Shown piece by piece: positions 1-64,000 of a stretch of 64,000 nucleotides of DNA (the first letter of the stretch is position 1; each line of letters begins with the position of its first letter). The DNA is from Anaerolineae bacterium (GTDB lineage: Bacteria > Chloroflexota > Anaerolineae > Anaerolineales > Anaerolineaceae): contig JABLWW010000004.1 in assembly GCA_013178295.1 (NCBI GenBank), forward strand, positions 1 through 64,000. The letters run 5' to 3'. Below the pieces are notes generated by a model. That model did no database searches and was not told the origin of the DNA. It was given only the letters and a program-made list of their open reading frames with translations. The position numbers were made by a program, and so were the translations under genes.

Positions 1-30
1 AAAGCCAAGAAGAGGAATATACTTGTACAT
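1..30 (-). CDS. First ten codons of a gene cut by the window edge
   Basis: An ATG at 30-28 is preceded by AAGGAGG at 42-36 with a five-base spacer. The ten visible residues, MYKYIPLLGF, follow the same pattern as the start of the 50-codon remnant at 21982 (MNKFLHLFQF). The product cannot be named from ten residues. Its leader and the second, truncated copy suggest a transposase or another gene carried by the element. Confidence 0.35.
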   Translation of the reverse strand, partial: MYKYIPLLGF

Positions 31-31
31 G

Positions 32-88
32 GGAGCCTCCTTGCCGATTTGTTATTCACAAAACGAAGTTTATCGGTTTTGAGGCTCC
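32..88 (-). promoter_or_regulatory. Hairpin that hides the ribosome-binding site
   Basis: Bases 32-39 and 81-88 are perfect 8-base complements, and 44-48 pairs with 72-76 inside them. On the minus-strand RNA the outer stem pairs most of the AAGGAGG Shine-Dalgarno of the downstream ATG. A second element with different bases but the same pairing lies at 21987-22035. Insertion sequences are known to use such structures to block translation from read-through transcripts. That role here is inferred. Confidence 0.5.
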
Positions 89-293
89 TTTCAATATCTC
101 TTGTCCGATCTCATGTCCGAAGTTCAGGTTTCTTCCCTTGATTTCCAAAAAACTGCCTTGTTTCCCAACAAAACACTTTTCGGTTTTCACCGGTCTGGGT
201 CTCAGACCTGCTGTGTTTCAGACAACGGGTGTGGATTATACCTGATATCACCTTGCTGTCAAGGGTTTTCGTAATAAATTTCCCGATTTGCTT

Positions 294-1175
294 CTAGCCC
301 TTTCCCGTGCCCCCTCCCCTCTTCCGCCACAAATCCAGCGAACCCACCAACGCACCGCCAATGATCAACACCATTGCCACAGCCGAAACCCAGTTGAGCA
401 CACGCCCCCCTACCACGACCAGAATAAGCGTTGAAATGAGCGGTGTGAGATACGAAAGTGAACCGATGATGCGTGGGTCGCCGCGCTTGAGAGCGGCATC
501 CCACGTAAAAAAAGCACTCCCCAGAGGCCCCACCCCAATCAAAACCAAAAACAGCCAGTCTCGTTGGGTAAGGGCCAAAAATGCCGCCAGCGATCGCTCC
601 TGTACCACAAAAACAGCCAGTGCCAACAGCCCCGAAATAAAACAAAAAGCCCCTACAGACCCGGTGGAAAACGGCGGCAGCCGCTTGGTCAACAGCGAAT
701 AGCTTGCCCAAACCAGAGCCGCAGCCGCAGCACACGCATATCCAAAAAATTGCTGAATATCCAAGCTCAACTTTCCCCCCGTAACAATCAGTGCTGCCCC
801 ACACAACCCACTTGCCGCCCCCAACAAATGGTGCAGGTGCAACCGATACCCTTTGAGGATAAGCGGAGAGAGAAGCACAATGAGTAATGGCCATAGATAA
901 TTGATTAGGTTCACCTCCACAGTCGGAGCGTGCCGAAAAGCGGTGAACAATAGAAAATGGTAGCCAAACAGACCGTATACCCCCACAGCAAGCGTACCCA
1001 GAGGCACCTTCCAGCTACGAACGCGAAAGATGCTCAACAACCCGCCGATACAAAGAGCAATCCCAGTCAGCAGCAACGGTGCAAGATGGCTCAAACTCGA
1101 ACCCAGATACGCCAGGAAGCTCCAGATACATACTGTTAGCAGGGCAAGGGCGACAGCTGTAATGGACATACGCAC
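294..1175 (-). CDS. EamA/DMT-superfamily transporter
   Basis: Membrane protein of 293 residues with about ten hydrophobic segments in two repeated halves, as in drug/metabolite (EamA, YddG-like) exporters. The first half carries NYLWPLLIVL and the second SLSYLTPLISTLIL, both typical family motifs. It probably exports amino acids or related small metabolites, but the substrate is unknown. GTG at 1175 and ATG at 1169 are both possible starts. The gene begins three bases after the YfcC gene stops, so it is probably the last gene of the dipeptidase-YfcC-EamA operon. Confidence 0.85.
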   Translation of the reverse strand: MRMSITAVALALLTVCIWSFLAYLGSSLSHLAPLLLTGIALCIGGLLSIFRVRSWKVPLGTLAVGVYGLFGYHFLLFTAFRHAPTVEVNLINYLWPLLIVLLSPLILKGYRLHLHHLLGAASGLCGAALIVTGGKLSLDIQQFFGYACAAAAALVWASYSLLTKRLPPFSTGSVGAFCFISGLLALAVFVVQERSLAAFLALTQRDWLFLVLIGVGPLGSAFFTWDAALKRGDPRIIGSLSYLTPLISTLILVVVGGRVLNWVSAVAMVLIIGGALVGSLDLWRKRGGGTGKG

Positions 1176-1178
1176 AGA

Positions 1179-2633
1179 TCAAAATGGGCCAAAACCCACC
1201 GCAAGCCCCACCCCAAGAAAGACAATCGATAATAACAACACCCACACCCACAGACGCAGCGACCAGCTAATCCACTTGGGATAACTAATCACCGTCAACC
1301 CCAGCACAATCAACAGCACCGGGTTGGTAGGATAAGCCGCATTGGCAAAACCATCTCCAAAGCAATATGCGGTTACCGTGAGCTGGCGGGTAATCCCCAC
1401 CAAATCAGCCAGAGGCAAAAGGATCGGCATTACCAGAAAGGCTTTCGCCGTAGCTGACCCGATAAAAAGCTCCAGTAACAGGGTCAACAGAAATGCCAAC
1501 ACAAGCGCCAGGAACGGGCTTGCATTGGCAATTGCTCCTGCTGCGTGATGAAGAATAGTATCCATAATCCCAGCTTGGGCAGCGATATGCTTAATGCTAG
1601 CTGCCATCAGGATCAGCGGAATACCCGGCGCAATTCCCAAAACACCCTGTCCGGCAGCTTTCAACAGCGCATTCCAATTGCCCCCTGCAATGTAGCCCGA
1701 AACAACACCAGCCACAAGGAACAGAAACCCCACCAGCAGCAAAGCATAATCCGAGATCGCCGGGACAAACGGACCGCCAAGCAAAACGATCAAAATAACC
1801 AGCAAAAAGACCAGGAAGACCACCATCGCCCGATCAGCGCGCAAATGTTGTGGCGGCATTTCATCCAATCGAAAGCCCTGATACTTTTGACGCGCTTGTC
1901 TGTCTTCCTGATACACTGGCGAGAGCTCGGGGTGCTTCTCGACCTTGCGCGCATAACGGACGAGAAAAAGCGAAAAAAGGGCATAAAAACACACAAAGAC
2001 AATCACCCGCAGCCATGCCCCCGAGAAAGCCGGCAGCCCGGCAATACGCTGAGCGACCCCAATGGTAAAAGGGTTGGTAATCGCCGCTGAAAAGCCAATG
2101 TTGACCGCCAGATAACTCATCCCCACACCCACCAGCGAATCCCAACCCAGCAAATAAGAAAGCCCCAAAATCACTGGCACCAAAGGCACAACCTCTTCAG
2201 AGATGCCAAAAAAGGCGCCCATCAGCATAAAGAATAAAACCACCACCATCAAGAGCGTATATTTGCGCCCCTCAAACTGCCTGACAATCCGCGCCAGCAC
2301 GAACTTAAGAATACCTGAGCCATCTAACATGGCAAATGCGCCGCCAATCATCAGCAGGAAGACCAGAATGGCAATAATCGTCAACCCGCTGGGGCTTGCC
2401 AACACCTCAAATGGCGCAGTAAACCAGCGCCAGAACGGATAGTCAGGGCGATCCATCAGACGAAACGAGTCGGGATCAATGACCTCACGCCCATCCTGCA
2501 TCACTCGCACATAGCTTCCTGCAGGAATCCAAAAGGACAACATACCTGTCAGAATCATCAGGATAAGCAAAAGAATCAAAGCTTGCAGAAAAGCCCTTAA
2601 GCCAATCTGGGCACCGGCTTTTTGCTGCTCCAT
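1179..2633 (-). CDS. YfcC-family (DcuC superfamily) membrane carrier
   Basis: About 484 residues with 11-13 hydrophobic segments. The N-terminal SFWIPAGSY, the central NPFTIGVAQ and the C-terminal GSATAKAFLVMP match the YfcC family, which is related to C4-dicarboxylate carriers and includes amino-acid/peptide-linked transporters. The ATG at 2633 is preferred because GGGAGG stands eight bases upstream. A GTG at 2657 would add eight residues and overlap the dipeptidase stop as GTGA. Cotranscription with a dipeptidase suggests uptake or exchange of peptide-derived amino acids, which is an inference. Confidence 0.85.
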   Translation of the reverse strand: MEQQKAGAQIGLRAFLQALILLLILMILTGMLSFWIPAGSYVRVMQDGREVIDPDSFRLMDRPDYPFWRWFTAPFEVLASPSGLTIIAILVFLLMIGGAFAMLDGSGILKFVLARIVRQFEGRKYTLLMVVVLFFMLMGAFFGISEEVVPLVPVILGLSYLLGWDSLVGVGMSYLAVNIGFSAAITNPFTIGVAQRIAGLPAFSGAWLRVIVFVCFYALFSLFLVRYARKVEKHPELSPVYQEDRQARQKYQGFRLDEMPPQHLRADRAMVVFLVFLLVILIVLLGGPFVPAISDYALLLVGFLFLVAGVVSGYIAGGNWNALLKAAGQGVLGIAPGIPLILMAASIKHIAAQAGIMDTILHHAAGAIANASPFLALVLAFLLTLLLELFIGSATAKAFLVMPILLPLADLVGITRQLTVTAYCFGDGFANAAYPTNPVLLIVLGLTVISYPKWISWSLRLWVWVLLLSIVFLGVGLAVGFGPF

Positions 2634-2653
2634 AAGCCATTCCTCCCGGCGTT

Positions 2654-3901
2654 TCACGCCTTTGGTAAAATCGCGCGGCAGATGCGCAAAAAATTACCCC
2701 CCATAATCTTATAAATATCCTCTTCCGAAAAACCCTGGCTCATCAGAGCATCGGTCAACTGCACAATTCCCGAAGCATCTATGGGGGTAACCACCGTGCC
2801 ATCAAAATCACTGCCAAATGCAACACAATCCACACCTGCCAGGTCAGCGGTGTAGCGCATCGCCTTGGCAGCCGCCTCCACGCTGGTTTCGCCAATAGCG
2901 GTATCAAATATAGCAATGCCAATCACACCCCCATACGCCGCAATACGCTTGATATGATCGTCTTTGAGATTACGTTGATTATCGCATGTGCCGCGCACGC
3001 CGGTGTGTGAGACCACCACAGGAACCTTATCGGTGATATCCAGGACATCATCTATCGTCTGCTCCGAAGCGTGCGCCAGGTCGAGGATCATATTTTTTGC
3101 CATCACCCGATGCACTACCTCTTCCCCAAACGGCGTCAAACCGCCTTTTTCCACCCCATGTGCCGAACCACAGGCTTCGTTGTCAAAGAAATGGCTCAAC
3201 CCAAACATGCGAAATCCTGCATCATAGAGCAGATCAAGGTTCGCCACCCGCCCTTCAAGCGCGTGCGCACCCTCCAGCGCAGGGAAACCGCCCACAATGA
3301 CAGGATTCTGTGCGCGGCGTTGTAGCAGTTCGTCAATATCCTGCTGGTTGCGAATTAACATAAATTGCCTGCCGCGCGCATTGGCGGCAAACCACTCCAG
3401 CTTTTCGGCTTGGTACAATGCACGCCGCAGCGGGCTTTTCCAGGTGCGGATTGGCCAACCCTGCACAATTGTCAACGGCACCAGCAAGTCACCGCTATCA
3501 GCCCGATTGCTTTCAAAGTTCTGCCCGGCTGGCACCCTGGTAACCACCCCAAAGACCTGCATGGCAACGTTCCCTTCCACCAAACGCGGTAGGTCAACAT
3601 GACCATACCCATGCCGCATAAGGATATTTCTGTTCCACAACAACGTATCGGCATGCAAATCCACAATGAATAACCTGCTGTGCAGCGCCGCTGCTTCCCC
3701 CCGCACAGAATAATACTTTTTCTTCCCGCGGGTTTTATTCATCGACCGCTCGACAATCTGTGAAAGCACTGCCGGGGTCAGGACAAAAATGATCAACCCT
3801 AACGCCACCAGCCACATAAACAGACGCTGATCAGGCACAGCGTACCCCGCAAAACACAGCACACATAAGGCGATAAGCGCGCTCAAATAGAATCTGCGCA
3901 T
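2654..3901 (-). CDS. Membrane-anchored dipeptidase, peptidase family M19
   Basis: Protein of 415 residues. Two hydrophobic segments (about 5-22 and 28-47) anchor it, followed by an M19 renal-dipeptidase domain. Metal and active-site motifs are visible: HAD (H83, D85), EGAHALEG, LSHFFDNEACGS, DLAHAS, SHTG and GSDFDG. Family members hydrolyse dipeptides at a binuclear zinc site. The anchor suggests it acts at the cell surface. It is first in an operon with the YfcC carrier and EamA exporter, which fits release and transport of amino acids. The N-terminal anchor makes it longer than soluble members. Confidence 0.92.
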   Translation of the reverse strand: MRRFYLSALIALCVLCFAGYAVPDQRLFMWLVALGLIIFVLTPAVLSQIVERSMNKTRGKKKYYSVRGEAAALHSRLFIVDLHADTLLWNRNILMRHGYGHVDLPRLVEGNVAMQVFGVVTRVPAGQNFESNRADSGDLLVPLTIVQGWPIRTWKSPLRRALYQAEKLEWFAANARGRQFMLIRNQQDIDELLQRRAQNPVIVGGFPALEGAHALEGRVANLDLLYDAGFRMFGLSHFFDNEACGSAHGVEKGGLTPFGEEVVHRVMAKNMILDLAHASEQTIDDVLDITDKVPVVVSHTGVRGTCDNQRNLKDDHIKRIAAYGGVIGIAIFDTAIGETSVEAAAKAMRYTADLAGVDCVAFGSDFDGTVVTPIDASGIVQLTDALMSQGFSEEDIYKIMGGNFLRICRAILPKA

Positions 3902-4032
3902 CTGACCCTCTCAAAAGAATTTTTTTGTTAAGTATCGTCCAATCAACAAACCGGGTTCTTGCAGCCCGAGATGATTTCCGCCCAATGTCTGTTATGTGCT
4001 TTCATGAATTGCTGTGATTGTGTGTGATGCTC

Positions 4033-4869
4033 CTACTCCTCGTCTATAGGCGGCATAGGCGTATAACCAATGTCAGAGGGATGACAATCCTGCTGTTTAG
4101 GACACGCCATTGTAACCGGGTTGGGCCATGTGCCATTCCAACAAGGCTCCGGTCTCCATCCCCGATCATAATGCACCAGGCTTGACCATATTGTCGGCTG
4201 AGCAGAGGAGCTGACCGTAAAATGATACAGTGCCTCCCACAAGGGCGGCTGTACAAGCATGGCATGTGACAGGATGACATAGCCGACATTGCCGTTTTCA
4301 GGAGACGGAGCAAACTGCTGGGTAAGCCAGGGTGGACTGTTGCTGGTATCCTTCACCTGCAATTGCGCACCGGCAGGCACAGGTTGATTAAAGTTATAAG
4401 CAAACTGGCAAATTAGGAATTTACCGGCATATTCAACCCTACCGTTCACCATTTTTGCCCAAACGGCATTCGCCGGAGGTGCGGAAACATATTGCTGCAC
4501 AGCCGGAATGCCGCTACCGGTATCCGGAGTACACCAAAAGGTAACATCCCCCATTGAGGCTGCTGGTGCGGCTGGCGGTGTCCCTACCATAGGCATCTCT
4601 GGCAATGCAGCAGTCGGCAACCCGGTTGTCGAGGGGTCTTCTTGCACAATGGGCACCGGTAAAGTCGGCGTTTGCGGTTGCGGCGTGGCGGTGATAATCT
4701 TCTCTACAATTTCAGCAACCACAACCGTTTGCTCAACAAGCCGCGTCACCTCAACCTGGATAATCACCGGCGTCTGCGTCGGTTCAGCCGCTGCGGCTAT
4801 TCCACAGGCAGACAGAAGCATACTTAGCAACAATACAGCAAACACAATAAGTTTCAATTTTCTGATCAT
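4033..4869 (-). CDS. Putative lipoprotein of unknown function
   Basis: A 278-residue secreted protein. The ATG at 4869 gives a signal peptide ending in the lipobox LLSAC (C22). The longer frame from a TTG at 4968 would bury the signal and is rejected. A hydrophilic stretch rich in Val, Glu, Thr and Pro follows (VTRLVEQTVVVAEIVEKI), a stalk type common in Anaerolineae lipoproteins, then a Cys/Trp/Pro-rich globular region from about residue 100. I do not recognise the domain. It stands alone, 120 bases from the dipeptidase start and 114 from the glyQS stop. Confidence 0.7.
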   Translation of the reverse strand: MIRKLKLIVFAVLLLSMLLSACGIAAAAEPTQTPVIIQVEVTRLVEQTVVVAEIVEKIITATPQPQTPTLPVPIVQEDPSTTGLPTAALPEMPMVGTPPAAPAASMGDVTFWCTPDTGSGIPAVQQYVSAPPANAVWAKMVNGRVEYAGKFLICQFAYNFNQPVPAGAQLQVKDTSNSPPWLTQQFAPSPENGNVGYVILSHAMLVQPPLWEALYHFTVSSSAQPTIWSSLVHYDRGWRPEPCWNGTWPNPVTMACPKQQDCHPSDIGYTPMPPIDEE

Positions 4870-4983
4870 ATCACTCAACAAATCACATCCGAAGGAAATA
4901 TTGTTTGAGAAGTTTACTACTGTTACAGGGATAACACAAGGTGCGCACCCAACGCGCTGTCTTGCCAAAGACTTATGGCTTCT

Positions 4984-7900
4984 CTAGAACCCTTCCAGCT
5001 TGGAGAAATCTGCCACGCCCTGTGCAAGATCAGCGATACGCTGCAGCATACCCAGACGATTGGAGCGCAGTGCGGAATCTTCCGCCATCACCAGAACGGC
5101 ATCGAAGAAACGATTGATCACTGGAATGAGAGGCAAAAACACCGCAAAAAAGTCCTCCACACAACCGGGCTGCCGAGCCTGCTTTTCCGCATTGCAAAGC
5201 GCCTCAAAAAGCTTCTGCTCTTCTGCTTCTATCAACTTCTCTGGGCGAATCTCAAAATGTTCCTGAAAGTCTCGCGTAATACGCACACAACGAGCATAAG
5301 CCGGTAAGATGGAATTCCAGTCCTCCCGCAACACCCAAGCCGCAAGCGAGCGAACAGCACGCGCCGCACCAGCCGGATTGTGTGCCTGGGCAGCCAACAC
5401 CGCTTCAACCACATCATAGCGAAACCCCTGCTCAAGCAACAGGCTTTGCAAACGCCCAGCAATAAAATCAAAACACTCTGACAGCGCCTGAGGTGTGGCT
5501 TCCAGCGGCAGCATCTCGGCTGCCAGATGCAGGGCGCGACGCAGATCAAAGGGTATATCTCTGTCAATCAAAACCTGCACCACCCCAAAAGCTGCCCGCC
5601 GCAAAGCAAAGGGGTCGCGGGCGCCGCTGGGCGCAAGCCCGGCGGCGAACAGCCCCGCCAGCGAGTCGAGCCGGTCTGCCAGCCCCACATAGACCCCAGC
5701 CAGTGAAGCGGGGAGACGATCCCCGGCAAAGCGCGGCAGGTAATGTTCATAAATTGCATCGGCGACAGTCACCTCCTCTCCCGAATGCAATGCGTAATAA
5801 CGCCCCATTTCCCCCTGCAATGAGGTCATTTCGACCACCATGTGGCTGACCAGGTCAGCTTTGCACAGGTGGGCTGCCCGCAACGCAGCCTTCCGCTCCT
5901 CGCCAGCAAGACCATACACATCCGCCAGCTTTTCGACCAGCTGCTCAATCCGCTGTGTCTTATCCAGCATGGTGCCCAGCTTAACCTGAAACGTCAACGT
6001 GCCCAAACGCGGCAGAAGTTCTTCAAGCCTGTGTTTTAAGTCCTCAGCAATGAAAAAGGCAGCATCGGAAAAACGCGCCTCAATAACTTGCTGGTTGCCG
6101 TCCACCACCACATCCAGATGCTGGTCGCCGCCATTGCGCACAGCAATAAAATGGGGCAGAAGGTTGCCCTCTTCATCATATACCGGGAAATAACGCTGAT
6201 GTTTTTTCATCACGGAAACCAGCACCACCGGCGGCAGTTTTAGATGAGACGAATCAAAATTGCCCAACAATGCCGTCGGTGCTTCAACCAGCTGGTTAAT
6301 CTCGTCTAACAAATCCTCATCCAGCCTGGCTGCGGCGCCAACGCTCTGCAGCAGCTCTCTGACCTGCCGTTCTATGGTGTTGCGGCGTTCTCGCGGGTGC
6401 AGCAAAATTCCCTGTGTGCCAATCGCCTCAAAATATGCTGCAGGAGATGTCACACAGAGCTCTTGTGGGGTATTGAAACGAAGACCGCGCGTCAGGTTGC
6501 CAGATTGTAACCCAGCATACTCAAAGGGAATCACTGTCCCGCCAAAAAGCGCCAGCAACCAACGTATTGGACGCGAAAACGCCACGTTGCTTGCATTCCA
6601 GCGCATAGACTTGTCAAACTTCAAGCTGGCAATCAAAGCTGGGAGCGCCTCTGCCAGCACCTCCACAGCGGGTTTGCCGGGTTCATTGACCACCGCTGCC
6701 AAATACTCACCGCCATCCATCTCGCGGCGTTCCAACGCCTGCACATCCACCCCCCTGCTACGGGCAAAGCCAAGCGCCGCCTGGGTCGGCTGCCCCAAGG
6801 CATCAAAGGCACGGCTGACTGGCGGACCCTTGACAACTATTGTGCGGTCTGCCTGCTGTGCGGCAAGGTCTTTGACATACACCACAAGACGGCGCGGCGT
6901 CCCCAAGATATGCACCTCGCCGTACGTCAAATGCAGATTATCCAGCAACTGGGGTACTTTTTCTTCCAACTGGCGCAAAGCGCTTTGCAAATCCGCCGCT
7001 GGGAGCTCTTCGCTGCCGATCTCCAGCAAAAAATCTTGTGGGGCTGTCGATAGGGCAGTGTCCATCGCTGACACGCGTGAAACAGCAGCTCTTTGGGTTT
7101 CTGACGCTTCTTTTGTCAACCAGGGAAATCCCATCTGCTGGCGCTGAGCCAGGTATGCCTCAGCAGTGCGCCGTGATAAGTCGCGCATACGCGCAAACAG
7201 CGCCTGCCGCTCCGTTACACCAACTGCGCCGCGCGTATCGAGGATATTAAAGGTGTGCGAGCACTTGAGCACGTAATCATGTGCTGGGAGAACAAGCCCC
7301 TGTGCCAGCGCGTTTTCAGCCTCCTGCTCAAAGAGGTGATACATCTGCCGCACGCGGTCAACATCAGCAATCTCAAAATAATATTTGCTGTGCTCCTGCT
7401 CTGCCGTAAGATTAACATCCCCATAGGTGCGCCCAGCACCCCAGCGAATATCCCGAAAATTGCGCACCCGCTGCAACGGCATGGCAATGCGTTCCAGACC
7501 ATAGGTGATTTCAACCGACACCGGGTCTAAAACCACACCGCCAGCCTGCTGAAAATAGGTGAACTGGGTAATTTCCTGCCCATCCAGCCACACTTCCCAA
7601 CCCAGCCCCCATGCGCCCAGCGCAGGCGATTCCCAGTTATCCTCGACAAAACGAATATCATGCTGGCGCGGGTCAATCCCCAGCGCCAGCAGCGATTCCA
7701 AATACAGTTCCTGCGGGTTTCCAGGATCGGGCTTCAGGATCACCTGGAACTGATAATGTTGTTGCAGGCGGTTGGGGTTCTCTCCATATCTGCCATCGTC
7801 TGGGCGAATGGAAGGCTCCACATACCCCACATTCCAGGGCTCTGGGCCAAGAACGCGCAAAAAGGTAGCGGGGTTCATCGTCCCGGCACCCACTTGTGTA

Positions 7901-7989
7901 TAATACGGTTGCCATATCAGACAACCATGTCTTGCCCAAAAATCCTGAAGGGTAAGAATTATTGTTTGAAAATCGTAAGGGGCGCGCAT
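4984..7989 (-). CDS. glyQS: Glycine--tRNA ligase, fused alpha and beta subunits
   Basis: A 1001-residue protein joining both subunits of the bacterial heterotetrameric glycyl-tRNA synthetase, which charges tRNA(Gly). Residues 1 to about 300 are the catalytic alpha subunit ([36 protein letters not shown]). A linker leads into the beta subunit from about residue 318 ([12 protein letters not shown]), with its HD-like [12 protein letters not shown] segment and a C-terminal anticodon-binding region. In most bacteria these are two genes; single-chain forms are known, for example in Chlamydia. ATG at 7989. A promoter-like element lies at 8029-8056, and I found no T-box leader. Confidence 0.96.
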
Positions 7990-8028
7990 CAGGTCTCCAT
8001 TGCTATAATCAGACTTTTATAGAGAGGA

Positions 8029-8056
8029 ATTATACCAGTGTGGTGCACGACGCCAA
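8029..8056 (-). promoter_or_regulatory. Putative promoter of glyQS
   Basis: On the minus strand TTGGCG (8056-8051) is followed after 16 bases by TATAAT (8034-8029), some 40 bases before the glyQS ATG. The -10 box is perfect and the -35 box matches four of six positions. Confidence 0.5.
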
Positions 8057-8107
8057 AGCTGTTGTTAAAGTTTCGGAAAATCTCAACGAGTAGGATATAA
8101 TTACGCA

Positions 8108-8129
8108 AGTCAATTGTAAAAAATTGACT
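8108..8129. repeat. Perfect 8-base inverted repeat between divergent genes
   Basis: AGTCAATT and AATTGACT are separated by six bases in the 292-base region between divergently transcribed glyQS and the first lipid kinase gene. The arms contain TTGACT boxes on both strands. It could be an operator, but there is no poly-T tract to make it a terminator. Confidence 0.35.
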
Positions 8130-8281
8130 CCGCAATTCCCTGGGACAGCGCATCACCCGCAACACACACCAATACGATCTCATCTAGCATAAGGTAACAA
8201 GAGAGCGCAACGCGCCTGCAACCACAACCTTTTACAAGAACAAGGGTTTAATCATCATAGGCACTTAACAAAGGGTATCAC

Positions 8282-9214
8282 ATGGCAAAATATAAAATTA
8301 TCGTCAACCCTACCGCTGGGAAGGGTGCGGCTGGGCGTTTGATTCCCCAGATCAACGAAAAATTAAAAAATTACGGGCTGGGTTACGATCTGGTTTGCAC
8401 CGAACACCCCTGGCACGCCGCAGACCTTGCACAGCAGGCTATTGTTGCCGGATATGAGACCATCGTTGCTGTAGGCGGCGACGGCACCGCCAACGAGGTA
8501 CTGAACGGAATCATGATTGCCAAGTCGGCAGGGTTGGGCAGTGCCAGTATGGGGATACTCCCAGTCGGACGCGGAAACGACCTGGCGTATGGTATGGGTA
8601 TTCCTGTGAACCTGGACGCCAGTCTTGCTACCCTGGCAGAGGGGAACAAATGCTGGATGGATATTGGGTGCATCAGCGGAGGGCTATATCCGCAGGGACG
8701 GTACTTTGGCAACGGTGTCGGTATAGGGTTTGACACCATCGTGGGGTTCATCGCCGCAGAACTGAAATTGACCGGTTTTGCCGCCTACCTTGTAGCCGCT
8801 TTGAAAACCATGATCCTGTATTACAATTCTCCGCTGCTTGAAATCCAATATGATCATCAAAGCCTAACGCAAAAGTGCATCATGGTATCGCTGATGAACG
8901 GGAAAAGAATGGGCGGCGGTTTTATGATGGCGCCACAAAGCAAACCCAATGACGGCTTTTTGGATTTGTGTATTGCTTCCCACATCAACCAGTTTCAGGT
9001 GCTGATGCTCATTCCCCGCTTTATCAAAGGCACGCAGAAAGGGCATCCGGCAATCAGTTTCAAACAGGCAGCCCATATTAATATTCAAGCCATCGAAGGC
9101 TCCTTGCCAGTTCACGCAGATGGAGAAACCATTTGCACACACGGCAAAGAGGTAACCCTTAAGCTGCTGCCTCGTCAAATCGAGTTTGTTACCGCATATC
9201 AGGAATCGCAATAA
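8282..9214 (+). CDS. Diacylglycerol/lipid kinase family protein (copy 1)
   Basis: A 310-residue cytosolic ATP-dependent lipid kinase of the DagK/YegS/BmrU type. The N-terminal VNPTAGKG, the nucleotide loop VGGDGTANEV (around residues 63-72) and GRGNDLAYG are visible. Such enzymes phosphorylate diacylglycerol or related lipids. AAAGGG lies just upstream of the ATG. It is followed by a clear paralogue and a PlsC-like acyltransferase, so the three probably form a small phospholipid operon. The GRGND motif replaces the more usual GTGND that the second copy keeps. The lipid substrate is unknown. Confidence 0.88.
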   Translation: MAKYKIIVNPTAGKGAAGRLIPQINEKLKNYGLGYDLVCTEHPWHAADLAQQAIVAGYETIVAVGGDGTANEVLNGIMIAKSAGLGSASMGILPVGRGNDLAYGMGIPVNLDASLATLAEGNKCWMDIGCISGGLYPQGRYFGNGVGIGFDTIVGFIAAELKLTGFAAYLVAALKTMILYYNSPLLEIQYDHQSLTQKCIMVSLMNGKRMGGGFMMAPQSKPNDGFLDLCIASHINQFQVLMLIPRFIKGTQKGHPAISFKQAAHINIQAIEGSLPVHADGETICTHGKEVTLKLLPRQIEFVTAYQESQ

Positions 9215-9259
9215 CCTTTTCTTCTATACATCAAAATCTCCTTGAAGAGGATAGATCGT

Positions 9260-10189
9260 ATGGCACGTTACAAAGTCATTGTCAATCCCACCGCAGGCAA
9301 AGGAGTTGCTGGTGCTTCAATCCCTATATTAGAACAAAAACTAAACGAAAGCGGAATGGCTTATGAACTGGTCAAAACAGAACGCCCCTGGCATGCTGCA
9401 GAACTTGCGCGCCAGGCAATCCGCTCCGGTTTTGAAGTGGCTGTAGCCGTCGGCGGCGATGGAACGGTCAATGAAATCATCAACGGAATCGTTGCTGCGC
9501 AGGAAGCAGGAGAGGGAAACATCAGTCTGGGCATCATCCCGATTGGTACCGGAAACGACTTTGCCTATGGTGTAGGGATACTGCCCGGGCTAAACAGTAA
9601 TATCGCCACATTGACCAATCTGCAAAAGCGCTGGGTGGATATTGGCTGGTTCAGTGGAAATCAGTCTATCAATCGCTTCTTTGGCAATGGTATCGGTGTA
9701 GGATTTGATGCAATGGTCAACATTGTCGCTTCACGGATGAAACGTTTGAGAGGGTTTCTCTCTTACATTGTGGCAGTGCTGCGTACCATTCTTCTAGATT
9801 ACCGCTCTCCAAAAACGGAAATTATATACGACGATCAAATGCTGGCACAGAGATGCGTGATGATCTCCATCATGAATGGACGCCGTATGGGGGGCGGTTT
9901 TCACATGACCCCCACCAGCTTGCCAGACGACGGACTTCTGGACACCTGCATTGCCGGTTATGTTGACCGGCTTAGCATCCTGGCGCTTTTACCCCGCTTC
10001 ATCAAGGGAAATCAGAAAGGGCATCCCGCAATTCAATTCCAGCAGGCACATGCAGTCCATGTGCGAATACTGGAAGGAACATTACCAGTGCATCTTGATG
10101 GCGAAGCGATGGGTACCGACTTCAAAGAAGTAGAAGTAAAAATTTTGCCGAGGAAACTTGAAGTTATCACTTCCCCCCATCCCGCCTGA
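9260..10189 (+). CDS. Diacylglycerol/lipid kinase family protein (copy 2)
   Basis: A 309-residue paralogue of the preceding gene, similar along its whole length. Motifs are VNPTAGKG, VGGDGTVNEI, GTGNDFAYG, GRRMGGGFHM and a C-terminal HLDGE. The ATG at 9260 is chosen over a TTG at 9242 because GAGGA stands eight bases upstream and the protein then begins MARYK, like MAKYK in copy 1. The two copies probably arose by tandem duplication and may differ in substrate or partner. The 3' end overlaps the acyltransferase gene by 32 bases. Confidence 0.88.
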   Translation: MARYKVIVNPTAGKGVAGASIPILEQKLNESGMAYELVKTERPWHAAELARQAIRSGFEVAVAVGGDGTVNEIINGIVAAQEAGEGNISLGIIPIGTGNDFAYGVGILPGLNSNIATLTNLQKRWVDIGWFSGNQSINRFFGNGIGVGFDAMVNIVASRMKRLRGFLSYIVAVLRTILLDYRSPKTEIIYDDQMLAQRCVMISIMNGRRMGGGFHMTPTSLPDDGLLDTCIAGYVDRLSILALLPRFIKGNQKGHPAIQFQQAHAVHVRILEGTLPVHLDGEAMGTDFKEVEVKILPRKLEVITSPHPA

Positions 10190-10898
10190 ACCGCCCTCTC
10201 TACGCGCCAGACTGGTCAACGCTGTTCTGCGTTTCTTGACCGCTGTCCTTTGCCGGATTGATCAGGAACAATTATGCAAAGTGCCCCGCCGTGGCCCGCT
10301 CATCCTGATAGGGAACCATGTCAATTTTCTCGAAGTCCCTCTCCTCATTGCCCGTCTGCAGGATCGGCCCGTAACAGGCTTCTCAAAAGTCGAAACCTGG
10401 CATAACCCTTTCAAGCGCTTTCTGTTCAATACCTGGCGCGGCATTCCTATCCACCGCGGCGAGGTGGATAACACAGCTTTTCAGCTTGCGCTGGAAACCA
10501 TCAAAGCCGGTTACATCTTTGCGATTGCGCCGGAAGGAACACGCAGCTACACGGGAAAACTGCAAAAGGGGCTCCCGGGTGTGGTACTGCTGGCTTTGCG
10601 CAGCGGCGCCCCACTACTGCCTGTGGCGTATCACGGCGGCGAGAAGTTCTGGGAAAATCTCAAGCGCCTCAAACGCACTGATTTTCACATCGCTGTAGGA
10701 AACCCATTCTATGTCAAAGCAGATGGCGTCACGCTTTCTCGAGATGTTCGTCAACAGATCACGGATGAGATCATGTACCAGATCGCAGCCCTTCTGCCCC
10801 CCCAATACCGCGGTGTTTATGCAGACCTGAGCAATGCTACTCAGGAATACCTATACTTTGAACCAGGCGTTGAAAGCAACCTCAAAAACAGCCAATGA
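10158..10898 (+). CDS. plsC: 1-acylglycerol-3-phosphate acyltransferase (PlsC-like)
   Basis: A 246-residue acyltransferase of the LPLAT superfamily, expected to acylate lysophosphatidate to phosphatidate at the membrane. The glycerophosphate-binding motif APEGTRS (E126-S130) is standard. The catalytic box reads NHVNFLE, so the usual H-x4-D is H54-x4-E59. The start is a TTG at 10158 with GAGG just upstream, overlapping the lipid kinase gene by 32 bases, which suggests translational coupling. Together with the two lipid kinases it could reassemble phosphatidate. Confidence 0.82.
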   Translation: MKLSLPPIPPEPPSLRARLVNAVLRFLTAVLCRIDQEQLCKVPRRGPLILIGNHVNFLEVPLLIARLQDRPVTGFSKVETWHNPFKRFLFNTWRGIPIHRGEVDNTAFQLALETIKAGYIFAIAPEGTRSYTGKLQKGLPGVVLLALRSGAPLLPVAYHGGEKFWENLKRLKRTDFHIAVGNPFYVKADGVTLSRDVRQQITDEIMYQIAALLPPQYRGVYADLSNATQEYLYFEPGVESNLKNSQ

Positions 10899-10915
10899 GA
10901 ACGTAGTTAGACGAC

Positions 10916-11707
10916 CTACTCCGAAGCCACAACCGCCATATTCCCAAGCACGCCCCAGGAATTCATAAAAACTTCAACCGGCACCTCATACATCTGCCCA
11001 TTGTTGAGGTAGCGGATTTTCTCTGCATCGTACCCGATGACAATGACAACGTGCTCATAAGCTGCCACAACTACCTTATCCCCAACGCTATCCGTATATT
11101 CATACGGGATCCCGCCCACACAGTTCCCAATTACCCAGGCAATCACAGGCTGATCACTGGCAATCTGGCGCTTTAGATCCTGCAGAGTCATTCCTTTCAA
11201 ACCCAACGCATTCAACCCATACTCGCGCAGGGTAGCAGCAACTGGCGCAGCATGTACCCCATAAGAATAGGGCGGTGTTTGTCCCCACGGGCCCATCACG
11301 CCGCCCACAAACCCCTTATCAGGGTTATCTGATTGCGGCAACTTGAACTGAAAGTCATATTCAGTAATTTGCACGCCGTAGTACAACGCCCAGTCCACAG
11401 CCGCGCTCGTTTCACACCCCAGAGGGAAATACTGTCTGTGACTGCTTACCCCCTTTATATAATGCGATTCAGGCAATAGGGGCGTAGCGGTATGAGTCGG
11501 ATATTTGGTGAAGGTAACCGTTGGCGTGAGCGTTGCCGTTGGTGTCAACGTCGCTGTTGCCGTAGGAGATAGGGTTTGCAGCGGCGCAGAAGACGGGCTG
11601 GGCGTGTGATACATCCCCGCGGCTGAATGCGGTACCGAGCCCTGACATGCTCCCACAGCAAGAGACACAATCAACAAAGAGAAAGTTAAAAGTCGATCTC
11701 CTGCCAC
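10916..11707 (-). CDS. Lipoprotein with C39-like peptidase domain
   Basis: A 263-residue protein. A lipobox (VGAC, C21) is followed by a Thr/Pro repeat stalk at about 30-75 and then a globular domain of the peptidase C39-like family (C39_2). The candidate nucleophile is Cys in LGCETSAAVDWAL and the candidate His is in YEHVVIVIGYD. Family members are surface cysteine peptidases or bacteriocin-processing relatives; the substrate here is unknown. The GTG start at 11707 overlaps the pcm 3' end by 22 bases, so the genes are probably cotranscribed. Confidence 0.75.
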   Translation of the reverse strand: MAGDRLLTFSLLIVSLAVGACQGSVPHSAAGMYHTPSPSSAPLQTLSPTATATLTPTATLTPTVTFTKYPTHTATPLLPESHYIKGVSSHRQYFPLGCETSAAVDWALYYGVQITEYDFQFKLPQSDNPDKGFVGGVMGPWGQTPPYSYGVHAAPVAATLREYGLNALGLKGMTLQDLKRQIASDQPVIAWVIGNCVGGIPYEYTDSVGDKVVVAAYEHVVIVIGYDAEKIRYLNNGQMYEVPVEVFMNSWGVLGNMAVVASE

Positions 11708-12363
11708 TTTTTCTCATTCCAGCCATGCTCGCCCAGCAGAGGCACAAAAGCCACGGGGAGAATCGTCTCATGGTGATACTGATCGGCTGCCACCCGCCGC
11801 CAGAGCTGCAAATCCTGATGATATCTGGCGCCCACCGGTATGACTAGCTTACCGCCAATATCAAGCTGATCCAATAACGGTTGGGGAACATACGGCGCAG
11901 CGGCAGTGACCAGGATACCCTGATAAGGCGCTGCATCAACCCAGCCCAGCGTACCATCTCCCACATGAACATGCACATTTTCAATACCAAGACGCGCAAA
12001 CACCAGACGTGCACGCTCAGCCAGAGATGGAATACGCTCAACAGTGTGTACCGTCTTTGCCAACATCGAGAGAATCGCCGCCTGATATCCCGACCCCGTC
12101 CCCACTTCAAGGACATTCTCATTCCCATGCAGATCAAGCGCCTCGGTCATTAACGCCACGATATAAGGCTGGGATATCGTCTGTCCCTCGCCAATTGGCA
12201 AAGGGTGATCCTCATACGCCTGTTCCAACTCTCGCGGTGAGACAAAAAAATGACGCGGAATCTGACGCATCGCGGTTAAAACACGCTGGTTACGTACCCC
12301 TCTTCGCTCAATTTGCGTAGCCACCATCTCCTGACGCAGCTTTTCAAATTCTTTGTCGTCCAT
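11686..12363 (-). CDS. pcm: Protein-L-isoaspartate O-methyltransferase
   Basis: A 225-residue cytosolic enzyme that methylates L-isoaspartyl residues in damaged proteins using S-adenosylmethionine. The N-terminal region RHFFVSP and IGEGQTISQPYIVALM are diagnostic. The SAM motif is VLEVGTGSGYQAAIL (around 85-99), and VTAAAPYVP is the post-motif. Length is normal for the family. It lies 79 bases after mutY on the same strand, so it could belong to the same damage-repair transcription unit. Confidence 0.95.
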   Translation of the reverse strand: MDDKEFEKLRQEMVATQIERRGVRNQRVLTAMRQIPRHFFVSPRELEQAYEDHPLPIGEGQTISQPYIVALMTEALDLHGNENVLEVGTGSGYQAAILSMLAKTVHTVERIPSLAERARLVFARLGIENVHVHVGDGTLGWVDAAPYQGILVTAAAPYVPQPLLDQLDIGGKLVIPVGARYHQDLQLWRRVAADQYHHETILPVAFVPLLGEHGWNEKKWQEIDF

Positions 12364-12442
12364 CCTACTAATAATATACCATCATCGTCAAGTCAGACGC
12401 ACAACCAGCCAGCCCTGCAAAGCCGCTGACACACAGGCAGCT

Positions 12443-13534
12443 TTAAACACAAGAACTTCTTGGAGCAACCAAGAGGCAATGCGCCAGACTTGTCGAAATC
12501 TGCCGATCAATTTTTCCCATTGGATAGTCTTCTAATTCACACGGAGTAACCCAGCGTATCTCGCTGGCTTCAATCGGGCGTGGTTCGCCAGCCACCAGAG
12601 AGCAGCAAAAGGCATGCAGTGTCACCTTAAAGTGGGAATAAGCATGACGATATACACCGACCTTTTCTCCGACTCTAATATCCGCCCCCAGCTCCTCGCG
12701 GATTTCACGCACCAGACTGGCAGTCAGTTCCTCACCTGGCTCCACTTTGCCGCCCGGAAACTCCCACAGTCCCCCCAGTAACCCGTTTTCAGGACGCCGC
12801 GCGATCAGCACCCTGCTATCCCGCGCAATAACTGCAGCACAAACCAAATAGTGTGGTACCTGCTTACGAGGCAAAAGAACAGGGCGCTGCTCCTGGATAC
12901 CAAGAGCCTTTGCCCGGCAAAGACCACCGAGCGGGCAAAGCTGACATTGGGGACGCTGAGAGCTGCACAAAGTGGCGCCAAGGTCCATCATTGCCTGGTT
13001 ATAATCGCCTGCCCTGCCAGTAGGTATATTTGCACGGGCGATTTCCCACAAACGTCTCTCCCCCTCTGGCAATTTAACAGGGATGTCCACATCAAATACT
13101 CGCGCAAGCACCCTGCGCACATTGGCATCTAGCGCAGCTTCATCTTGTCCAAAAGCGATTGAGAGTATTGCCCCAGCTGTATAAGCGCCAACGCCGGGTA
13201 AACGCCTCAGGGCACGAACATCAGCTGGGATTTCGCCACAATAATCACGCATCACCTGCCGGGCAGCACGATGAAAGTTCCGCGCCCGACCGTAATACCC
13301 CAGACCCTCCCAATACTTAAGAACCTCCTGCTCATCTGCCTGTGCCACATCCGCAAGCGTGGGAAAACGCTGCAGCCAGCGCTCAAAATAGGGAACGACC
13401 ACGTCAACTTGTGTCTGCTGCAACATGACTTCAGATACCCAAACCACATACGGGGTATGCGTTCCACGCCACGGCAGCTGGCGCGCGTTTTTCTCATACC
13501 ATGAGAGAAGCAACCGGGCAAACTCTGTTGGCAT
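12443..13534 (-). CDS. mutY: A/G-specific adenine glycosylase with intact Nudix box
   Basis: A 363-residue base-excision-repair enzyme that removes adenine opposite 8-oxoguanine. The HhH-GPD domain has E35 in EVMLQQTQV, the hairpin LPGVGAYTAG and catalytic D136 in LDANV. A [4Fe-4S] cluster is formed by C190-x6-C197-x2-C200-x5-C206. The C-terminal domain (about 225-345) has a complete Nudix box, G262-x5-E268-x7-REIREELGA; the corresponding domain of E. coli MutY lacks it. It follows the 100-residue unknown by 12 bases in the operon that starts at 14512. Confidence 0.95.
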   Translation of the reverse strand: MPTEFARLLLSWYEKNARQLPWRGTHTPYVVWVSEVMLQQTQVDVVVPYFERWLQRFPTLADVAQADEQEVLKYWEGLGYYGRARNFHRAARQVMRDYCGEIPADVRALRRLPGVGAYTAGAILSIAFGQDEAALDANVRRVLARVFDVDIPVKLPEGERRLWEIARANIPTGRAGDYNQAMMDLGATLCSSQRPQCQLCPLGGLCRAKALGIQEQRPVLLPRKQVPHYLVCAAVIARDSRVLIARRPENGLLGGLWEFPGGKVEPGEELTASLVREIREELGADIRVGEKVGVYRHAYSHFKVTLHAFCCSLVAGEPRPIEASEIRWVTPCELEDYPMGKIDRQISTSLAHCLLVAPRSSCV

Positions 13535-13546
13535 GACACAGGCAGA

Positions 13547-13849
13547 CTAAAACTGAAAACCGCCGCGCGCCCTGACGATTTTATAAGAGAAGTTATTGAC
13601 ATAATCCTGCAGACGGTTTTGCAGGCTTTGCCAATCCGAAGAGCGCAGAATTTCTTTAGCACGATATTCAGATGGAAGCAGTGCTCCTACCAGTATCTGC
13701 GGGCGCGCCCCATAGACAGTAGCCCATGCATCGCTCAGCTCAAAGCCTAAACGTTGAACACCCGGTATAAAATCACGCACGACAAATTCAAAGTATTCTT
13801 CTTCGCGTTCGGGCGCAATATCCCAGCTCATAATCAATTTAACGGTCAT
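13547..13849 (-). CDS. Conserved-looking protein of unknown function, 100 aa
   Basis: A small soluble protein without signal peptide or membrane segment. The sequence begins MTVKLIMSWDI and ends with basic and Phe residues. Its alternating pattern (strand, helix rich in Glu/Phe, strand, helix) resembles a dimeric alpha-beta barrel, but I cannot place it in a family. It sits three bases after the metallo-beta-lactamase-fold gene and 12 before mutY, on the same strand. That tight spacing supports it as a real gene. Confidence 0.7.
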   Translation of the reverse strand: MTVKLIMSWDIAPEREEEYFEFVVRDFIPGVQRLGFELSDAWATVYGARPQILVGALLPSEYRAKEILRSSDWQSLQNRLQDYVNNFSYKIVRARGGFQF

Positions 13850-13852
13850 GAC

Positions 13853-14512
13853 TTACCTCTCATCGCGCGGGTAATCCAGTACAACCACCCGTGTGTCCTC
13901 TGGCAACGAGCTAACCGTTTTAATTTTCAAAGCCGGCTGCGGTTCAACATCAGTCAATCCCATCTCCTTAAGAAACTTCCTTAAAGGCTCGAGATTAAGT
14001 TGAGATTCGGGCAGGGCATAATGCATGGGAATGACAATATTAGGCTCAATCAGACTAACAACTTCTGCAGCTTTGGCTGAATTCAAGCTATCTCCACCGC
14101 CCACCGGCACCAAGGCAATATGCACCGGGCCCAATGCTTCAACCTCTGCCTGTGTTAAAACGCGATTCAGCGCTCCCAGATGAGCAACTGTAATTCCAAG
14201 GTACTCAATCACACACAACAAGTTCGGTTGTTCATGATTGTTATTACGCTTCGAGGGCATCTGCGTCTGAATAGCAGTAATAAAAACACCGCCTATCTCG
14301 TATTCCCCCGGCCCTGTAATCAAATAAGGCTCACTTTTGACAGCTGCAATGAAATTATGGCCGGGCTTATCGTGGCTGATGGTAACAATATCCGCTTTGA
14401 GGCGCAATGGCTTAAGCCCCACCTCTCTGTGATCAAACGGATCGGTCACGATTGTTTTCGTGTCGTGATTAGAAATTCTAAAACATGAATGCCCGTACCA
14501 GGTAATTTCCAT
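13853..14512 (-). CDS. Metallo-beta-lactamase-fold protein (UlaG-like)
   Basis: A 219-residue soluble protein of the Lactamase_B_3/UlaG-like group. WYGHSCF, TDPFDH, PGEYEIGG and MHYALP match the fold. The usual H-x-H-x-D-H metal motif is replaced by SHDKPGHN, so metal binding or catalysis may be changed. GGAGG stands just upstream of the ATG, and TTGTCA-17-TATAAT lies 23 bases further. It is the first gene of an operon running through the 100-residue unknown and mutY to pcm. The substrate is unknown. Confidence 0.82.
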   Translation of the reverse strand: MEITWYGHSCFRISNHDTKTIVTDPFDHREVGLKPLRLKADIVTISHDKPGHNFIAAVKSEPYLITGPGEYEIGGVFITAIQTQMPSKRNNNHEQPNLLCVIEYLGITVAHLGALNRVLTQAEVEALGPVHIALVPVGGGDSLNSAKAAEVVSLIEPNIVIPMHYALPESQLNLEPLRKFLKEMGLTDVEPQPALKIKTVSSLPEDTRVVVLDYPRDER

Positions 14513-14534
14513 TCAACCTCCAGTGATTAAGCCA

Positions 14535-14563
14535 ATTATACATGCACCTGGTGATAATGACAA
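14535..14563 (-). promoter_or_regulatory. Promoter of the MBL-fold/mutY operon
   Basis: On the minus strand TTGTCA (14563-14558) and TATAAT (14540-14535) are separated by exactly 17 bases, 22 bases before the ATG at 14512. This is a near-consensus sigma70-type promoter. Confidence 0.75.
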
Positions 14564-14580
14564 TTTCTAGACTAGCGCGT

Positions 14581-15249
14581 TCACGAATCCCTCATCAGCA
14601 CCTTAATATCAGACAGCCAGTTAGTGAGACCTTTGGCAACCTCGGCAACTTCATCGGATAACTTACGAATCTCCTGCGCAATGACAGAAAACACCTTGCC
14701 TGTTTCACCCTGGTACCTAAGAATGTCCGTTGCCCGAATCCCAAGCTGGATAATCCCTGGCTGATCCTTACGAGACACGCCAACAAACTTAAACACATCG
14801 GTATTGGAAGTGCGCTGTTGCATTTTCTGACAGACAACATGATTTTGGCGCGTCAACAGTTCACGAAAAACAAAAGCCTGAGCTTTGGGATCATCTGGAA
14901 ACCTCCATCCCATAATCTCGTCTTCATTTGTATATTGGACAACCCCATCCTCATCAGTAATATACACATTAGGCATCCCGGTGCGGCGCACGAGATCCTT
15001 CAGATAGTCATTATTGCGAAAAGCCTCGATCGTAAACAATTCAGCCACAAGCCAGCACTGGCTCACCAGAAGGTGATCGAGTAGTATTTCTGAAAGTTTC
15101 TGGATGGACAGCGTGGCGTGAGCGGCTTCAATGGCCGAGTTGATTGCCAGAATCTTTATATCACCCGATATCTGTTTGATTTCGTTGGCGAGGTTCTCGA
15201 CACCAGCAATAGCCTTGCCAAGCTCATCGGCTTTTTGCGAATCGCTCAT
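14581..15249 (-). CDS. Chemoreceptor-tip-like protein with an inserted sensor domain
   Basis: A 222-residue soluble protein. Residues 20-45 (ISGDIKILAINSAIEAAHA) match the descending arm of the methyl-accepting chemotaxis hairpin tip, and 181-205 (GKVFSVIAQEIRKLSDEVA) match the ascending arm. In ordinary receptors these are nearly contiguous. Here about 135 residues lie between them, including a Cache/PAS-like core (VYITDEDGVVQYTNED, about 95-110, and GIIQLGIRATDIL). There is no membrane segment. It might modulate a CheA/CheW-type or other partner, but no chemotaxis gene is nearby. Confidence 0.65.
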   Translation of the reverse strand: MSDSQKADELGKAIAGVENLANEIKQISGDIKILAINSAIEAAHATLSIQKLSEILLDHLLVSQCWLVAELFTIEAFRNNDYLKDLVRRTGMPNVYITDEDGVVQYTNEDEIMGWRFPDDPKAQAFVFRELLTRQNHVVCQKMQQRTSNTDVFKFVGVSRKDQPGIIQLGIRATDILRYQGETGKVFSVIAQEIRKLSDEVAEVAKGLTNWLSDIKVLMRDS

Positions 15250-15400
15250 TGCACAAACGCCTTCCCTTTCTGATATAGAAATATGGTGCTTCGCTTAACA
15301 TATACGCCCGAAGGAAGTTAAACGCAAGATTTTTCCTTGACTCCACAAAAAACCTTTGATAAACTCGTAACCCGCGCCAGCTAAACCCAAAGCGAAATCC

Positions 15401-15429
15401 TTGCCTTTATAAAAGTGCTTTGGTATAAT
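15401..15429 (+). promoter_or_regulatory. Promoter of the tRNA-tuf block
   Basis: TTGCCT (15401-15406) and TATAAT (15424-15429) are separated by 17 bases, 35 bases before the first tRNA. No clear terminator appears before 17411, so transcription may run through the tRNAs into tuf and rpmG. Confidence 0.8.
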
Positions 15430-15464
15430 CCATTCCGCGTATTTTGCAGTTTAACAATTGCATC

Positions 15465-15536
15465 GCCGACGTAGCTCAACGGCAGAGCAACCGCCTTGTA
15501 AGTGGTAGGTTATGGGTTCGACCCCCATCGTCGGCT
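15465..15536 (+). tRNA. tRNA-Thr (anticodon TGT)
   Basis: Complete cloverleaf: acceptor GCCGACG/CGTCGGC, anticodon stem ACCGC/GTGGT around loop CTTGTAA (anticodon TGT), and T-arm ATGGG-TTCGACC-CCCAT. The 3' CCA is not encoded. Confidence 0.95.
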
Positions 15537-15538
15537 CA

Positions 15539-15597
15539 GTTGACGATTTCTAAGTGAGACCGAAGCGTCATCACGATCTCACTTGCAAGTTGTCAAC
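15539..15597 (+). repeat. Long hairpin in the spacer between tRNA-Thr and tRNA-Tyr
   Basis: GTTGAC (15539-15544) pairs with GTCAAC (15592-15597), and AAGTGAGA (15552-15559) pairs with TCTCACTT (15577-15584). A symmetric 7+7 internal loop separates the two stems. It fits an RNA-processing hairpin within a polycistronic tRNA transcript. Confidence 0.5.
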
Positions 15598-15606
15598 AGC
15601 TTACCC

Positions 15607-15689
15607 GGGCGGTTACCCAAGTGGCCAAAGGGGGCTGACTGTAAATCAGCTGGCAGAAGCCTTCGGAGGTTCGAATCCTTCACCGCCCA
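15607..15689 (+). tRNA. tRNA-Tyr (anticodon GTA)
   Basis: Class II tRNA with a long variable arm. Acceptor GGGCGGT/ACCGCCC, anticodon stem GCTGA/TCAGC around CTGTAAA (anticodon GTA), and T-loop TTCGAAT. CCA is not encoded. Confidence 0.95.
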
Positions 15690-15713
15690 CCTTTGCAAGA
15701 CCGAACGTGGTAG

Positions 15714-15786
15714 GCCCTCATAGCTCAGTCGGTAGAGCACGTTCTTGGTAAGAACGGGGTCATGGGTTCAAGTCCCATTGAGGGCT
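15714..15786 (+). tRNA. tRNA-Thr (anticodon GGT)
   Basis: Acceptor GCCCTCA/TGAGGGC, anticodon stem CGTTC/GAACG around TTGGTAA (anticodon GGT), and T-arm ATGGG-TTCAAGT-CCCAT. It ends 53 bases before tuf, the common bacterial tRNA-tuf arrangement. CCA is not encoded. Confidence 0.95.
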
Positions 15787-15839
15787 CTCCCAGTTGTGGC
15801 GACCAATAATTGCTGTAGATTTTTTAGGAGAGAGAAATC

Positions 15840-17041
15840 ATGGCGAAGCAAAAATTTGAGCGAACGAAACCGCACCTGAACGTAGGCACGATGGGGCACA
15901 TTGATCATGGGAAGACGACGCTGACGGCGGCGATCACCAAATACTGCCAGTTTTTGGGGCATGGTGAATTCCGGGCGTACGATCAGATTGACAATGCGCC
16001 GGAAGAGAAAGCGCGCGGCATCACCATTAACATTGCCCATGTGGAATACGAGACGGACAAGCGGCATTATGCACATGTAGACATGCCGGGGCACCGTGAC
16101 TACATCAAGAACATGATCACCGGTGCGGCGCAGGTAGACGGCGCCATTCTGGTGGTGGCTGCGCCGGATGGGCCGATGCCGCAGACGAAAGAGCATGTGC
16201 TGCTGGCGCGGCAGGTGGAAGTGCCGAGCATTGTGGTCTATCTGAACAAGGTTGACCAGATGAACGACCCCGAACTGCTGGAGCTGGTGGAGTTGGAACT
16301 GCGCGAGATGCTGACCGGGTACGGGTTTCCTGGGGATCAAACGCCGATCGTGCGGGGGAGTGCGCTGCAGGCGCTGGAATGCTCCTCGACTGACCCGAAT
16401 GCGCCGGAATACGAGAGCATCCGCCAGCTGCTGGATGTGATTGACAACTACATTCCGGAGCCGGTGCGTGAGGTGGACAAGCCGTTCATGATGCCGATTG
16501 AGGATGTGTTCTCGATCAAAGGGCGCGGGACGGTGGTGACCGGGCGTATTGACCGCGGCAAGATCAAGGTATCCGACCCGGTGGAAATCATTGGGCTGCG
16601 CGAAAAGAGCATGAGTTCAGTGTGCACTGGGGTAGAGATGTTCCACAAGATGCTGGACGAGGGCATCGCAGGCGACAATGTGGGTCTGCTGCTGCGCGGG
16701 ATTGAGCGCACGGATGTGGAGCGCGGGATGGTGGTAGCCAAACCGGGGAGCATCAAACCGCACACCAAATTCACGGCGCGGGTGTATGTGTTGAAGAAAG
16801 AAGAAGGCGGGCGGCACAAGCCGTTCTTCTCTGGGTATCGTCCGCAGTTCTACATCCGCACGATGGATGTAACCGGCTCGATCAAGCTGCCGGAAGGCGT
16901 TGAGATGGTTTTGCCGGGTGATACGTGGACATGGAAGTGGAGTTGATTGTGCCGGTAGCGCTTGAACAAGGTTCCAAATTCGCCATCCGCGAAGGCGGTC
17001 TCACCGTCGGCGCTGGCGTCATCACCAAGATTCTTGAGTAA
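15840..17041 (+). CDS. tuf: Elongation factor Tu, interrupted by a one-base deletion
   Basis: EF-Tu delivers aminoacyl-tRNA to the ribosome in a GTP-dependent way. [17 protein letters not shown] and the SAL motif are intact. The frame is open to codon 361 (GAT at 16920), then shifts and stops at 16946. The next frame continues with [19 protein letters not shown] and ends IITKILE-like (VITKILE) at 17041. Restoring one base near 16923 (GAT AAC GTG) gives exactly 400 residues, the normal length. The cause is either a sequencing or assembly error, or a real lesion with another tuf copy elsewhere. The start has AGGAGAG upstream. Confidence 0.9.
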
Positions 17042-17093
17042 GAGGTAGTGTTTGTAACATGGGCTTTCCTCTTAAGCCCAATGAGATAATGAT

Positions 17094-17264
17094 ATGGCAT
17101 CTAAAAAGAAAGATATTCGACCTGTAATTACCTTCGCCTGCACAGACTGCAAGGAGCGAAACTACACATCCCAGAAAAATCGGCGTAACGATCCGGGGCG
17201 TATGGAGTTGAAAAAATATTGCCCCCGTTGCAGAAAGCACACCGTGCATCGGGAAACAAAGTAG
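17094..17264 (+). CDS. rpmG: 50S ribosomal protein L33
   Basis: A 56-residue protein of the large ribosomal subunit. It begins [20 protein letters not shown] and ends with [16 protein letters not shown]. The two C-x2-C pairs form the zinc-ribbon variant of L33. Its place between tuf and tRNA-Trp/secE is the classic order in many bacteria. The Shine-Dalgarno is weak (GAG, about nine bases before the ATG). Confidence 0.95.
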
Positions 17265-17324
17265 TGGAGGAGATGGCGCGGGAAACCAGGTGTTTGATGT
17301 CTGTGAGGTTTCAGCCGCCAGTAA

Positions 17325-17397
17325 AGGCCAGTAGCTCAATTGGCAGAGCGCCTGTCTCCAAAACAGGAGGTTGTGGGTTCGATTCCTGCCTGGCCTG
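17325..17397 (+). tRNA. tRNA-Trp (anticodon CCA)
   Basis: Acceptor AGGCCAG/CTGGCCT, anticodon stem CCTGT/ACAGG around CTCCAAA (anticodon CCA), and T-arm GTGGG-TTCGATT-CCTGC. The rpmG-tRNA(Trp)-secE order is conserved in many bacteria. CCA is not encoded. Confidence 0.95.
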
Positions 17398-17410
17398 TCT
17401 GAAGTAAGGC

Positions 17411-17435
17411 AACGCCGCTCCAGAGGCGGCGTTTT
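17411..17435 (+). terminator. Terminator or attenuator hairpin before secE
   Basis: AACGCCGC (17411-17418) and GCGGCGTT (17426-17433) form a perfect GC-rich stem with a seven-base loop, followed by only a short T run. It may terminate or attenuate the tRNA/tuf transcript in front of secE. Confidence 0.55.
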
Positions 17436-17456
17436 AGCCGTAAAAAGGAGTATGAC

Positions 17457-17666
17457 GTGACGGACAAGAAAGAAGCGAAAAAACCGAACAAAATAGCTCA
17501 ATGGTGGCGTGAGACCATTGGTGAAATGCGTAAAGTCAGCTGGCCTACCCTGCCAGAAGCGCGGCGTCTGACCTGGATTGTGCTGGTGGTAATGCTTGCC
17601 ATGAGCACCTTTCTCGGCCTGCTAGACTTTGTTTTTTCGCGCTTGGTCACGCTGCTCTATTCGTAA
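17457..17666 (+). CDS. secE: Preprotein translocase subunit SecE
   Basis: A 69-residue single-span membrane subunit of the SecYEG channel. An amphipathic basic region, WWRETIGEMRKVSWPTLPEA, carries the SecE signature and is followed by one hydrophobic span (about 40-62). The start is GTG with AAGGAG seven bases upstream. Neighbouring nusG confirms the assignment. Confidence 0.95.
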   Translation: MTDKKEAKKPNKIAQWWRETIGEMRKVSWPTLPEARRLTWIVLVVMLAMSTFLGLLDFVFSRLVTLLYS

Positions 17667-17708
17667 AGTGTGTTGTATTTGGTATAGTAGGATTGAGGTA
17701 TCGGTACA

Positions 17709-18461
17709 GTGATGGATACGCAGAATGAATGGGACGATGATATAGAGTCACCTCTACTGCAACCAGAAGAGGAGTTTTCTTCTGATCTGGAACCAGTCGA
17801 GCAGCAGCAACCATCTTCTTCAAATGAGAAGATAATGCCTGCCACTCTCGAGCAGTTTGTCAAAGACGCCGACCAGAGTGACCAAACAGAAGAAGGCACC
17901 CCTGAACACGGGTCGGAGGCAACCTCTGAAACCGAAGGCGGCAGAGCATGGTATGTCATTCACTGCTACTCCGGCTATGAAAATAAAGTGCGCCACAACC
18001 TGGAACAGCGCATTGAGACCATGAATGTTAAGGACAAAATCTTCGACGTAGTTATCCCCACACAGGAAGAGATCGAAGTCAAAGATGGTAAACGCCGCGT
18101 GGTAGAACGCCATGTTTTTCCCGGTTATGTGCTGGTGAACATGATCCTCACCGACGAATCCTGGTTCGTGGTGCGCAACACGCCCGGCGTGACCGGTTTT
18201 GTTGGCATGGGTAATCAACCAACTCCGCTACGCCCGGAAGAGATTGCACAAATTCTCAAGCGTATGGAAGCTGAAACCCCGCACATCAAAGTCTCATTCA
18301 AAGCTGGGGAGCGCGTACGCATTATTGATGGACCCTTCAACGACTTTCGCGGCACAGTATCAGAAATTGATATGGATCGCTCTAAAGTCAGGGTAATGGT
18401 CAACTTTTTTGGTCGTGAAACGCCTGTCGAGCTGGACTTTCTGCAGGTAGAAAAAGCCTAG
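17709..18461 (+). CDS. nusG: Transcription termination/antitermination factor NusG
   Basis: A 250-residue factor that binds RNA polymerase and couples it with Rho or the ribosome. The NGN domain starts near residue 80 (AWYVIHCYSGYENKV) and includes FPGYVLVNM and NTPGVTGFVG. The C-terminal KOW domain carries GERVRIIDGPFNDFRG. The first 75 or so residues are acidic, rich in Gln, Ser and Glu, and are not part of standard NusG (about 180 residues). GTG at 17709 has GAGG ten bases upstream; ATG at 17712 is nearly equivalent. Confidence 0.95.
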   Translation: MMDTQNEWDDDIESPLLQPEEEFSSDLEPVEQQQPSSSNEKIMPATLEQFVKDADQSDQTEEGTPEHGSEATSETEGGRAWYVIHCYSGYENKVRHNLEQRIETMNVKDKIFDVVIPTQEEIEVKDGKRRVVERHVFPGYVLVNMILTDESWFVVRNTPGVTGFVGMGNQPTPLRPEEIAQILKRMEAETPHIKVSFKAGERVRIIDGPFNDFRGTVSEIDMDRSKVRVMVNFFGRETPVELDFLQVEKA

Positions 18462-18479
18462 CACAGGCGATAGGAATTT

Positions 18480-18515
18480 GTGGGAGGGTGCCCCTGATAC
18501 ACCCGCTAAAACCAC
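18480..18515 (+). promoter_or_regulatory. Leader hairpin before rplK, probable L1 operator
   Basis: GTGG (18480-18483) pairs with CCAC (18512-18515), and GGGTG (18486-18490) pairs with CACCC (18500-18504). The short GA and the long GCTAAAA strands form an asymmetric internal loop. An almost identical structure precedes rplA at 18960-18994. Ribosomal protein L1 is known to repress its own operon by binding a site of this architecture that mimics 23S rRNA. Confidence 0.6.
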
Positions 18516-18527
18516 CAAGGAGAAAAT

Positions 18528-18953
18528 ATGGCAAAGAAACTTAAAGCAATCGTTCGTTTACAAATCGCTGCCGGAAAAGCAAACCCGGCACCTCCCATCG
18601 GTCCTGCTCTTGCCGGGCACGGGATCAACATCATGGCTTTCTGCAAGGAATATAATGCGCGCACCCAAAACCGCGTGGGCGATATTATCCCGGCAGAGAT
18701 CACCATTTACACCGATGGGTCCTTCACCTTTATTCTGAAGTCGCCCCCGGCTGCCGTTTTGCTTAAAAAGGCTGCCGGTATCGAAACCGGCTCAGCACAG
18801 GCAAACCGCGAAAAGGTGGGCAAAGTCACCCGCGCTCAAATACGCGAAATTGCTGAGACCAAAATAAAAGACATGAACGCTTATGACATTGAAGCCGCCA
18901 TGCGCCAAATAGAAGGAACCGCGCGCAGTCTGGGACTTCAGGTTGTTGATTAA
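18528..18953 (+). CDS. rplK: 50S ribosomal protein L11
   Basis: A 141-residue ribosomal protein of the GTPase-associated centre. The N-terminal domain has [20 protein letters not shown] and [14 protein letters not shown]; the C-terminal rRNA-binding domain has [25 protein letters not shown] lies eight bases upstream of the ATG. It is first of the rplK-rplA pair, each preceded by the same leader hairpin. Confidence 0.98.
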
Positions 18954-18959
18954 TCATTC

Positions 18960-18994
18960 GTGGGAGGGTATGGTCGTATACCCGACTGCACCAC
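18960..18994 (+). promoter_or_regulatory. Leader hairpin before rplA, second probable L1 operator
   Basis: GTGG (18960-18963) pairs with CCAC (18991-18994), and GGGTAT (18966-18971) pairs with ATACCC (18978-18983). The same GA/GACTGCA asymmetric loop appears as before rplK. The loops and the outer part of the inner stem differ while the pairing is kept, which supports a functional RNA. Confidence 0.6.
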
Positions 18995-19006
18995 AAAGGA
19001 GAAAAC

Positions 19007-19726
19007 ATGCCAAAACACGGAAAAAAGTATCTATCCGCGGCCGAAAAAGTAGATAGACAAAAATATTATGAGCCGCGCCAGGCTCTGGCACTGGTGAAAG
19101 AGACCGCTTATGCCAATTTTGACAGCACCGTAGAAGTACATCTGCGCATGGGGCTAGACCCACGCCAGGCTGACCAACAGGTGCGTGATGTAGTTGTCCT
19201 TCCTCATGGGCTTGGCAAAACGGTGCGTATCCTCGTCTTTGCTCAAGCGGAAGGCGCTGCGCTGGCACAGCAAGCAGGTGCGGACTATATCGCTGATACC
19301 GATGAATGGATCAATAAAATTCAGGCTGGATGGACCGAATTTGACGTAGCAATTGCCACCCCAGACATGATGGGCAAAGCCGGGCGTCTTGGACGCGTGC
19401 TTGGTCCGCGCGGTCTGATGCCCAATCCCAAAACTGGGACGGTTGTCCCCGCCGAAGATTTGCCACGCGTCATCAACGAAGCCAAAGCGGGACGTGTAGA
19501 GTTTCGTCTCGATAAAACTGCCAATCTGCATGTTGCTATTGGCAAAGTGTCTTTCGATGCCGATAAATTATATGACAACATGGCTGCCCTGATGGATGCA
19601 GTCAAAAAAGCCAAGCCTTCCGGCGCAAAAGGCACTTATATCCGCCGTATTACCGTAACATCCACAATGGGACCCGGTATCAAAGTGGACGCTAACCTTG
19701 CTCAGGCAATGGAGGTAAAAGAGTAA
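19007..19726 (+). CDS. rplA: 50S ribosomal protein L1
   Basis: A 239-residue protein of the ribosomal L1 stalk, which also represses its own operon in bacteria. [26 protein letters not shown], the signature [18 protein letters not shown] and [14 protein letters not shown] are all standard, as is the length. AAAGGAG precedes the ATG. The leader hairpin at 18960-18994 is the probable site of feedback. Confidence 0.98.
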
Positions 19727-19740
19727 TCTAGGACGATTCC

Positions 19741-19868
19741 AGAAATCTTCCTTCACCGTTGACCGCTGGTGCCCGAATGGGCTTAATATCCTGCCGAGGT
19801 GAAGACTAACCTCAACCTCTCCACACATGTTCCACAACTCATGCGGACATGTTGGTACGGAAAACGGG
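19741..19868 (+). ncRNA. Ribosomal protein L10 leader RNA
   Basis: The 199-base space between rplA and rplJ carries the features of the L10(L12)4-binding mRNA leader, including a CCTGCCGAGGTGAAGACT-like core near 19790-19808 and a paired CATGTTCC.../GGACATG element. An attenuator-like terminator follows directly. L10 leaders repress rplJ-rplL in many bacteria. Exact boundaries are approximate. Confidence 0.7.
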
Positions 19869-19908
19869 AGTCTTTGCCAAAGCAGTTTAAGGCAAAGACT
19901 TTTATTTT
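19869..19908 (+). terminator. Attenuator terminator of the L10 leader
   Basis: AGTCTTTGCC (19869-19878) and GGCAAAGACT (19891-19900) form a perfect 10-base stem with a 12-base loop, followed by TTTATTTT. It lies just before the rplJ Shine-Dalgarno, so it probably works as the attenuator controlled by the leader. Confidence 0.8.
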
Positions 19909-19925
19909 GAAAGGAGGTGAATTAA

Positions 19926-20453
19926 GTGGCTTTCTCAAAGAAACAAAAAGAGGCAATGCTGGCTCAATATGAACAATGGGTGCAGCAAAGTGAAGCGGTT
20001 TTCATGTTGGAGTTTAAACAAATGAACATGAAAGAGATAGATGCCTTTCGTGCCAAGGTACGTGAAGCAGGTGGTCAGCTCCATGTTGCCAAGAACACCC
20101 TGTTGCGTATTGCGCTCGAGCGCGCTGGTATCAAGGATACCGGCATTGTTGAAGGCACCACACTTTGCGGCATCGCCCCCGCCGAAGCCCCTGCCATCGC
20201 CAAGATCATCAGCGAAGTAACCAAAAATTCTGAAGTGTTCAGGATAAAAGGCGGTTTGCTGGATGGGAAGATGCTTAGCGAAGGTGAAGTCAAAGCATTA
20301 GCCGAATTGCCGCCGTTGCCCGTCATGCGCGCCAGATTGCTGGGAATGATTACCACCCCGGCAACACAACTGGTTCGTACTCTGGCAGAACCGGCACGCA
20401 GTCTGGCAGCTGTGGTCAAAGCATACTCAGAGAAACAGCCCGCCGCTGTCTAG
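19926..20453 (+). CDS. rplJ: 50S ribosomal protein L10
   Basis: A 175-residue base of the ribosomal L10-L12 stalk. The N-terminal rRNA-binding part has VFMLEFKQMNMKEIDAFR and HVAKNTLLRIALERAG; the C-terminal helix that docks L12 dimers ends near residue 170. GTG start with AAAGGAGGTGA upstream, a near-perfect Shine-Dalgarno. Its expression is probably controlled by the preceding L10 leader and attenuator. Confidence 0.98.
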   Translation: MAFSKKQKEAMLAQYEQWVQQSEAVFMLEFKQMNMKEIDAFRAKVREAGGQLHVAKNTLLRIALERAGIKDTGIVEGTTLCGIAPAEAPAIAKIISEVTKNSEVFRIKGGLLDGKMLSEGEVKALAELPPLPVMRARLLGMITTPATQLVRTLAEPARSLAAVVKAYSEKQPAAV

Positions 20454-20538
20454 TCGTAACGTTGTATCATATAAATGTTTATCAGAAGCATTCTATATCG
20501 TTCGCAATCTACAAGCAATGTATTGAAGGAGTAATAAA

Positions 20539-20922
20539 ATGGCTGATATTGAAAAACTTGTTGAAGAGCTGAGCAAACTTTCAGTTCTCGAAGCTGCTGA
20601 GCTTGTCAAAGCCCTTGAGGAGAAGTGGGGCGTTTCTGCCGCCGCACCCGTTGCCGCAGTAGCAGTAGCCGGTCCCGCAGCCGCCGCCGCTGCTGAACCC
20701 GTCGAAGAACAAACCGAGTTTGATGTTGTTTTGAAGGACGCCGGTCCGAAGAAGATTGAGGTCATCAAGGTCATCCGCCAGCTGACCAATCTTGGGCTGG
20801 TGGAAGCGAAAACAATGGCTGAGACTGCCGGTGCCAAAGTGCTCGCCGCAGTGGGCAAAGAGGCAGCCACTGACGCCAAATCAAAACTTGAAGCAGCAGG
20901 CGCTGTGGTCGAAATCAAATAA
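20539..20922 (+). CDS. rplL: 50S ribosomal protein L7/L12
   Basis: A 127-residue stalk protein that recruits translation GTPases. An N-terminal dimerisation part ([18 protein letters not shown]) is joined by an Ala/Pro/Val hinge (about 33-55) to the C-terminal domain [27 protein letters not shown] precedes the ATG. A strong terminator lies 24 bases after the stop and closes the block. Confidence 0.98.
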
Positions 20923-20946
20923 TCACAACGTCCTCAATAGCAACAT

Positions 20947-20978
20947 CACCGACCCCTTTAACGGGGTCGGTGTGTTTT
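20947..20978 (+). terminator. Rho-independent terminator after rplL
   Basis: CACCGACCCC (20947-20956) and GGGGTCGGTG (20963-20972) form a perfect 10-base GC-rich stem with a six-base loop, followed by TGTTTT. It separates the ribosomal block from convergent lexA. Confidence 0.9.
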
Positions 20979-21029
20979 AAACCAACCCTTTTGGAGACTA
21001 AGCCAGCCCCTATTAGAGATGCAGAGAAT

Positions 21030-21743
21030 TTAGACAGCCAAGGGGGCAACCTGCCGTATCACCATCACCACCTTGCCCATAATACGAAACCGTCGGCTAT
21101 TATCAAGATAGATGGGTTTCATGGTGGGGTTTGCAGGCTGCAAACGCACACGATTCTTTTCGCGATAGAAATATTTGAGCGTCGTTTCCTCAGTATCGTC
21201 CAGCCAGACCGCAACCATTTCGCCATTTTGCGCCTCTTCGGTCTTTTTCATCACCACGATGTCTCCATCATTGATCATAGCGTCAATCATGGAGTCCCCT
21301 TCGACTTCAAGAGCAAACAAATTTTCCTCGCGGGCAGGCAGAAGGCTGCGGGCAACATCAATGCTTGTCTCCGCGTCAAAATATGGCAGGTCAGATTGTG
21401 GCACCGGGATGGGTTCGCCAGCCCGAATGCGCCCAAGCACAGGCAGGCGAATGAGCTCTTCCGTTGCCTCAGCTGTCTTGCGAATAACCTCACCCACCTT
21501 ATCTACCAGCGAACTGCCTGCATTGAGAATTCGAATACTGCGCGAAACATGCTCATCACGTTCGATATACCCCATCTGTTGCAGCTGGTTCAGGTAATAA
21601 TCCACCAGAGAGGTCGAATTGACACCAATTGCCAAACCAATTTGCCGGATAGAAGGGCTATAGCCGTTCTTTTCCTGAAAACTACTTAAATACCTCATGA
21701 TCTTTTGATGTCGCTCACCCATGCCCGCACGCTTTCTAACCAT
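21030..21743 (-). CDS. lexA: LexA repressor, SOS regulator and self-cleaving protease
   Basis: A 237-residue repressor of SOS genes that cleaves itself when RecA is activated. An N-terminal winged helix-turn-helix (about 10-70: QKIMRYLSSF, SPSIRQIGLAIG) is followed by the S24 domain with cleavage site A108-G109, Ser151 in EGDSMID and Lys190 in TTLKYF. The ATG at 21743 has AAGGAG six bases upstream and lies downstream of a promoter carrying an SOS box. Longer in-frame starts upstream fall within the promoter and are rejected. Confidence 0.96.
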   Translation of the reverse strand: MVRKRAGMGERHQKIMRYLSSFQEKNGYSPSIRQIGLAIGVNSTSLVDYYLNQLQQMGYIERDEHVSRSIRILNAGSSLVDKVGEVIRKTAEATEELIRLPVLGRIRAGEPIPVPQSDLPYFDAETSIDVARSLLPAREENLFALEVEGDSMIDAMINDGDIVVMKKTEEAQNGEMVAVWLDDTEETTLKYFYREKNRVRLQPANPTMKPIYLDNSRRFRIMGKVVMVIRQVAPLAV

Positions 21744-21794
21744 ACGTTGCTCCTTTATCAGGCTCAAAACGGATTTTTGTTCTATTATAAATCT

Positions 21795-21823
21795 ATCATA
21801 GCAGAACATTCGTTCTGTGTCAA
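21795..21823 (-). promoter_or_regulatory. lexA promoter with an SOS box in the spacer
   Basis: On the minus strand TTGACA (21823-21818) and TATGAT (21800-21795) are separated by exactly 17 bases. The spacer contains the palindrome AGAAC-N4-GTTCT (21803-21816), matching the Gram-positive LexA box GAAC-N4-GTTC. LexA bound there would block RNA polymerase directly, giving autoregulation. Confidence 0.88.
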
Positions 21824-21829
21824 GAGTTT

Positions 21830-21982
21830 TTACTTGTAGTTCGCTGTCGCATTCCCTCGCATCCCGCGAGCAATATCGCCGATGCGGGGGAACGTATTTT
21901 CAAAATCCGTGTTGCCTTTCGAGTAGTGTCTGTCATCAAAAAGACCCTGTACAAATTGGAAAAGATGGAGAAACTTGTTCAT
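21830..21982 (-). pseudogene. 50-codon remnant of an IS-borne gene
   Basis: From ATG 21982, with AGGAGG four bases upstream, a frame of 50 codons runs to a TAA at 21832-21830, seven bases before the lexA -35 box. The sequence begins MNKFLHLFQF and includes SKGNTDFENTFPRIGDIARG. Its start and its leader resemble those at 30-127. I infer the truncated 5' end of the same mobile gene, cut by the lexA promoter region. It could also be a real small protein; the family is not recognised. Confidence 0.45.
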
Positions 21983-21986
21983 ATAG

Positions 21987-22035
21987 CCTCCTTTCTGGAT
22001 TTTGCCATCGTTAGCCTTATATCCAGTTTAGGAGG
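21987..22035 (-). promoter_or_regulatory. Second RBS-sequestering hairpin
   Basis: CCTCCT (21987-21992) pairs with AGGAGG (22030-22035), and CTGGAT (21995-22000) pairs with ATCCAG (22021-22026). The Shine-Dalgarno of the 50-codon remnant lies entirely in the outer stem. Compared with 32-88, the stem bases have changed on both sides while pairing is kept. The conserved 26-base box follows at 22043-22068. The rest of 21984-22310 holds two promoters and no gene. Confidence 0.55.
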
Positions 22036-22079
22036 TTTTTTGTGTCCGATCTCATATCTGAATTTCAGCAAATTAATGG

Positions 22080-22107
22080 TTGACTTAAGCCCAAAAATAG
22101 CTATACT
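22080..22107 (+). promoter_or_regulatory. Putative distal promoter of the sugar cluster
   Basis: TTGACT (22080-22085) and TATACT (22102-22107) with a 16-base spacer, starting 12 bases after the IS-like end. It points towards the FGGY kinase gene. Confidence 0.5.
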
Positions 22108-22125
22108 TTAACTGTGCAGGAAAAA

Positions 22126-22178
22126 GTTGAATTTTTTCTATGTTCAACGTTGTCCGTACAAACGTACATCCGTATAAT
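22126..22178 (+). promoter_or_regulatory. Proximal promoter and candidate operators of the sugar cluster
   Basis: TTGTCC (22150-22155) and TATAAT (22173-22178) are separated by 17 bases. The spacer holds GTAC-AAAC-GTAC (22156-22167), and just upstream lies GTTGAA-N11-TTCAAC (22126-22148). Either could be the binding site of one of the two GntR regulators encoded in the cluster. No biochemical support is available. Confidence 0.5.
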
Positions 22179-22310
22179 AAATACTTCAACCCTATCATTA
22201 TATACATCCCCTAAAAGCTTATAGCACTGTCGTTTTTCTTTCCCTTTCTAATGCAGACTTGTATCCTTCATGCTCTCAGACAACATATCCAAATATATTG
22301 AGGGTTTTCC

Positions 22311-23864
22311 ATGAAAAAAACTTATCTTCTTGGAATCGACAATGGTACAACCACCACCAAAGCTACTCTGTTTGACACGCAGGGCAATGAAATCGCCGTA
22401 TCCAGCGGTCGCGATGTCAAAACCACTCACCCCGAACCCGCCTGGGCAGAACAAAGCATGGAAGAAATCTGGCAAGCAACCACAGCAGCCATCCGTAACT
22501 GCCTGGAGAAGTCGGGCGTAGAACCAGGCGATATTGCCGGTATCTCTCTCAGTGGGCATGGTGGCGGTGTCTGGCTGGTGGACCGGATGGGTAGCCCTGT
22601 TCGCCCTGCCATCATTTGGCTGGATGGGCGTGCAAAACCCTATCTAGACATCTGGGGGCAGCAGGGTTTGCTTCCCAAGTTATATGATCTCTCCGGCTGG
22701 AACCTTTTTGCCGGTATGGGCCCCGTAACGATCTTCCCCTGGCTGATGGAACACGAACCTGAAAGCTTGAAACGAGCTTATGTGAACCTGACCTCAAAGG
22801 ATTGGGTAAAGTACTGTCTAACAGGGGAGTTCAGCACCGATCCTAGCATGGCTTCGGTAGCGCTGATTGATTTTCGCAAAATGGATTACAGCGACGAGTT
22901 GCTGGAATTGGCAGGCATCCGCACCTACCGTCACCTGCTTCCTCCTCTTATTCCTGCATGGCAGGTGGCAGGAAAGGTAACCGCCCAAGCCGCTGCTTTG
23001 ACAGGGTTGAAAGAGGGTACACCCGTTTCCAGCGGGGCATTTGACGGCGCCTGTTCCACGCTGGGGGCTGGCGCCTACCGTGTTGGAGAAGCCTGCAGCA
23101 ATATCGCTACAGCCGGGGTACACGTTGTCCTCTCTGCAGAGCCAACGCTCGACCCTGAACGCATTTACAGCCTGATGTGCCATACGGTGCCAGGCGTTTT
23201 CTACAAAACTTCTATGGCACAAGTGGCTGCCGGAAACCTGGACTGGTTTGAACGTGAATTTTGCGCTGCCGAGCGTGAAGAAGCCAAACGACGTGGCATT
23301 AGTGTATATGACGTCATCAACGAGGAAATTGCCCGCATTCCACTAGGGGCGGGCGGTGTGATTTATCTGCCATTGCTACAAGGCGAGCGAGCGCCATTCG
23401 TCAAGCCTGAAGCGCGCGGTGTTTTCTTTGGTTTGGGCGACTGGCATACCCGCGCCCATCTGCTGCGGGCGGTATTCGAAGGCGTGGCTCTCTCCACCCG
23501 GCACAATGTGGACGCCATGATCAAAACAGGTCGGCTGAATACTAATTATGTGTCTGGGGGAGGATCCAAAAGCCCTCTTTGGTGTCAGATCATCGCCGAC
23601 TGCCTGGGAAGCGCCATTCGCGTCCCGGCGGGAGCCGACTCAGGCTCGCGCGGCGCAGCCATCAATGCCGGTGTGGCAGTAGGAGTTTTTAAGGATCACG
23701 GCGAAGGTGTTGCCAGCATGGTCAAGATTGGACGTGAACATACCCCGAACGCCGAAAACATCGCCAAATATGACCAGCTCTATGCGCTGTATACCCACCT
23801 CATTAAAGCAGTATGGCCAGTTTGGGAAGAGAGCGCAAAAGCCGATGTCGAACACTGGCAATAA
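22311..23864 (+). CDS. FGGY-family carbohydrate kinase
   Basis: A 517-residue sugar kinase that should phosphorylate a pentose, hexose or polyol with ATP. The N-terminal phosphate loop is GIDNGTTTTKATLFD, the substrate region includes GHGGGVWLVD and WLDGRA, the catalytic-Asp region is SSGAFDGACSTLGAG, and the C-terminal ATP-binding part has VSGGGSKSPLWCQIIADCLG. The closest types I recognise are xylulokinase- and erythritol-kinase-like proteins, but the substrate cannot be read from sequence. It is the first gene of the uptake and catabolism cluster. Confidence 0.9.
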   Translation: MKKTYLLGIDNGTTTTKATLFDTQGNEIAVSSGRDVKTTHPEPAWAEQSMEEIWQATTAAIRNCLEKSGVEPGDIAGISLSGHGGGVWLVDRMGSPVRPAIIWLDGRAKPYLDIWGQQGLLPKLYDLSGWNLFAGMGPVTIFPWLMEHEPESLKRAYVNLTSKDWVKYCLTGEFSTDPSMASVALIDFRKMDYSDELLELAGIRTYRHLLPPLIPAWQVAGKVTAQAAALTGLKEGTPVSSGAFDGACSTLGAGAYRVGEACSNIATAGVHVVLSAEPTLDPERIYSLMCHTVPGVFYKTSMAQVAAGNLDWFEREFCAAEREEAKRRGISVYDVINEEIARIPLGAGGVIYLPLLQGERAPFVKPEARGVFFGLGDWHTRAHLLRAVFEGVALSTRHNVDAMIKTGRLNTNYVSGGGSKSPLWCQIIADCLGSAIRVPAGADSGSRGAAINAGVAVGVFKDHGEGVASMVKIGREHTPNAENIAKYDQLYALYTHLIKAVWPVWEESAKADVEHWQ

Positions 23865-24002
23865 ATCCTGAACAGCCGGGATTCGCCACCCGAAAGGAGG
23901 TGATATCGTTTTATTTTTGGCAAGCTTAAGCCCCTTTACTGGTAAAAAATGACTCAGATTTTTTGATTCACCATTTCATTCACTCACCCGGAGGAGGATC
24001 CT

Positions 24003-25418
24003 ATGAAAAAACTTACTCTCATCATAAGCTTGTTGGTCATAGCAACTATGTTGCTGACTGCCTGTCAGCCCGCCGCCCCAGCTACCGAACAGCCCCAAGC
24101 GCCAGAACAGCCTACTGAACAGCCAAAACCTGAAGAGCCAACCCCCCAACAACCAGCTGCTGAAAAGCCAGCTGAACCCATGCCTGCTGCTGGAGCTGCC
24201 ATCAACAAAGAAGCCTGTCAGGGTGCCAACCTCAAATTCCTGACCATTCAACCACACAATGTCGCTGCCCAGAACCTGCAAACCTGGTTCCAGGAAGCGT
24301 CAGGTGCTCAAGTTGAGTTAATTGTGGTGCCCTATGACAACGTGATTGAAAAAGCTGTTCTGGATGTGACCTCGGGCGCCAACGAGATTGATGTGGTCGA
24401 ATACTGGTATCCCGGACTGGGCACATTGGTAGAAAATAACGTGCTCGAAAATCTGGATCAGTGGTATGCCGACAACGCCAGCTGGATCAAGGCAGACGAC
24501 TTCTTCCCCACCTACTTTGACACCTTTACCAAAATTGGTGATTCGCGCTATGGTATTCCCTATGATGGTGATATGCACCTGTTGTGGTATTACAAGCCAC
24601 TATTTGAAAAATACAGCCTTCAGCCACCAAAAACGTGGGATGAGTATCTGAACGCCTGTAAGACCATCACCGAAGGCGAAAAGGGCAACGCCTACGGTTG
24701 TGCCATCATGGGCGCCAAGATTCCTCTGATTCTGATTGGCACATACCTCAACCGGCTGGGCTCCTACGGCGGATCGTTCTTTGATGCACAAGGCAAACCC
24801 ACCATCAACAGCCCCGAAGCTGTCGCTGCGCTCGAAGGGCTTGTCGAACAATCCAAGTATGCACTGCCGACAGCTTCGGCGGTGGCGTTCGACGAGGCAC
24901 TCGGCGGCTGGTTTACCGGTAAGGTAGGCATGGTAGAGTTCTGGACCGACCTGGGTTCCATGACAAATGACCCCGCTTCCTCCAAGATTGGCGGACAGTG
25001 GGGCGTGGTGCCGCTGCCCAAAGGTCCCGGCGACAAAGGCAAAGTGGTCGCATCTGTCAACGCTGGTTTTGCTATCGGCGTCTCCACCGGATCGAAAAAT
25101 AAAGCCTGCGCGATGGAGTTTGTCAAGTTCGTCGCCGACCCCGAGACTGCCAAGCGCTATAACACCGTTGTGGGCGGCATTGACCCGGCACGTCAGTCCA
25201 CGCTCGAGGATCCAAAGTTCATCGAGTTCGTTGGCAAAGAAGTTGCCGATGCTATCCGCGAGGCACACAAGAATGCAGTTGTCTGGCCCACCAGTGCCCT
25301 GTGGTTCAAGTTGCAAGAACCCTTGAATGATAACCTGTCACTGGCTCTCTCCGGGCAAAAGACACCCCAGCAGGCCCTGGATGATACCCAGAAAGCCTGG
25401 GAAGACTTGCTCAAATAG
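24003..25418 (+). CDS. ABC transporter sugar-binding lipoprotein
   Basis: A 471-residue extracellular solute-binding protein of family 1. The lipobox is LLTAC (C21), followed by a Pro/Gln/Glu-rich stalk to about residue 60 and a bilobed binding domain (WFQEASGAQVELIVVPYDN, GIPYDGDMHLLWYYKPLFEKY, WTDLGSMTNDPASSKIGGQW). The start has GGAGGAGGATCC directly upstream. It captures the substrate for the permeases encoded next. A perfect Shine-Dalgarno without a start codon lies at 23893-23904 in the gap before it. Confidence 0.95.
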   Translation: MKKLTLIISLLVIATMLLTACQPAAPATEQPQAPEQPTEQPKPEEPTPQQPAAEKPAEPMPAAGAAINKEACQGANLKFLTIQPHNVAAQNLQTWFQEASGAQVELIVVPYDNVIEKAVLDVTSGANEIDVVEYWYPGLGTLVENNVLENLDQWYADNASWIKADDFFPTYFDTFTKIGDSRYGIPYDGDMHLLWYYKPLFEKYSLQPPKTWDEYLNACKTITEGEKGNAYGCAIMGAKIPLILIGTYLNRLGSYGGSFFDAQGKPTINSPEAVAALEGLVEQSKYALPTASAVAFDEALGGWFTGKVGMVEFWTDLGSMTNDPASSKIGGQWGVVPLPKGPGDKGKVVASVNAGFAIGVSTGSKNKACAMEFVKFVADPETAKRYNTVVGGIDPARQSTLEDPKFIEFVGKEVADAIREAHKNAVVWPTSALWFKLQEPLNDNLSLALSGQKTPQQALDDTQKAWEDLLK

Positions 25419-25526
25419 GCAAGATAAACTTTTCCTGTTCCGTTCGGATGGGAGGAGAATATCTCCTCCCATCCAACACGGGGAGATTTCCCCCTGGAAG
25501 TCTTCACCAATAAGGAGCAAATTACT

Positions 25527-26414
25527 GTGAATGGATCGCTGGAAAAATACACACCTAAGCTCATGGTGCTGCCCACCTTTTTGATTCTGCTGATCATTTC
25601 ACTGGTCCCGCTAATCTACGTGCTGGGCATTAGCTTCACCGCTTCCACCATTGCCAAGCCATTTAACGATTTTGTGTGGTTCGAAAATTACAAAAAAGCC
25701 TTTACCGATGAGATTTTTGGTCACTCACTGGTCAACACGTTGCTGTTCGCGTTCATTGTCACCACTATTCAAACCTTTCTGGGCTTTGTGCTGGCTTTCA
25801 CCATGCAACGTGAACGAACGCTGAGCGGTGTTTTACGCACTCTGGCATTGCTACCTCTGTTCACCCCTCCCGTAGCCATTGCCATGATCTGGCGACTGAT
25901 CTATGACCCCAACCAGGGATTGCTAAATTATTATTTGCTCAACTGGGGATTGAGCAGCACCCCTATCGCCTTTCTTGGGGAGAGAACCCTGGCTTTTCCA
26001 GCCATTATGCTTGCAGATATCTGGCAATGGACACCTTTCTGCTTTCTGCTTTGTTTGGCAGCGTTGCAATCTCTGCCGCGCGACCCCTATGAAGCGGCAA
26101 TGGTTGATGGTGCTTCCGCGTGGTATGTCTTCAGACGATTGACATTGCCCATGGTTGCCCCACAAATTATCGTGATCTTTCTCTTCCGTTTTCTAATCGC
26201 CCTAAAAGTCTTTGACTTGATTTATATGCTCACCTTTGGCGGGCCAGGAAACGCCACTCAGGTAGCCTCTTTCTACATATACCGTGTCAGCTTTAAGCAA
26301 TTTCAGACCGGTTATGGCGGCGCTTTGAGCATTCTGGTGTTGATACTGATCAGTATCCTGGCAACTCTGCTAACCAAAGGGCGGGAATTTCTGCTCAGCA
26401 AGGTGGAAAGATGA
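25527..26414 (+). CDS. ABC sugar permease, MalF/UgpA type
   Basis: A 295-residue inner-membrane permease with six hydrophobic segments. The EAA coupling loop reads EAAMVDGASAWYVFRRLTLP (about 191-210) and engages the ATPase. GTG start with AAGGAG upstream. Its stop overlaps the start of the next permease (ATGA), a sign of translational coupling. It lacks the extended N-terminal domain of true MalF. Confidence 0.95.
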   Translation: MNGSLEKYTPKLMVLPTFLILLIISLVPLIYVLGISFTASTIAKPFNDFVWFENYKKAFTDEIFGHSLVNTLLFAFIVTTIQTFLGFVLAFTMQRERTLSGVLRTLALLPLFTPPVAIAMIWRLIYDPNQGLLNYYLLNWGLSSTPIAFLGERTLAFPAIMLADIWQWTPFCFLLCLAALQSLPRDPYEAAMVDGASAWYVFRRLTLPMVAPQIIVIFLFRFLIALKVFDLIYMLTFGGPGNATQVASFYIYRVSFKQFQTGYGGALSILVLILISILATLLTKGREFLLSKVER

Positions 26415-27313
26415 ACAAAAACGGCACTTTTGACAACCATGGCGAAACCGAGGAGATCATCACCCGCAAGGACTTCGGTTATTATCTTTCTCACATCCTT
26501 CTCGGAAGGGGTGGGCGTATTGTCCTGCTGTTAATTTTCACATTATCGATCCTGATCCCCATCATTTATATCGCCTCGACCTCCCTCAAAGAGCCAATTG
26601 AGATTCGTACCTCGGGTGCGCTATTTCCGACGGGGCCGATCACATCTATCAACTGGATCAAGGCATTTCGTAACGTACCGCTGGTGCGCTATCTGTTTAA
26701 TTCGACGGTGGTGGCTTTCTTCAGCACCCTGCTTGTGCTGACAATCGCCATCCCAACCACGTACTCCATTATCCGCTTCAAAACTGGCGGATGGTTTCTG
26801 CCAGCCTGGATTTTGGGCACGTATGTGATGCCGCCTATTGTCGTCAGCATCCCCATCTTTGCCATGGTAAAGATGGTCGGGTTGCAAAACACCCTTTTGG
26901 GGCTACTGCTTGTGCATACCATGGCAAATATGCCTATTGCCGTGTGGCTACTGGATAGCTATATCCGTGCCATTCCGAAAGAACTGGAGCAAGCTGCCTG
27001 GATTGACGGATACAGCCGCTGGGAAACCCTTCTGCGGGTTGTTTTTCCACTCATTCGCCCCGGCGTTCTGGCAACGGGCGTCATCTGCCTGATACTTTCC
27101 TGGAATGAATTCCTGTTTGCTTTGATTCTGACCTACGGTGTACAGTCGAACACTTTCCCCATCGGCATCTCGCGCTACGTAGGCGAGCACGGTCTGCAGT
27201 TTGGGGAAATGTCCGCAGCAGCGCTGGCAGGGATTGTTCCCATCTATCTACTTGTCTTTCTCTTCTCGCGCAACCTGGTAGAAGGTCTCACGCGCGGAGG
27301 TGTTAAGGGCTAA
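26411..27313 (+). CDS. ABC sugar permease, MalG/UgpE type
   Basis: A 300-residue permease with six membrane segments. The EAA loop reads ELEQAAWIDGYSRWETLLRV. It pairs with the preceding permease to form the channel. The gene overlaps its neighbour by four bases. The first 30 residues are hydrophilic and somewhat longer than usual. Confidence 0.95.
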   Translation: MNKNGTFDNHGETEEIITRKDFGYYLSHILLGRGGRIVLLLIFTLSILIPIIYIASTSLKEPIEIRTSGALFPTGPITSINWIKAFRNVPLVRYLFNSTVVAFFSTLLVLTIAIPTTYSIIRFKTGGWFLPAWILGTYVMPPIVVSIPIFAMVKMVGLQNTLLGLLLVHTMANMPIAVWLLDSYIRAIPKELEQAAWIDGYSRWETLLRVVFPLIRPGVLATGVICLILSWNEFLFALILTYGVQSNTFPIGISRYVGEHGLQFGEMSAAALAGIVPIYLLVFLFSRNLVEGLTRGGVKG

Positions 27314-27339
27314 TTTCTTGACGGTATGAGGTGTACACC

Positions 27340-28047
27340 ATGAATAAATATTTCCTTGAAATCCAAAAACTCATCCAGAGTGGCGAATTTAAAGCAGGCG
27401 AAGCATTGCCGTCTACCGAAGATCTGGCAAAGCGCTTTTCTGCCAGTCCAGCCGAAATTGAAGAGGCAATATCCGAACTGATTTACGAAGGCGAGCTGGA
27501 ACGTCAACGGCCCCAGCCCCTCCCCACAGTACAGGTGCCAACGCGCAAATTGTGGGGAACGCTAGGAGGCAGTCACAGTATTACAAAAGAAGCCAAAAAG
27601 CGCGGCGAAGAACCAGGCGTTGAAATCATCAACTGGAAATTGGTAGATGCCTGGCCCTCCATCCAAAAACGTTTGGCATTAGACCCTGGCGACCAGGTAC
27701 AGATCATGGAGCGCCTGCGCAGTGTCAATGGGATGCCTGTAGCGATTGAGATTTCCTACTTCCCCGCCAAATTCTACCCCGGCATCACTCCTGATCTGTT
27801 TACAGAAGAGGGCAGTGGTCAGTCATCGTTTGCGGTAATGGAGCAAAAATTCGGTTTGAAATCGGACAAAGCTTTTGACGAGGTTACTGTGGTTTGCCTG
27901 GAGAAACGCGAAGCTGACTACCTGAAAGTTGCCCAAGGCACGCCTGTGCTGCAACGTTTTCGCGTTACCCTGTCAGATAAAGGCATCCCCATCAAAGCCT
28001 CGCGCGCCGTATGGCTCTTCCGTGCAGCGTACCAGATGGCCGTGTAA
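27340..28047 (+). CDS. GntR-family regulator with UTRA domain (first)
   Basis: A 235-residue transcription factor. The N-terminal winged helix (IQSGEFKAGEALPSTEDLAKRF) is of GntR type, and the C-terminal UTRA ligand domain carries QIMERLRSVNGMPVAIEISYFP. The ATG at 27340 has GAGGTG six bases upstream and is preferred over a GTG at 27331. It sits between permease and ATPase genes, so it probably regulates this cluster in response to its substrate. The recognition helix is less canonical than in the second GntR protein. Confidence 0.88.
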   Translation: MNKYFLEIQKLIQSGEFKAGEALPSTEDLAKRFSASPAEIEEAISELIYEGELERQRPQPLPTVQVPTRKLWGTLGGSHSITKEAKKRGEEPGVEIINWKLVDAWPSIQKRLALDPGDQVQIMERLRSVNGMPVAIEISYFPAKFYPGITPDLFTEEGSGQSSFAVMEQKFGLKSDKAFDEVTVVCLEKREADYLKVAQGTPVLQRFRVTLSDKGIPIKASRAVWLFRAAYQMAV

Positions 28048-28069
28048 CCCAGAACCCAGGAGAAAAACG

Positions 28070-29176
28070 GTGGCAAGTGTAGAACTTCGTAACGTATGGA
28101 AAATTTACGGCGGCAAAGTGCAGGCAGTCGTTGATGCCTGCTGGAAATGCAACGATGGCGAATTTTTTTCGATTCTCGGCCCCTCAGGGTGTGGAAAGTC
28201 TTCTACCCTGCGTATGATTGCCGGGCTGGAAGAAATCACGCGCGGTGAAATTCTCTTTGACGATGTTGTAGTGAACAAAATGCCCCCCAGCCAGCGCAAC
28301 ATTGCCATGGTCTTTGAAAACTGGGCACTCTACCCCAACTTGACGGTTTATGAAAACATTGCTTTCCCGCTGCGGGTGCGCAATCTGCCCGAAAAGGAAA
28401 TTGACCGCAGGGTCAAAAACGCCGCCGAATTTCTTGGACTTGAAAATGTGCTCCAGATGGGTGTGCGGCGGCTGAGTGGCGGCGAAATGCAGCGCGTGTC
28501 CATTGGGCGCGCCATCGTCCGCGAACCACAGGTGTTGATTATGGACGAACCCATCTCGCACCTGGATGCTGGCTTGCGGGCGCGTATGCGGGATGAGCTC
28601 AAAAAACAGGTGGAGCGGTTAGGTGTCACTACCCTGTATATTACCCACGACCAGGTTGAGTCTATGGCAATGGCTGACCGCATTGCCATTATGAACCTGG
28701 GACGGATACAGCAGGTGGGAACACCCCTTGATATTTACTATAACCCCGCCAACGAGTTTGTTGCCGGATTTATCGGCGAGCCGCCCATGAACTTTGCAGC
28801 CGCTGAACTTCTTCAAGAAGGCGATGATTTTGTTATTGCCTCGCCATCCTTCCGTTTTAAGCTGGATGACATCTGTAAATCGAACTTTCTTCAGTACCGC
28901 GGCAACTCAAAGCTGAAATTGGGCGTACGGCCAGAGGACGTTTGCGTCAGCCTCACCCCATTGCCAAATTGTTTTGAATTACCTGTTGATTTTGTCGAGC
29001 CTCAGGGCGACCGTACCATCATCTCTCTCCAGATGGATAAAGACCAGACCTTTCTGGCACAGGTGCTTGGCAACCTGCGCCCGCCAGTCGGTCAGATGGT
29101 ATATGTCCGTTTCGATCAACGGCACACGCACTTTTTCGACGTCGACAGCGGCGAAAATATCTTCTACAACCGCTAA
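28070..29176 (+). CDS. Sugar ABC transporter ATPase (first)
   Basis: A 368-residue ATPase of the MalK/UgpC group. Walker A is GPSGCGKSS, signature LSGGE (135-139), Walker B LIMDEP, switch His H193 in ITHDQVE, and a C-terminal regulatory TOBE-like region. The Q-loop, normally VFQ, reads VFENWALYPN, so Gln is Glu83. GTG at 28070 with AGGAG upstream makes a protein starting MASVEL, like the next ATPase; the open frame further upstream overlaps the regulator gene and is not used. It probably dimerises with the second ATPase. Confidence 0.93.
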   Translation: MASVELRNVWKIYGGKVQAVVDACWKCNDGEFFSILGPSGCGKSSTLRMIAGLEEITRGEILFDDVVVNKMPPSQRNIAMVFENWALYPNLTVYENIAFPLRVRNLPEKEIDRRVKNAAEFLGLENVLQMGVRRLSGGEMQRVSIGRAIVREPQVLIMDEPISHLDAGLRARMRDELKKQVERLGVTTLYITHDQVESMAMADRIAIMNLGRIQQVGTPLDIYYNPANEFVAGFIGEPPMNFAAAELLQEGDDFVIASPSFRFKLDDICKSNFLQYRGNSKLKLGVRPEDVCVSLTPLPNCFELPVDFVEPQGDRTIISLQMDKDQTFLAQVLGNLRPPVGQMVYVRFDQRHTHFFDVDSGENIFYNR

Positions 29177-29196
29177 AGGGACGCAGGAGACAAAAT

Positions 29197-30300
29197 ATGG
29201 CAAGTGTAGAACTCAAAAACATTACCAAACGTTTCGGTTCGGTTGCTGCGCTCAAGGATGTGAGTTACACCATCAAAGACGGGGAGTTCTTTGTGTTGCT
29301 TGGTGCTTCAGGGGCAGGGAAATCAACCACCATCAATGTCATCTCGGGTTTGGAGAAACCAGACGAGGGAGGCGTCTTTTTGGATGGCAATAACATTACC
29401 AACTCATTTCCGCAAAGCCGCGATGTGGCTACAGCCTTTGAGAGCTATGCTCTCTACCCCCACTTTACCGTATTCGAGAATTTGATGTTTCCACTCGAAT
29501 CCCCTGAGCGCAAACGTACGATGAGCCGCGCCGAGCGTGAGCAACGCGTTAGAGAAGTGGCTGAAATGCTCGCCATCGGTGAATTGTTGCAGCGCTACCC
29601 GCGCGAGCTTTCAGGCGGGCAAAGACAGCGCGTCGCTTTGGGGCGCACGCTCGTACGCCGCCCAAAAGCCTATCTGCTGGACGAGCCAATTGCGCACCTG
29701 GACGCCAAACTGCGCCATCGCATGCGTTCAGAATTAAAAAAGATACAACAGGGGCTGGGGATCACCACATTATATGCCACCCCCGATCAATTGGAAGCGC
29801 TCTCAATGGGAGACACCGTTGCCGTGCTGCACAAAGGCGTGGTTGAGCAAATAGGCACCCCCGATGAGATTTATTACCAGCCAGCAAATTTATATGTAGC
29901 CAGTTTCGTTGGCGACCCGCCCATGAATGTGTTTCCCATAGATTACCACGGCGACTATGCCATCATCGAATGTGACACGCCATATCGTGTACCCATTTGC
30001 CCAGATGATCAGAAAATGCTTGCGGAGAAGATGGGCGGCTGCCAGCTAAAGATTGGGATCCGACCGGTAGATATACGCCTGGTACCGCCGGATGATCCGC
30101 GTGCCCACACGCGCGGCGAGGTCGTTCTTCTTGACACACTTGGGCAAACTTCCATTGTTACCGTGCGCCTCAAAGCAGAGGAAATCAAAGCCAAGGTTTC
30201 TTCAGATTTGATACCAAAGCTGCATAGTTCCATTGGGCTGGAAATGAACAACGAACGTTTTTACTTTTTTGACGCAGCAACCACACAGCGTATCGGCTAA
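29197..30300 (+). CDS. Sugar ABC transporter ATPase (second, altered switch motif)
   Basis: A 367-residue paralogue of the preceding ATPase, sharing its first residues and a 16-base identity at the start. Walker A GASGAGKST, signature LSGGQ and Walker B YLLDEP are intact. The Q-loop reads AFESYALYPH (Glu82 instead of Gln), and the switch motif, normally THDQ, reads TPDQ, with Pro196 in place of the catalytic His. One site of a heterodimer would therefore be degenerate. It has its own TOBE-like C-terminus. Confidence 0.92.
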   Translation: MASVELKNITKRFGSVAALKDVSYTIKDGEFFVLLGASGAGKSTTINVISGLEKPDEGGVFLDGNNITNSFPQSRDVATAFESYALYPHFTVFENLMFPLESPERKRTMSRAEREQRVREVAEMLAIGELLQRYPRELSGGQRQRVALGRTLVRRPKAYLLDEPIAHLDAKLRHRMRSELKKIQQGLGITTLYATPDQLEALSMGDTVAVLHKGVVEQIGTPDEIYYQPANLYVASFVGDPPMNVFPIDYHGDYAIIECDTPYRVPICPDDQKMLAEKMGGCQLKIGIRPVDIRLVPPDDPRAHTRGEVVLLDTLGQTSIVTVRLKAEEIKAKVSSDLIPKLHSSIGLEMNNERFYFFDAATTQRIG

Positions 30301-30336
30301 AACCCTTTTATTTTCAGGAGAAAGGAGAAAATTACC

Positions 30337-31329
30337 ATGCAAAAGAGAACGTTAGGCAATAGTGGTGTTGAGCTGACCGTGCTTGGTCTGGGTACCTGGG
30401 CGATTGGCGGTGGTGATAACCCGTATGGTTGGGGAAAGCAAGACGATAAGGAATCCATTGACACCATCCGCCACGCGCTGGATAAAGGCATCAACTGGCT
30501 CGATACGGCAGCAGGTTACGGACATGGTCATTCAGAAGAAATCGTTGGCGAGGCAGTTGCAGGACGAAGATACGAGGTGTTTATTGCCACCAAATGTGGC
30601 ATCCTGTGGAAAGACGACGGTTCGGACATCTATCCCTGTCTCAAAGCAGAAAGCATTAAACAAGAGGTAGAACTGAGTCTGAAACGGCTCAAAACTGATT
30701 ACATTGACCTCTATCAAATTCACTGGCCCACCGGCAATGACGACGACATCTACGAAGGCTGGGGGGCCATTGCAGACCTCATCAAGGCAGGCAAGGTGCG
30801 CTTCGGTGGTGTTTCTAACTTCAACGTCAAACAGCTTGAGATTGCCCAAAAAATTCACCCGGTAACCTCGCTTCAACCGCCTTACAGCATGTTGGTCAGG
30901 GGAATTGAAGATGAAATCATGGATTACTGTGGAAAAAATAAAATCGGCATCATTGCCTACAGTCCAATGCAGGCTGGTCTGTTGACAGGCAAAATGACCC
31001 GCGAGCGGGTAATGGCTTTCCCGGATGACGACTGGCGCAAAACCAAAAGCCCCCACTTTCAGGAACCTGCTCTCAGCATCAATTTGGATCTGATTGAAAA
31101 ACTCAAACCGATTGCCGCCAAACACAACCGACCATTATCGCATTTGGCGCTCGCTTGGGTGCTGCGCAGACCAGAAGTTACCGGTGCAATTGTCGGTTCA
31201 CGCCGACCATCTCAGGTGGACGAAACCATTGGAGCGGGCGATTTTGTTCTGCCAAAAGAGGATATTGAGGCAATTGACAAACTGTTGAAAGAGAGAGACG
31301 AAGCGCTGAAGAAAGCAGGAGTTGGATAA
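30337..31329 (+). CDS. Aldo/keto reductase
   Basis: A 330-residue NAD(P)H-dependent oxidoreductase of the AKR superfamily (TIM barrel). The tetrad is visible: D56 and Y61 in DTAAGYGHG, K86 in ATKCG and H129 in YQIHW. The C-terminal cofactor motif GAIVGSRRPSQ is present. It probably oxidises or reduces the sugar or its keto derivative. AAGGAG precedes the ATG, and its stop overlaps the next start (TAATG). Confidence 0.93.
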   Translation: MQKRTLGNSGVELTVLGLGTWAIGGGDNPYGWGKQDDKESIDTIRHALDKGINWLDTAAGYGHGHSEEIVGEAVAGRRYEVFIATKCGILWKDDGSDIYPCLKAESIKQEVELSLKRLKTDYIDLYQIHWPTGNDDDIYEGWGAIADLIKAGKVRFGGVSNFNVKQLEIAQKIHPVTSLQPPYSMLVRGIEDEIMDYCGKNKIGIIAYSPMQAGLLTGKMTRERVMAFPDDDWRKTKSPHFQEPALSINLDLIEKLKPIAAKHNRPLSHLALAWVLRRPEVTGAIVGSRRPSQVDETIGAGDFVLPKEDIEAIDKLLKERDEALKKAGVG

Positions 31330-32384
31330 TGAAGGTTGCTGTTATTGGGGATTTGTTTGTAGTTAACGAAGTATTGCAGGTTGCTTTTGAGGAGGCTTTC
31401 AAAGGCTCGGGGTTACAGTTTGAGTACGTCTATGAAACCTTTGATTGGCCTGTTGTGCCGGTGCAGAAGAATGACGAGATCAGCGAGTTTGTTGGCGACC
31501 CCGATAGAATTTGCAAGATCGTTCCCGACGTCGAGATCATCCTCACACATTCAGCACCGATACCCAGAAAAGTTATTGACGTCGCAAAAGCACTCAAGGT
31601 TGTAGGCGCGGCACGCGGTGGGCCAGTAAATATTAACTGGCAGGCTTGCACCGAACGCGGCATCCCGGTGCTGTATGCTCCCGGGCGAAACTCCGGCGCG
31701 GTAGCAGAATTCACTGTAGGCATGATGCTGGCACAGTCGCGCAACATCACTCGCTGTCATTTTTCTATGGTAACCGAGAAGCGCTGGCGCGGCGACCTGT
31801 ATACACATGATGTTGTGGGCAATGAACTGGGCAGTTCGGTTGTAGGGCTGATTGGCGGCGGTGCCATTGCCAGCAAAGTGGCGCGTATCGTGCAAGGGTT
31901 TGGCGCCAAAGTGCTGATCTATGATCCTTATGTGCCCGAACAAAAAATCCGCGAGATGGGCTGCCAACCGGTTGACCTAGACACCCTGCTCAAAGAGTCG
32001 GACTTTGTATCGCTACACCCGCGCCTGACCAAAGAAACTGCCGGGATGATTGGCAAGCGCGAAATCAGCCTGATGAAAAGTACCGCTTATCTAATCAATA
32101 CCGCACGCGGTGAACTGGTGCAGCACGATGCTCTTTACGAAGCGCTCCGAGAGAAAAGGATTGCTGGAGCAGCACTGGATATCTGCGAATCGGAGCCGCC
32201 GCCTGACGACAGCCCTGTTTACACATTGGAGAACGTAACCGTTACATCCCACCTGGCAGGCGCATCCATACAGGCAGCTGAAATCGGTGCACGTGTGCTG
32301 GCTCAGGGGATATTCGATTACATTGTCAAAAAGGAAACGCCGAAGTACTGTGTCAACCCCGACTTTGTAAAGAATCTCAAGTAA
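31329..32384 (+). CDS. D-2-hydroxyacid dehydrogenase family protein
   Basis: A 351-residue NAD-dependent enzyme of the phosphoglycerate-dehydrogenase-like family. The Rossmann motif GLIGGGAIASKVA is followed by the acidic YDPYVPE. NTARGELVQHDAL supplies the catalytic Arg region, the Glu is in LDICESEPPP, and the His is in TSHLAGAS. The gene overlaps the aldo/keto reductase stop by one base. It probably acts on a hydroxy or keto acid from the sugar pathway; a role in serine synthesis is less likely in this context. Confidence 0.9.
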   Translation: MKVAVIGDLFVVNEVLQVAFEEAFKGSGLQFEYVYETFDWPVVPVQKNDEISEFVGDPDRICKIVPDVEIILTHSAPIPRKVIDVAKALKVVGAARGGPVNINWQACTERGIPVLYAPGRNSGAVAEFTVGMMLAQSRNITRCHFSMVTEKRWRGDLYTHDVVGNELGSSVVGLIGGGAIASKVARIVQGFGAKVLIYDPYVPEQKIREMGCQPVDLDTLLKESDFVSLHPRLTKETAGMIGKREISLMKSTAYLINTARGELVQHDALYEALREKRIAGAALDICESEPPPDDSPVYTLENVTVTSHLAGASIQAAEIGARVLAQGIFDYIVKKETPKYCVNPDFVKNLK

Positions 32385-32399
32385 AGGCTTAAACACTGT

Positions 32400-33158
32400 A
32401 TGATCACCTCAAAACGCATCTCTGAGCTCGACCGCGACACCCCTATTCCGCTCTACTTTCAGGTATCGAGCATTCTGCGCAGAGAAATTGAATCGGGGAA
32501 ATATCAACCCGGTGACTACATCCCCACTGAGGCAGAATTGCAAAAGCGTTTTGGTGTCAGCAGACACACAATACGTCAAGCCATCTCTGACCTGGTATAT
32601 AAAGGGCTTCTCGAGAGACGGCGTTCAAAAGGCACCCTGGTGTGCGCCTCACAATTGGAAGTAAAGCTATCTGATCTCGCCAGCTTCACCCAGGAGATGA
32701 TGAACAGTGGGCTGGAATTGATGACCAAAATCATCGATTTCCACTATATGGCCGTCCCCGACGATGTGGCACCCCTGTTAAAAGTAACCATAGGCGAGCA
32801 AGTGGTTTTTATGGAACGCCTGCGTTTTGTTGATCAAAAGCCGGTTGCTATCGAAAAATGGTACACGCCCCTCCGTTTTGTTCCTGGCATCAAGAAGTCT
32901 CTCTTTGGCGAGCAGGGTGTTGAGCAATCCACCTACTATATGATGATGAAACACTATGGCATCGTGGTAACTCATGCAGTTGACACCATCAGCCCTGTGC
33001 CAATTGAAGCCCGCGAAGCACGCCTGCTCAACGTCCCAACAGGACAGCCAGGACTTTTGCGCACCCGTATTTCCTTTACAGCAGACGACCAGCCAATAAG
33101 TTACGGTATTGGCGTCTATCTCATCCGCTTGCGTTTCTTTCAAGACGCAGGCCGTTAA
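32400..33158 (+). CDS. GntR-family regulator with UTRA domain (second)
   Basis: A 252-residue HutC-subfamily GntR regulator. The winged helix is canonical: PLYFQVSSILRREIESGKY, PTEAELQKRFGVSRHTIRQA and LLERRRSKGT. The UTRA domain follows (VVFMERLRFVDQKPVAIEKW). It lies 15 bases after the dehydrogenase gene and 34 before deoC. Having two related regulators in one cluster suggests two inducers or a repressor/activator pair. Confidence 0.95.
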   Translation: MITSKRISELDRDTPIPLYFQVSSILRREIESGKYQPGDYIPTEAELQKRFGVSRHTIRQAISDLVYKGLLERRRSKGTLVCASQLEVKLSDLASFTQEMMNSGLELMTKIIDFHYMAVPDDVAPLLKVTIGEQVVFMERLRFVDQKPVAIEKWYTPLRFVPGIKKSLFGEQGVEQSTYYMMMKHYGIVVTHAVDTISPVPIEAREARLLNVPTGQPGLLRTRISFTADDQPISYGIGVYLIRLRFFQDAGR

Positions 33159-33192
33159 CCACAAAAATACCCTTGTAAGGAGCATATCAATT

Positions 33193-33903
33193 ATGGGTAC
33201 TCCGCTAACTGTCGCAGATATTGCAAAAATGGTGGACCATTCGCTGCTTCGTCCAACCCTCACTGATGCAGAATTTGACGAAGGCATAGAATTGGTCAAA
33301 AAATATCGCTGTGCCACCGTTATGGTAGCCCCCTATGATGTCACGAAAGCCGTACAGGCTTTAAAGGGTAGCGGCATCATGGTGAGCACTGTCGTGGACT
33401 TCCCTCATGGTTCCAATCTGACAGAATCCAAAGTCTTTGAAGCCGAAAAGGCAATGGATAATGGCGCAGCCCACCTGGATATGGTGCTGGCAATCAGCCG
33501 CTTGGTGTCGGGGCACTATGATTATGTAGAAGAGGATATCCGCGCTGTGGTTGAAGCAGCCCATGCGCGGGGGGTCCCCGTCAAAGTCATCTTTGAGACA
33601 TGCTATCTCACGCCCGATATGATTGTCGCTGCCTGTAAAGCCAGCGAGCGCGCCGGGGCAGATTTTGTCAAGACTTCCACCGGCTATGGCCCCTCCGGCG
33701 CAAAACTTGAGGATGTGATCCTGATGCGCGCCAGTTGCAGCCCGAAAGTGCAGGTAAAACCCTCCGGCGGCATCCGTACCCTGGATGATGTTCTGGCATA
33801 CCGCAAGGCAGGTGCAACGATGATCGGTACGCGCGCTACAGCCGCCATTCTGGAAGAAGCAGCCCGGCGCGAGGCAGAAGGCACCCTATGTGAACTGGAT
33901 TAG
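33193..33903 (+). CDS. deoC: Deoxyribose-phosphate aldolase-type enzyme
   Basis: A 236-residue class I aldolase of the DeoC family, which in the standard case splits 2-deoxyribose 5-phosphate into glyceraldehyde 3-phosphate and acetaldehyde. The expected residues are present: D96 in HLDMV, Schiff-base K160 in FVKTSTGYG and K189 in VKPSGGIRT. The ATG at 33193 follows AAGGAG by ten bases. In this cluster it may act on a related phosphorylated sugar made by the FGGY kinase. Confidence 0.93.
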   Translation: MGTPLTVADIAKMVDHSLLRPTLTDAEFDEGIELVKKYRCATVMVAPYDVTKAVQALKGSGIMVSTVVDFPHGSNLTESKVFEAEKAMDNGAAHLDMVLAISRLVSGHYDYVEEDIRAVVEAAHARGVPVKVIFETCYLTPDMIVAACKASERAGADFVKTSTGYGPSGAKLEDVILMRASCSPKVQVKPSGGIRTLDDVLAYRKAGATMIGTRATAAILEEAARREAEGTLCELD

Positions 33904-33942
33904 AAATAGTTTTAAGCGCAACTTTCGATTAAGGAGTTCTTT

Positions 33943-35001
33943 ATGACAAAAATGAATGCTGCCATGTTTTATGCGCCAAAAGACGTACGTTTTGAGCGCA
34001 TTGATGTACCTTCCCCAGGCCCTGGTGAATTACTGGTCAAAATCGGTGCTGCGGTAACCTGCGGCACCGATATCAAAACATACGAGCGCGGTCATCCGGC
34101 AATTATCAAAAAAGTTCCCTCGACATTTGGGCACGAGTTCAGTGGTCAGGTGGTAGGGGTAGGCAAAGGAGTTGAAAATTTTGCAGAGGGCGACCGGGTT
34201 ACCTGCTGCAACGCCGTTCCTTGTGGAGAATGTTTCTACTGTAAAATTGGTCACCGTAACCTGTGCGAAGACCTGTTGGTTCTGAATGGAGCATACGCTG
34301 AATATATCGTCATCCCCGCCCGCATGGTCAAGGTCAACACATATAAACTTGCCGACCACATGACCTACCAAGAGGCAGCCGTCTCAGAACCACTGGGAAC
34401 AGCCATCCACTGCATTAAACACGCTGGTATCCGCCAGGGAGATACGGTTGTGGTGTTGGGCTCTGGGCCATTGGGGCTGATGATCTGCCGCTTGGCGCAC
34501 CTGCAGGGTGCGCGGGTGATTCTGTCGGGTGAAATCACCGAAGAGCGCAAGCGTGTGGCCACCAACTTTGGTGTCAATGAGTTCATCAACATTCTGGAAG
34601 TAAAAGACGTCAAGGAACGTATCCAAATGGTGAAGGATTTGACCACAGCCGGAAAGGGTGCAGATGTCGCCATTGAGGCAGCCGGGTTTCCAGAAGCCTG
34701 GGAAGAGGCTATCCAAATGATCCGCAAAGCAGGAACTGTCGTTTTTCACGGCGGTTGCAAAGCGGGTACCTCGATCACCCTGGATACCCATGCAATGCAC
34801 TACTTTGAACACAAGCTGATCGGTGTCTTTCATCAGGATCCAGAAGACTATCGCCGTTCGGTGCAAATGCTAACCGCACGACTGGTGGATGGCAGACAGT
34901 TCGTCACCGAGACCATGCCGTTAAATCAACTCATCTCCGCCTTTGAGCGCGTGCGCCGTTTCGAAGGCATCAAGTTTGCCATTGACCCTTCTGTCATGTA
35001 A
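33943..35001 (+). CDS. Zinc-dependent alcohol dehydrogenase (MDR family)
   Basis: A 352-residue medium-chain dehydrogenase, sorbitol- or threonine-dehydrogenase-like. Catalytic zinc ligands are in TCGTD and GHEFSG. The structural zinc site has CGECFYCKIGHRNLC. The cofactor motif is VLGSGPLGLM. It is expected to oxidise a polyol or secondary alcohol with NAD(P). AAGGAG precedes the ATG. It lies between deoC and the URO-D-like gene on the same strand. Confidence 0.94.
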   Translation: MTKMNAAMFYAPKDVRFERIDVPSPGPGELLVKIGAAVTCGTDIKTYERGHPAIIKKVPSTFGHEFSGQVVGVGKGVENFAEGDRVTCCNAVPCGECFYCKIGHRNLCEDLLVLNGAYAEYIVIPARMVKVNTYKLADHMTYQEAAVSEPLGTAIHCIKHAGIRQGDTVVVLGSGPLGLMICRLAHLQGARVILSGEITEERKRVATNFGVNEFINILEVKDVKERIQMVKDLTTAGKGADVAIEAAGFPEAWEEAIQMIRKAGTVVFHGGCKAGTSITLDTHAMHYFEHKLIGVFHQDPEDYRRSVQMLTARLVDGRQFVTETMPLNQLISAFERVRRFEGIKFAIDPSVM

Positions 35002-35012
35002 CGGGAGCTACC

Positions 35013-36068
35013 ATGAGTAAGAAATCTGAAATGACCCAAAATGAGCGCATCGAAGCATTGCTGCGTAGAGAATCCATAGACTGTGTGCCTTTTGTGCACA
35101 AGGGATATAGTTTTTGTGCTACCAATGTAGGCATCCCCAAAGCCGATATCTTTGAATTCCCTGAGAAAAGCTATATGGCACAAAAATGGACAATGGAGCA
35201 GTACCATGCAGAGATAGCTCCCTTTTATACATTTGTTGCCTACGGCGCCTGGGAATTTGGCGGTGAGATTGCCTGGCCAGAAGACCGCTGGGCATCGGGG
35301 CCAAGCGTGGCAAAGAGACCTGTGTCAACGCTTGACGACCTATATCAACTTTCGCTGCCCGATGTCAAGACTAGCGGTTGTCTGCCCCGTATGATGGAAT
35401 TTGCGCGTCTGCAGGAAAAATATGGCACACAAATCGCTTTTATATATGGAAGTCCGTTCACCTTTTGTGCCAATCTCTGCGGAGTGGATAAGTTTTTGGA
35501 ATGGGCTGCCAGCGAGCCGGATGCCGTCCATCATGTCATGCGTCTGATGACAGATCACCTGAAGCAGGTGGCCGATTGGTTTATCAGCGAGTTTGGCGCC
35601 GAGCGCGTTCTGCCGCGCGTGGCTTCGCCCACCGATGGGTTGATTTCGCCGCGCATGTACGAGCGCCTGATATTGCCCTACCGCATGGAGCTACACCAAT
35701 ATGTTCTGGACAAGGGTGTAAAGCACATCTACGATCACATCTGCGGCGACCAGAACAAAAACTTGCCCTTGTTAGCACGCCTGCCATGGGGAAACCCTGG
35801 CATGCTCAGCTTTGGGCACGAAGTGGATTTGCTCAAAGCCGCCGAACTCTTCCCTAACGAGATTATTTGCGGAAACGTTGAACCCGCCATCATTGTCAAG
35901 GGGTCTCCTGGCGAGGTTTACGAAGCCTGTCGCAAAAATATTGAACAGGGAAAACAAATTAAAAGTGGCTTTGTTTTCATGGGAGGATGCGATATTCCCG
36001 CCACTGTGCCCCCATATCATATTTACTTGATGAGTAAAGCCGCTGAAGAATTCGGACGTTATCACTAA
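35013..36068 (+). CDS. Uroporphyrinogen decarboxylase/corrinoid-methyltransferase-like protein
   Basis: A 351-residue protein of the URO-D superfamily, closer to the MtaA/CmuA methyltransferase branch than to HemE. It carries H242-x-C244 in YDHICGDQ and C326 in FMGGCDIP, matching the H-x-C...C zinc motif of methylcobamide methyltransferases. It starts 11 bases after the alcohol dehydrogenase and ends the cluster. No corrinoid-binding partner is nearby, so its role in sugar catabolism is unclear. Heme biosynthesis is unlikely. Confidence 0.85.
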   Translation: MSKKSEMTQNERIEALLRRESIDCVPFVHKGYSFCATNVGIPKADIFEFPEKSYMAQKWTMEQYHAEIAPFYTFVAYGAWEFGGEIAWPEDRWASGPSVAKRPVSTLDDLYQLSLPDVKTSGCLPRMMEFARLQEKYGTQIAFIYGSPFTFCANLCGVDKFLEWAASEPDAVHHVMRLMTDHLKQVADWFISEFGAERVLPRVASPTDGLISPRMYERLILPYRMELHQYVLDKGVKHIYDHICGDQNKNLPLLARLPWGNPGMLSFGHEVDLLKAAELFPNEIICGNVEPAIIVKGSPGEVYEACRKNIEQGKQIKSGFVFMGGCDIPATVPPYHIYLMSKAAEEFGRYH

Positions 36069-36100
36069 TTACCATCGTCAATCAACCCCGCATAGCCCCC

Positions 36101-36141
36101 GCAGGTTTACGCAGAATCCAGTTGTTACTGCGTAAACCTGC
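36101..36141. terminator. Bidirectional terminator-like hairpin between convergent genes
   Basis: GCAGGTTTACGCAG (36101-36114) and CTGCGTAAACCTGC (36128-36141) are perfect 14-base complements with a 13-base loop. They lie between the last cluster gene and the convergent binding-protein gene. There is no T run, so termination is inferred from position and stem strength. Confidence 0.6.
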
Positions 36142-36144
36142 GCA

Positions 36145-37638
36145 TTATGGGGACTGCTGAGTAGTTTTTTGCCCCACTGTCTGATGCTGCAGAACTTCCT
36201 TAATCATTTGATCCAACTGAAGCGGTATCATTTCTGCCTGATCGGCTTTTAACGTGGGTTGATAGATCTGGCGCGCTGAGTCCTGGACAATACCGCGCAC
36301 AACTCTCCACGAGGCTGTTGCTGGCGCAGCGCGGGCCAACGGCGGCAACATCATTGCTCTATCCCATTGCGGGTACTTCTGGCGATAGTCTTCCAGATAT
36401 TCCAGCGCCGCATGGTTCACCGGTAATGTGCCGTCCACCTCGATCAGCCCCGCAATGTGCCGCGGCAGGAGCATCCAGCGAACAAATAACCAGGAAGCCA
36501 GCTGTTCAGCAGGGTCTGTCTTGAGCATGGCATAGGAAAGTCCACTGGTCAGAGCAATCGGCTTGCGCTGCGTTCCCTGAAGCGGATAGGTGATCACTTC
36601 CCACTCATCTTGACTGCCTGAGGCTGTACTTGCCCTGGATTGCGGCGCAATATCCGCCAGTGTACCCGAATACACCAATGCCTGGCGATTGGCAAAGTAC
36701 TGATATGGCTGAGGCAAACGGCTGATCCAGGCGCAGCCATCATCATACATGCTTTTCAAAAAAGCATACGCCTGGCGTGTGTCGGGGGTATCAAAAGTAA
36801 AATCCTCTTCTTCTGCTGCCGGAAAGTATACCTCGCCAAAGGCAAGCATCCATGAGAGCATCACCAACGGGTCAGTGCTGACGATCCAACCGCCCGTGCC
36901 ATCGTTCGCCGCATCCTGATCGGTAGCGAGTTGACGCGCGGCGGCACAGACCTGTGCTTTGAATGCCAGAGGTGTCTCCGGTGGCGTGTTGAAGCCAAGT
37001 TCCCGCGCCCACGAACGGTTATAGAACAGCGCCTGCACATCACGTTGGGCAGGCACCCCCAGCCGCTTGCCCTCCGATATATCCTGCTGCCAGATGACCC
37101 CCGCATATCCGGCAACTTCTTGTGAAGACAATCCCCACTGGACATCTGCTACATACGGGTTTAAATCAACCAGCACAGTCTTGATCCGCTGGTCTGCCAA
37201 CTGATTGGTTGGAGCAGCCACCACATGCGGTAGGCTGCCGCTGTTGATGTTTTCTATAAGCAGGTCAAACAGGGCACTGCTCCCACCCACTGCGCTGGCT
37301 TCCACGTGTATCCCCCAAATATTATGGGTGTTAAAATCCTCAACTATGGCACGCAATACCTGTTCTTCCTCACCGCCCCAGGGATGCCAGAACTTTACCA
37401 CAACGCCATTCAGAGTCTTCGTATCCACAGGCGGCAAAGGCACAAGCGTGGCTGTAGGCGTAATCACAGGAAGACTGGTCAACATCGGACGGAGTACAGC
37501 AGTTGTGGGTGTGATTGTTTGCGGCGTTGGCTGCACACCCGCACCCTGACAGGCAGAAACAAGCCAAACCAGCAGCATCAGAGCACAGACCCCCTTGAAT
37601 ATCCCTTTTTTGAAAAGAGCATATCGTGTGTTGTACAT
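36145..37638 (-). CDS. Solute-binding lipoprotein, family 1
   Basis: A 497-residue secreted protein. The ATG at 37638 gives a signal peptide ending in LVSAC (C30); an upstream frame to 37737 has no signal and enters the ddl promoter. A Thr/Pro stalk (about 35-65) precedes a binding domain with FWHPWGGEEEQVLRAIVEDFN and NRSWARELGFNTPPETP. It resembles carbohydrate-binding proteins of ABC importers, but no permease or ATPase gene adjoins. It may use permeases from elsewhere or act as a sensor. Confidence 0.88.
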   Translation of the reverse strand: MYNTRYALFKKGIFKGVCALMLLVWLVSACQGAGVQPTPQTITPTTAVLRPMLTSLPVITPTATLVPLPPVDTKTLNGVVVKFWHPWGGEEEQVLRAIVEDFNTHNIWGIHVEASAVGGSSALFDLLIENINSGSLPHVVAAPTNQLADQRIKTVLVDLNPYVADVQWGLSSQEVAGYAGVIWQQDISEGKRLGVPAQRDVQALFYNRSWARELGFNTPPETPLAFKAQVCAAARQLATDQDAANDGTGGWIVSTDPLVMLSWMLAFGEVYFPAAEEEDFTFDTPDTRQAYAFLKSMYDDGCAWISRLPQPYQYFANRQALVYSGTLADIAPQSRASTASGSQDEWEVITYPLQGTQRKPIALTSGLSYAMLKTDPAEQLASWLFVRWMLLPRHIAGLIEVDGTLPVNHAALEYLEDYRQKYPQWDRAMMLPPLARAAPATASWRVVRGIVQDSARQIYQPTLKADQAEMIPLQLDQMIKEVLQHQTVGQKTTQQSP

Positions 37639-37694
37639 GACGCATAGTTTAACTGATATTCCGCATTCTGTGTTAGCTATAAGTCGGCGGCTGT

Positions 37695-37700
37695 TATAAT
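37695..37700 (+). promoter_or_regulatory. Extended -10 element of ddl
   Basis: TGTTATAAT gives a perfect TATAAT with the TG-n extension that can replace a good -35 box. It lies 17 bases before the ddl ATG, so the leader must be very short. Confidence 0.6.
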
Positions 37701-37717
37701 GTAACGCTGAGGTGAAC

Positions 37718-38836
37718 ATGGACAAAAAAATTCGCATCGGTGTGTTATTTGGCGGACGCTCTGGCGAACACGAAGTCTCTCTAATGTCTGCCCGCTCGGT
37801 ATTATCCGTACTTGATGATCAGAAGTATGAAGTTGTTCCCATCGGCATTACCCGCCAGGGCGTGTGGGTAACTGGCAAAAATGCGCTGGAAGACCTGCAA
37901 ACAGGCAAATGGGAACATCTCACTCAGGTAGCCCTGCTCCCCGACCTGCGCGACAACACGCTTTACCGCGTGCATCAGTCCCCACATGGGCGCACGATTC
38001 ACCCATTGACAGACATTGATATCATGTTTCCCCTTCTGCACGGCACATACGGAGAAGACGGAACGCTACAGGGTTTTTTTGAAATGGCAGGCATTGCCTA
38101 TGTGGGCGCGGGTGTGCTGGCTTCATCGCTTGGGATGGATAAGGCATCGTTCAAGATGACCATGCGCGCCTATCAGATTCCGGTGGTGAACAACCTGCTA
38201 TTGACTGCCAGTCAGATTGATGCGCAAGGCGAAGCGGTGATCGCCAGCATAGAAAGTCAGCTGTCGTATCCTGTTTTTGTCAAACCGTCCAATCTTGGTT
38301 CTTCAGTAGGCATCAGCAAATGCAAAAACTCGCACGATCTGCAAAAGGCGTTAATTGAAGCCAGAAAGTATGACCGACGCGTGGTGGTTGAACAGGGCAT
38401 CGCTGCGCGCGAAATTGAAGTTGCTGTTCTCGGCAACGAAAATCCGCAGGCATCTATACCCGGCGAGATACGCCCTCTGGACGAGTTTTACACCTACCGC
38501 GCCAAATACCAGCCGGGTGGGTCTGAACTGCTTATCCCTGCCCCCATGAGCGAAACTGAGGCAGAGCGCTTTCAGGAACTGGCAGTGCGCGTTTTCCAGG
38601 CTGTGGATTGCGCCGGAATGGCGCGTGTGGATTTCCTTTGGGACAAAGCAAGCGGTCAGATATACGTCAGCGAATTAAACACGATACCCGGCTTTACCCA
38701 GACCAGTATGTACCCCAAATTATGGCAGGCAAGCGGGATAGCCTACGGCGAACTGATTGACCGTCTTATTCAGCTTGGGTTGGAGCGTAAAGCGGAGAAC
38801 GACCGCAAGACGGTGGACTTTAGCCCTCCAGCTTGA
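37718..38836 (+). CDS. ddl: D-alanine--D-alanine ligase
   Basis: A 372-residue ATP-grasp enzyme that makes the D-Ala-D-Ala dipeptide for peptidoglycan. FGGRSGEHEVSL at the start, LHGTYGEDGTLQG, the ATP-binding VFVKPSNLGSSVGIS and SELNTIPGFTQTSMYPKL are diagnostic. ATG 37718 has GAGG five bases upstream; GTG 37712 would use part of that site. It shows that the organism makes a peptidoglycan precursor. Its 3' end overlaps the convergent DUF2807 gene by 17 bases. Confidence 0.96.
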   Translation: MDKKIRIGVLFGGRSGEHEVSLMSARSVLSVLDDQKYEVVPIGITRQGVWVTGKNALEDLQTGKWEHLTQVALLPDLRDNTLYRVHQSPHGRTIHPLTDIDIMFPLLHGTYGEDGTLQGFFEMAGIAYVGAGVLASSLGMDKASFKMTMRAYQIPVVNNLLLTASQIDAQGEAVIASIESQLSYPVFVKPSNLGSSVGISKCKNSHDLQKALIEARKYDRRVVVEQGIAAREIEVAVLGNENPQASIPGEIRPLDEFYTYRAKYQPGGSELLIPAPMSETEAERFQELAVRVFQAVDCAGMARVDFLWDKASGQIYVSELNTIPGFTQTSMYPKLWQASGIAYGELIDRLIQLGLERKAENDRKTVDFSPPA

Positions 38837-39623
38837 CCAGTTGCCCAGCGCCAGAGATGTTCTCTCGAATATCCGGGTTGCCTGTATAACGCACCGATCC
38901 GCTGCCACTGATGCTGACATTGAGCACGTCGAGCGTCCGTACCTCCACCGAACCAGAGCCTTCGATTTTCGCTCTGGTTTTGCCACTCTCCAACGCAGCA
39001 GCCAGATAGCTCCCCGACCCGCCGATGGTGATATCCTGTTCCTGAACCACGCCGCTTACAGTGATATTTCCCGATCCCGGAATCTTTACCTTCGCCGATT
39101 GCACATTTAAGTCCTTGACTTGAATATCGCCCGACCCTGCCAGGGTCATCTCTACATACCTGCCTGTCCAGTTGTTCACTTGAATTGAACCGCTGCCGCT
39201 TAAAGTGATTGCCTTGAGGTCTTTGACCGTCAGATAATAATCAACTGGCAGGGTGGGGGCAAGTCTGACTCCCGGTTGCAGCCCAATCCGCAACTTATCT
39301 TTGTTGATATCCAGTCTAAAATATTGCACCAGGTTATCCTCTGCTTCGATGCGCAGCCCCTCTTCCTCACCAAGTTCAATATGCAGGCTGCCTATCCCAG
39401 ACAATTCCACCTCACGAATATCTCTGAGAATGCGGGATTCTTGTGCCAGTTCGCCAGAACCTTTAATCTCCTTGACATTCAAGGAGGGAAGCTCAGGAAG
39501 CGGTATCAACGCTTCCAGGTCGCCCATGTCTGCCGCTGTGCTCAGGTCGCCCGCAGAACAGGCAATAGACACCAGAAGCCCTATCAGAAATATTGAAACC
39601 CATAGATACTTCCTGCTGCTCAT
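38820..39623 (-). CDS. Lipoprotein with DUF2807 beta-solenoid domain
   Basis: A 267-residue protein. Signal peptide with Cys22 (SIAC) and AGGAG ten bases before the ATG at 39623. The mature part has nine spaced G-S/A/I-G turns (for example SGSGSI, AGSGDI, PGSGNI, GGSGSY, EGSGSV). This is the repeat pattern of the DUF2807 head domain, usually interpreted as a surface beta-helix. The function is unknown, possibly adhesion or envelope stress. The 3' end overlaps ddl. Confidence 0.85.
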   Translation of the reverse strand: MSSRKYLWVSIFLIGLLVSIACSAGDLSTAADMGDLEALIPLPELPSLNVKEIKGSGELAQESRILRDIREVELSGIGSLHIELGEEEGLRIEAEDNLVQYFRLDINKDKLRIGLQPGVRLAPTLPVDYYLTVKDLKAITLSGSGSIQVNNWTGRYVEMTLAGSGDIQVKDLNVQSAKVKIPGSGNITVSGVVQEQDITIGGSGSYLAAALESGKTRAKIEGSGSVEVRTLDVLNVSISGSGSVRYTGNPDIRENISGAGQLVKLEG

Positions 39624-39763
39624 CTGCAATATTCTCCTGAAGGATGGTATGATTAAGCATTGAAACAATTGGAAAATTTCATGTATCCTGATACGGTGCA
39701 ATTATCAGACCAGATAGAGAAATTCTGATAGAACAACGTGTTTCTAATTCAAGTGAGGTTCAG

Positions 39764-40906
39764 ATGAGAGTACTCTACACTCTGCTGTTGACAATGTGTC
39801 TGTTGGTCAGCGCCTGCGTGCCAACGGAGCAAACGCAAATGCCTGCGGGCATGGGTGAGACCTGGGCAGCTTACACAATGGCAGCGGTGCTCACTCAGTC
39901 TGCCTTCGGCACGCTGGAAGCCAAGCTCACCGAGATAACACAAGCGACTCCAACACCTGAGGAAACACCAACCCCGCCTGACAACGGAGCCACCCCGCCC
40001 ACGGCACTGCCCACCCGCCCAGCCGGATCAAGCCTGCCATGTAACTGGGCGTTGTTTGAAAAAGACGTTACTATTGCCGACGGTACTTTAGTGGAGCCCG
40101 GTCAAAAATTTGTCAAAACCTGGCGTTTCCGTAATATTGGCAGTTGTACATGGAACAAAAATTACCGGCTGGTGTATTCATCCGGCGCCAGGATGGATGC
40201 AGCCTCGCCCATACCATTTACACTGGTCGTCGCGCCAGGGGATACGATTGACCTTTCGGTAGAAATGACTGCTCCCAAAGTATTGGGCAGATATACCAGC
40301 TACTGGCTTCTGGAGAGCGATAAAGGCGAACTGTTTGGCATTGGGCCATACGCTAAAGGTGTCTTCTACACACAGATCAATGTGGGTGAAAAAAGCGGCA
40401 TCTCCAGCAAAGATATTTACAATCTGGCAGACTACTATTGTGCCGCGGGTTGGTATACCAACAAGGGCTCTCTCTCCTGCCCTAGCGAGGTCAGCGAAGA
40501 GAACGGGTCTATTTCGCGGGAAGTCAGCGCGCTCATCGAGGGCAATGTCCAGTCCGGCTGGCCAACACTGATCACCATACCCGCCAGCGGTCAAAACGGC
40601 TCCATTTCAGGGCAGTTCCCCCCTGTACAGATACAGCAAGGCGACCGCTTTAAAACACGGATTGGTTGTTTGCAAGGGTATACAAAATGCGACGTAACCT
40701 TCCAACTCAGCTATATGGGCGGCGATGGTCTGGCGCACAGTCTGGGCACCTGGGGGCACACCATGGATGCCTACTATGACGATTTGGATATTGACCTGAG
40801 CCCGGCAGCAGGGATGGCAGCGCAGTTGATCCTCACCGTGTTTAACAATGGCTCCTCACAGGATGACCGCGCTTTTTGGGTCAACCCAAGAATAGAAAGA
40901 CCTTAA
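39764..40906 (+). CDS. Lipoprotein with NBR1-type (FW) Ig-like domain
   Basis: A 380-residue lipoprotein (lipobox LVSAC, C18). A Thr/Pro-rich stalk lies at about 60-88. A domain at about 95-210 matches the NBR1 Ig-like 'four-tryptophan' family: DVTIADGTLVEPGQKF, KTWRFRNIGSCTW, YWLLESDKGELFGIG. Such domains are common on surface proteins of Anaerolineae. The C-terminal 170 residues have several Cys and Gly/Ser stretches, and I cannot place them. It is followed by mgtC-like after only seven bases. Confidence 0.82.
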   Translation: MRVLYTLLLTMCLLVSACVPTEQTQMPAGMGETWAAYTMAAVLTQSAFGTLEAKLTEITQATPTPEETPTPPDNGATPPTALPTRPAGSSLPCNWALFEKDVTIADGTLVEPGQKFVKTWRFRNIGSCTWNKNYRLVYSSGARMDAASPIPFTLVVAPGDTIDLSVEMTAPKVLGRYTSYWLLESDKGELFGIGPYAKGVFYTQINVGEKSGISSKDIYNLADYYCAAGWYTNKGSLSCPSEVSEENGSISREVSALIEGNVQSGWPTLITIPASGQNGSISGQFPPVQIQQGDRFKTRIGCLQGYTKCDVTFQLSYMGGDGLAHSLGTWGHTMDAYYDDLDIDLSPAAGMAAQLILTVFNNGSSQDDRAFWVNPRIERP

Positions 40907-40913
40907 TTCAAAA

Positions 40914-41564
40914 ATGACACAAGATTTTTGGATGCTTATACCAACAGATGACCTGCTCAAATTCCTGCTGGCATTGTTGGTTGGCGCCTTGATCGGACTA
41001 GAAAGAGAACTGCGCGATAAATCGGCGGGGTTGCGCACGTTGATGATTATCTGCGGCGGTTCTGCCCTTTTTACGCTCCTTTCCCTGAAAATGGTCGGCG
41101 GCGATCAAGCGCGCATTGCCGCCAATATCGTTACAGGCGTCGGCTTTATCGGCGCCGGGGTCATCCTGCGCGAGGGAGGACACATCAAGGGCTTGACCAC
41201 CGCCTCGATGATCTGGCTGGTAGCGGCGCTGGGACTGGGTATTGGCGGCGGTCAGACAGCGCTCTCCGTTAGCGCTGCACTGATCATCCTTTTGCTGCTC
41301 TGGCTGGTGCCCTTCTTTGAGCGGCGAATCGAGTGCATCCATGTGACCCGGGTATATACAATCAAAAGCATGGCAGGGCTGCCCAAAGCTGAAGAGGTTG
41401 TATCGCGAGCAGCGAAACACCGCCTGAGAATACGCCAGCAAAAGCTTACCCGCATGGGTGAGGAGCTATGTTTCATCCTGGAACTTTCCGGGGGGCTGGA
41501 CGCCCAGAATCTGTTTGCGGCTTCTCTTTACGAAGATGCAGATATTTCAATGCTAGAGTATTAA
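40914..41564 (+). CDS. MgtC/SapB-family membrane protein
   Basis: A 216-residue inner-membrane protein with four to five hydrophobic spans. The family signatures ALLVGALIGLERELRDKSAGLRT-type start and GVGFIGAGVILREGG followed by GLTTASMIW are clear. The cytosolic C-terminus (about 150-216) resembles an ACT-like regulatory domain. MgtC homologues are linked with magnesium limitation and membrane-potential control. The Shine-Dalgarno is weak. Confidence 0.92.
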   Translation: MTQDFWMLIPTDDLLKFLLALLVGALIGLERELRDKSAGLRTLMIICGGSALFTLLSLKMVGGDQARIAANIVTGVGFIGAGVILREGGHIKGLTTASMIWLVAALGLGIGGGQTALSVSAALIILLLLWLVPFFERRIECIHVTRVYTIKSMAGLPKAEEVVSRAAKHRLRIRQQKLTRMGEELCFILELSGGLDAQNLFAASLYEDADISMLEY

Positions 41565-41591
41565 TCCTATCGCAAGCGCCTGAAGCATGAC

Positions 41592-42125
41592 ATGACAGAC
41601 AAACCGATATGTGAAATCTACACCGATGGCTGCTGCATCGGTAATCCAGGACGCGGAGGATATGCGGCTATTTTGATGTCACCAGGAGAACGCAAAGAAT
41701 TATCTGGCGGCTTCCGCCAGACCACCAATAGCCGCATGGAATTGATGGCAGCCATTGCCGGTTTGCAAACATTACAACATCCGGCGCGGGTCAGGTTGTA
41801 CTCCGACTCGCGTTATCTTGTAGATGCCATGCAGCGGAGATGGGCAAAGCATTGGCGTGATCGGGGATGGCGCCGCACAGGCAAACGCCGCGTGGAGAAC
41901 GTTGACCTGTGGAAGCAGCTGATTGAACTGGATGAGAAACACGAAGTTTTGTATGTCTGGGTAAAGGGACACGACGGATGCCCTGAAAACGAACGCTGCG
42001 ACACACTGGCAATGCAGGCAGCCATGCAAACAAATCTGCCACCCGATAGGGGTTACGAAACCCCATCTCCTGCCATTCCCACATTGTTTGACAATCCACA
42101 ACCCACAAAAAGGAATCCGCGATGA
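41592..42125 (+). CDS. rnhA: Ribonuclease HI
   Basis: A 177-residue nuclease that cleaves RNA in RNA-DNA hybrids. Catalytic residues are visible: D12 in YTDGCC, E50 in RMELMAA, D72 in YSDSRYL, H127 in GHDG and D137 in CDTLA. The C-terminal 35 residues beyond the usual end are hydrophilic. Its stop overlaps the next start by four bases (ATGA), so it is translationally coupled to the M20 peptidase. Confidence 0.95.
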   Translation: MTDKPICEIYTDGCCIGNPGRGGYAAILMSPGERKELSGGFRQTTNSRMELMAAIAGLQTLQHPARVRLYSDSRYLVDAMQRRWAKHWRDRGWRRTGKRRVENVDLWKQLIELDEKHEVLYVWVKGHDGCPENERCDTLAMQAAMQTNLPPDRGYETPSPAIPTLFDNPQPTKRNPR

Positions 42126-43297
42126 AATATGATGACTTTGTTAAGATTGCTCACCAGGTGGATGAAGCAAAAACCATCACACTATGTCAAAATCTGGTCC
42201 AAACGGCAAGCATCAGCGGGGATGAGCTCCCAATTGCCCATCTAGCAGCCGAGTATCTTGCGCACGCAGGCTTGCAGGTCGAACTGATCAAACATGAGCC
42301 GCGGCGCGCCAGCGTTCTGGCTGTCCTCAAAGGCAACGGCGAAAAACCCGCTCTGCTTTTCAGCGCTCACATGGACACCGTCTCACCTGGAGAGGCGCGC
42401 TGGCAGCATGATCCTTTTGCAGCCGAAATCGCGGAAGGCAAAATCTGGGGACGCGGCGCCTCGGATATGAAAAGCGGAATGGCTGCCCTGATGAGCGCGG
42501 CAAAAACGCTGGCAGATTGTGGGCTGCCGCGCAAAGGCGATCTTTATCTGGCGCTCTCGGCAGGCGAAGAAACGGGGCTGGTTGGAGCACGGGCGCTTAT
42601 TGAATCTCTGACAAACAAAGGCATCCAGGCTGCCCTCATCGCAGAGCCAAGCGCCAATGAGCTGGTAACTGCTGAGAAAGGCGCCTTATGGTTACAGCTT
42701 ATTACCTACGGAAAAACAGCGCATGGCTCCATGCCGGAATGCGGGCATAACGCAATCGTGATGATGCTCGAACTTCTCCGAGAGCTTCAGCAAAGCTCTT
42801 TTGCACATACCCCGCATCCCTTGTTGGGCGATTTTACCCATAGTCTCAATGTCATATCAGGCGGCATCGGTACCAACGTGGTGCCAGACCTGTGCACTGC
42901 GGCAGTGGACATGCGCACTGTGCCAGGACAGGACCATCACCAGATCATAGCACAAATTCAGTGCCTGTTTCAAAAGCTGGAAAAACGCCTGCCCGGCTTC
43001 AAAGCAGACATCCGCGTGCTGAACGACTGCCCGCCGTTATCCGTCGCAGAGGATAACCCGTTTGTACAGCTGGTTGCGCAGGCGGCACAGACAATCACTA
43101 CCAAAGCAGTTCAACCCCGCGGAGTGCGCTTTTTTTCAGATGGGGCTGTGCTGATCCCCGCTTTACAGATACCGTGGGTGATTATCGGCCCTGGGCCAGC
43201 CGAACTGGCACACCAGCCTGACGAGTACGTCGAGGTTGAAAAACTGGTACAGGCAGCACGCATTTACACCCTATCGGCAGCACAATATCTTCTGTAG
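42122..43297 (+). CDS. M20-family peptidase/deacylase (ArgE/DapE type)
   Basis: A 391-residue zinc hydrolase. The metal and catalytic motifs are SAHMDTVSPG (His, Asp), GRGASDMKSGMAAL (Asp), SAGEETGLVGA (Glu-Glu) and AEPSANE (Asp/Glu position); the dimerisation domain has GKTAHGSMPE. Family members remove acyl or amino-acid groups from small amides. Whether this is acetylornithine deacetylase, succinyl-DAP desuccinylase or a dipeptidase cannot be decided. It overlaps rnhA by four bases. Confidence 0.9.
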   Translation: MKYDDFVKIAHQVDEAKTITLCQNLVQTASISGDELPIAHLAAEYLAHAGLQVELIKHEPRRASVLAVLKGNGEKPALLFSAHMDTVSPGEARWQHDPFAAEIAEGKIWGRGASDMKSGMAALMSAAKTLADCGLPRKGDLYLALSAGEETGLVGARALIESLTNKGIQAALIAEPSANELVTAEKGALWLQLITYGKTAHGSMPECGHNAIVMMLELLRELQQSSFAHTPHPLLGDFTHSLNVISGGIGTNVVPDLCTAAVDMRTVPGQDHHQIIAQIQCLFQKLEKRLPGFKADIRVLNDCPPLSVAEDNPFVQLVAQAAQTITTKAVQPRGVRFFSDGAVLIPALQIPWVIIGPGPAELAHQPDEYVEVEKLVQAARIYTLSAAQYLL

Positions 43298-43317
43298 TTG
43301 CAACCACCACGTATACT

Positions 43318-44190
43318 ATGTCGTCAAAAAATGTGGGATTAAGCATTCTAGCGCTGGTTATCGCCAACAGCTTCTGGGGTGCCGCCTTCGCTGTGGCAAA
43401 ATTTGCCCTGCAATATGCTGGCCCATTTGTCGTCTTGAGTCTCCGTTTTCTCCTTGCGCTGGCTATCATGTTACCCTTCACCCGTCAGCAGGGCTTTCGT
43501 TTTTCTCTGCTTCTCAAACCCCGCCTGTTGATACTTGGTCTCACTGGGATCACCTTAAGCTATGGACTGGGCAACAGCGGGCTGAAATACACCACGTCCG
43601 GGAATGCCGTGCTGATTTTTGCCTGTGCACCTGTGGTAACGGCAGCATTGTCAAGCCTTCTGCTAAAAGAAAAGCTGAGTGCGCGCATGGTGATTGGCAT
43701 TGCTCTCTCCCTGGCTGGTGCTTTCATTGCTGTAGGCATCAGGCAAACAGACAACTCGCCGATGCTTTTGGGAAATGCCCTTCTGGCGCTGAGTATGATC
43801 GCCCATTCCTTCTATGTGGTGCTGACAAAACGTGCCAGCAATGCGCACAGTGCTGAAATACTGACCGCCGTCAGTTTTGCTGGCGGTGTGCTGTGCATGA
43901 TTCCATTGACCATCGCTGAGGCGCTTTGGATCGAACCCCCAGTTTTTCATCTAAACGGGGCACTGGCTATTGTTTATCTTGCCGCGTTTCCCTCAGCACT
44001 GGCTTTTTATCTCTGGAATTATGGTTTACGCCACATCAACGCCTCTGTTGCTGGCGTGTTCATGAATCTGATGCCAGTGGTAGGTCTTGTTGTAGCCTTC
44101 TTTATCAAAGAGCCAATCGGGATACTTCAGATGATTGGAGGGGGCATTATTATCATCGGCGTGTGGATGTGCGCTTCGCAGAGCAGCTGA
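43318..44190 (+). CDS. EamA/DMT-superfamily transporter (second)
   Basis: A 290-residue membrane protein with ten predicted spans in two EamA repeats. NSFWGAAFAVAKFALQ in the first span and LAAFPSALAFYLWNYGLRHI with PVVGLVVAFFIKEPIG near the end are characteristic. It is probably an exporter of small metabolites. It follows the M20 gene by 20 bases, so a peptide or amino-acid link is possible. The Shine-Dalgarno is weak. Confidence 0.9.
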   Translation: MSSKNVGLSILALVIANSFWGAAFAVAKFALQYAGPFVVLSLRFLLALAIMLPFTRQQGFRFSLLLKPRLLILGLTGITLSYGLGNSGLKYTTSGNAVLIFACAPVVTAALSSLLLKEKLSARMVIGIALSLAGAFIAVGIRQTDNSPMLLGNALLALSMIAHSFYVVLTKRASNAHSAEILTAVSFAGGVLCMIPLTIAEALWIEPPVFHLNGALAIVYLAAFPSALAFYLWNYGLRHINASVAGVFMNLMPVVGLVVAFFIKEPIGILQMIGGGIIIIGVWMCASQSS

Positions 44191-44193
44191 TTG

Positions 44194-44946
44194 CTAAACG
44201 CCAATCGTGATGTGATTATCGAGCAATGCAGCGCGCACCGCACTGGCAACCGCCAGGGCGTTGGGGGAATCCCCATGAATACAGAGTGTATCAATACCGA
44301 CCCGGCATCGCTCGCCTTCGCGTGTCATCATCTCAATTCCATTTTGCACCAGATTGAGCGCCTGCGCAGCTGCCCGCAGTGGGTCATCAATGACGCTTCC
44401 CGGCTGGCGGCGCGACATCAGTGTTCCATCCGGGTTGTAGCCGCGCTCTGGGAAACCTTCATTGGCAACCTGCAGACCCTGTTCAACACCGGCTTCAATC
44501 AGGGCAGAACCAGCCAGTCCAACCAGAATCAGCCCGGTATCAAAGCGTGCCACCGCACGCGCCACCGCACGCGCCAGCACAACATCCTGTGCCGCCTGGT
44601 TATAAAGAGCGCCGTGTGGTTTCACATGTGTCAGGCTAATGCCTGCGGCACACGCAAAGCCAGCCAAAGCGGATACCTGATAAAGAACAAACGCTTCCAC
44701 CTCTTCGGGTGTCAAATCCATCGCCCGCCTGCCAAAGCCCTGCAGATCAGGGTAGCCGGGGTGTGCACCCACCCGCACCCCGAATGCCGCAGCCAGTCTC
44801 ACCGTTTTTTCCATGACCAGTGGATCGCCAGCGTGCATCCCGCAGGCAATATTGACCGAAGAGACCAGCGGGATTAATTCACTATCCCTCCCCAGAGTGT
44901 AACGCCCAAATCCCTCTCCCATATCGCAGTTAATATCCACTCTCAA
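44194..44946 (-). CDS. pxpA: 5-oxoprolinase subunit A
   Basis: About 250 residues of the LamB/YcsF family, the hydrolase subunit of ATP-dependent 5-oxoprolinase, which opens pyroglutamate to glutamate. VDINCDMGEGFG, NIACGMHAGDP, GAHPGYPDLQGFGRR, HVKPHGALYN and HGDSP are family hallmarks. The TTG at 44946 is preferred because AAGGAGG lies eight bases upstream; a GTG-type start at 44970 would include the Shine-Dalgarno. Its partners pxpB and pxpC are 3 kb away on the same strand, beyond the GlpA-SdhBCD genes. Confidence 0.93.
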   Translation of the reverse strand: MRVDINCDMGEGFGRYTLGRDSELIPLVSSVNIACGMHAGDPLVMEKTVRLAAAFGVRVGAHPGYPDLQGFGRRAMDLTPEEVEAFVLYQVSALAGFACAAGISLTHVKPHGALYNQAAQDVVLARAVARAVARFDTGLILVGLAGSALIEAGVEQGLQVANEGFPERGYNPDGTLMSRRQPGSVIDDPLRAAAQALNLVQNGIEMMTREGERCRVGIDTLCIHGDSPNALAVASAVRAALLDNHITIGV

Positions 44947-45047
44947 AGCACACCTCCTTCTAACACCCAAACTCCCAAATCAGCTCGATTATTGATTATA
45001 ATAGACGCCAACTGTTGACAAAATCCCCTGTGAAAAAGAGAAACCTT

Positions 45048-46223
45048 ATGGACAAACCCAAAGCAGTCATCATTGGGGCTGGTTTCACCGGTTGTGCAAC
45101 GGCGCATGACCTGGCATTGCGCGGTTTTGACGTCACCGTGGTGGAGCGAGGCCCAATCGCAAACGGCACTTCAGGGCGGACACACGGCTTGTTGCACAGC
45201 GGGGGGCGCTACGCTGTGGATGACCAGGAATCGGCTGTCGAATGTATCGAGGAGAATCTTCTGCTACGCGGATTGGTGGCTGAATGTCTGGAGCAAAACG
45301 GTGGTCTCTTTGTTGCACTGGACGAAAGCGACCTGGAATACGCCCGACGCTGGGTACAAAGCTGTGAGCGCTGCAACATCCCGGTGGAGCAGGTAGATGT
45401 AAAACAAGCCCTTGCCTGGGAGCCCAACTTAACCTCAAAGATTCTTGCAGCATATACCGTTCCCGATGCTACTTTTGACCCTTTGCGGCTGGCACTGACA
45501 TTTGCAGCAACAGCCCAGACAAATGGGGCGCGTTTCAGACTTTTTACTGAGGTAGAGGGTCTTATAGAGCGCAATGGGGCAATTCGGGGTGTGCGTTGTC
45601 AGGAACGCACAACGGGCAAATCAAGCGAGCTATACGCCGATTGTGTCATCAATGCCACCGGTGCATGGGCAGGCAAAATTGCCCAAATGGCTGGGGATGC
45701 AACCATTGTGGTTAAACCTACACCAGGCGTGATGGTCGCCTATGACCAGCGGCTGTGCAATCGAGTCATCAACCGCCTGAATGAGCCTGGTGATGGCGAT
45801 ATCATCGTCCCTCAGCGCCGCATGGTCGTTATTGGCACCACCTCGTTTGAGGTGGACGAGGTAGATTACATTCCTGTCTTTGAAGACCAGGTGCAGATGA
45901 TGCGGGAATGCGCCATCCAGCTGATACCCGCCGTTGCCGCAACACGCCAGCGCGGAGCGTTTATGGCAGCCCGTCCATTGATTGGCTCTTCAGCTTCAGG
46001 ACGGAGCATCGCGCGCACTTTCAAGTGCTTTGACCACCAGGAAACCCACGGGATTGGCGGGCTGGTGACCATCACAGGGGGAAAAGCCACCACCTTGCGG
46101 GCAATGGCAGAAAAAACTGCCGACACCGTCTGCGCCAAGCTGGGCATTACAGCACCTTGTCAGACCAGAGAGTACCCCCTGCGCTCTTACCGTGAGTTTC
46201 GGGGAAGTGACGCCTATCAGTAA
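45048..46223 (+). CDS. GlpA-like FAD-dependent glycerol-3-phosphate dehydrogenase
   Basis: A 391-residue flavoprotein of the DAO family, closest to the catalytic subunit A of anaerobic glycerol-3-phosphate dehydrogenase. The FAD motif GAGFTGCATAHDLALRG, GRTHGLLHSGGRYAV, VPDATFDPLRL, GTTSFEVDEVDYI and ITGGKATTLRAMAE align with E. coli GlpA. It stops before the C-terminal Cys-rich BFD-like [2Fe-2S] domain, about 150 residues shorter. It lacks the SdhA/FrdA motifs. SdhB, SdhC and SdhD homologues follow within 10, overlapping and 28 bases, so electrons probably go through them. Confidence 0.88.
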   Translation: MDKPKAVIIGAGFTGCATAHDLALRGFDVTVVERGPIANGTSGRTHGLLHSGGRYAVDDQESAVECIEENLLLRGLVAECLEQNGGLFVALDESDLEYARRWVQSCERCNIPVEQVDVKQALAWEPNLTSKILAAYTVPDATFDPLRLALTFAATAQTNGARFRLFTEVEGLIERNGAIRGVRCQERTTGKSSELYADCVINATGAWAGKIAQMAGDATIVVKPTPGVMVAYDQRLCNRVINRLNEPGDGDIIVPQRRMVVIGTTSFEVDEVDYIPVFEDQVQMMRECAIQLIPAVAATRQRGAFMAARPLIGSSASGRSIARTFKCFDHQETHGIGGLVTITGGKATTLRAMAEKTADTVCAKLGITAPCQTREYPLRSYREFRGSDAYQ

Positions 46224-46232
46224 GGAGTTCTC

Positions 46233-46985
46233 ATGAGCGAAAAATGGTCACTCCACATTGAAGTCCAACGGCAAAAGGGGAAAGAGCAACCGCATTTTGA
46301 CCGCTTTGATCTTGAAATCTCGCCAGAAGCTACCGTTTTGGACGCGGTAGAGATGATCTGGGCATTCAAAGACCGTTCCCTATGCTTTGGTCATGCCTGT
46401 CACCATTCTACATGCGGCGCGTGTGGAATGCGTGTTAATGGTGTAGAAAAACTCACCTGCATCACCCTGATTAGCGAGGTAACCCAAAACGGTGGCACGC
46501 TACGCTTACAACCCTTGCGTAACCTGCCGGTGATTAGCGATCTGGTCGTTGACCTGACTCCTCTCTACCATCGAATGGCAGAGGTGAAACACCCTTCGGT
46601 GCACCCAGTTGAGGAAAACGAGGGTGTTGCCAGTCAGCAAATCGCACAAGCAGGAAAGAGCAACAATCCCTATACACGCCTGGCAGATTGTATTGAGTGC
46701 GGTCTGTGCATCAGCGTATGCCCGGCAGCCATGACCTCGCCCGCGTATATCGGTCCGGCTGTGCTGGCAGGCGCCCAGCTGGCAGTAGTTATGGATGAGC
46801 ACGTTTGCGCCATCGTAGATACCCAGAACGGCGTCTGGCGCTGCCATAGCGCCTACGAATGCAGTGAGGTTTGCCCTTCCCACGTGCAGCCAGCCCAGCG
46901 TATCATGCAGCTGCGTCGGCATCTCCTTTCTCAACGCATCCGCCGCTTTTTCGGTCTGCAATCCCTTCATCAGAGGAAACAATGA
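46233..46985 (+). CDS. sdhB: Succinate dehydrogenase/fumarate reductase-type iron-sulfur subunit
   Basis: A 250-residue electron-transfer protein. The plant-type [2Fe-2S] site is C56-x4-C61-G-x-C64-x11-C76. The ferredoxin domain has CIECGLCISVCP for [4Fe-4S] and CHSAYECSEVCPSHVQP for the third cluster. Length and order are those of SdhB/FrdB. It is preceded by the GlpA-like gene (TAAGGAG Shine-Dalgarno in the ten-base gap) and overlaps sdhC by four bases. No SdhA gene is present, so it probably accepts electrons from the GlpA-like protein. Confidence 0.93.
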   Translation: MSEKWSLHIEVQRQKGKEQPHFDRFDLEISPEATVLDAVEMIWAFKDRSLCFGHACHHSTCGACGMRVNGVEKLTCITLISEVTQNGGTLRLQPLRNLPVISDLVVDLTPLYHRMAEVKHPSVHPVEENEGVASQQIAQAGKSNNPYTRLADCIECGLCISVCPAAMTSPAYIGPAVLAGAQLAVVMDEHVCAIVDTQNGVWRCHSAYECSEVCPSHVQPAQRIMQLRRHLLSQRIRRFFGLQSLHQRKQ

Positions 46986-47368
46986 ACAGAATATTTCAAA
47001 AACCAGGCAACGCAATCCAGTGGTTTGACCCGCGCGGGCGGCAGTTAGGCTATCTGGCTTTTATCCTCAATCGCATCACCGGCATGGGTCTGGCACTATA
47101 TCTGCTTCTTCACCTCATCATGCTGGGCAAACTGGCACAAGGTCCCCAAGCTTATAACAGCTTCATCGAGACTGTGCATCATCCCGTTTTTATTTTTGGC
47201 GAGCTACTGGTTATCTTCGCCGCTCTGATCCATGGTCTGAACGGTCTTCGCATCATCCTGACCAGTTTTGGCATAGGCGTCGAGAAACATAAACCCCTTT
47301 TCACCGTGCTGATGATCGCAGCGCTGGTGAGCGGCGTATATTTTGCGGCACGCATGATCGCCAGGTAA
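46982..47368 (+). CDS. sdhC: Succinate dehydrogenase-type cytochrome b subunit (SdhC)
   Basis: A 128-residue membrane anchor with three hydrophobic spans. RITGMGLALYLLLHL in the first span and the candidate heme His in ALIHGLNGLRIIL are typical of SdhC. ATG 46982 overlaps the sdhB stop (ATGA) and has GAGG upstream. With SdhD it should bind heme b and quinone and pass electrons from the iron-sulfur subunit. Confidence 0.9.
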   Translation: MNRIFQKPGNAIQWFDPRGRQLGYLAFILNRITGMGLALYLLLHLIMLGKLAQGPQAYNSFIETVHHPVFIFGELLVIFAALIHGLNGLRIILTSFGIGVEKHKPLFTVLMIAALVSGVYFAARMIAR

Positions 47369-47396
47369 ACACCACACGCGAAAGGATTAGGCAATA

Positions 47397-47765
47397 ATGA
47401 TGAATAGCAAACAGATGGCAATGGGTGAAGGCGGCGGATTGTGGTTGCTTAAAGCGTTCAGCGGTGCGCTGCTGGTGATCATTCTGGCAATTCACCTGGT
47501 TGTGAATCACCTTGTTTATGAGAGTGGCGTGATGAGCTGGCAGGATGTCGTCATATACTACCAAAACCCCATCATTGTAATCCTCGAAGCGGTCTTTCTG
47601 GTTTCGGTCGTTGCACATGCCCTGCTGGGGCTGCGCGGGATTCTGCTCGATTTGCAGCCATCCAACGCCATACTGGTATGGATTAACCGTCTGTCTTTGG
47701 CAATCGGGATCGTTGCCGTTCTATACGGACTCTGGCTGCTGCTGACCGTGGCATCTTTTGGCTAG
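47397..47765 (+). CDS. sdhD: Succinate dehydrogenase-type membrane anchor (SdhD)
   Basis: A 122-residue protein with three hydrophobic spans. The first carries IHLVVNHLVYE and the second VVAHALLGLRGILLD, which resembles the heme-ligand and quinone-site region of SdhC/SdhD proteins. ATG codons at 47397 and 47400 are both usable. It ends the plus-strand operon, and its stop overlaps that of convergent pxpC by four bases. Confidence 0.85.
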   Translation: MMNSKQMAMGEGGGLWLLKAFSGALLVIILAIHLVVNHLVYESGVMSWQDVVIYYQNPIIVILEAVFLVSVVAHALLGLRGILLDLQPSNAILVWINRLSLAIGIVAVLYGLWLLLTVASFG

Positions 47766-48739
47766 AAAGCATAAATCCCTGCATCCTCGTCCTCAGCATT
47801 TTCGATCGCACCCAGACACTGCAACATTTGACGGTAGCGCGCCTGTGCAGCTTCTACAGAGGTCGGCGTAAAGCGTATCCTGGCATCTCCACCAGGCACG
47901 CACTGCGCCAGCAGGGGCAAATCTGCGCTCACCACAACCGCAATCTTTGCATACCCGCCGCTTGTTGGGCATTCGCGCATCATAATGATTGGCTGACCAC
48001 TAGAGGGAACTTGTACAGCGCCAGCAACCAACCCATCGGTAACAATATCTGCCCCTCTGCTGTGTGCAACCGCAGCCCCCTGCAAACGGTAGCCCATGCG
48101 ATCAGAAGCAGCGCTGACCAGGTACTCTGAAGATAAAAACGTGGTTATTCCCTGCGCGTCAAAGTACTCCTGCTGAGGACCAAGGACCACCTCAATCAGC
48201 GGGGTAACGCTATAGGCTGGGCGCTTATGTTCTGGCAGCCTGCGCCCGGCAAGTGTCAAAGCCAACGAAGAGGGATGCAGACTGTACAGCACGTCCCCCG
48301 CTTGCAGCGTTCTACCTTCAAATCCACCAAAACCGCCGCGCAGATATGTAGAACGCGAACCCAATACAGGTTCAACCGCAATCCCTCCTGCCAATGCAAG
48401 ATATATCCAGCAGCCAAAGGGCTGACGGTGAAACGCAATTTCCCAGCCAGATCGAACAACCAATGCAGTCCACAGCGGCGCTGGCTCTCCACGAATGAAA
48501 AGGTCAAAACCGCTGCCGGTTACCGCGATCAGACAATCCTGAAGGGCGACCAGGACAGGAGCCTGAATACCTATCTCCAGCACAGCGGCATCGTCAGCAT
48601 TGCCCACAAGCCGATTTGCAACCCGCATAGCAAACGTGTCCATTGCGCCCGCCACCGGGATACCAAAGCGTTGATAGCCAAAACGCCCTCCATCTTGAAC
48701 AGTGGCGAGAAAACCAGGCTGCGTTATCTGAAGGCACAT
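47762..48739 (-). CDS. pxpC: 5-oxoprolinase subunit C
   Basis: A 325-residue protein of the KipA/biotin-dependent-carboxyltransferase-like family, which with PxpB forms the ATP-using part of 5-oxoprolinase. FLATVQDGGRFGYQRFGIPVAG-type opening, MDTFAMRVANRLVGN, GSRSTYLRGGFGG, DRMGYRLQG and the ECPTSGGYAKIA block are family signatures. ATG 48739 follows the pxpB stop directly, so the two are coupled. Confidence 0.94.
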   Translation of the reverse strand: MCLQITQPGFLATVQDGGRFGYQRFGIPVAGAMDTFAMRVANRLVGNADDAAVLEIGIQAPVLVALQDCLIAVTGSGFDLFIRGEPAPLWTALVVRSGWEIAFHRQPFGCWIYLALAGGIAVEPVLGSRSTYLRGGFGGFEGRTLQAGDVLYSLHPSSLALTLAGRRLPEHKRPAYSVTPLIEVVLGPQQEYFDAQGITTFLSSEYLVSAASDRMGYRLQGAAVAHSRGADIVTDGLVAGAVQVPSSGQPIIMMRECPTSGGYAKIAVVVSADLPLLAQCVPGGDARIRFTPTSVEAAQARYRQMLQCLGAIENAEDEDAGIYAF

Positions 48740-49414
48740 TCAAACGTCCTCTGTCACAACTGGCACAAAGCGCACCCGATCGCCGGGCGTCAGCAAACAG
48801 GGAGGGTTTAGAGTGGGATCAAAGAGTTTAAGCGGTGTATAACCAATCAAACGCCAACCGCCTGGCGAATCCACCGGATAAACACCCGTCTGACTGCCTG
48901 CAATGCCAACTGACCCCGCTGGCACATGGATGCGCGGTGTTTCCAAACGCGGCGTGGCAATCGCCGGATTCATCCCTCCCAGATAGGGGAAACCCGGCGT
49001 GAACCCCATCATAAAAACGGTGTATTCAGCGCCGCTGTGCAGAGCAATGACCTCCTCCACAGAAAGGTGGTTATGTTGGGCGACAAACGGCAGATCAGCC
49101 CCCCGCTCACCGCCATATATGACGGGTATCTCCACCAACCTGGACGGCAGTTCTTTGGCATCATCACACAAGGCAAGCAGATGTTGAAGCTGTGTCAAAA
49201 GCGTCGTGTAGTCTGTCTCCAGTAAATTGTAGTGAACCAGCAGCGAACAATATGCAGGGACAGTCTCAATCACACCAGGCAACTGCCGCCGCTGTACTTC
49301 CCGGTCAAACGCATGCACCCGACGGTTGAGAGCCAGTTCAATCTGCTCACCAAATACCACAACAATTGCCGAATCACCGACTGGCTTAAAGAAAGGAAAC
49401 TGCCCTTCCGCCAT
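48740..49414 (-). CDS. pxpB: 5-oxoprolinase subunit B
   Basis: A 224-residue protein of the KipI/allophanate-hydrolase-subunit-1 family. GDSAIVVVFGEQIELALN at the start, VIYGGERGADLPFVA, FMMGFTPGFPYLGGM, VPAGSVGIAGSQTGVYPVDSPGGW-type region and FDPTLNPPCLLTPGDRVRF are typical. It pairs with PxpC, whose start touches its stop codon. A second role as histidine-kinase inhibitor is known for B. subtilis KipI, but the neighbourhood supports 5-oxoprolinase. Confidence 0.94.
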   Translation of the reverse strand: MAEGQFPFFKPVGDSAIVVVFGEQIELALNRRVHAFDREVQRRQLPGVIETVPAYCSLLVHYNLLETDYTTLLTQLQHLLALCDDAKELPSRLVEIPVIYGGERGADLPFVAQHNHLSVEEVIALHSGAEYTVFMMGFTPGFPYLGGMNPAIATPRLETPRIHVPAGSVGIAGSQTGVYPVDSPGGWRLIGYTPLKLFDPTLNPPCLLTPGDRVRFVPVVTEDV

Positions 49415-49428
49415 ACAAAAAGACCCGC

Positions 49429-51936
49429 TTACTCCTGCCCGCCCATAAGTTTCAGGAATAATGCAACAATTCTGGGATCAAAATGCGTACCGCTCTGCTC
49501 ACTGATATATTCAATAGTCTTTTGCTCCGACCATGCAAGACGGTAAGGTCGGTCGGATGTCAAAGCATCCCAAACGTCGCATACCGCAAAAACCCGTGCC
49601 ATCAAAGGGATTTCTTCACCCTTTAGACCACGCGGATACCCGCTGCCATCCCACTTTTCATGGTGGGCATAGGGGATATCAATTGCCGCTTGCAAGAACG
49701 AAACCGGGGCAAGCATCTTATGGGCATACACTGGATGTTGGCGCATGATTTCCCACTCTTCTTCGCTCAGAGGGCCCTTTTTACCCAGAATGTCATCGGG
49801 GATAGCAATCTTGCCAATATCATGCAGGATGGCGCCGCGCCGGACATGAATCAGCGATTTTTCACTGACCCCTGCCATCCTCGCCAACCTGACTGCCATT
49901 TCCGCCACACGCACACTATGCCCTTCCGTTTCATGATCGCGCAGATCAATCAGCCGTGCCCATGCTTCGATTGTTCGATCGTATGCATTGGTCAGTTCGC
50001 GGTTCGACTTTTGCAAACTGTCAATCAAACGCGCTTTATCAAGAGCAATCGCCGCCTGTGCTGCCATGGTTGCCAAAAACTCAAGCCATTCGGGGTCCGG
50101 GTCAAGCGGCGTACGATGGAACACCTCCAAAACGCCAACCTCCTCCCCCCTGGAAATCAGCGGTGTTGCATAGTACGATACAAACCCTTCCATCTGCATC
50201 AGTTTATTTCTCAAATAGCCTTCTTCGCTCTGCGAAAGGTCAGGCACACTGATGGTGCGCCCCTCGATAATGGCTCGTCCGGCATAGTCCTGATGTGTGT
50301 TCAACAGCATCTGCTCCAGCCCGCTAGTGCGAAACCTCAACCCTGCAGCAAACTCCAGAGTCTCCGTCTCCGGGTGATATAACAGGATATCAGCTGCATC
50401 CACACGGAGCTGGGTGGTTACCTGATCTAACAGAATACGCAGGATGGTTTTAATATCCAGGCTGGAGCCAATGGCAGTCTCAATCGAGAAAAGCGCCGAG
50501 ATACGGTTGAGTTGCTGTTCGGTACGGTCATATAATCGGGCACGATGAAGCGCATCCCCGGCAATCCTGGCAATTTTTTCCAACAATTTTGCTTCAAACT
50601 CGCCCAAACCACATGGCTGTTGGACAGCGACAAACAACAAGGCAATATACTCTAAACCAGTTGGTATAGGATAGCAAGTACCACTCCACCCCTCAGGGAT
50701 AAGTTTGGCTAAATGAGAGGGAATGCTCATATCGGTGGAGAAATCGGCTATGAAGTATGGTTGACTGTCCTCTAACGTCCTTTTGCCAATGTGTTCGATG
50801 AGCTGTTCTTCCTGCCCATCGAAAAGACGGGAAAACCATCCACGCGTTATCCCATCGCAAAGCTTCTTGCGCAGGGTGTTATATACCCACAACATCCCCG
50901 AATCGGTATGGAAAGCAGCCAGCGTTTCGTCCAGCAGGCAAGGGAGCATTTGGCGCATGGTTTGCAAAGAGCGCAAAGCCTCCGAGACACGGTTGACGGT
51001 TTGCATCTCTGCCAAATGGCGTTTGGTCTCTTCCAGTAAGCGGGCATTGTGAACAGCTGCTGCTGCCTGTGATGCAAATAATTCCAATAGGCGCGCATCC
51101 GCTCTCGAAAAGACACGTTGCGAAGGGAGCAGTTCAAAAATGATCAATACGCCAATCAGGTCGCCAGCATACAACATTGGGACGCCAACCACAGCGGCAA
51201 CATTCAGGTGTGTATATTGAGCCGCCCGGCCTTCCCATTGAGAGTATTGGTCAACAATCACCGGCTGCATGGTGCGGGCTACCTTCCAGCCTAGACCCTC
51301 ATCGCGGTTGATGCGCAGTCCAGGCGCAATCGGCACCCCCCGTACCACCTTGACCTCCAAAACATCACTGGCAGCATCATAAAAGAGGATCTCTCCGCAG
51401 GAAGCGGATAACAAAGCAAGCGCATGGTCAAGCACATCCTCCAGTAAAAGCAACAAATCGTGCTGTGATGCCATGGCGCGTGTCATTGTATAAATAGCAG
51501 CAAATTCAGCCGCTCGCCGGTGCAAAGTTTCCTCAACCCGTTTATGGGCGCTGATATCCGAAAAAATCAGCAGGAGGGCTTTGCGCCCGGCAAAATCTAC
51601 TGGGGTTGCCGTCATCTCCACCCAGATCGAGGTGCCCATGGCGGTAAGCATGGGAAATTCTTGGATCAGCGACGTTTCCCCATCCTGCAGATGAAGGTCT
51701 GCTAGCCTGAGACGATTCTCCTCAGGTACAAGAGCATAGATATCTGGTAGAATTCCACTGTCGGGAATTTCAAAAATCTCGCCAATTGCCCGGTTGACAT
51801 ATAGCGTCTGGCAAGTTTCCAGGTCAGTAACAGCAATTCCATCGCGAAAATTTCCTACCACCGTCTGATAGATGGCTGATAAAGAAGGAGCATTCGCTTT
51901 TTCTATCATCTCAGAACTGCCAGACCACAGTGACAC
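49429..51936 (-). CDS. PAS-GAF-GAF-GAF-HD-GYP signalling phosphodiesterase
   Basis: An 835-residue cytosolic sensor. A PAS domain (about 20-130, with LLLIFSDISAHKR) is followed by three GAF domains (about 150-305, 320-470 and 490-640) and a C-terminal HD-GYP domain (about 660-830). The HD pair is in ILHDIGKIAIPDDIL, then HHEKWDGSGYPRGLKG gives the GYP motif. HD-GYP proteins degrade cyclic di-GMP. No membrane segment or receiver domain is seen. GTG 51936 or ATG 51909 may be the start. The signal is unknown. Confidence 0.92.
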   Translation of the reverse strand: MSLWSGSSEMIEKANAPSLSAIYQTVVGNFRDGIAVTDLETCQTLYVNRAIGEIFEIPDSGILPDIYALVPEENRLRLADLHLQDGETSLIQEFPMLTAMGTSIWVEMTATPVDFAGRKALLLIFSDISAHKRVEETLHRRAAEFAAIYTMTRAMASQHDLLLLLEDVLDHALALLSASCGEILFYDAASDVLEVKVVRGVPIAPGLRINRDEGLGWKVARTMQPVIVDQYSQWEGRAAQYTHLNVAAVVGVPMLYAGDLIGVLIIFELLPSQRVFSRADARLLELFASQAAAAVHNARLLEETKRHLAEMQTVNRVSEALRSLQTMRQMLPCLLDETLAAFHTDSGMLWVYNTLRKKLCDGITRGWFSRLFDGQEEQLIEHIGKRTLEDSQPYFIADFSTDMSIPSHLAKLIPEGWSGTCYPIPTGLEYIALLFVAVQQPCGLGEFEAKLLEKIARIAGDALHRARLYDRTEQQLNRISALFSIETAIGSSLDIKTILRILLDQVTTQLRVDAADILLYHPETETLEFAAGLRFRTSGLEQMLLNTHQDYAGRAIIEGRTISVPDLSQSEEGYLRNKLMQMEGFVSYYATPLISRGEEVGVLEVFHRTPLDPDPEWLEFLATMAAQAAIALDKARLIDSLQKSNRELTNAYDRTIEAWARLIDLRDHETEGHSVRVAEMAVRLARMAGVSEKSLIHVRRGAILHDIGKIAIPDDILGKKGPLSEEEWEIMRQHPVYAHKMLAPVSFLQAAIDIPYAHHEKWDGSGYPRGLKGEEIPLMARVFAVCDVWDALTSDRPYRLAWSEQKTIEYISEQSGTHFDPRIVALFLKLMGGQE

Positions 51937-52030
51937 CTGATTAGGAAATTAAAACCATTCTATCACGATTCGATTTCAAATGTTGTTGTAAACTGCTGTC
52001 CTGACAACGTCCCTGAGGAGAAAGTTATCT

Positions 52031-52702
52031 ATGCAACCCCACCGTATTGGTCTGATGGTGCCTTCAAGCAACACCGTGTTGGAACCTGATTTTTACCGCA
52101 ACCTTCCACACGGCTGGACAGTGCATACTGCGCGCATGTACCTTGAAGATGTAACTGTCACCGCCGAGCAACAAATGCTCGACGAACACACCCTGCCTGC
52201 GGCGCGCCAGCTGGCAACAGCCCATCCACATGTGGTGGTTTTTGGTTGTACCAGTGCCAGTGCATTGCGAGGCAACTTGTATGAGGAGCGCTTGGTTGAG
52301 GATATCCAACAGGTGGTCGGAGTTCCAGTGATAAGTGTTTCGCGCGCAGTACGCCAAACGCTCAAAAACCTCCACGCCCGCAACATCGTGGTCATCACCC
52401 CCTACCTGGAAGAGATCAACGCAAAGATTCGGCGCAGCTTTGAGGAAGACGGAATGAACGTTCTCAGATTGCTGGGAATGGGGATCAGGGAAAACGCCCG
52501 CATTGCGCTGGTGCCCGGCGAGATGATTGTCAATCTGGCGCACCGCGCAGTACATGGGTTGTCTCCTGACGCCTTGTTTGTCTCTTGCACCAATTTCCCG
52601 GCAATGAGCATACTGGACGCATTGCGCCGTGCCTTCCCGTTTCCGGTAATCACCAGCAACCAGGCTGCGCTGGATATGGCAATCAAAACATCCGCAATGT
52701 AA
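52031..52702 (+). CDS. Maleate isomerase/Asp-Glu racemase-superfamily enzyme
   Basis: A 223-residue enzyme with the two catalytic cysteines of the superfamily: FGCTSASALRG (around residue 75) and VSCTNFPAM (around 182). The opening RIGLMVPSSNTVLEPDFYR is typical of maleate cis-trans isomerases and arylmalonate decarboxylase relatives. GAGGAG lies upstream of the ATG. It stands alone between the HD-GYP gene and the flippase gene. The substrate is not predictable beyond a small dicarboxylate or related acid. Confidence 0.85.
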   Translation: MQPHRIGLMVPSSNTVLEPDFYRNLPHGWTVHTARMYLEDVTVTAEQQMLDEHTLPAARQLATAHPHVVVFGCTSASALRGNLYEERLVEDIQQVVGVPVISVSRAVRQTLKNLHARNIVVITPYLEEINAKIRRSFEEDGMNVLRLLGMGIRENARIALVPGEMIVNLAHRAVHGLSPDALFVSCTNFPAMSILDALRRAFPFPVITSNQAALDMAIKTSAM

Positions 52703-52719
52703 AAAGCGTCAGACAGCGC

Positions 52720-54168
52720 TCATTCAGCTGGGATGCGCTTTGCAAAAATAAGCCTGTACAAACGACCGATTTCCCCAATCTTCACCAGCTTGATTAGAAG
52801 AAGCCCGCCAGCACAACAGCAAAGAAGCACCCCCTTAAGCGCAATCGAAACAAAAATCCCCAGAGGAAGCTGAACAGCATTCAGCAAAACAATTGCAACA
52901 CACAAAAAGGCTGCCAGCCCTAGCTGGCGCCATGCGTGCGGTACAGGGTAATACTTCTGACTGAACCACATATTGAGCGCAAAAATGAGCGCATTGCTGA
53001 GCAAATTGGCAAACGCAGCCCCGCGAACTCCCATCATGGGTATCAGCGAAAAATTAAGGACTGTGGTCACCAAAGCGCCAAGAATGTTAATCACTGCGAT
53101 GATACGCGTTTTCTTTACCAACGTTAACCCAGGGGCAAAAATATACATATCCACCAGCATTGCTGCTGGCGCCATGAAGGGAATAATACCCGCTGCAGCT
53201 TCATATTCTGCTGGTGCAAAAACCAGGATGATCTCCCTTGAAAAAAGCGACAGGGCAACAAAGGTCAACAAGCCAAAGGCACAAAAATAACGAAAAATGT
53301 GTGCAATCTCGGCTGGGGTCTCCGGCTTGCGATAGTTGTTATAAATCAGCGGCGTTAGCGCACCGCGAAAAGCGATCATCAATAGACTGACAATAGAGGT
53401 GATGCGATATGCCACGCCAAAGACTCCAACATCCGCCAGTGTCAGCAGGCTTTTGATCATGATGCGGTCAACATAGAGCATGACAAATACGCTGATGCTG
53501 GCAGGCACCAACGGGATAGAGAAGCGCAACATCTCGACCAGCTTTGCCCAGTCAAACTGTAAGGCATAGCTGCGTTTGCCAAAATAAAATGCCAGACAGC
53601 TGCCTGCCAAATTGCCGCAAATTTGCCCCAGCAAAACCCCCAGAACCCCCAAACGCAACGCCAGCACCAGCACAATGGTCAGGAGAATGGAGGTCAACGT
53701 TGTCAACAGGCTGGTGATGGCATAACCGCGCGGCAAAAGCATCCAGCGCAGCTGTCCCTGCAACAGATAAAAGAAGCCCTGCAGGCTGGTTGCCAGCAGC
53801 GCTACCTGAAAGATCATCAAACGCTGCGGCGCATCCAACATCAATGCAGTCAACGGTCGCGAAAAAATCAACCCAACAAGAGCAAACAAACCATACGCGC
53901 CCACCGTGAACCAGAGTGCTGTTGAGGCAACGCGAGTTTTCTCGCTTTCGTCCTGTGCATCGCTGTAGAAAATGGCAAGCGCCTGCGAAATCTCCAGCGG
54001 GGCAATCAGACAAACCAGAGCCGCAAACACGGTAAGAATGTCAATGACGCCATAATCTTCGGGGGTAAGGACACGGGTATAAAAAGGCAAAAGGAGAAAT
54101 GAAATCCCACGTGCCAGAATGGTCGTTACTCCATAAACAGCGCTGTCCTTGACAAATTGTTTAATCAT
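52720..54168 (-). CDS. Polysaccharide flippase (Wzx/MATE-like)
   Basis: A 482-residue integral membrane protein with 12-14 spans of the polysaccharide-export MVF superfamily. FVKDSAVYGVTTILARGISFLLLPFYTR-type start, GVIDILTVF and VFGVAYRITSIVSL fit lipid-linked-oligosaccharide flippases. It should move undecaprenyl-linked glycan across the membrane. It starts six bases after the glycosyltransferase stop, on the same strand. Confidence 0.9.
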   Translation of the reverse strand: MIKQFVKDSAVYGVTTILARGISFLLLPFYTRVLTPEDYGVIDILTVFAALVCLIAPLEISQALAIFYSDAQDESEKTRVASTALWFTVGAYGLFALVGLIFSRPLTALMLDAPQRLMIFQVALLATSLQGFFYLLQGQLRWMLLPRGYAITSLLTTLTSILLTIVLVLALRLGVLGVLLGQICGNLAGSCLAFYFGKRSYALQFDWAKLVEMLRFSIPLVPASISVFVMLYVDRIMIKSLLTLADVGVFGVAYRITSIVSLLMIAFRGALTPLIYNNYRKPETPAEIAHIFRYFCAFGLLTFVALSLFSREIILVFAPAEYEAAAGIIPFMAPAAMLVDMYIFAPGLTLVKKTRIIAVINILGALVTTVLNFSLIPMMGVRGAAFANLLSNALIFALNMWFSQKYYPVPHAWRQLGLAAFLCVAIVLLNAVQLPLGIFVSIALKGVLLCCCAGGLLLIKLVKIGEIGRLYRLIFAKRIPAE

Positions 54169-54174
54169 GCGGTT

Positions 54175-55446
54175 TCAGCCAAGTGCAAACTGGCACAAAT
54201 GCCTTTCGAGAGCAGGCTTATCAGTGAGGTGCAGAGCCTGGACTCCGGCTTTTTCTATGATTTTTCTGACCATGTCTCGGATATCTTCCTCCGGTGCAGC
54301 CGCCCCCAGAAAATATTCGATTTCTTTCGGGTCAAAAAGCCACGCGCTGGGGATATCCCCCCCAATGATCTGCCAGTATTTTTCCGCCACGCGGCGCGGG
54401 TTCCAGTTTTCGGTTACAAATTTGCGCGCCTGTTCACCCAGGGCACGACAATAGTCTCTATCAGCAGCCAGCATTTCGATGGCGCTTTCAATTTCGGAAG
54501 GGTGACAGTACAAAGAAGGTGGAATCATCTCCGCTGGGAAAAGACGCTGAACAGCATCCCTGGCATAACCAGCCGTCACGGTCGGTTTACCAAAGAACGC
54601 CGCCTCAGTCGCCAGCCCAGCCATCGGGGTGTCAGAATATAGCTCGTCAACCACAAAATCGCAGCAAGCCAGCTCCTGGAGCACCACCGTATTGGGTTTG
54701 CCGCTGATCTCAACATAGTCAACCGCGTATCCCCGCCCCTGCACACTGGCAATTGCCTGACGGATGCGCGGCGTCCCTTTGAGACGCGGGTTGGAAGGCG
54801 AATGCAGCACGCGCACACCTGTACCAAAAGAGTGTTGGCACACTGGTAGCGAAACAGGCGGCTGAAAAGGAATCCCCAGACACAAAAACTGAACAAACGG
54901 CTTCTCAAGAAACTGAGCCGAGAGCGTATGGCAGATAATTGCATCGGCATATCGTTCAACAGTGCGCACCATCCGCTTCTGGCGGCGTGCATGACGGATG
55001 CAATCCTCAACAGAATAACCGGAGGCGCTGTTGGCAGGATATCCTATGTAAGCGGGGCGGGTATCCGACCCGTTAAACACGAAGAGCAATTTCTTTTTGA
55101 AGAATTTAAGTATCGGCAAATCGTATAGAAACAGAAATGTAATGCCATAAGAAAAAATAAAAACGTCGTAGCGTGGCAAAGCCCAGAGAAAAACACCTAG
55201 AGCGATCAGCGTGTGAACAGCCTTCCAGAATATTCTGCGCACCAGCGGCGCACCCGCTGTTGCGGCATTCTTCGCCGCCACCCAACGAATCAGTTGACGC
55301 GGCAGACTGCTTTTCTCATCTGGCTGATGGTAAAAGACGGATTCGTAAAGGTTAACGAAGTCACACGCAATGCCCAACTCGCGGAAACCCCTCTGCAAAT
55401 TCCCGTAATAACCTGCTATTTCGGTAATGCCAATAAAGATTCTCAT
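54175..55446 (-). CDS. Glycosyltransferase (GT4-like)
   Basis: A 423-residue protein with a GT-B-like layout. The N-terminal half has IGITEIAGYYGNLQRGFREL and a hydrophobic stretch (about 90-140) with FNGSDTRPAYIGYPA. The C-terminal half has VRVLHSPSNPRLKGTPRI, VDELYSDTPMAGLATEAAFFGKPT (sugar-nucleotide site) and LGEQARKFVTENWNPRRVAE. The donor and acceptor are unknown. Its ATG overlaps the acyltransferase stop by four bases. Confidence 0.82.
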   Translation of the reverse strand: MRIFIGITEIAGYYGNLQRGFRELGIACDFVNLYESVFYHQPDEKSSLPRQLIRWVAAKNAATAGAPLVRRIFWKAVHTLIALGVFLWALPRYDVFIFSYGITFLFLYDLPILKFFKKKLLFVFNGSDTRPAYIGYPANSASGYSVEDCIRHARRQKRMVRTVERYADAIICHTLSAQFLEKPFVQFLCLGIPFQPPVSLPVCQHSFGTGVRVLHSPSNPRLKGTPRIRQAIASVQGRGYAVDYVEISGKPNTVVLQELACCDFVVDELYSDTPMAGLATEAAFFGKPTVTAGYARDAVQRLFPAEMIPPSLYCHPSEIESAIEMLAADRDYCRALGEQARKFVTENWNPRRVAEKYWQIIGGDIPSAWLFDPKEIEYFLGAAAPEEDIRDMVRKIIEKAGVQALHLTDKPALERHLCQFALG

Positions 55447-56015
55447 TTATGATACACAAGCCTGATGTCATCCCCCTCAATAACAACCTTTCCAATCACC
55501 CGACAGGGCACACCAACAGCCACCGAAAAGGGCGGTATATCTCGATTGACAAACGAACACGCCCCAATAACCACGTGATCGCCAATAGTTACCCCCCGTG
55601 CAACCACCGTCTGGCTACCAAGATAGGTACAATCACCAATCACCACCGGCGCCTTTGGGTATGGAGCTTTGCCTCCTGATAAAGCCCACAACACCGAATC
55701 ATGCGTATAAATCTGCACCCCAGAGCTGATGCTGCAATAGTCACCAATGGTAATCCCGCCGCTACCCTCCAGAATGGTGAAAGGCCCAATCCATGTATGT
55801 TCACCTACCTGCACATCGCCAAACACATAGCTGTTGTGATAAATGCTACTCCCCACACCAAACCCCAAATGCCTGGCGCGCTCCCAACGGTCGAAGAGCA
55901 ATTCGTCAAAGGGCAAATCGCGGTCAAATTTCTGTTTCATTTCGGCACGCAATGCCTGATCCAACTTCTGGATTTGTTGCGCAAGAGATTTCACGTTATC
56001 ATCCATAAAAGCCAC
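55443..56015 (-). CDS. Hexapeptide-repeat acyltransferase (WbbJ/Maa type)
   Basis: A 190-residue left-handed beta-helix acyltransferase. An N-terminal helix (about 8-30) precedes hexapeptide repeats such as VGEHTWIGPFTILEGSGGI, ITIGDYCSISSGVQIYTHDS and VIGDCTYLGSQTVVARGV, ending with GVPCRVIGK. Members acetylate sugars of surface glycans using acetyl-CoA. It follows asnB by ten bases. Confidence 0.88.
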   Translation of the reverse strand: MAFMDDNVKSLAQQIQKLDQALRAEMKQKFDRDLPFDELLFDRWERARHLGFGVGSSIYHNSYVFGDVQVGEHTWIGPFTILEGSGGITIGDYCSISSGVQIYTHDSVLWALSGGKAPYPKAPVVIGDCTYLGSQTVVARGVTIGDHVVIGACSFVNRDIPPFSVAVGVPCRVIGKVVIEGDDIRLVYHK

Positions 56016-56025
56016 AAACTCTTTT

Positions 56026-57894
56026 TCAATTCAGGTATTTGCGAAGCCACCATTCCACGCTGATCAGCGACCAGATGAGCAAACGGCGGTTTTCACGCCC
56101 CTGCAGGTGGTCTTCAACCAGGCTGCTCACCGTTGGGTAGTCAAGGTACTGGTAAATTCTAGCACGCGGGTTGAGCACCTCACGGCGCACATAATCAATG
56201 CTCTCTCCCTTGAACCAGCTGGCATCAGGGGCAGAAAAGCCCTGTTTCTGAGCATTGGCAATCTCTTCGGGAATATAACGAGACATCACCTTGCGCAGAA
56301 GCAGTTTGCCATCATTTGTCTGCCGAAAATACTTGCGCAGATCATTCTCGTTCATACGCGTTACAGCGTCCAGGTTGTTAAGCTTCATGCTGACTGGCAA
56401 ACGCATGGCAAAGTCCACCAGGTCATTATCCAGAAAGGGAACCCGTGTTTCCAGACCGTGCGCCATACTCAGCTTGTCCTCGATAACCAGCAGCCCATGC
56501 AGGAAAGTCTTGGCTTCCAGATACAACGAAAGATTGACATAATCGGCAGGTCGGGAGATAAAATCCATGCGGCAGTTGTTAAACACACTACGGAAGATAT
56601 CGCGTGTCGAAACGTGCGCCACATTGCTCCAGATGGGTTTGAAGAAAGCCTGTATCATACCATTGGAAAGCAAACGCTGCCAGTAGGCATAATATTTATC
56701 AATATAATCTTCAAAACTGTCATTGATGACCGCATGATAATAACGCCACGGATAGCCGCCAAACAATTCATCACCGCCACCGCCAGAAAGCACCACCTTG
56801 ACAAATTTACCGGCAAGCTGATGCGCATAAAAGTTGGGATAACTCTGCCCAACGCGCGGTTCCTCAATATGCCAGGCAAGACGCGGCATGACCCGCTCCA
56901 TATCACCCGCTTTGAGCACCATCTCATAGTGCTCCGTCTTGAAGCGATAAGACATTAACTCGGCTTTCTGACGCTCATCAAAAGCCAGTTCAAGTCCTGA
57001 AGCAGAGTGCAGATCAAAGCCGCAGGTAAACGTCTTGAGATAGGGAAGCTGGGTAGCGGCAATGGCAGTAATCGTCCCCGAATCCATACCGCCGCTGAGA
57101 TAGGAGCCGACATCCACATCGCTGACCAACTGACGACAGACCGCCTGACGCACAAGACGATCAAGCTCCTCAGCAAGCTCACGTTCATCCTGCGTTTTTT
57201 CAGGCTCGATAAACTGATAATCCCAGTAACGTATTGGCTGTGGCAGAACTGTCATCCCTGTTTTCAGGCGCAGGTATGACCCGGCTGGCAGAAGGCGAAT
57301 GTCTTTGTACAAGGTACGGTCAGTAAAGAGATTTTGAAATGTAAAATACTCCAGCAACGCCTCTTGATCAAGTTCAACCCGGCAGGCGGGGTACGCCAGA
57401 ATCGCTTTGACTTCCGAAGCAAAAAGCAGCGTAGAGCCCTGTAAGGTGTAGTAAAGCGGTTTGATGCCAAAGCGGTCGCGTCCTAGAATTAATTCACGAT
57501 TCTGACGATCCCAAAGGGCAAAGGCAAACATGCCATTGAAACGATTGAGAGCTGATAACCCCCAGGTCTGAAATGCGTAGAGAAGCACCTCTGTATCTGA
57601 ACGCGACCGAAACTGACACCCCTGCGCTTCTAGCTCAAGCCGCAGCTCCTGAAAGTTATAAGTCTCACCATTGTAGGCAATGACCCAGTGACCATCAGCA
57701 GTCATCATGGGCTGGTGCGCCAGCGGCGAAAGATCAATTATTGCCAACCGGCGGTGACCCAGCCCAAGCGCGCCATCGGTGTAAAAACCTTCACCATCCG
57801 GACCGCGATGCGCAATTGCCTCTGTCATACGACGCAGCAAGGCTGGAGAGGCAGGTTCTCCATTTAGATTATAGATGCCTGCAATCCCGCACAT
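56026..57894 (-). CDS. asnB: Asparagine synthase (glutamine-hydrolysing)
   Basis: A 622-residue two-domain amidotransferase. Cys2 in MCGIAGIYN is the glutaminase nucleophile, with IAYNGETYNFQELR and RSDTEVLL. The synthetase domain has the PP-loop SYLSGGMDSGTITAIA and VVLSGGGGDELFGGYPW. In surface-glycan clusters such enzymes often amidate sugar acids or glycan precursors, so a role other than making free asparagine is possible. It is first of the minus-strand group ending at the flippase. Confidence 0.92.
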   Translation of the reverse strand: MCGIAGIYNLNGEPASPALLRRMTEAIAHRGPDGEGFYTDGALGLGHRRLAIIDLSPLAHQPMMTADGHWVIAYNGETYNFQELRLELEAQGCQFRSRSDTEVLLYAFQTWGLSALNRFNGMFAFALWDRQNRELILGRDRFGIKPLYYTLQGSTLLFASEVKAILAYPACRVELDQEALLEYFTFQNLFTDRTLYKDIRLLPAGSYLRLKTGMTVLPQPIRYWDYQFIEPEKTQDERELAEELDRLVRQAVCRQLVSDVDVGSYLSGGMDSGTITAIAATQLPYLKTFTCGFDLHSASGLELAFDERQKAELMSYRFKTEHYEMVLKAGDMERVMPRLAWHIEEPRVGQSYPNFYAHQLAGKFVKVVLSGGGGDELFGGYPWRYYHAVINDSFEDYIDKYYAYWQRLLSNGMIQAFFKPIWSNVAHVSTRDIFRSVFNNCRMDFISRPADYVNLSLYLEAKTFLHGLLVIEDKLSMAHGLETRVPFLDNDLVDFAMRLPVSMKLNNLDAVTRMNENDLRKYFRQTNDGKLLLRKVMSRYIPEEIANAQKQGFSAPDASWFKGESIDYVRREVLNPRARIYQYLDYPTVSSLVEDHLQGRENRRLLIWSLISVEWWLRKYLN

Positions 57895-58063
57895 TACTCA
57901 ACGCCCAGCCTCAATTGAACAGCTACCCCGGAGCATATCTCTGATTCTACCACAGGCAGATGACAACACCCAAAAAGACCGTTTTGCGTTTCTGCACATG
58001 AACTGCTGAAAGCTCACCAAATAAAAGTCATAAGTAACCCCTCTGGAAATTTTGAAGACGGGC

Positions 58064-58092
58064 TTGATTTGTTTGTGAATCCTGAGTATACT
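58064..58092 (+). promoter_or_regulatory. Promoter of the short-ORF cassette
   Basis: TTGATT (58064-58069) and TATACT (58087-58092) are separated by exactly 17 bases on the plus strand. From 57895 to 58063 I see nothing definite. Confidence 0.7.
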
Positions 58093-58144
58093 TACCATAG
58101 TTGCTTTGATTTTCTGTTCGTCATACACAAGGAGTGTTCAATTC

Positions 58145-58336
58145 ATGGATTCAGATTGCACAGACGGAAGTTCGGATAGTACGCCTCCCCTTTTAGGGGA
58201 CCTACCGAGACCGTCTCAGCTCATTGAAATCGAAGGGCTGCGCAGCACAATGCCGATGGCTTCAAAGCATGTTGCTGTTTGTACCCTGTTCAGATATCAG
58301 GCTATTTCAGGAGATACCAGCTTTACGAGGGCTTAG
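58145..58336 (+). CDS. Short ORF of 63 codons, possible leader peptide
   Basis: From ATG 58145, with AAGGAG ten bases upstream, a frame of 63 codons begins MDSDCTDGSSDSTPPLLGDL. It has no signal peptide or known motif. It lies between a good promoter and a perfect terminator, so the whole transcript is about 310 bases. It may be a small protein, a leader peptide controlling the ABC ATPase gene by attenuation, or simply part of a non-coding RNA. Coding evidence is limited to the Shine-Dalgarno. Confidence 0.4.
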   Translation: MDSDCTDGSSDSTPPLLGDLPRPSQLIEIEGLRSTMPMASKHVAVCTLFRYQAISGDTSFTRA

Positions 58337-58372
58337 CGCCCAGGCTTGCTAGCCATGCTCCATCAGCGCTTC

Positions 58373-58410
58373 ACCGGCTGGTTCCCTGAACCAGCCGGTT
58401 TGTTTCTTTT
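58373..58410 (+). terminator. Rho-independent terminator or attenuator
   Basis: ACCGGCTGGTTC (58373-58384) and GAACCAGCCGGT (58388-58399) are perfect 12-base complements with a three-base loop, followed by TTGTTTCTTTT. It ends 32 bases before the ABC ATPase start, which is the layout of an attenuator. Confidence 0.88.
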
Positions 58411-58442
58411 GCGCAACATCTTTTGCAGAAAGGAGCTGTGCG

Positions 58443-59333
58443 ATGCGCTGGGTAATTCGTACCGAAAACCTAACCAAGTACTATGCTCACCATCGGGGAG
58501 TTGAGGGGCTTTGCCTTGACGTCGAAGCAGGCGAGATTTTTGGCTTTCTTGGTCTGCCGGGAGCCGGGAAGACCACTACTACATCCCTGTTGTTGGATTT
58601 CATCCACCCCACTAGAGGGTGGGCATCTATTCTGGGTATGGATACACAGCGTTATGGTGCCAAGATACGCAAACAGGTAGGATATCAACCCTCTCAGGTG
58701 TTTGCCTATCCACATTGGACAGTCGGGCAGCTTTTGCAGCATCGAGGAAAGCAAAACAGCCATTTCGACTGGGGTTATGCCTGCCAATTGATGGAGGCAT
58801 TTGCCCTGCATCCCGAGCGCAGAGTATTTCATTTGAGCAAAATAGAAAAGCAAAAAGCCAAACTGATCCAGGCTTTTGTAAACGGCGATAAGCTGCTGAT
58901 ATTAGATGAACCTGTCAACGGTATGGATGAAGAGGCGCATCAGGCATTTTATCATCTGGTTGCGGAGGCGCGCGCAACAGGCCGTACCATATTCCTCACA
59001 ACCGACTCTCTGGCAGATGTGGAGCGCGTCTGTGACCGCGTGGCAATTCTGCATCACGGACGGCTGCTGGGAATTGAGCGCGGTGTACATTTGCGCGGAC
59101 GGGCTATCCGCAAGGTAGAACTGCGTTTTAGCACTCAGGTTTCCCCAGAGGCGTTTAGTCGTATCCCCAACTTGAAAGATATAACAGTCGAAGGCAATAT
59201 CCTGCGTTGCACCGTGCATGGAGATCCCGATGCGCTGATCAAAACAGCCAGTCAGTTTCGCGTTTGTGATATCATCAGCCAGCGTTCCAGCCTGGAAGAG
59301 TTGCTGGTTGCTTCCTACAGTTGTCCCAATTAG
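58443..59333 (+). CDS. ABC transporter ATP-binding protein, degenerate motifs
   Basis: A 296-residue ATPase resembling the CcmA/BcrA export group. Walker A GLPGAGKT (37-44) and Walker B LLILDEP are intact. The signature, normally LSGG, reads LSKI (131-134), and the switch His (SSH in relatives) is Asp188 in LTTDSLADVE. A C-terminal extension follows residue 220. AAAGGAG precedes the ATG. No permease gene is adjacent, and it is on the opposite strand from its neighbours. It may work in a heterodimer or be regulatory. Confidence 0.82.
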   Translation: MRWVIRTENLTKYYAHHRGVEGLCLDVEAGEIFGFLGLPGAGKTTTTSLLLDFIHPTRGWASILGMDTQRYGAKIRKQVGYQPSQVFAYPHWTVGQLLQHRGKQNSHFDWGYACQLMEAFALHPERRVFHLSKIEKQKAKLIQAFVNGDKLLILDEPVNGMDEEAHQAFYHLVAEARATGRTIFLTTDSLADVERVCDRVAILHHGRLLGIERGVHLRGRAIRKVELRFSTQVSPEAFSRIPNLKDITVEGNILRCTVHGDPDALIKTASQFRVCDIISQRSSLEELLVASYSCPN

Positions 59334-59388
59334 CCTGAATGCTGCCCTGCATTATCCGGTTTTGGAAAATGGGTATCCTCAAAAAGAT

Positions 59389-60075
59389 TTATTTGGCAGA
59401 AGAGGATGGTCTTGTTTCCAAATAACTCTCCCCTTCCTCTCTGTGGCGAATCACCCGCGCTGGGACACCATAAGCCAGACTATGATCGGGGATATCACGG
59501 ACAACAAGCGCCCCGGCGCCGATCACGGTATGGCTACCAATGCATCTTCCTTGAAGAATATTCGCTCCCAGACTGATGGCAGAAAATGCGCCAATGTGCA
59601 CGTTGCCCCCAGTAGTTGCTCCAGGCGCCAGGCTGGAGAAGTCTTCCATCACACAGTCATGATCCAAAGAGGATCGGGTGTTAAGGATGCAGAAGTTACC
59701 AATTTGGCTATCACTGTTGACCACCACTCCTGCCATAATCACCGTCCCTCGCCCAACGTGAACGCCGCGTGCAATCTGTGCTGAAGGGTGAATAGCAGTG
59801 ATGAACGAAAACCCAGGCAGCGCAAGCAGCATGGTTTGGGCAATTTTTGCCCGTTTCCAATTATCACCAACGGCGATGGTCCCACCTTCAAGACGATATC
59901 CTTCAACAAGCGCAGCCAAATCTGCCACTTTGCCAAGAATTTTGTACCCGAACGCCTCCTCACCCACCGGGCGAAAATCGTCCAACAGCCCTGCAATGGT
60001 GTATTGCCCCTCGCGCTCAATAATGTCAATCACCACCTTTGCGTGACCACTGCTGCCTACCACAACAATATTCAT
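59389..60075 (-). CDS. NeuD-family sugar O-acyltransferase
   Basis: A 228-residue enzyme. The N-terminal Rossmann-like part (VVVGSSGHAKVVIDIIE) is followed by a left-handed beta-helix with ARGVHVGRGTVIMAGVVVNS and SLGANILQGRCIGSHTVIGA, ending with YGVPARVIR. NeuD-type enzymes acetylate nucleotide-linked or amino sugars. It starts 26 bases after the FAD-enzyme stop and belongs to the minus-strand glycan operon. Confidence 0.9.
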   Translation of the reverse strand: MNIVVVGSSGHAKVVIDIIEREGQYTIAGLLDDFRPVGEEAFGYKILGKVADLAALVEGYRLEGGTIAVGDNWKRAKIAQTMLLALPGFSFITAIHPSAQIARGVHVGRGTVIMAGVVVNSDSQIGNFCILNTRSSLDHDCVMEDFSSLAPGATTGGNVHIGAFSAISLGANILQGRCIGSHTVIGAGALVVRDIPDHSLAYGVPARVIRHREEGESYLETRPSSSAK

Positions 60076-60101
60076 CCAATAGCCTCTGATTGTCTCTGGG
60101 A

Positions 60102-61538
60102 CTAGATGGGATTGGGGTCAACGTAATCGGGAAGCAACTCGTTGAGCGAGAGGGAGATACGGTCGCGGTAACGCAGATACTTGGCGACCTCAAAACCCAT
60201 CCAGATAACATCATCCACGTTAGCGTAGGAGAACAATCCCTGCCGCCCAAAAGTCATCAAGTTATCAATGCCTTTGACAAATTGCAGGATGTTTCCCACT
60301 TTTTTTTGATACCCAACACGAAAGCGAGGATAGGCGTGCTGCAAGCGGCGGATATGGTAGCCCTCTATCTGGCTGCGCTGCAGGAGATGATGCTTCTCCA
60401 AAGCAGTGATACACTTTTCAAAAATCTGGTCAGCACTCATCCGCCAGGTCTCATCTCCATACCCACAGGTTAACTCAATACATACCGCGTTTTTTCCCGG
60501 CGGCACCATATCACGGCTGAAAAGCCCAACGTCGTAAATCCGATTAAAGGGAAACTCTAACTCTCCAAAATACAGCAGAGGGATATTGAAAACATCCGGC
60601 TTATTAATGTTGAGATACAAAAAAACCTCAGAGGTGAAATCCAACCCGCGGGCTGCTTCAGCAGCCGCTGATGGAGCTTGATCACCCATCATCAGCACCA
60701 TATCATTGATAGGAATGGTGGACAAGACATGCCAATTGTTGTGATCAGCGGCAAAATCCAGAAAGTGCTCCTGTCCTTGATTGCGGTACGTGAGACCATC
60801 AATATGGTTACCATTTAGATGAATCTTTACAACCTCGCAGCCGGTTAGAATCTTTCCCCCATCGCGCAGGATATCGCGGGTGAAAAAATCAATGATGGTG
60901 CCCACACCACAACGTGGGTAGTAATTTTTGATCAGGCGCGGATTTTCCAGGTGCAGTTTCTCTTTGCGGAACACAATGGCTAAAAGTAATTCGGTGATGC
61001 TTCGCACCGCCACACGTTTGATTGCGACGACATCGGATAATTCGGAGGGTTTGATACCCCACGCCTTCTGCGAGTAGGGCCCAAAGAAGATGTTATAAAA
61101 CCGTCTGCCAAAGCGGTTGACAATCCAGCGCTCGTATGTGCCGTCATCGCGAAAGCCGGGCACAAACAGGCTGCGGACGCGGCTGGCAAAGAAGCTGATT
61201 CCGCAAGCAACCACCGTCAACGGCGGCAGCGATTTGAGCACCTGCAAACCAACCAGCGGATAGTCAATCCGTTTCCGATGAAAATATAATTGAGCGCGCA
61301 GTTTCCATTCAATAAATTGATCGCCCAGATTGCGGCCAAGAAACTCTGTGATGCTGGCATGACGCGAATGAATATTATGAGGTCCAAGATCGTAACGATA
61401 GCCGTCTTTCTCAAATGTAATTGCCTGACCCCCACAAACAGGCTCGCGCTCCAGTACAATGACATGATGCCCGTCTTTTACCAGATTCCAGGCTGCGCAA
61501 AGCCCCGCCGGTCCTGCGCCTAAAACAACAACTTTCAT
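60102..61538 (-). CDS. FAD-dependent oxidoreductase, protoporphyrinogen-oxidase/UGM-like
   Basis: A 478-residue flavoprotein. The N-terminal FAD motif is VVLGAGPAGLCAAWNL with the acidic ILEREP, then GYRYDLGPHNIHSRH, and near the C-terminus MTFGRQGLFSYANVDD. Relatives in glycan clusters are UDP-galactopyranose-mutase-like or amine-oxidase-like; the substrate is not clear. ATG 61538 overlaps the DegT gene stop by four bases; an open stretch upstream to 61739 is not used. Confidence 0.85.
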   Translation of the reverse strand: MKVVVLGAGPAGLCAAWNLVKDGHHVIVLEREPVCGGQAITFEKDGYRYDLGPHNIHSRHASITEFLGRNLGDQFIEWKLRAQLYFHRKRIDYPLVGLQVLKSLPPLTVVACGISFFASRVRSLFVPGFRDDGTYERWIVNRFGRRFYNIFFGPYSQKAWGIKPSELSDVVAIKRVAVRSITELLLAIVFRKEKLHLENPRLIKNYYPRCGVGTIIDFFTRDILRDGGKILTGCEVVKIHLNGNHIDGLTYRNQGQEHFLDFAADHNNWHVLSTIPINDMVLMMGDQAPSAAAEAARGLDFTSEVFLYLNINKPDVFNIPLLYFGELEFPFNRIYDVGLFSRDMVPPGKNAVCIELTCGYGDETWRMSADQIFEKCITALEKHHLLQRSQIEGYHIRRLQHAYPRFRVGYQKKVGNILQFVKGIDNLMTFGRQGLFSYANVDDVIWMGFEVAKYLRYRDRISLSLNELLPDYVDPNPI

Positions 61539-62728
61539 GCGTTCATTGCGCACCATTGTTGTACCCTCGTTGCATTTTTCCTCACCGTAGCAATAATATC
61601 GGCAATTATATCCATATCTTCCTCTGGGTGGGGAAGGTTGCTGGGCAAACAAAGCACCTGCCGGGAAACGCGCTCCGTAACGGGCAGATGCCATGTTTTC
61701 TGCGGATACAACCTGCAGTAAAAGGGCATCTGATGACAACCAGGATAGAAGTATTTGCGCGCCAGCACATTTTCCTTCCAGAGGACACTCACCAGCACAT
61801 CGCGCGAGACACCATACACTGCTTCGTCAATGAGAAGGACAACGTAGTGATAATTGCTCTTGCCCTGTTCCCCAACCGGCACAATGGAAACGCCCGGTAT
61901 CGCAGACAGCCGCTCACGATAGCCCTTGTAAATGCTCTGACAGTTTGCCATGCGGCGCGGCACAGCAGGCAGGGATGCCAGCCCCATCGCTGCGGCGGCT
62001 TCGGACATCTTTCCATTGATACCCAGATACTGAACATTATCATAACCCGCAAAACCAAAGTTTCGATTCCATCGTACCTTCTGATCAATACTTGCGTCAT
62101 TGGTCAAAATAGCCCCGCCCTCAAAGGTGCTGAAGAACTTTGTGGCATGGAAACTCAAAAACTCCAGATCGCCAAAGCCACCGATCGGACGATCCCCATA
62201 ACTGCACCCGAAGGCATGTGAGGCATCAAAGAGAAGGCGCAGACCATATTTTTGGCACACAGCTTCCAGCTTTTCCACCTGACAGGGATTACCAAACAGA
62301 TGCACGCCAATCACAGCACTGGTGCGGGGCGTGATAAGTGTCTCGATCTGGTCAGGGTCAATGGTCAGCGTATCTTCGGTAATATCACAAAAAACCGGCG
62401 TCAGGTTCTGCCACAGACAGGCATGCGCGGTGGCAATAAACGTAAATGAGGGTAAAATAACTTCTCCATCCAACCCTAAAGCCTGGAGCGAGAGCATCTG
62501 GGCAATGGTGGCATTGCACACAATAGCACAGTGTGCGGTGTCATGCAGGCGAGCGATCTCGCGTTCCAGCTGCTGCAGAAAAGGCCCATCATTCGTCAGA
62601 TAATTTCGGTCAAAAGCCTCATCCATCAGCCCATGAAAACGCTGGCGCGTATCGGCTTCAACAATAGGAAACCCGACAGGAATGGGCTTGACAAAGGCTG
62701 GTTTTCCCGAAAAAATGGCAAGTTCCAT
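61535..62728 (-). CDS. DegT/DnrJ/EryC1-family sugar aminotransferase
   Basis: A 397-residue PLP enzyme that probably transfers an amino group to a keto sugar nucleotide, or acts as a related dehydratase. PLP Lys197 is in SFHATKFFSTFEGG, with LFDASHAFGCSY (phosphate and ring contacts) and VILPSFTFIATAHA. An amino-sugar product would fit the NeuD-type acyltransferase downstream. It overlaps the FAD enzyme gene by four bases. The gap 62729-62869 has no gene. Confidence 0.93.
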   Translation of the reverse strand: MELAIFSGKPAFVKPIPVGFPIVEADTRQRFHGLMDEAFDRNYLTNDGPFLQQLEREIARLHDTAHCAIVCNATIAQMLSLQALGLDGEVILPSFTFIATAHACLWQNLTPVFCDITEDTLTIDPDQIETLITPRTSAVIGVHLFGNPCQVEKLEAVCQKYGLRLLFDASHAFGCSYGDRPIGGFGDLEFLSFHATKFFSTFEGGAILTNDASIDQKVRWNRNFGFAGYDNVQYLGINGKMSEAAAAMGLASLPAVPRRMANCQSIYKGYRERLSAIPGVSIVPVGEQGKSNYHYVVLLIDEAVYGVSRDVLVSVLWKENVLARKYFYPGCHQMPFYCRLYPQKTWHLPVTERVSRQVLCLPSNLPHPEEDMDIIADIIATVRKNATRVQQWCAMNA

Positions 62729-62869
62729 GAAACGTTCCTTCTAAGATGAGATTTTACGGCGCAATCGCTTGAGCAAGGCACAAACTGGGTGGATCTGGAT
62801 TGTTTTGTCTTTTATCAAGCCATTACCCATGTGCTGGACGCATAGATTGTACTACAATAACAGGGGGTA

Positions 62870-64000
62870 TCACCTGCAAATGTGGTTATTGTCGCAAACG
62901 GGCTTTTGAGGCGGGCATTGCAGGGTTGTCTGTGGTGTGCGAGAATAGGCAACATACTCGGGCGACAGCAAGACAACCAAAAAGGCACTGACATAGCCCT
63001 CCTCTGTCATACACCCAAACACCAAAACATCACTGCCATTGGGAAACTCACTTGGCGGAGTTTCTATAGGCAGAACGACACTGGTTGTTCCGACCAGGCG
63101 CGGTCCGATGACCTGAAACACCAGACGGGGGTAGTCCATCGTCTGATATGCTGTACTACGGTAGGGGATACCTTCATTCATGGGGAAGTATCTGGGATAC
63201 AACGCCCGTCCGGAATAGATATATGGATACACCCAGTTGTTAATCAGCTGTGGAGGTGAATGCAACCACTCCAGCATCTCATCTTGACCAAACCCGGCTT
63301 GTTGCAGGATGTTACTGTGAAAGACATCTTCCACGGCCTTTGCATAGGGAATACGTTTTTCATAGGGCGGGAAGAACTTTTCATTCAGAGGAACAAGAAC
63401 AGCAAACAGTGCGATCAACAGAGCAGCAAAAGCAGGCCCCCAGACGCTTGCCTTTTTCTCATCAGGGGACATCCGCGTCTGACTGGCAGTAGTTTCTCCT
63501 TCTATGCTAAACAGACTAAACACCCAGAAGCCACACTCCACAATGCCTATGCCATAATACACCAACAACCCCCAGTCAGCCGGTACCAAATAGCGCCCGC
63601 CAGACGTGCGCGCCAGAGCGGTGGAAAGATGATACCCCATACAGATAGCCAGCGGCGCCAGCCCGCCTGCTCGTTCTCTCCCCCACCCCAAACCAATACC
63701 AAGAGCAATAAGCAAAAGATTGACAAACAGCAAAAATCCCGTCTCTGCGTCCAGACCGCCCTGCCAGGGGTTAAGCGTATTCCAGAACCCGCCAGGGGTT
63801 TTGAGCCGATGATACAGGTCATCGTGTGTCATCCTTGTGGGGAGCATCAGGACGTTGGCAACCAGATTATGCACAAAATGCGCTGGAAAAAAGCCCAGCA
63901 CTTTATCCTCAGCACCACCCCCCTTAAACACACGGGGTATCTGCCCGTTCTCGGGCTGTCGCTGAGGAATTTGGACAGGTAACTCAACCAGGCGTATGGA
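62870..64000 (-). CDS. C-terminal part of a polytopic membrane protein, GT39-like, cut by the edge
   Basis: The frame is open to the right edge, so the N-terminal part lies outside; 376 codons are visible. Four or five hydrophobic spans occupy roughly the first 200 visible residues (FLLFVNLLLIALGIGLG, GLLVYYGIGIVECGFWVFSLF), then a soluble region of about 150 residues. YHLSTALARTSGGRYLVPADWGL resembles the late spans of dolichyl-mannosyltransferase-like (GT39) glycosyltransferases. It is the upstream member of the glycan operon in this window. Confidence 0.65.
   Translation of the reverse strand, partial: SIRLVELPVQIPQRQPENGQIPRVFKGGGAEDKVLGFFPAHFVHNLVANVLMLPTRMTHDDLYHRLKTPGGFWNTLNPWQGGLDAETGFLLFVNLLLIALGIGLGWGRERAGGLAPLAICMGYHLSTALARTSGGRYLVPADWGLLVYYGIGIVECGFWVFSLFSIEGETTASQTRMSPDEKKASVWGPAFAALLIALFAVLVPLNEKFFPPYEKRIPYAKAVEDVFHSNILQQAGFGQDEMLEWLHSPPQLINNWVYPYIYSGRALYPRYFPMNEGIPYRSTAYQTMDYPRLVFQVIGPRLVGTTSVVLPIETPPSEFPNGSDVLVFGCMTEEGYVSAFLVVLLSPEYVAYSRTPQTTLQCPPQKPVCDNNHICR

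Follow-up and report, generated by a model that had tools for sequence, protein, structure and literature searches.

The gene arrangement which most closely resembles the one described here has been reported for Thermofilum-related archaea, where the genes that follow glpA encode putative SdhB, SdhC and SdhD counterparts (PMC11962113, Commun Biol 2025, Fig. 9b). In the sections of that paper which deal with this arrangement, GlpA-SdhBCD is proposed, on the basis of phylogeny and gene order, to constitute a glycerol-3-phosphate (G3P) dehydrogenase whose SDH-type subunits provide anchoring and electron transfer, and canonical bacterial glpA is stated to occur consistently together with glpB and glpC. 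From the same sections GlpA-CoxG of Sulfolobus acidocaldarius emerges as a further relative which resembles a truncated GlpA but has a different membrane partner, namely a CoxG-like protein instead of SdhBCD. In addition, the relevant part of PMC5059525 considers that bacterial GlpA/GlpD sequences falling into an archaeal tree branch have possibly been transferred from archaea.

The window analysed in the present study (the whole stretch of 64,000 nucleotides) contains four genes (Table 1) which very probably encode a membrane-bound, quinone-linked G3P dehydrogenase in which a GlpA head is mounted on SdhBCD. With E. coli GlpABC the encoded system shares a homologous FAD subunit and the same presumed G3P-site residues; the E. 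coli GlpA, however, possesses a C-terminal Fe-S domain and is accompanied by GlpB and GlpC, whereas in the window this domain is absent and sdhBCD is located downstream. Common to the cassette and complex II are SdhB, SdhC and SdhD along with their cluster cysteines and histidines, but in place of the SdhA flavoprotein of complex II the cassette, which lacks SdhA, includes a DAO-family flavoprotein, and its SdhB belongs to a clade of its own. The Thermofilum-type cluster, to which the cassette is likened by gene order, displays the same succession of glpA, sdhB, sdhC and sdhD; it is archaeal, as far as described in the cited sections (PMC11962113), while the present set is bacterial and frequently has glpK and dhaKL upstream.

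In the envisaged assembly the GlpA-like subunit would oxidise sn-glycerol-3-phosphate to dihydroxyacetone phosphate with reduction of FAD, and would hand the electrons over to SdhB instead of passing them via a C-terminal Fe-S domain of its own to GlpB and GlpC. SdhB would relay them across its 2Fe-2S, 4Fe-4S and 3Fe-4S clusters to the SdhC/SdhD anchor, which probably harbours two b hemes and may deliver them to (mena)quinone. The assembly would correspond to complex II with its chassis kept and its dehydrogenase head replaced by another, and would act in glycerol breakdown. The union of the four subunits in one complex, its specificity for G3P, the number of its hemes and the quinone as acceptor are predictions from sequence.

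Table 1. Positions of the four cassette genes within the window, with characteristics of their products.
Gene	Position	Strand	Product
glpA-like	45048..46223	+	FAD protein, 391 aa, DAO fold; ATG at 45048, stop at 46223
sdhB-like	46233..46985	+	iron-sulfur subunit; TIGR00384 174 bits (cut-off 88)
sdhC-like	46982..47368	+	membrane anchor; TIGR02970 56.7 bits (cut-off 52.3), PF01127 53.6 bits
sdhD-like	47397..47765	+	membrane anchor; PF01127 29.1 bits (cut-off 25.8)

Open reading frame coordinates and profile matches confirm the four tightly spaced plus-strand genes which had been recognised in the initial annotation. The 4-base overlap of sdhB and sdhC (ATGA) and the 28 bases between sdhC and sdhD given there are correct, but the gap between the glpA-like gene and sdhB amounts to 9 rather than 10 bases. 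The cassette sits between pxpA and pxpCB, i.e. between 5-oxoprolinase genes. Chance matches to the assigned families are excluded by the E-values together with the recurrence of the same gene order in other genomes. The presence of the same cassette in many genomes also led us to reject an assembly artefact, and contamination by a foreign contig was rejected since GlpA and SdhB group with sequences whose genomes belong to the same family and order (the contamination listed for the window's genome is 4.95%). The initial annotation had suggested searching genomes for the four-gene order, building trees of the subunits and looking for a separate SdhA that co-varies with sdhBCD.

When 400 genomes of the phylum were searched, 92 proved to contain GlpA relatives (E up to 1e-70). 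A family named chlor_Arch_YYY (TIGR03662), matched in one relative, gives no more than a hint that this phylum is Chloroflexota. The GlpA matches fall into a strong group of 23 matches with at least 376 bits from 22 genomes, the window's included, and a weak group with at most 316 bits, all but one of which lie in open frames of more than 515 aa. Of 396 genomes of the class, 59 gave matches at E up to 1e-100, 13 of which had already appeared in the phylum set. Besides the window, 68 loci (22 from the phylum set and 46 from the class set) were compared. By script, 51 of the 68 show the order glpA-sdhB-sdhC-sdhD, corresponding to 49 of the 59 loci with more than 1.9 kb of downstream sequence; at L070, too, all four genes are present according to their coordinates, the script having put them out of order. 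The four-gene arrangement recurs among related loci. The remaining 16 loci comprise eight with a lone glpA (L064, L066, L068, L159, L162, L168, L169 and L170, all of a family termed f5 here; at L159 only 552 bases are left downstream of glpA), six which are truncated because the contig stops (L027, L056, L065, L138, L158 and L173), L075 with glpA-sdhB only, and L175, where a 530-aa outlier GlpA occurs without sdhB. A search of the contigs with a GlpA query gave one locus, L018, with a GlpA of 558 aa.

The GlpA-like protein matches TIGR03377 with 445 bits from position 2 to position 381 of the 530 profile positions. That this score remains under the cut-off of 552.8 is to be expected if the C-terminal part of GlpA is absent, and the end of the match at position 381 bears out the initial description of a GlpA-type protein devoid of the C-terminal Cys-rich, i.e. 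Fe-S (bfd-like), domain. To speak of a loss of this domain is plausible, although the root of the tree is unsure. GlpA models lead the family matches of the flavoprotein by a wide margin (445 and 364 bits vs 89 for the next family). Five residues, Arg54, Tyr55, Arg309, Arg323 and Lys346, align with Arg54, Tyr55, Arg317, Arg332 and Lys354 of E. coli GlpD and are likewise matched in E. coli GlpA. On the basis of structural work on GlpD they are presumed to form the G3P-binding site; a literature search on the roles of G3P-site residues returned no paper. All five are retained in 69 of 69 GlpA rows.

For structural comparison a model of a read-through GlpA-SdhB chain was built with 40 rows. Its mean pLDDT of 84.6 and pTM of 0.69 indicate well-modelled domains but allow no firm statement on the interface between them. 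According to Z score the best structural match is E. coli GlpD (2r45_A; Z 41.3, rmsd 2.8, 387 residues aligned), and the first row returned by Foldseek for the fused model is 9a53_A, a GlpD-containing model. The searches took in mainly the GlpA part. The absence of SdhB relatives among the matches listed carries no meaning. The structural alignment with GlpD extends to residue 473 of the model, which is situated inside the SdhB part of the fused chain.

The surroundings of the cassette in related genomes point to glycerol metabolism. In 48 of the 68 loci the next labelled upstream gene on the same strand is glpK (42 of 56 if only loci with over 2.3 kb of upstream sequence are counted), and in 43 of the 68 it is found no more than 700 bases upstream; dhaK follows further upstream in half of the loci (34/68). 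One locus, L055, from which the names dhaK, dhaL and dhaM-ptsI were assigned, exhibits the order dhaK, dhaL, glpK, glpA, sdhB, sdhC, sdhD, followed by a fusion of the DhaM-PtsI type. Labelling of the glpK and dhaK neighbours was confined to the same strand, while SdhA and pxp genes were looked for on both. In the window this glycerol operon setting is lost and the operon evidence comes from the relatives, in whose 68 loci no pxp gene was matched on either strand of the fetched stretches, many of which are short.

These observations bear on the nature of the substrate. The DAO family is broad, the structural match lists also contain glycine, sarcosine and hydroxyglutarate enzymes, and the neighbours of the cassette in the window are 5-oxoprolinase genes, all of which would suit oxidation of a compound other than G3P, e.g. 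a 2-hydroxyacid or an amino acid, as carried out by other DAO-fold proteins. We nevertheless hold such a substrate to be very unlikely, given the invariance of the presumed G3P site, the occurrence of glpK and dhaKL within the operon of many relatives, the large lead of the GlpA models and the position of GlpD as top structural match by Z. The initial annotation had named G3P or another hydroxyacid; the operon context of the relatives and the intact presumed binding site favour the former over the latter. The proximity of glycerol kinase and dihydroxyacetone kinase genes in the relatives lends real weight to the hypothesis of G3P as the substrate.

The SdhB-like protein contains 11 cluster cysteines for 2Fe-2S, 4Fe-4S and 3Fe-4S clusters. 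The first six of them align with Cys55, Cys60, Asp63, Cys75, Cys149 and Cys152 of E. coli SdhB and the remaining ones with its Cys155, Cys159, Cys206, Cys212 and Cys216; this alignment and the TIGR00384 match agree with the earlier claim of an SdhB bearing all three cluster motifs. Every cluster cysteine is kept in 22 of 22 rows and, in a larger set, in 56 to 58 of 58, the two misses being gaps. At the fourth site of the 2Fe-2S cluster 14 of 16 compared SDH/FRD sequences carry an Asp, whereas SdhB of the window type carries a Cys.

That the two downstream genes encode anchors of the SdhC/SdhD type, as initially annotated, follows from PF01127 scores above the cut-off for both and from near-invariant histidines, although the SdhD-like protein reaches only 22.7 bits with TIGR02968 and thus stays under its cut-off of 41.8. 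His44 and His84 of the SdhC-like protein are each present in 18 of 18 rows, and His33, His38 and His74 of the SdhD-like protein all occur in 19 of 19; in a larger set the anchor histidines are found in 53 to 54 of 54 rows with a gap as the single miss. Presumably, His44 and His84 of SdhC serve as heme ligands, as do His74 and either His33 or His38 of SdhD. Two of the anchor histidine positions coincide in the alignment with His84 of E. coli SdhC and His71 of E. coli SdhD, which we take to be heme ligands.

The lone glpA genes of family f5 count against the proposed assembly and deserve separate consideration. Three f5 genomes encode the matching SdhB elsewhere and possess a single SdhC/SdhD pair each, which implies that dedicated anchors are not always needed. 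In two of these genomes (G262 and G037) the pair is located near SdhA; in the third (G349) the pair does not neighbour SdhA but lies on contig 7, where about 7 kb separate it from the lone SdhB. Although unlinked, f5 GlpA and f5 SdhB both sit beside family f12 in the respective trees. The SdhB of the three genomes is devoid of the C-terminal tail found in other partner SdhB proteins. Together with the glpA-sdhB pair of L075, these features would accord with GlpA and SdhB forming a soluble or peripheral unit which delivers electrons to another acceptor, SdhC and SdhD being accessory or shared with succinate dehydrogenase. The adjacency of sdhC and sdhD to sdhB in most loci and the near-invariance of their histidines, however, render this arrangement highly improbable for the cassette, and argue for the membrane-bound G3P dehydrogenase.

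A more far-reaching idea, which is conceivable but in our estimation unlikely, is that complex II represents an exchangeable chassis whose di-heme SdhBCD module accepts varied heads, with two dehydrogenases sharing one anchor in f5. If so, the G3P dehydrogenase would be the sole occupant of the chassis in the window's genome, and the f5 GlpA-SdhB pair, which has no dedicated anchors, may attach to the single SdhC/SdhD pair of its genome.

The joint inheritance of GlpA and its SdhB was followed in trees of 36 GlpA and 39 SdhB rows, the SdhA-linked SdhB being taken from 14 of these genomes and the copies of the other genomes being left out. Each partner set forms one clade: short GlpA is united with support of 100/100 (23 rows) and partner SdhB with 100/99 (23 rows), the latter being separate from the SdhA-linked SdhB that represents the 14 genomes. 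The placement of E. coli FrdB in the SdhB tree is flagged as a long branch. Across 14 genomes the distances of GlpA correlate with those of partner SdhB with r = 0.916, a value reached by 0 of 5000 permutations, and with those of SdhA-linked SdhB with r = 0.231, which was reached by 88 of 5000. After three odd genomes had been dropped the coefficients were 0.961 for partner SdhB vs 0.658 for SdhA-linked SdhB. The climb of this control correlation to 0.658 reveals that shared ancestry makes up part of the signal.

The genome from which the window originates (3.95 Mb) is 97.8% complete, so that a missing stretch is possible; a search of it with TIGR01812 gave no SdhA match at E 0.001, while the same model matched 13 of 14 control genomes, 6 of them over the cut-off. 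Outside the window, matches to PF00890 are short N-terminal pieces or extend no further than positions 181 and 206 of 414. The only SdhB and the only two Sdh_cyt genes of the genome are those inside the window and, hence, no second complex II was found. Among the 22 genomes searched, the window's is the exception, SdhA being matched in each of the other 21 (in 19 over the cut-off); in the relatives this SdhA comes with an SdhB of its own. On both strands of the 68 fetched loci SdhA is found near the cassette solely at L062, about 4.4 kb upstream, and GlpB together with GlpC solely at L071. GlpB exceeds its cut-off in 4 of the 22 genomes, a point against the proposed assembly; in the window's genome no GlpB does so.

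An ordinary succinate dehydrogenase with SdhA encoded elsewhere and a glpA-like gene as chance neighbour would fit the true complex II family membership of SdhB, SdhC and SdhD and the SdhA matches in nearly all genomes searched, but it is scarcely tenable and largely refuted, since the window's genome is the very one without an SdhA match, the SdhA of the relatives is paired with an SdhB of a different clade, and the glpA-sdhBCD order recurs in most related loci. A separate SdhA co-varying with sdhBCD had been named in the initial annotation as grounds for refutation; this condition did not refute the initial view, as SdhA was not matched in the window's genome and is associated in the relatives with a separately related SdhB. 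The view that a GlpA-like protein takes the place of SdhA on SdhBCD is thus supported. Genomes with and without a separate succinate dehydrogenase provide natural comparisons, and the G3P dehydrogenase proposed here offers a testable case of a respiratory complex in which the head has been exchanged while electron wire and membrane anchor were retained.

The novelty implied by the initial annotation has to be cut back, as GlpA-SdhBCD has already been published for archaea, according to the sections cited above (PMC11962113). Within open-licence PMC papers, a scope which makes this a weak negative, our search for bacterial GlpA-SdhBCD found that paper as the only one describing the layout. The layout is therefore known and, as far as the literature search shows, what is new is a broad bacterial group possessing it within a glycerol operon. 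Its existence runs against the statement, made in the consulted sections of the same paper, that glpA in bacteria is consistently accompanied by glpB and glpC.

Two further genes of the window's genome relate to glycerol metabolism. Its glycerol kinase is encoded on contig 21, unlinked to the cassette, and a GlpD-like protein is encoded on contig 10, so that the proposed complex is not the sole candidate G3P dehydrogenase. Finally, a methyltransferase of the MenG/UbiE type scores over the cut-off in the window's genome and in all 22 genomes searched, which fits quinone synthesis.

Within family f5, which includes genomes G262, G037 and G349, the short GlpA, i.e. the form devoid of the C-terminal Fe-S domain, is encoded by itself (loci L064, L066 and L068), while its matching SdhB, which lacks the C-terminal tail, is encoded elsewhere in the genome (L107, L108 and L109). 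Each of these three genomes harbours a single SdhC/D pair; that of G349 is located outside L109, at a distance of about 7 kb from the unlinked SdhB. A further short GlpA, found in L082, falls outside the short-GlpA clade of 23 rows, and no SdhB match was found near it.

In the window, the glpA-like/sdhBCD cassette is bordered by pxpA to one side and by pxpC-pxpB to the other, both on the minus strand, an arrangement which would fit insertion of the cassette into a pxp cluster. Searching both strands of the fetched stretches, many of which are short, revealed pxp matches in none of the 68 related loci.

In L071 (G399:C214) a GlpA-GlpB-GlpC set is situated immediately 5' of the GlpA-SdhBCD set, and both sets run in the same direction. 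In L062, SdhA-like and SdhB-like parts share an open frame which is perhaps a natural SdhA-SdhB fusion; it lies about 4.4 kb upstream of the GlpA-SdhBCD genes. Since a DhaM-HPr-PtsI type fusion adjoins sdhD in L055, PTS-driven dihydroxyacetone phosphorylation is suggested for this locus.

Features in the window and in related loci
Feature	Location	Strand	Remark
Short GlpA, 404 aa	L082 (G177) 5929-7143	minus	281 bits
pxpA and pxpC-pxpB (5-oxoprolinase genes)	window 44194-44970 and 47762-49414	minus	flank cassette
SdhA-like + SdhB-like parts	L062 (G289:C187) 11811-14420	minus	single open frame
DhaM-HPr-PtsI type fusion, 838 aa	L055 2821-5334	minus	immediately 3' of sdhD
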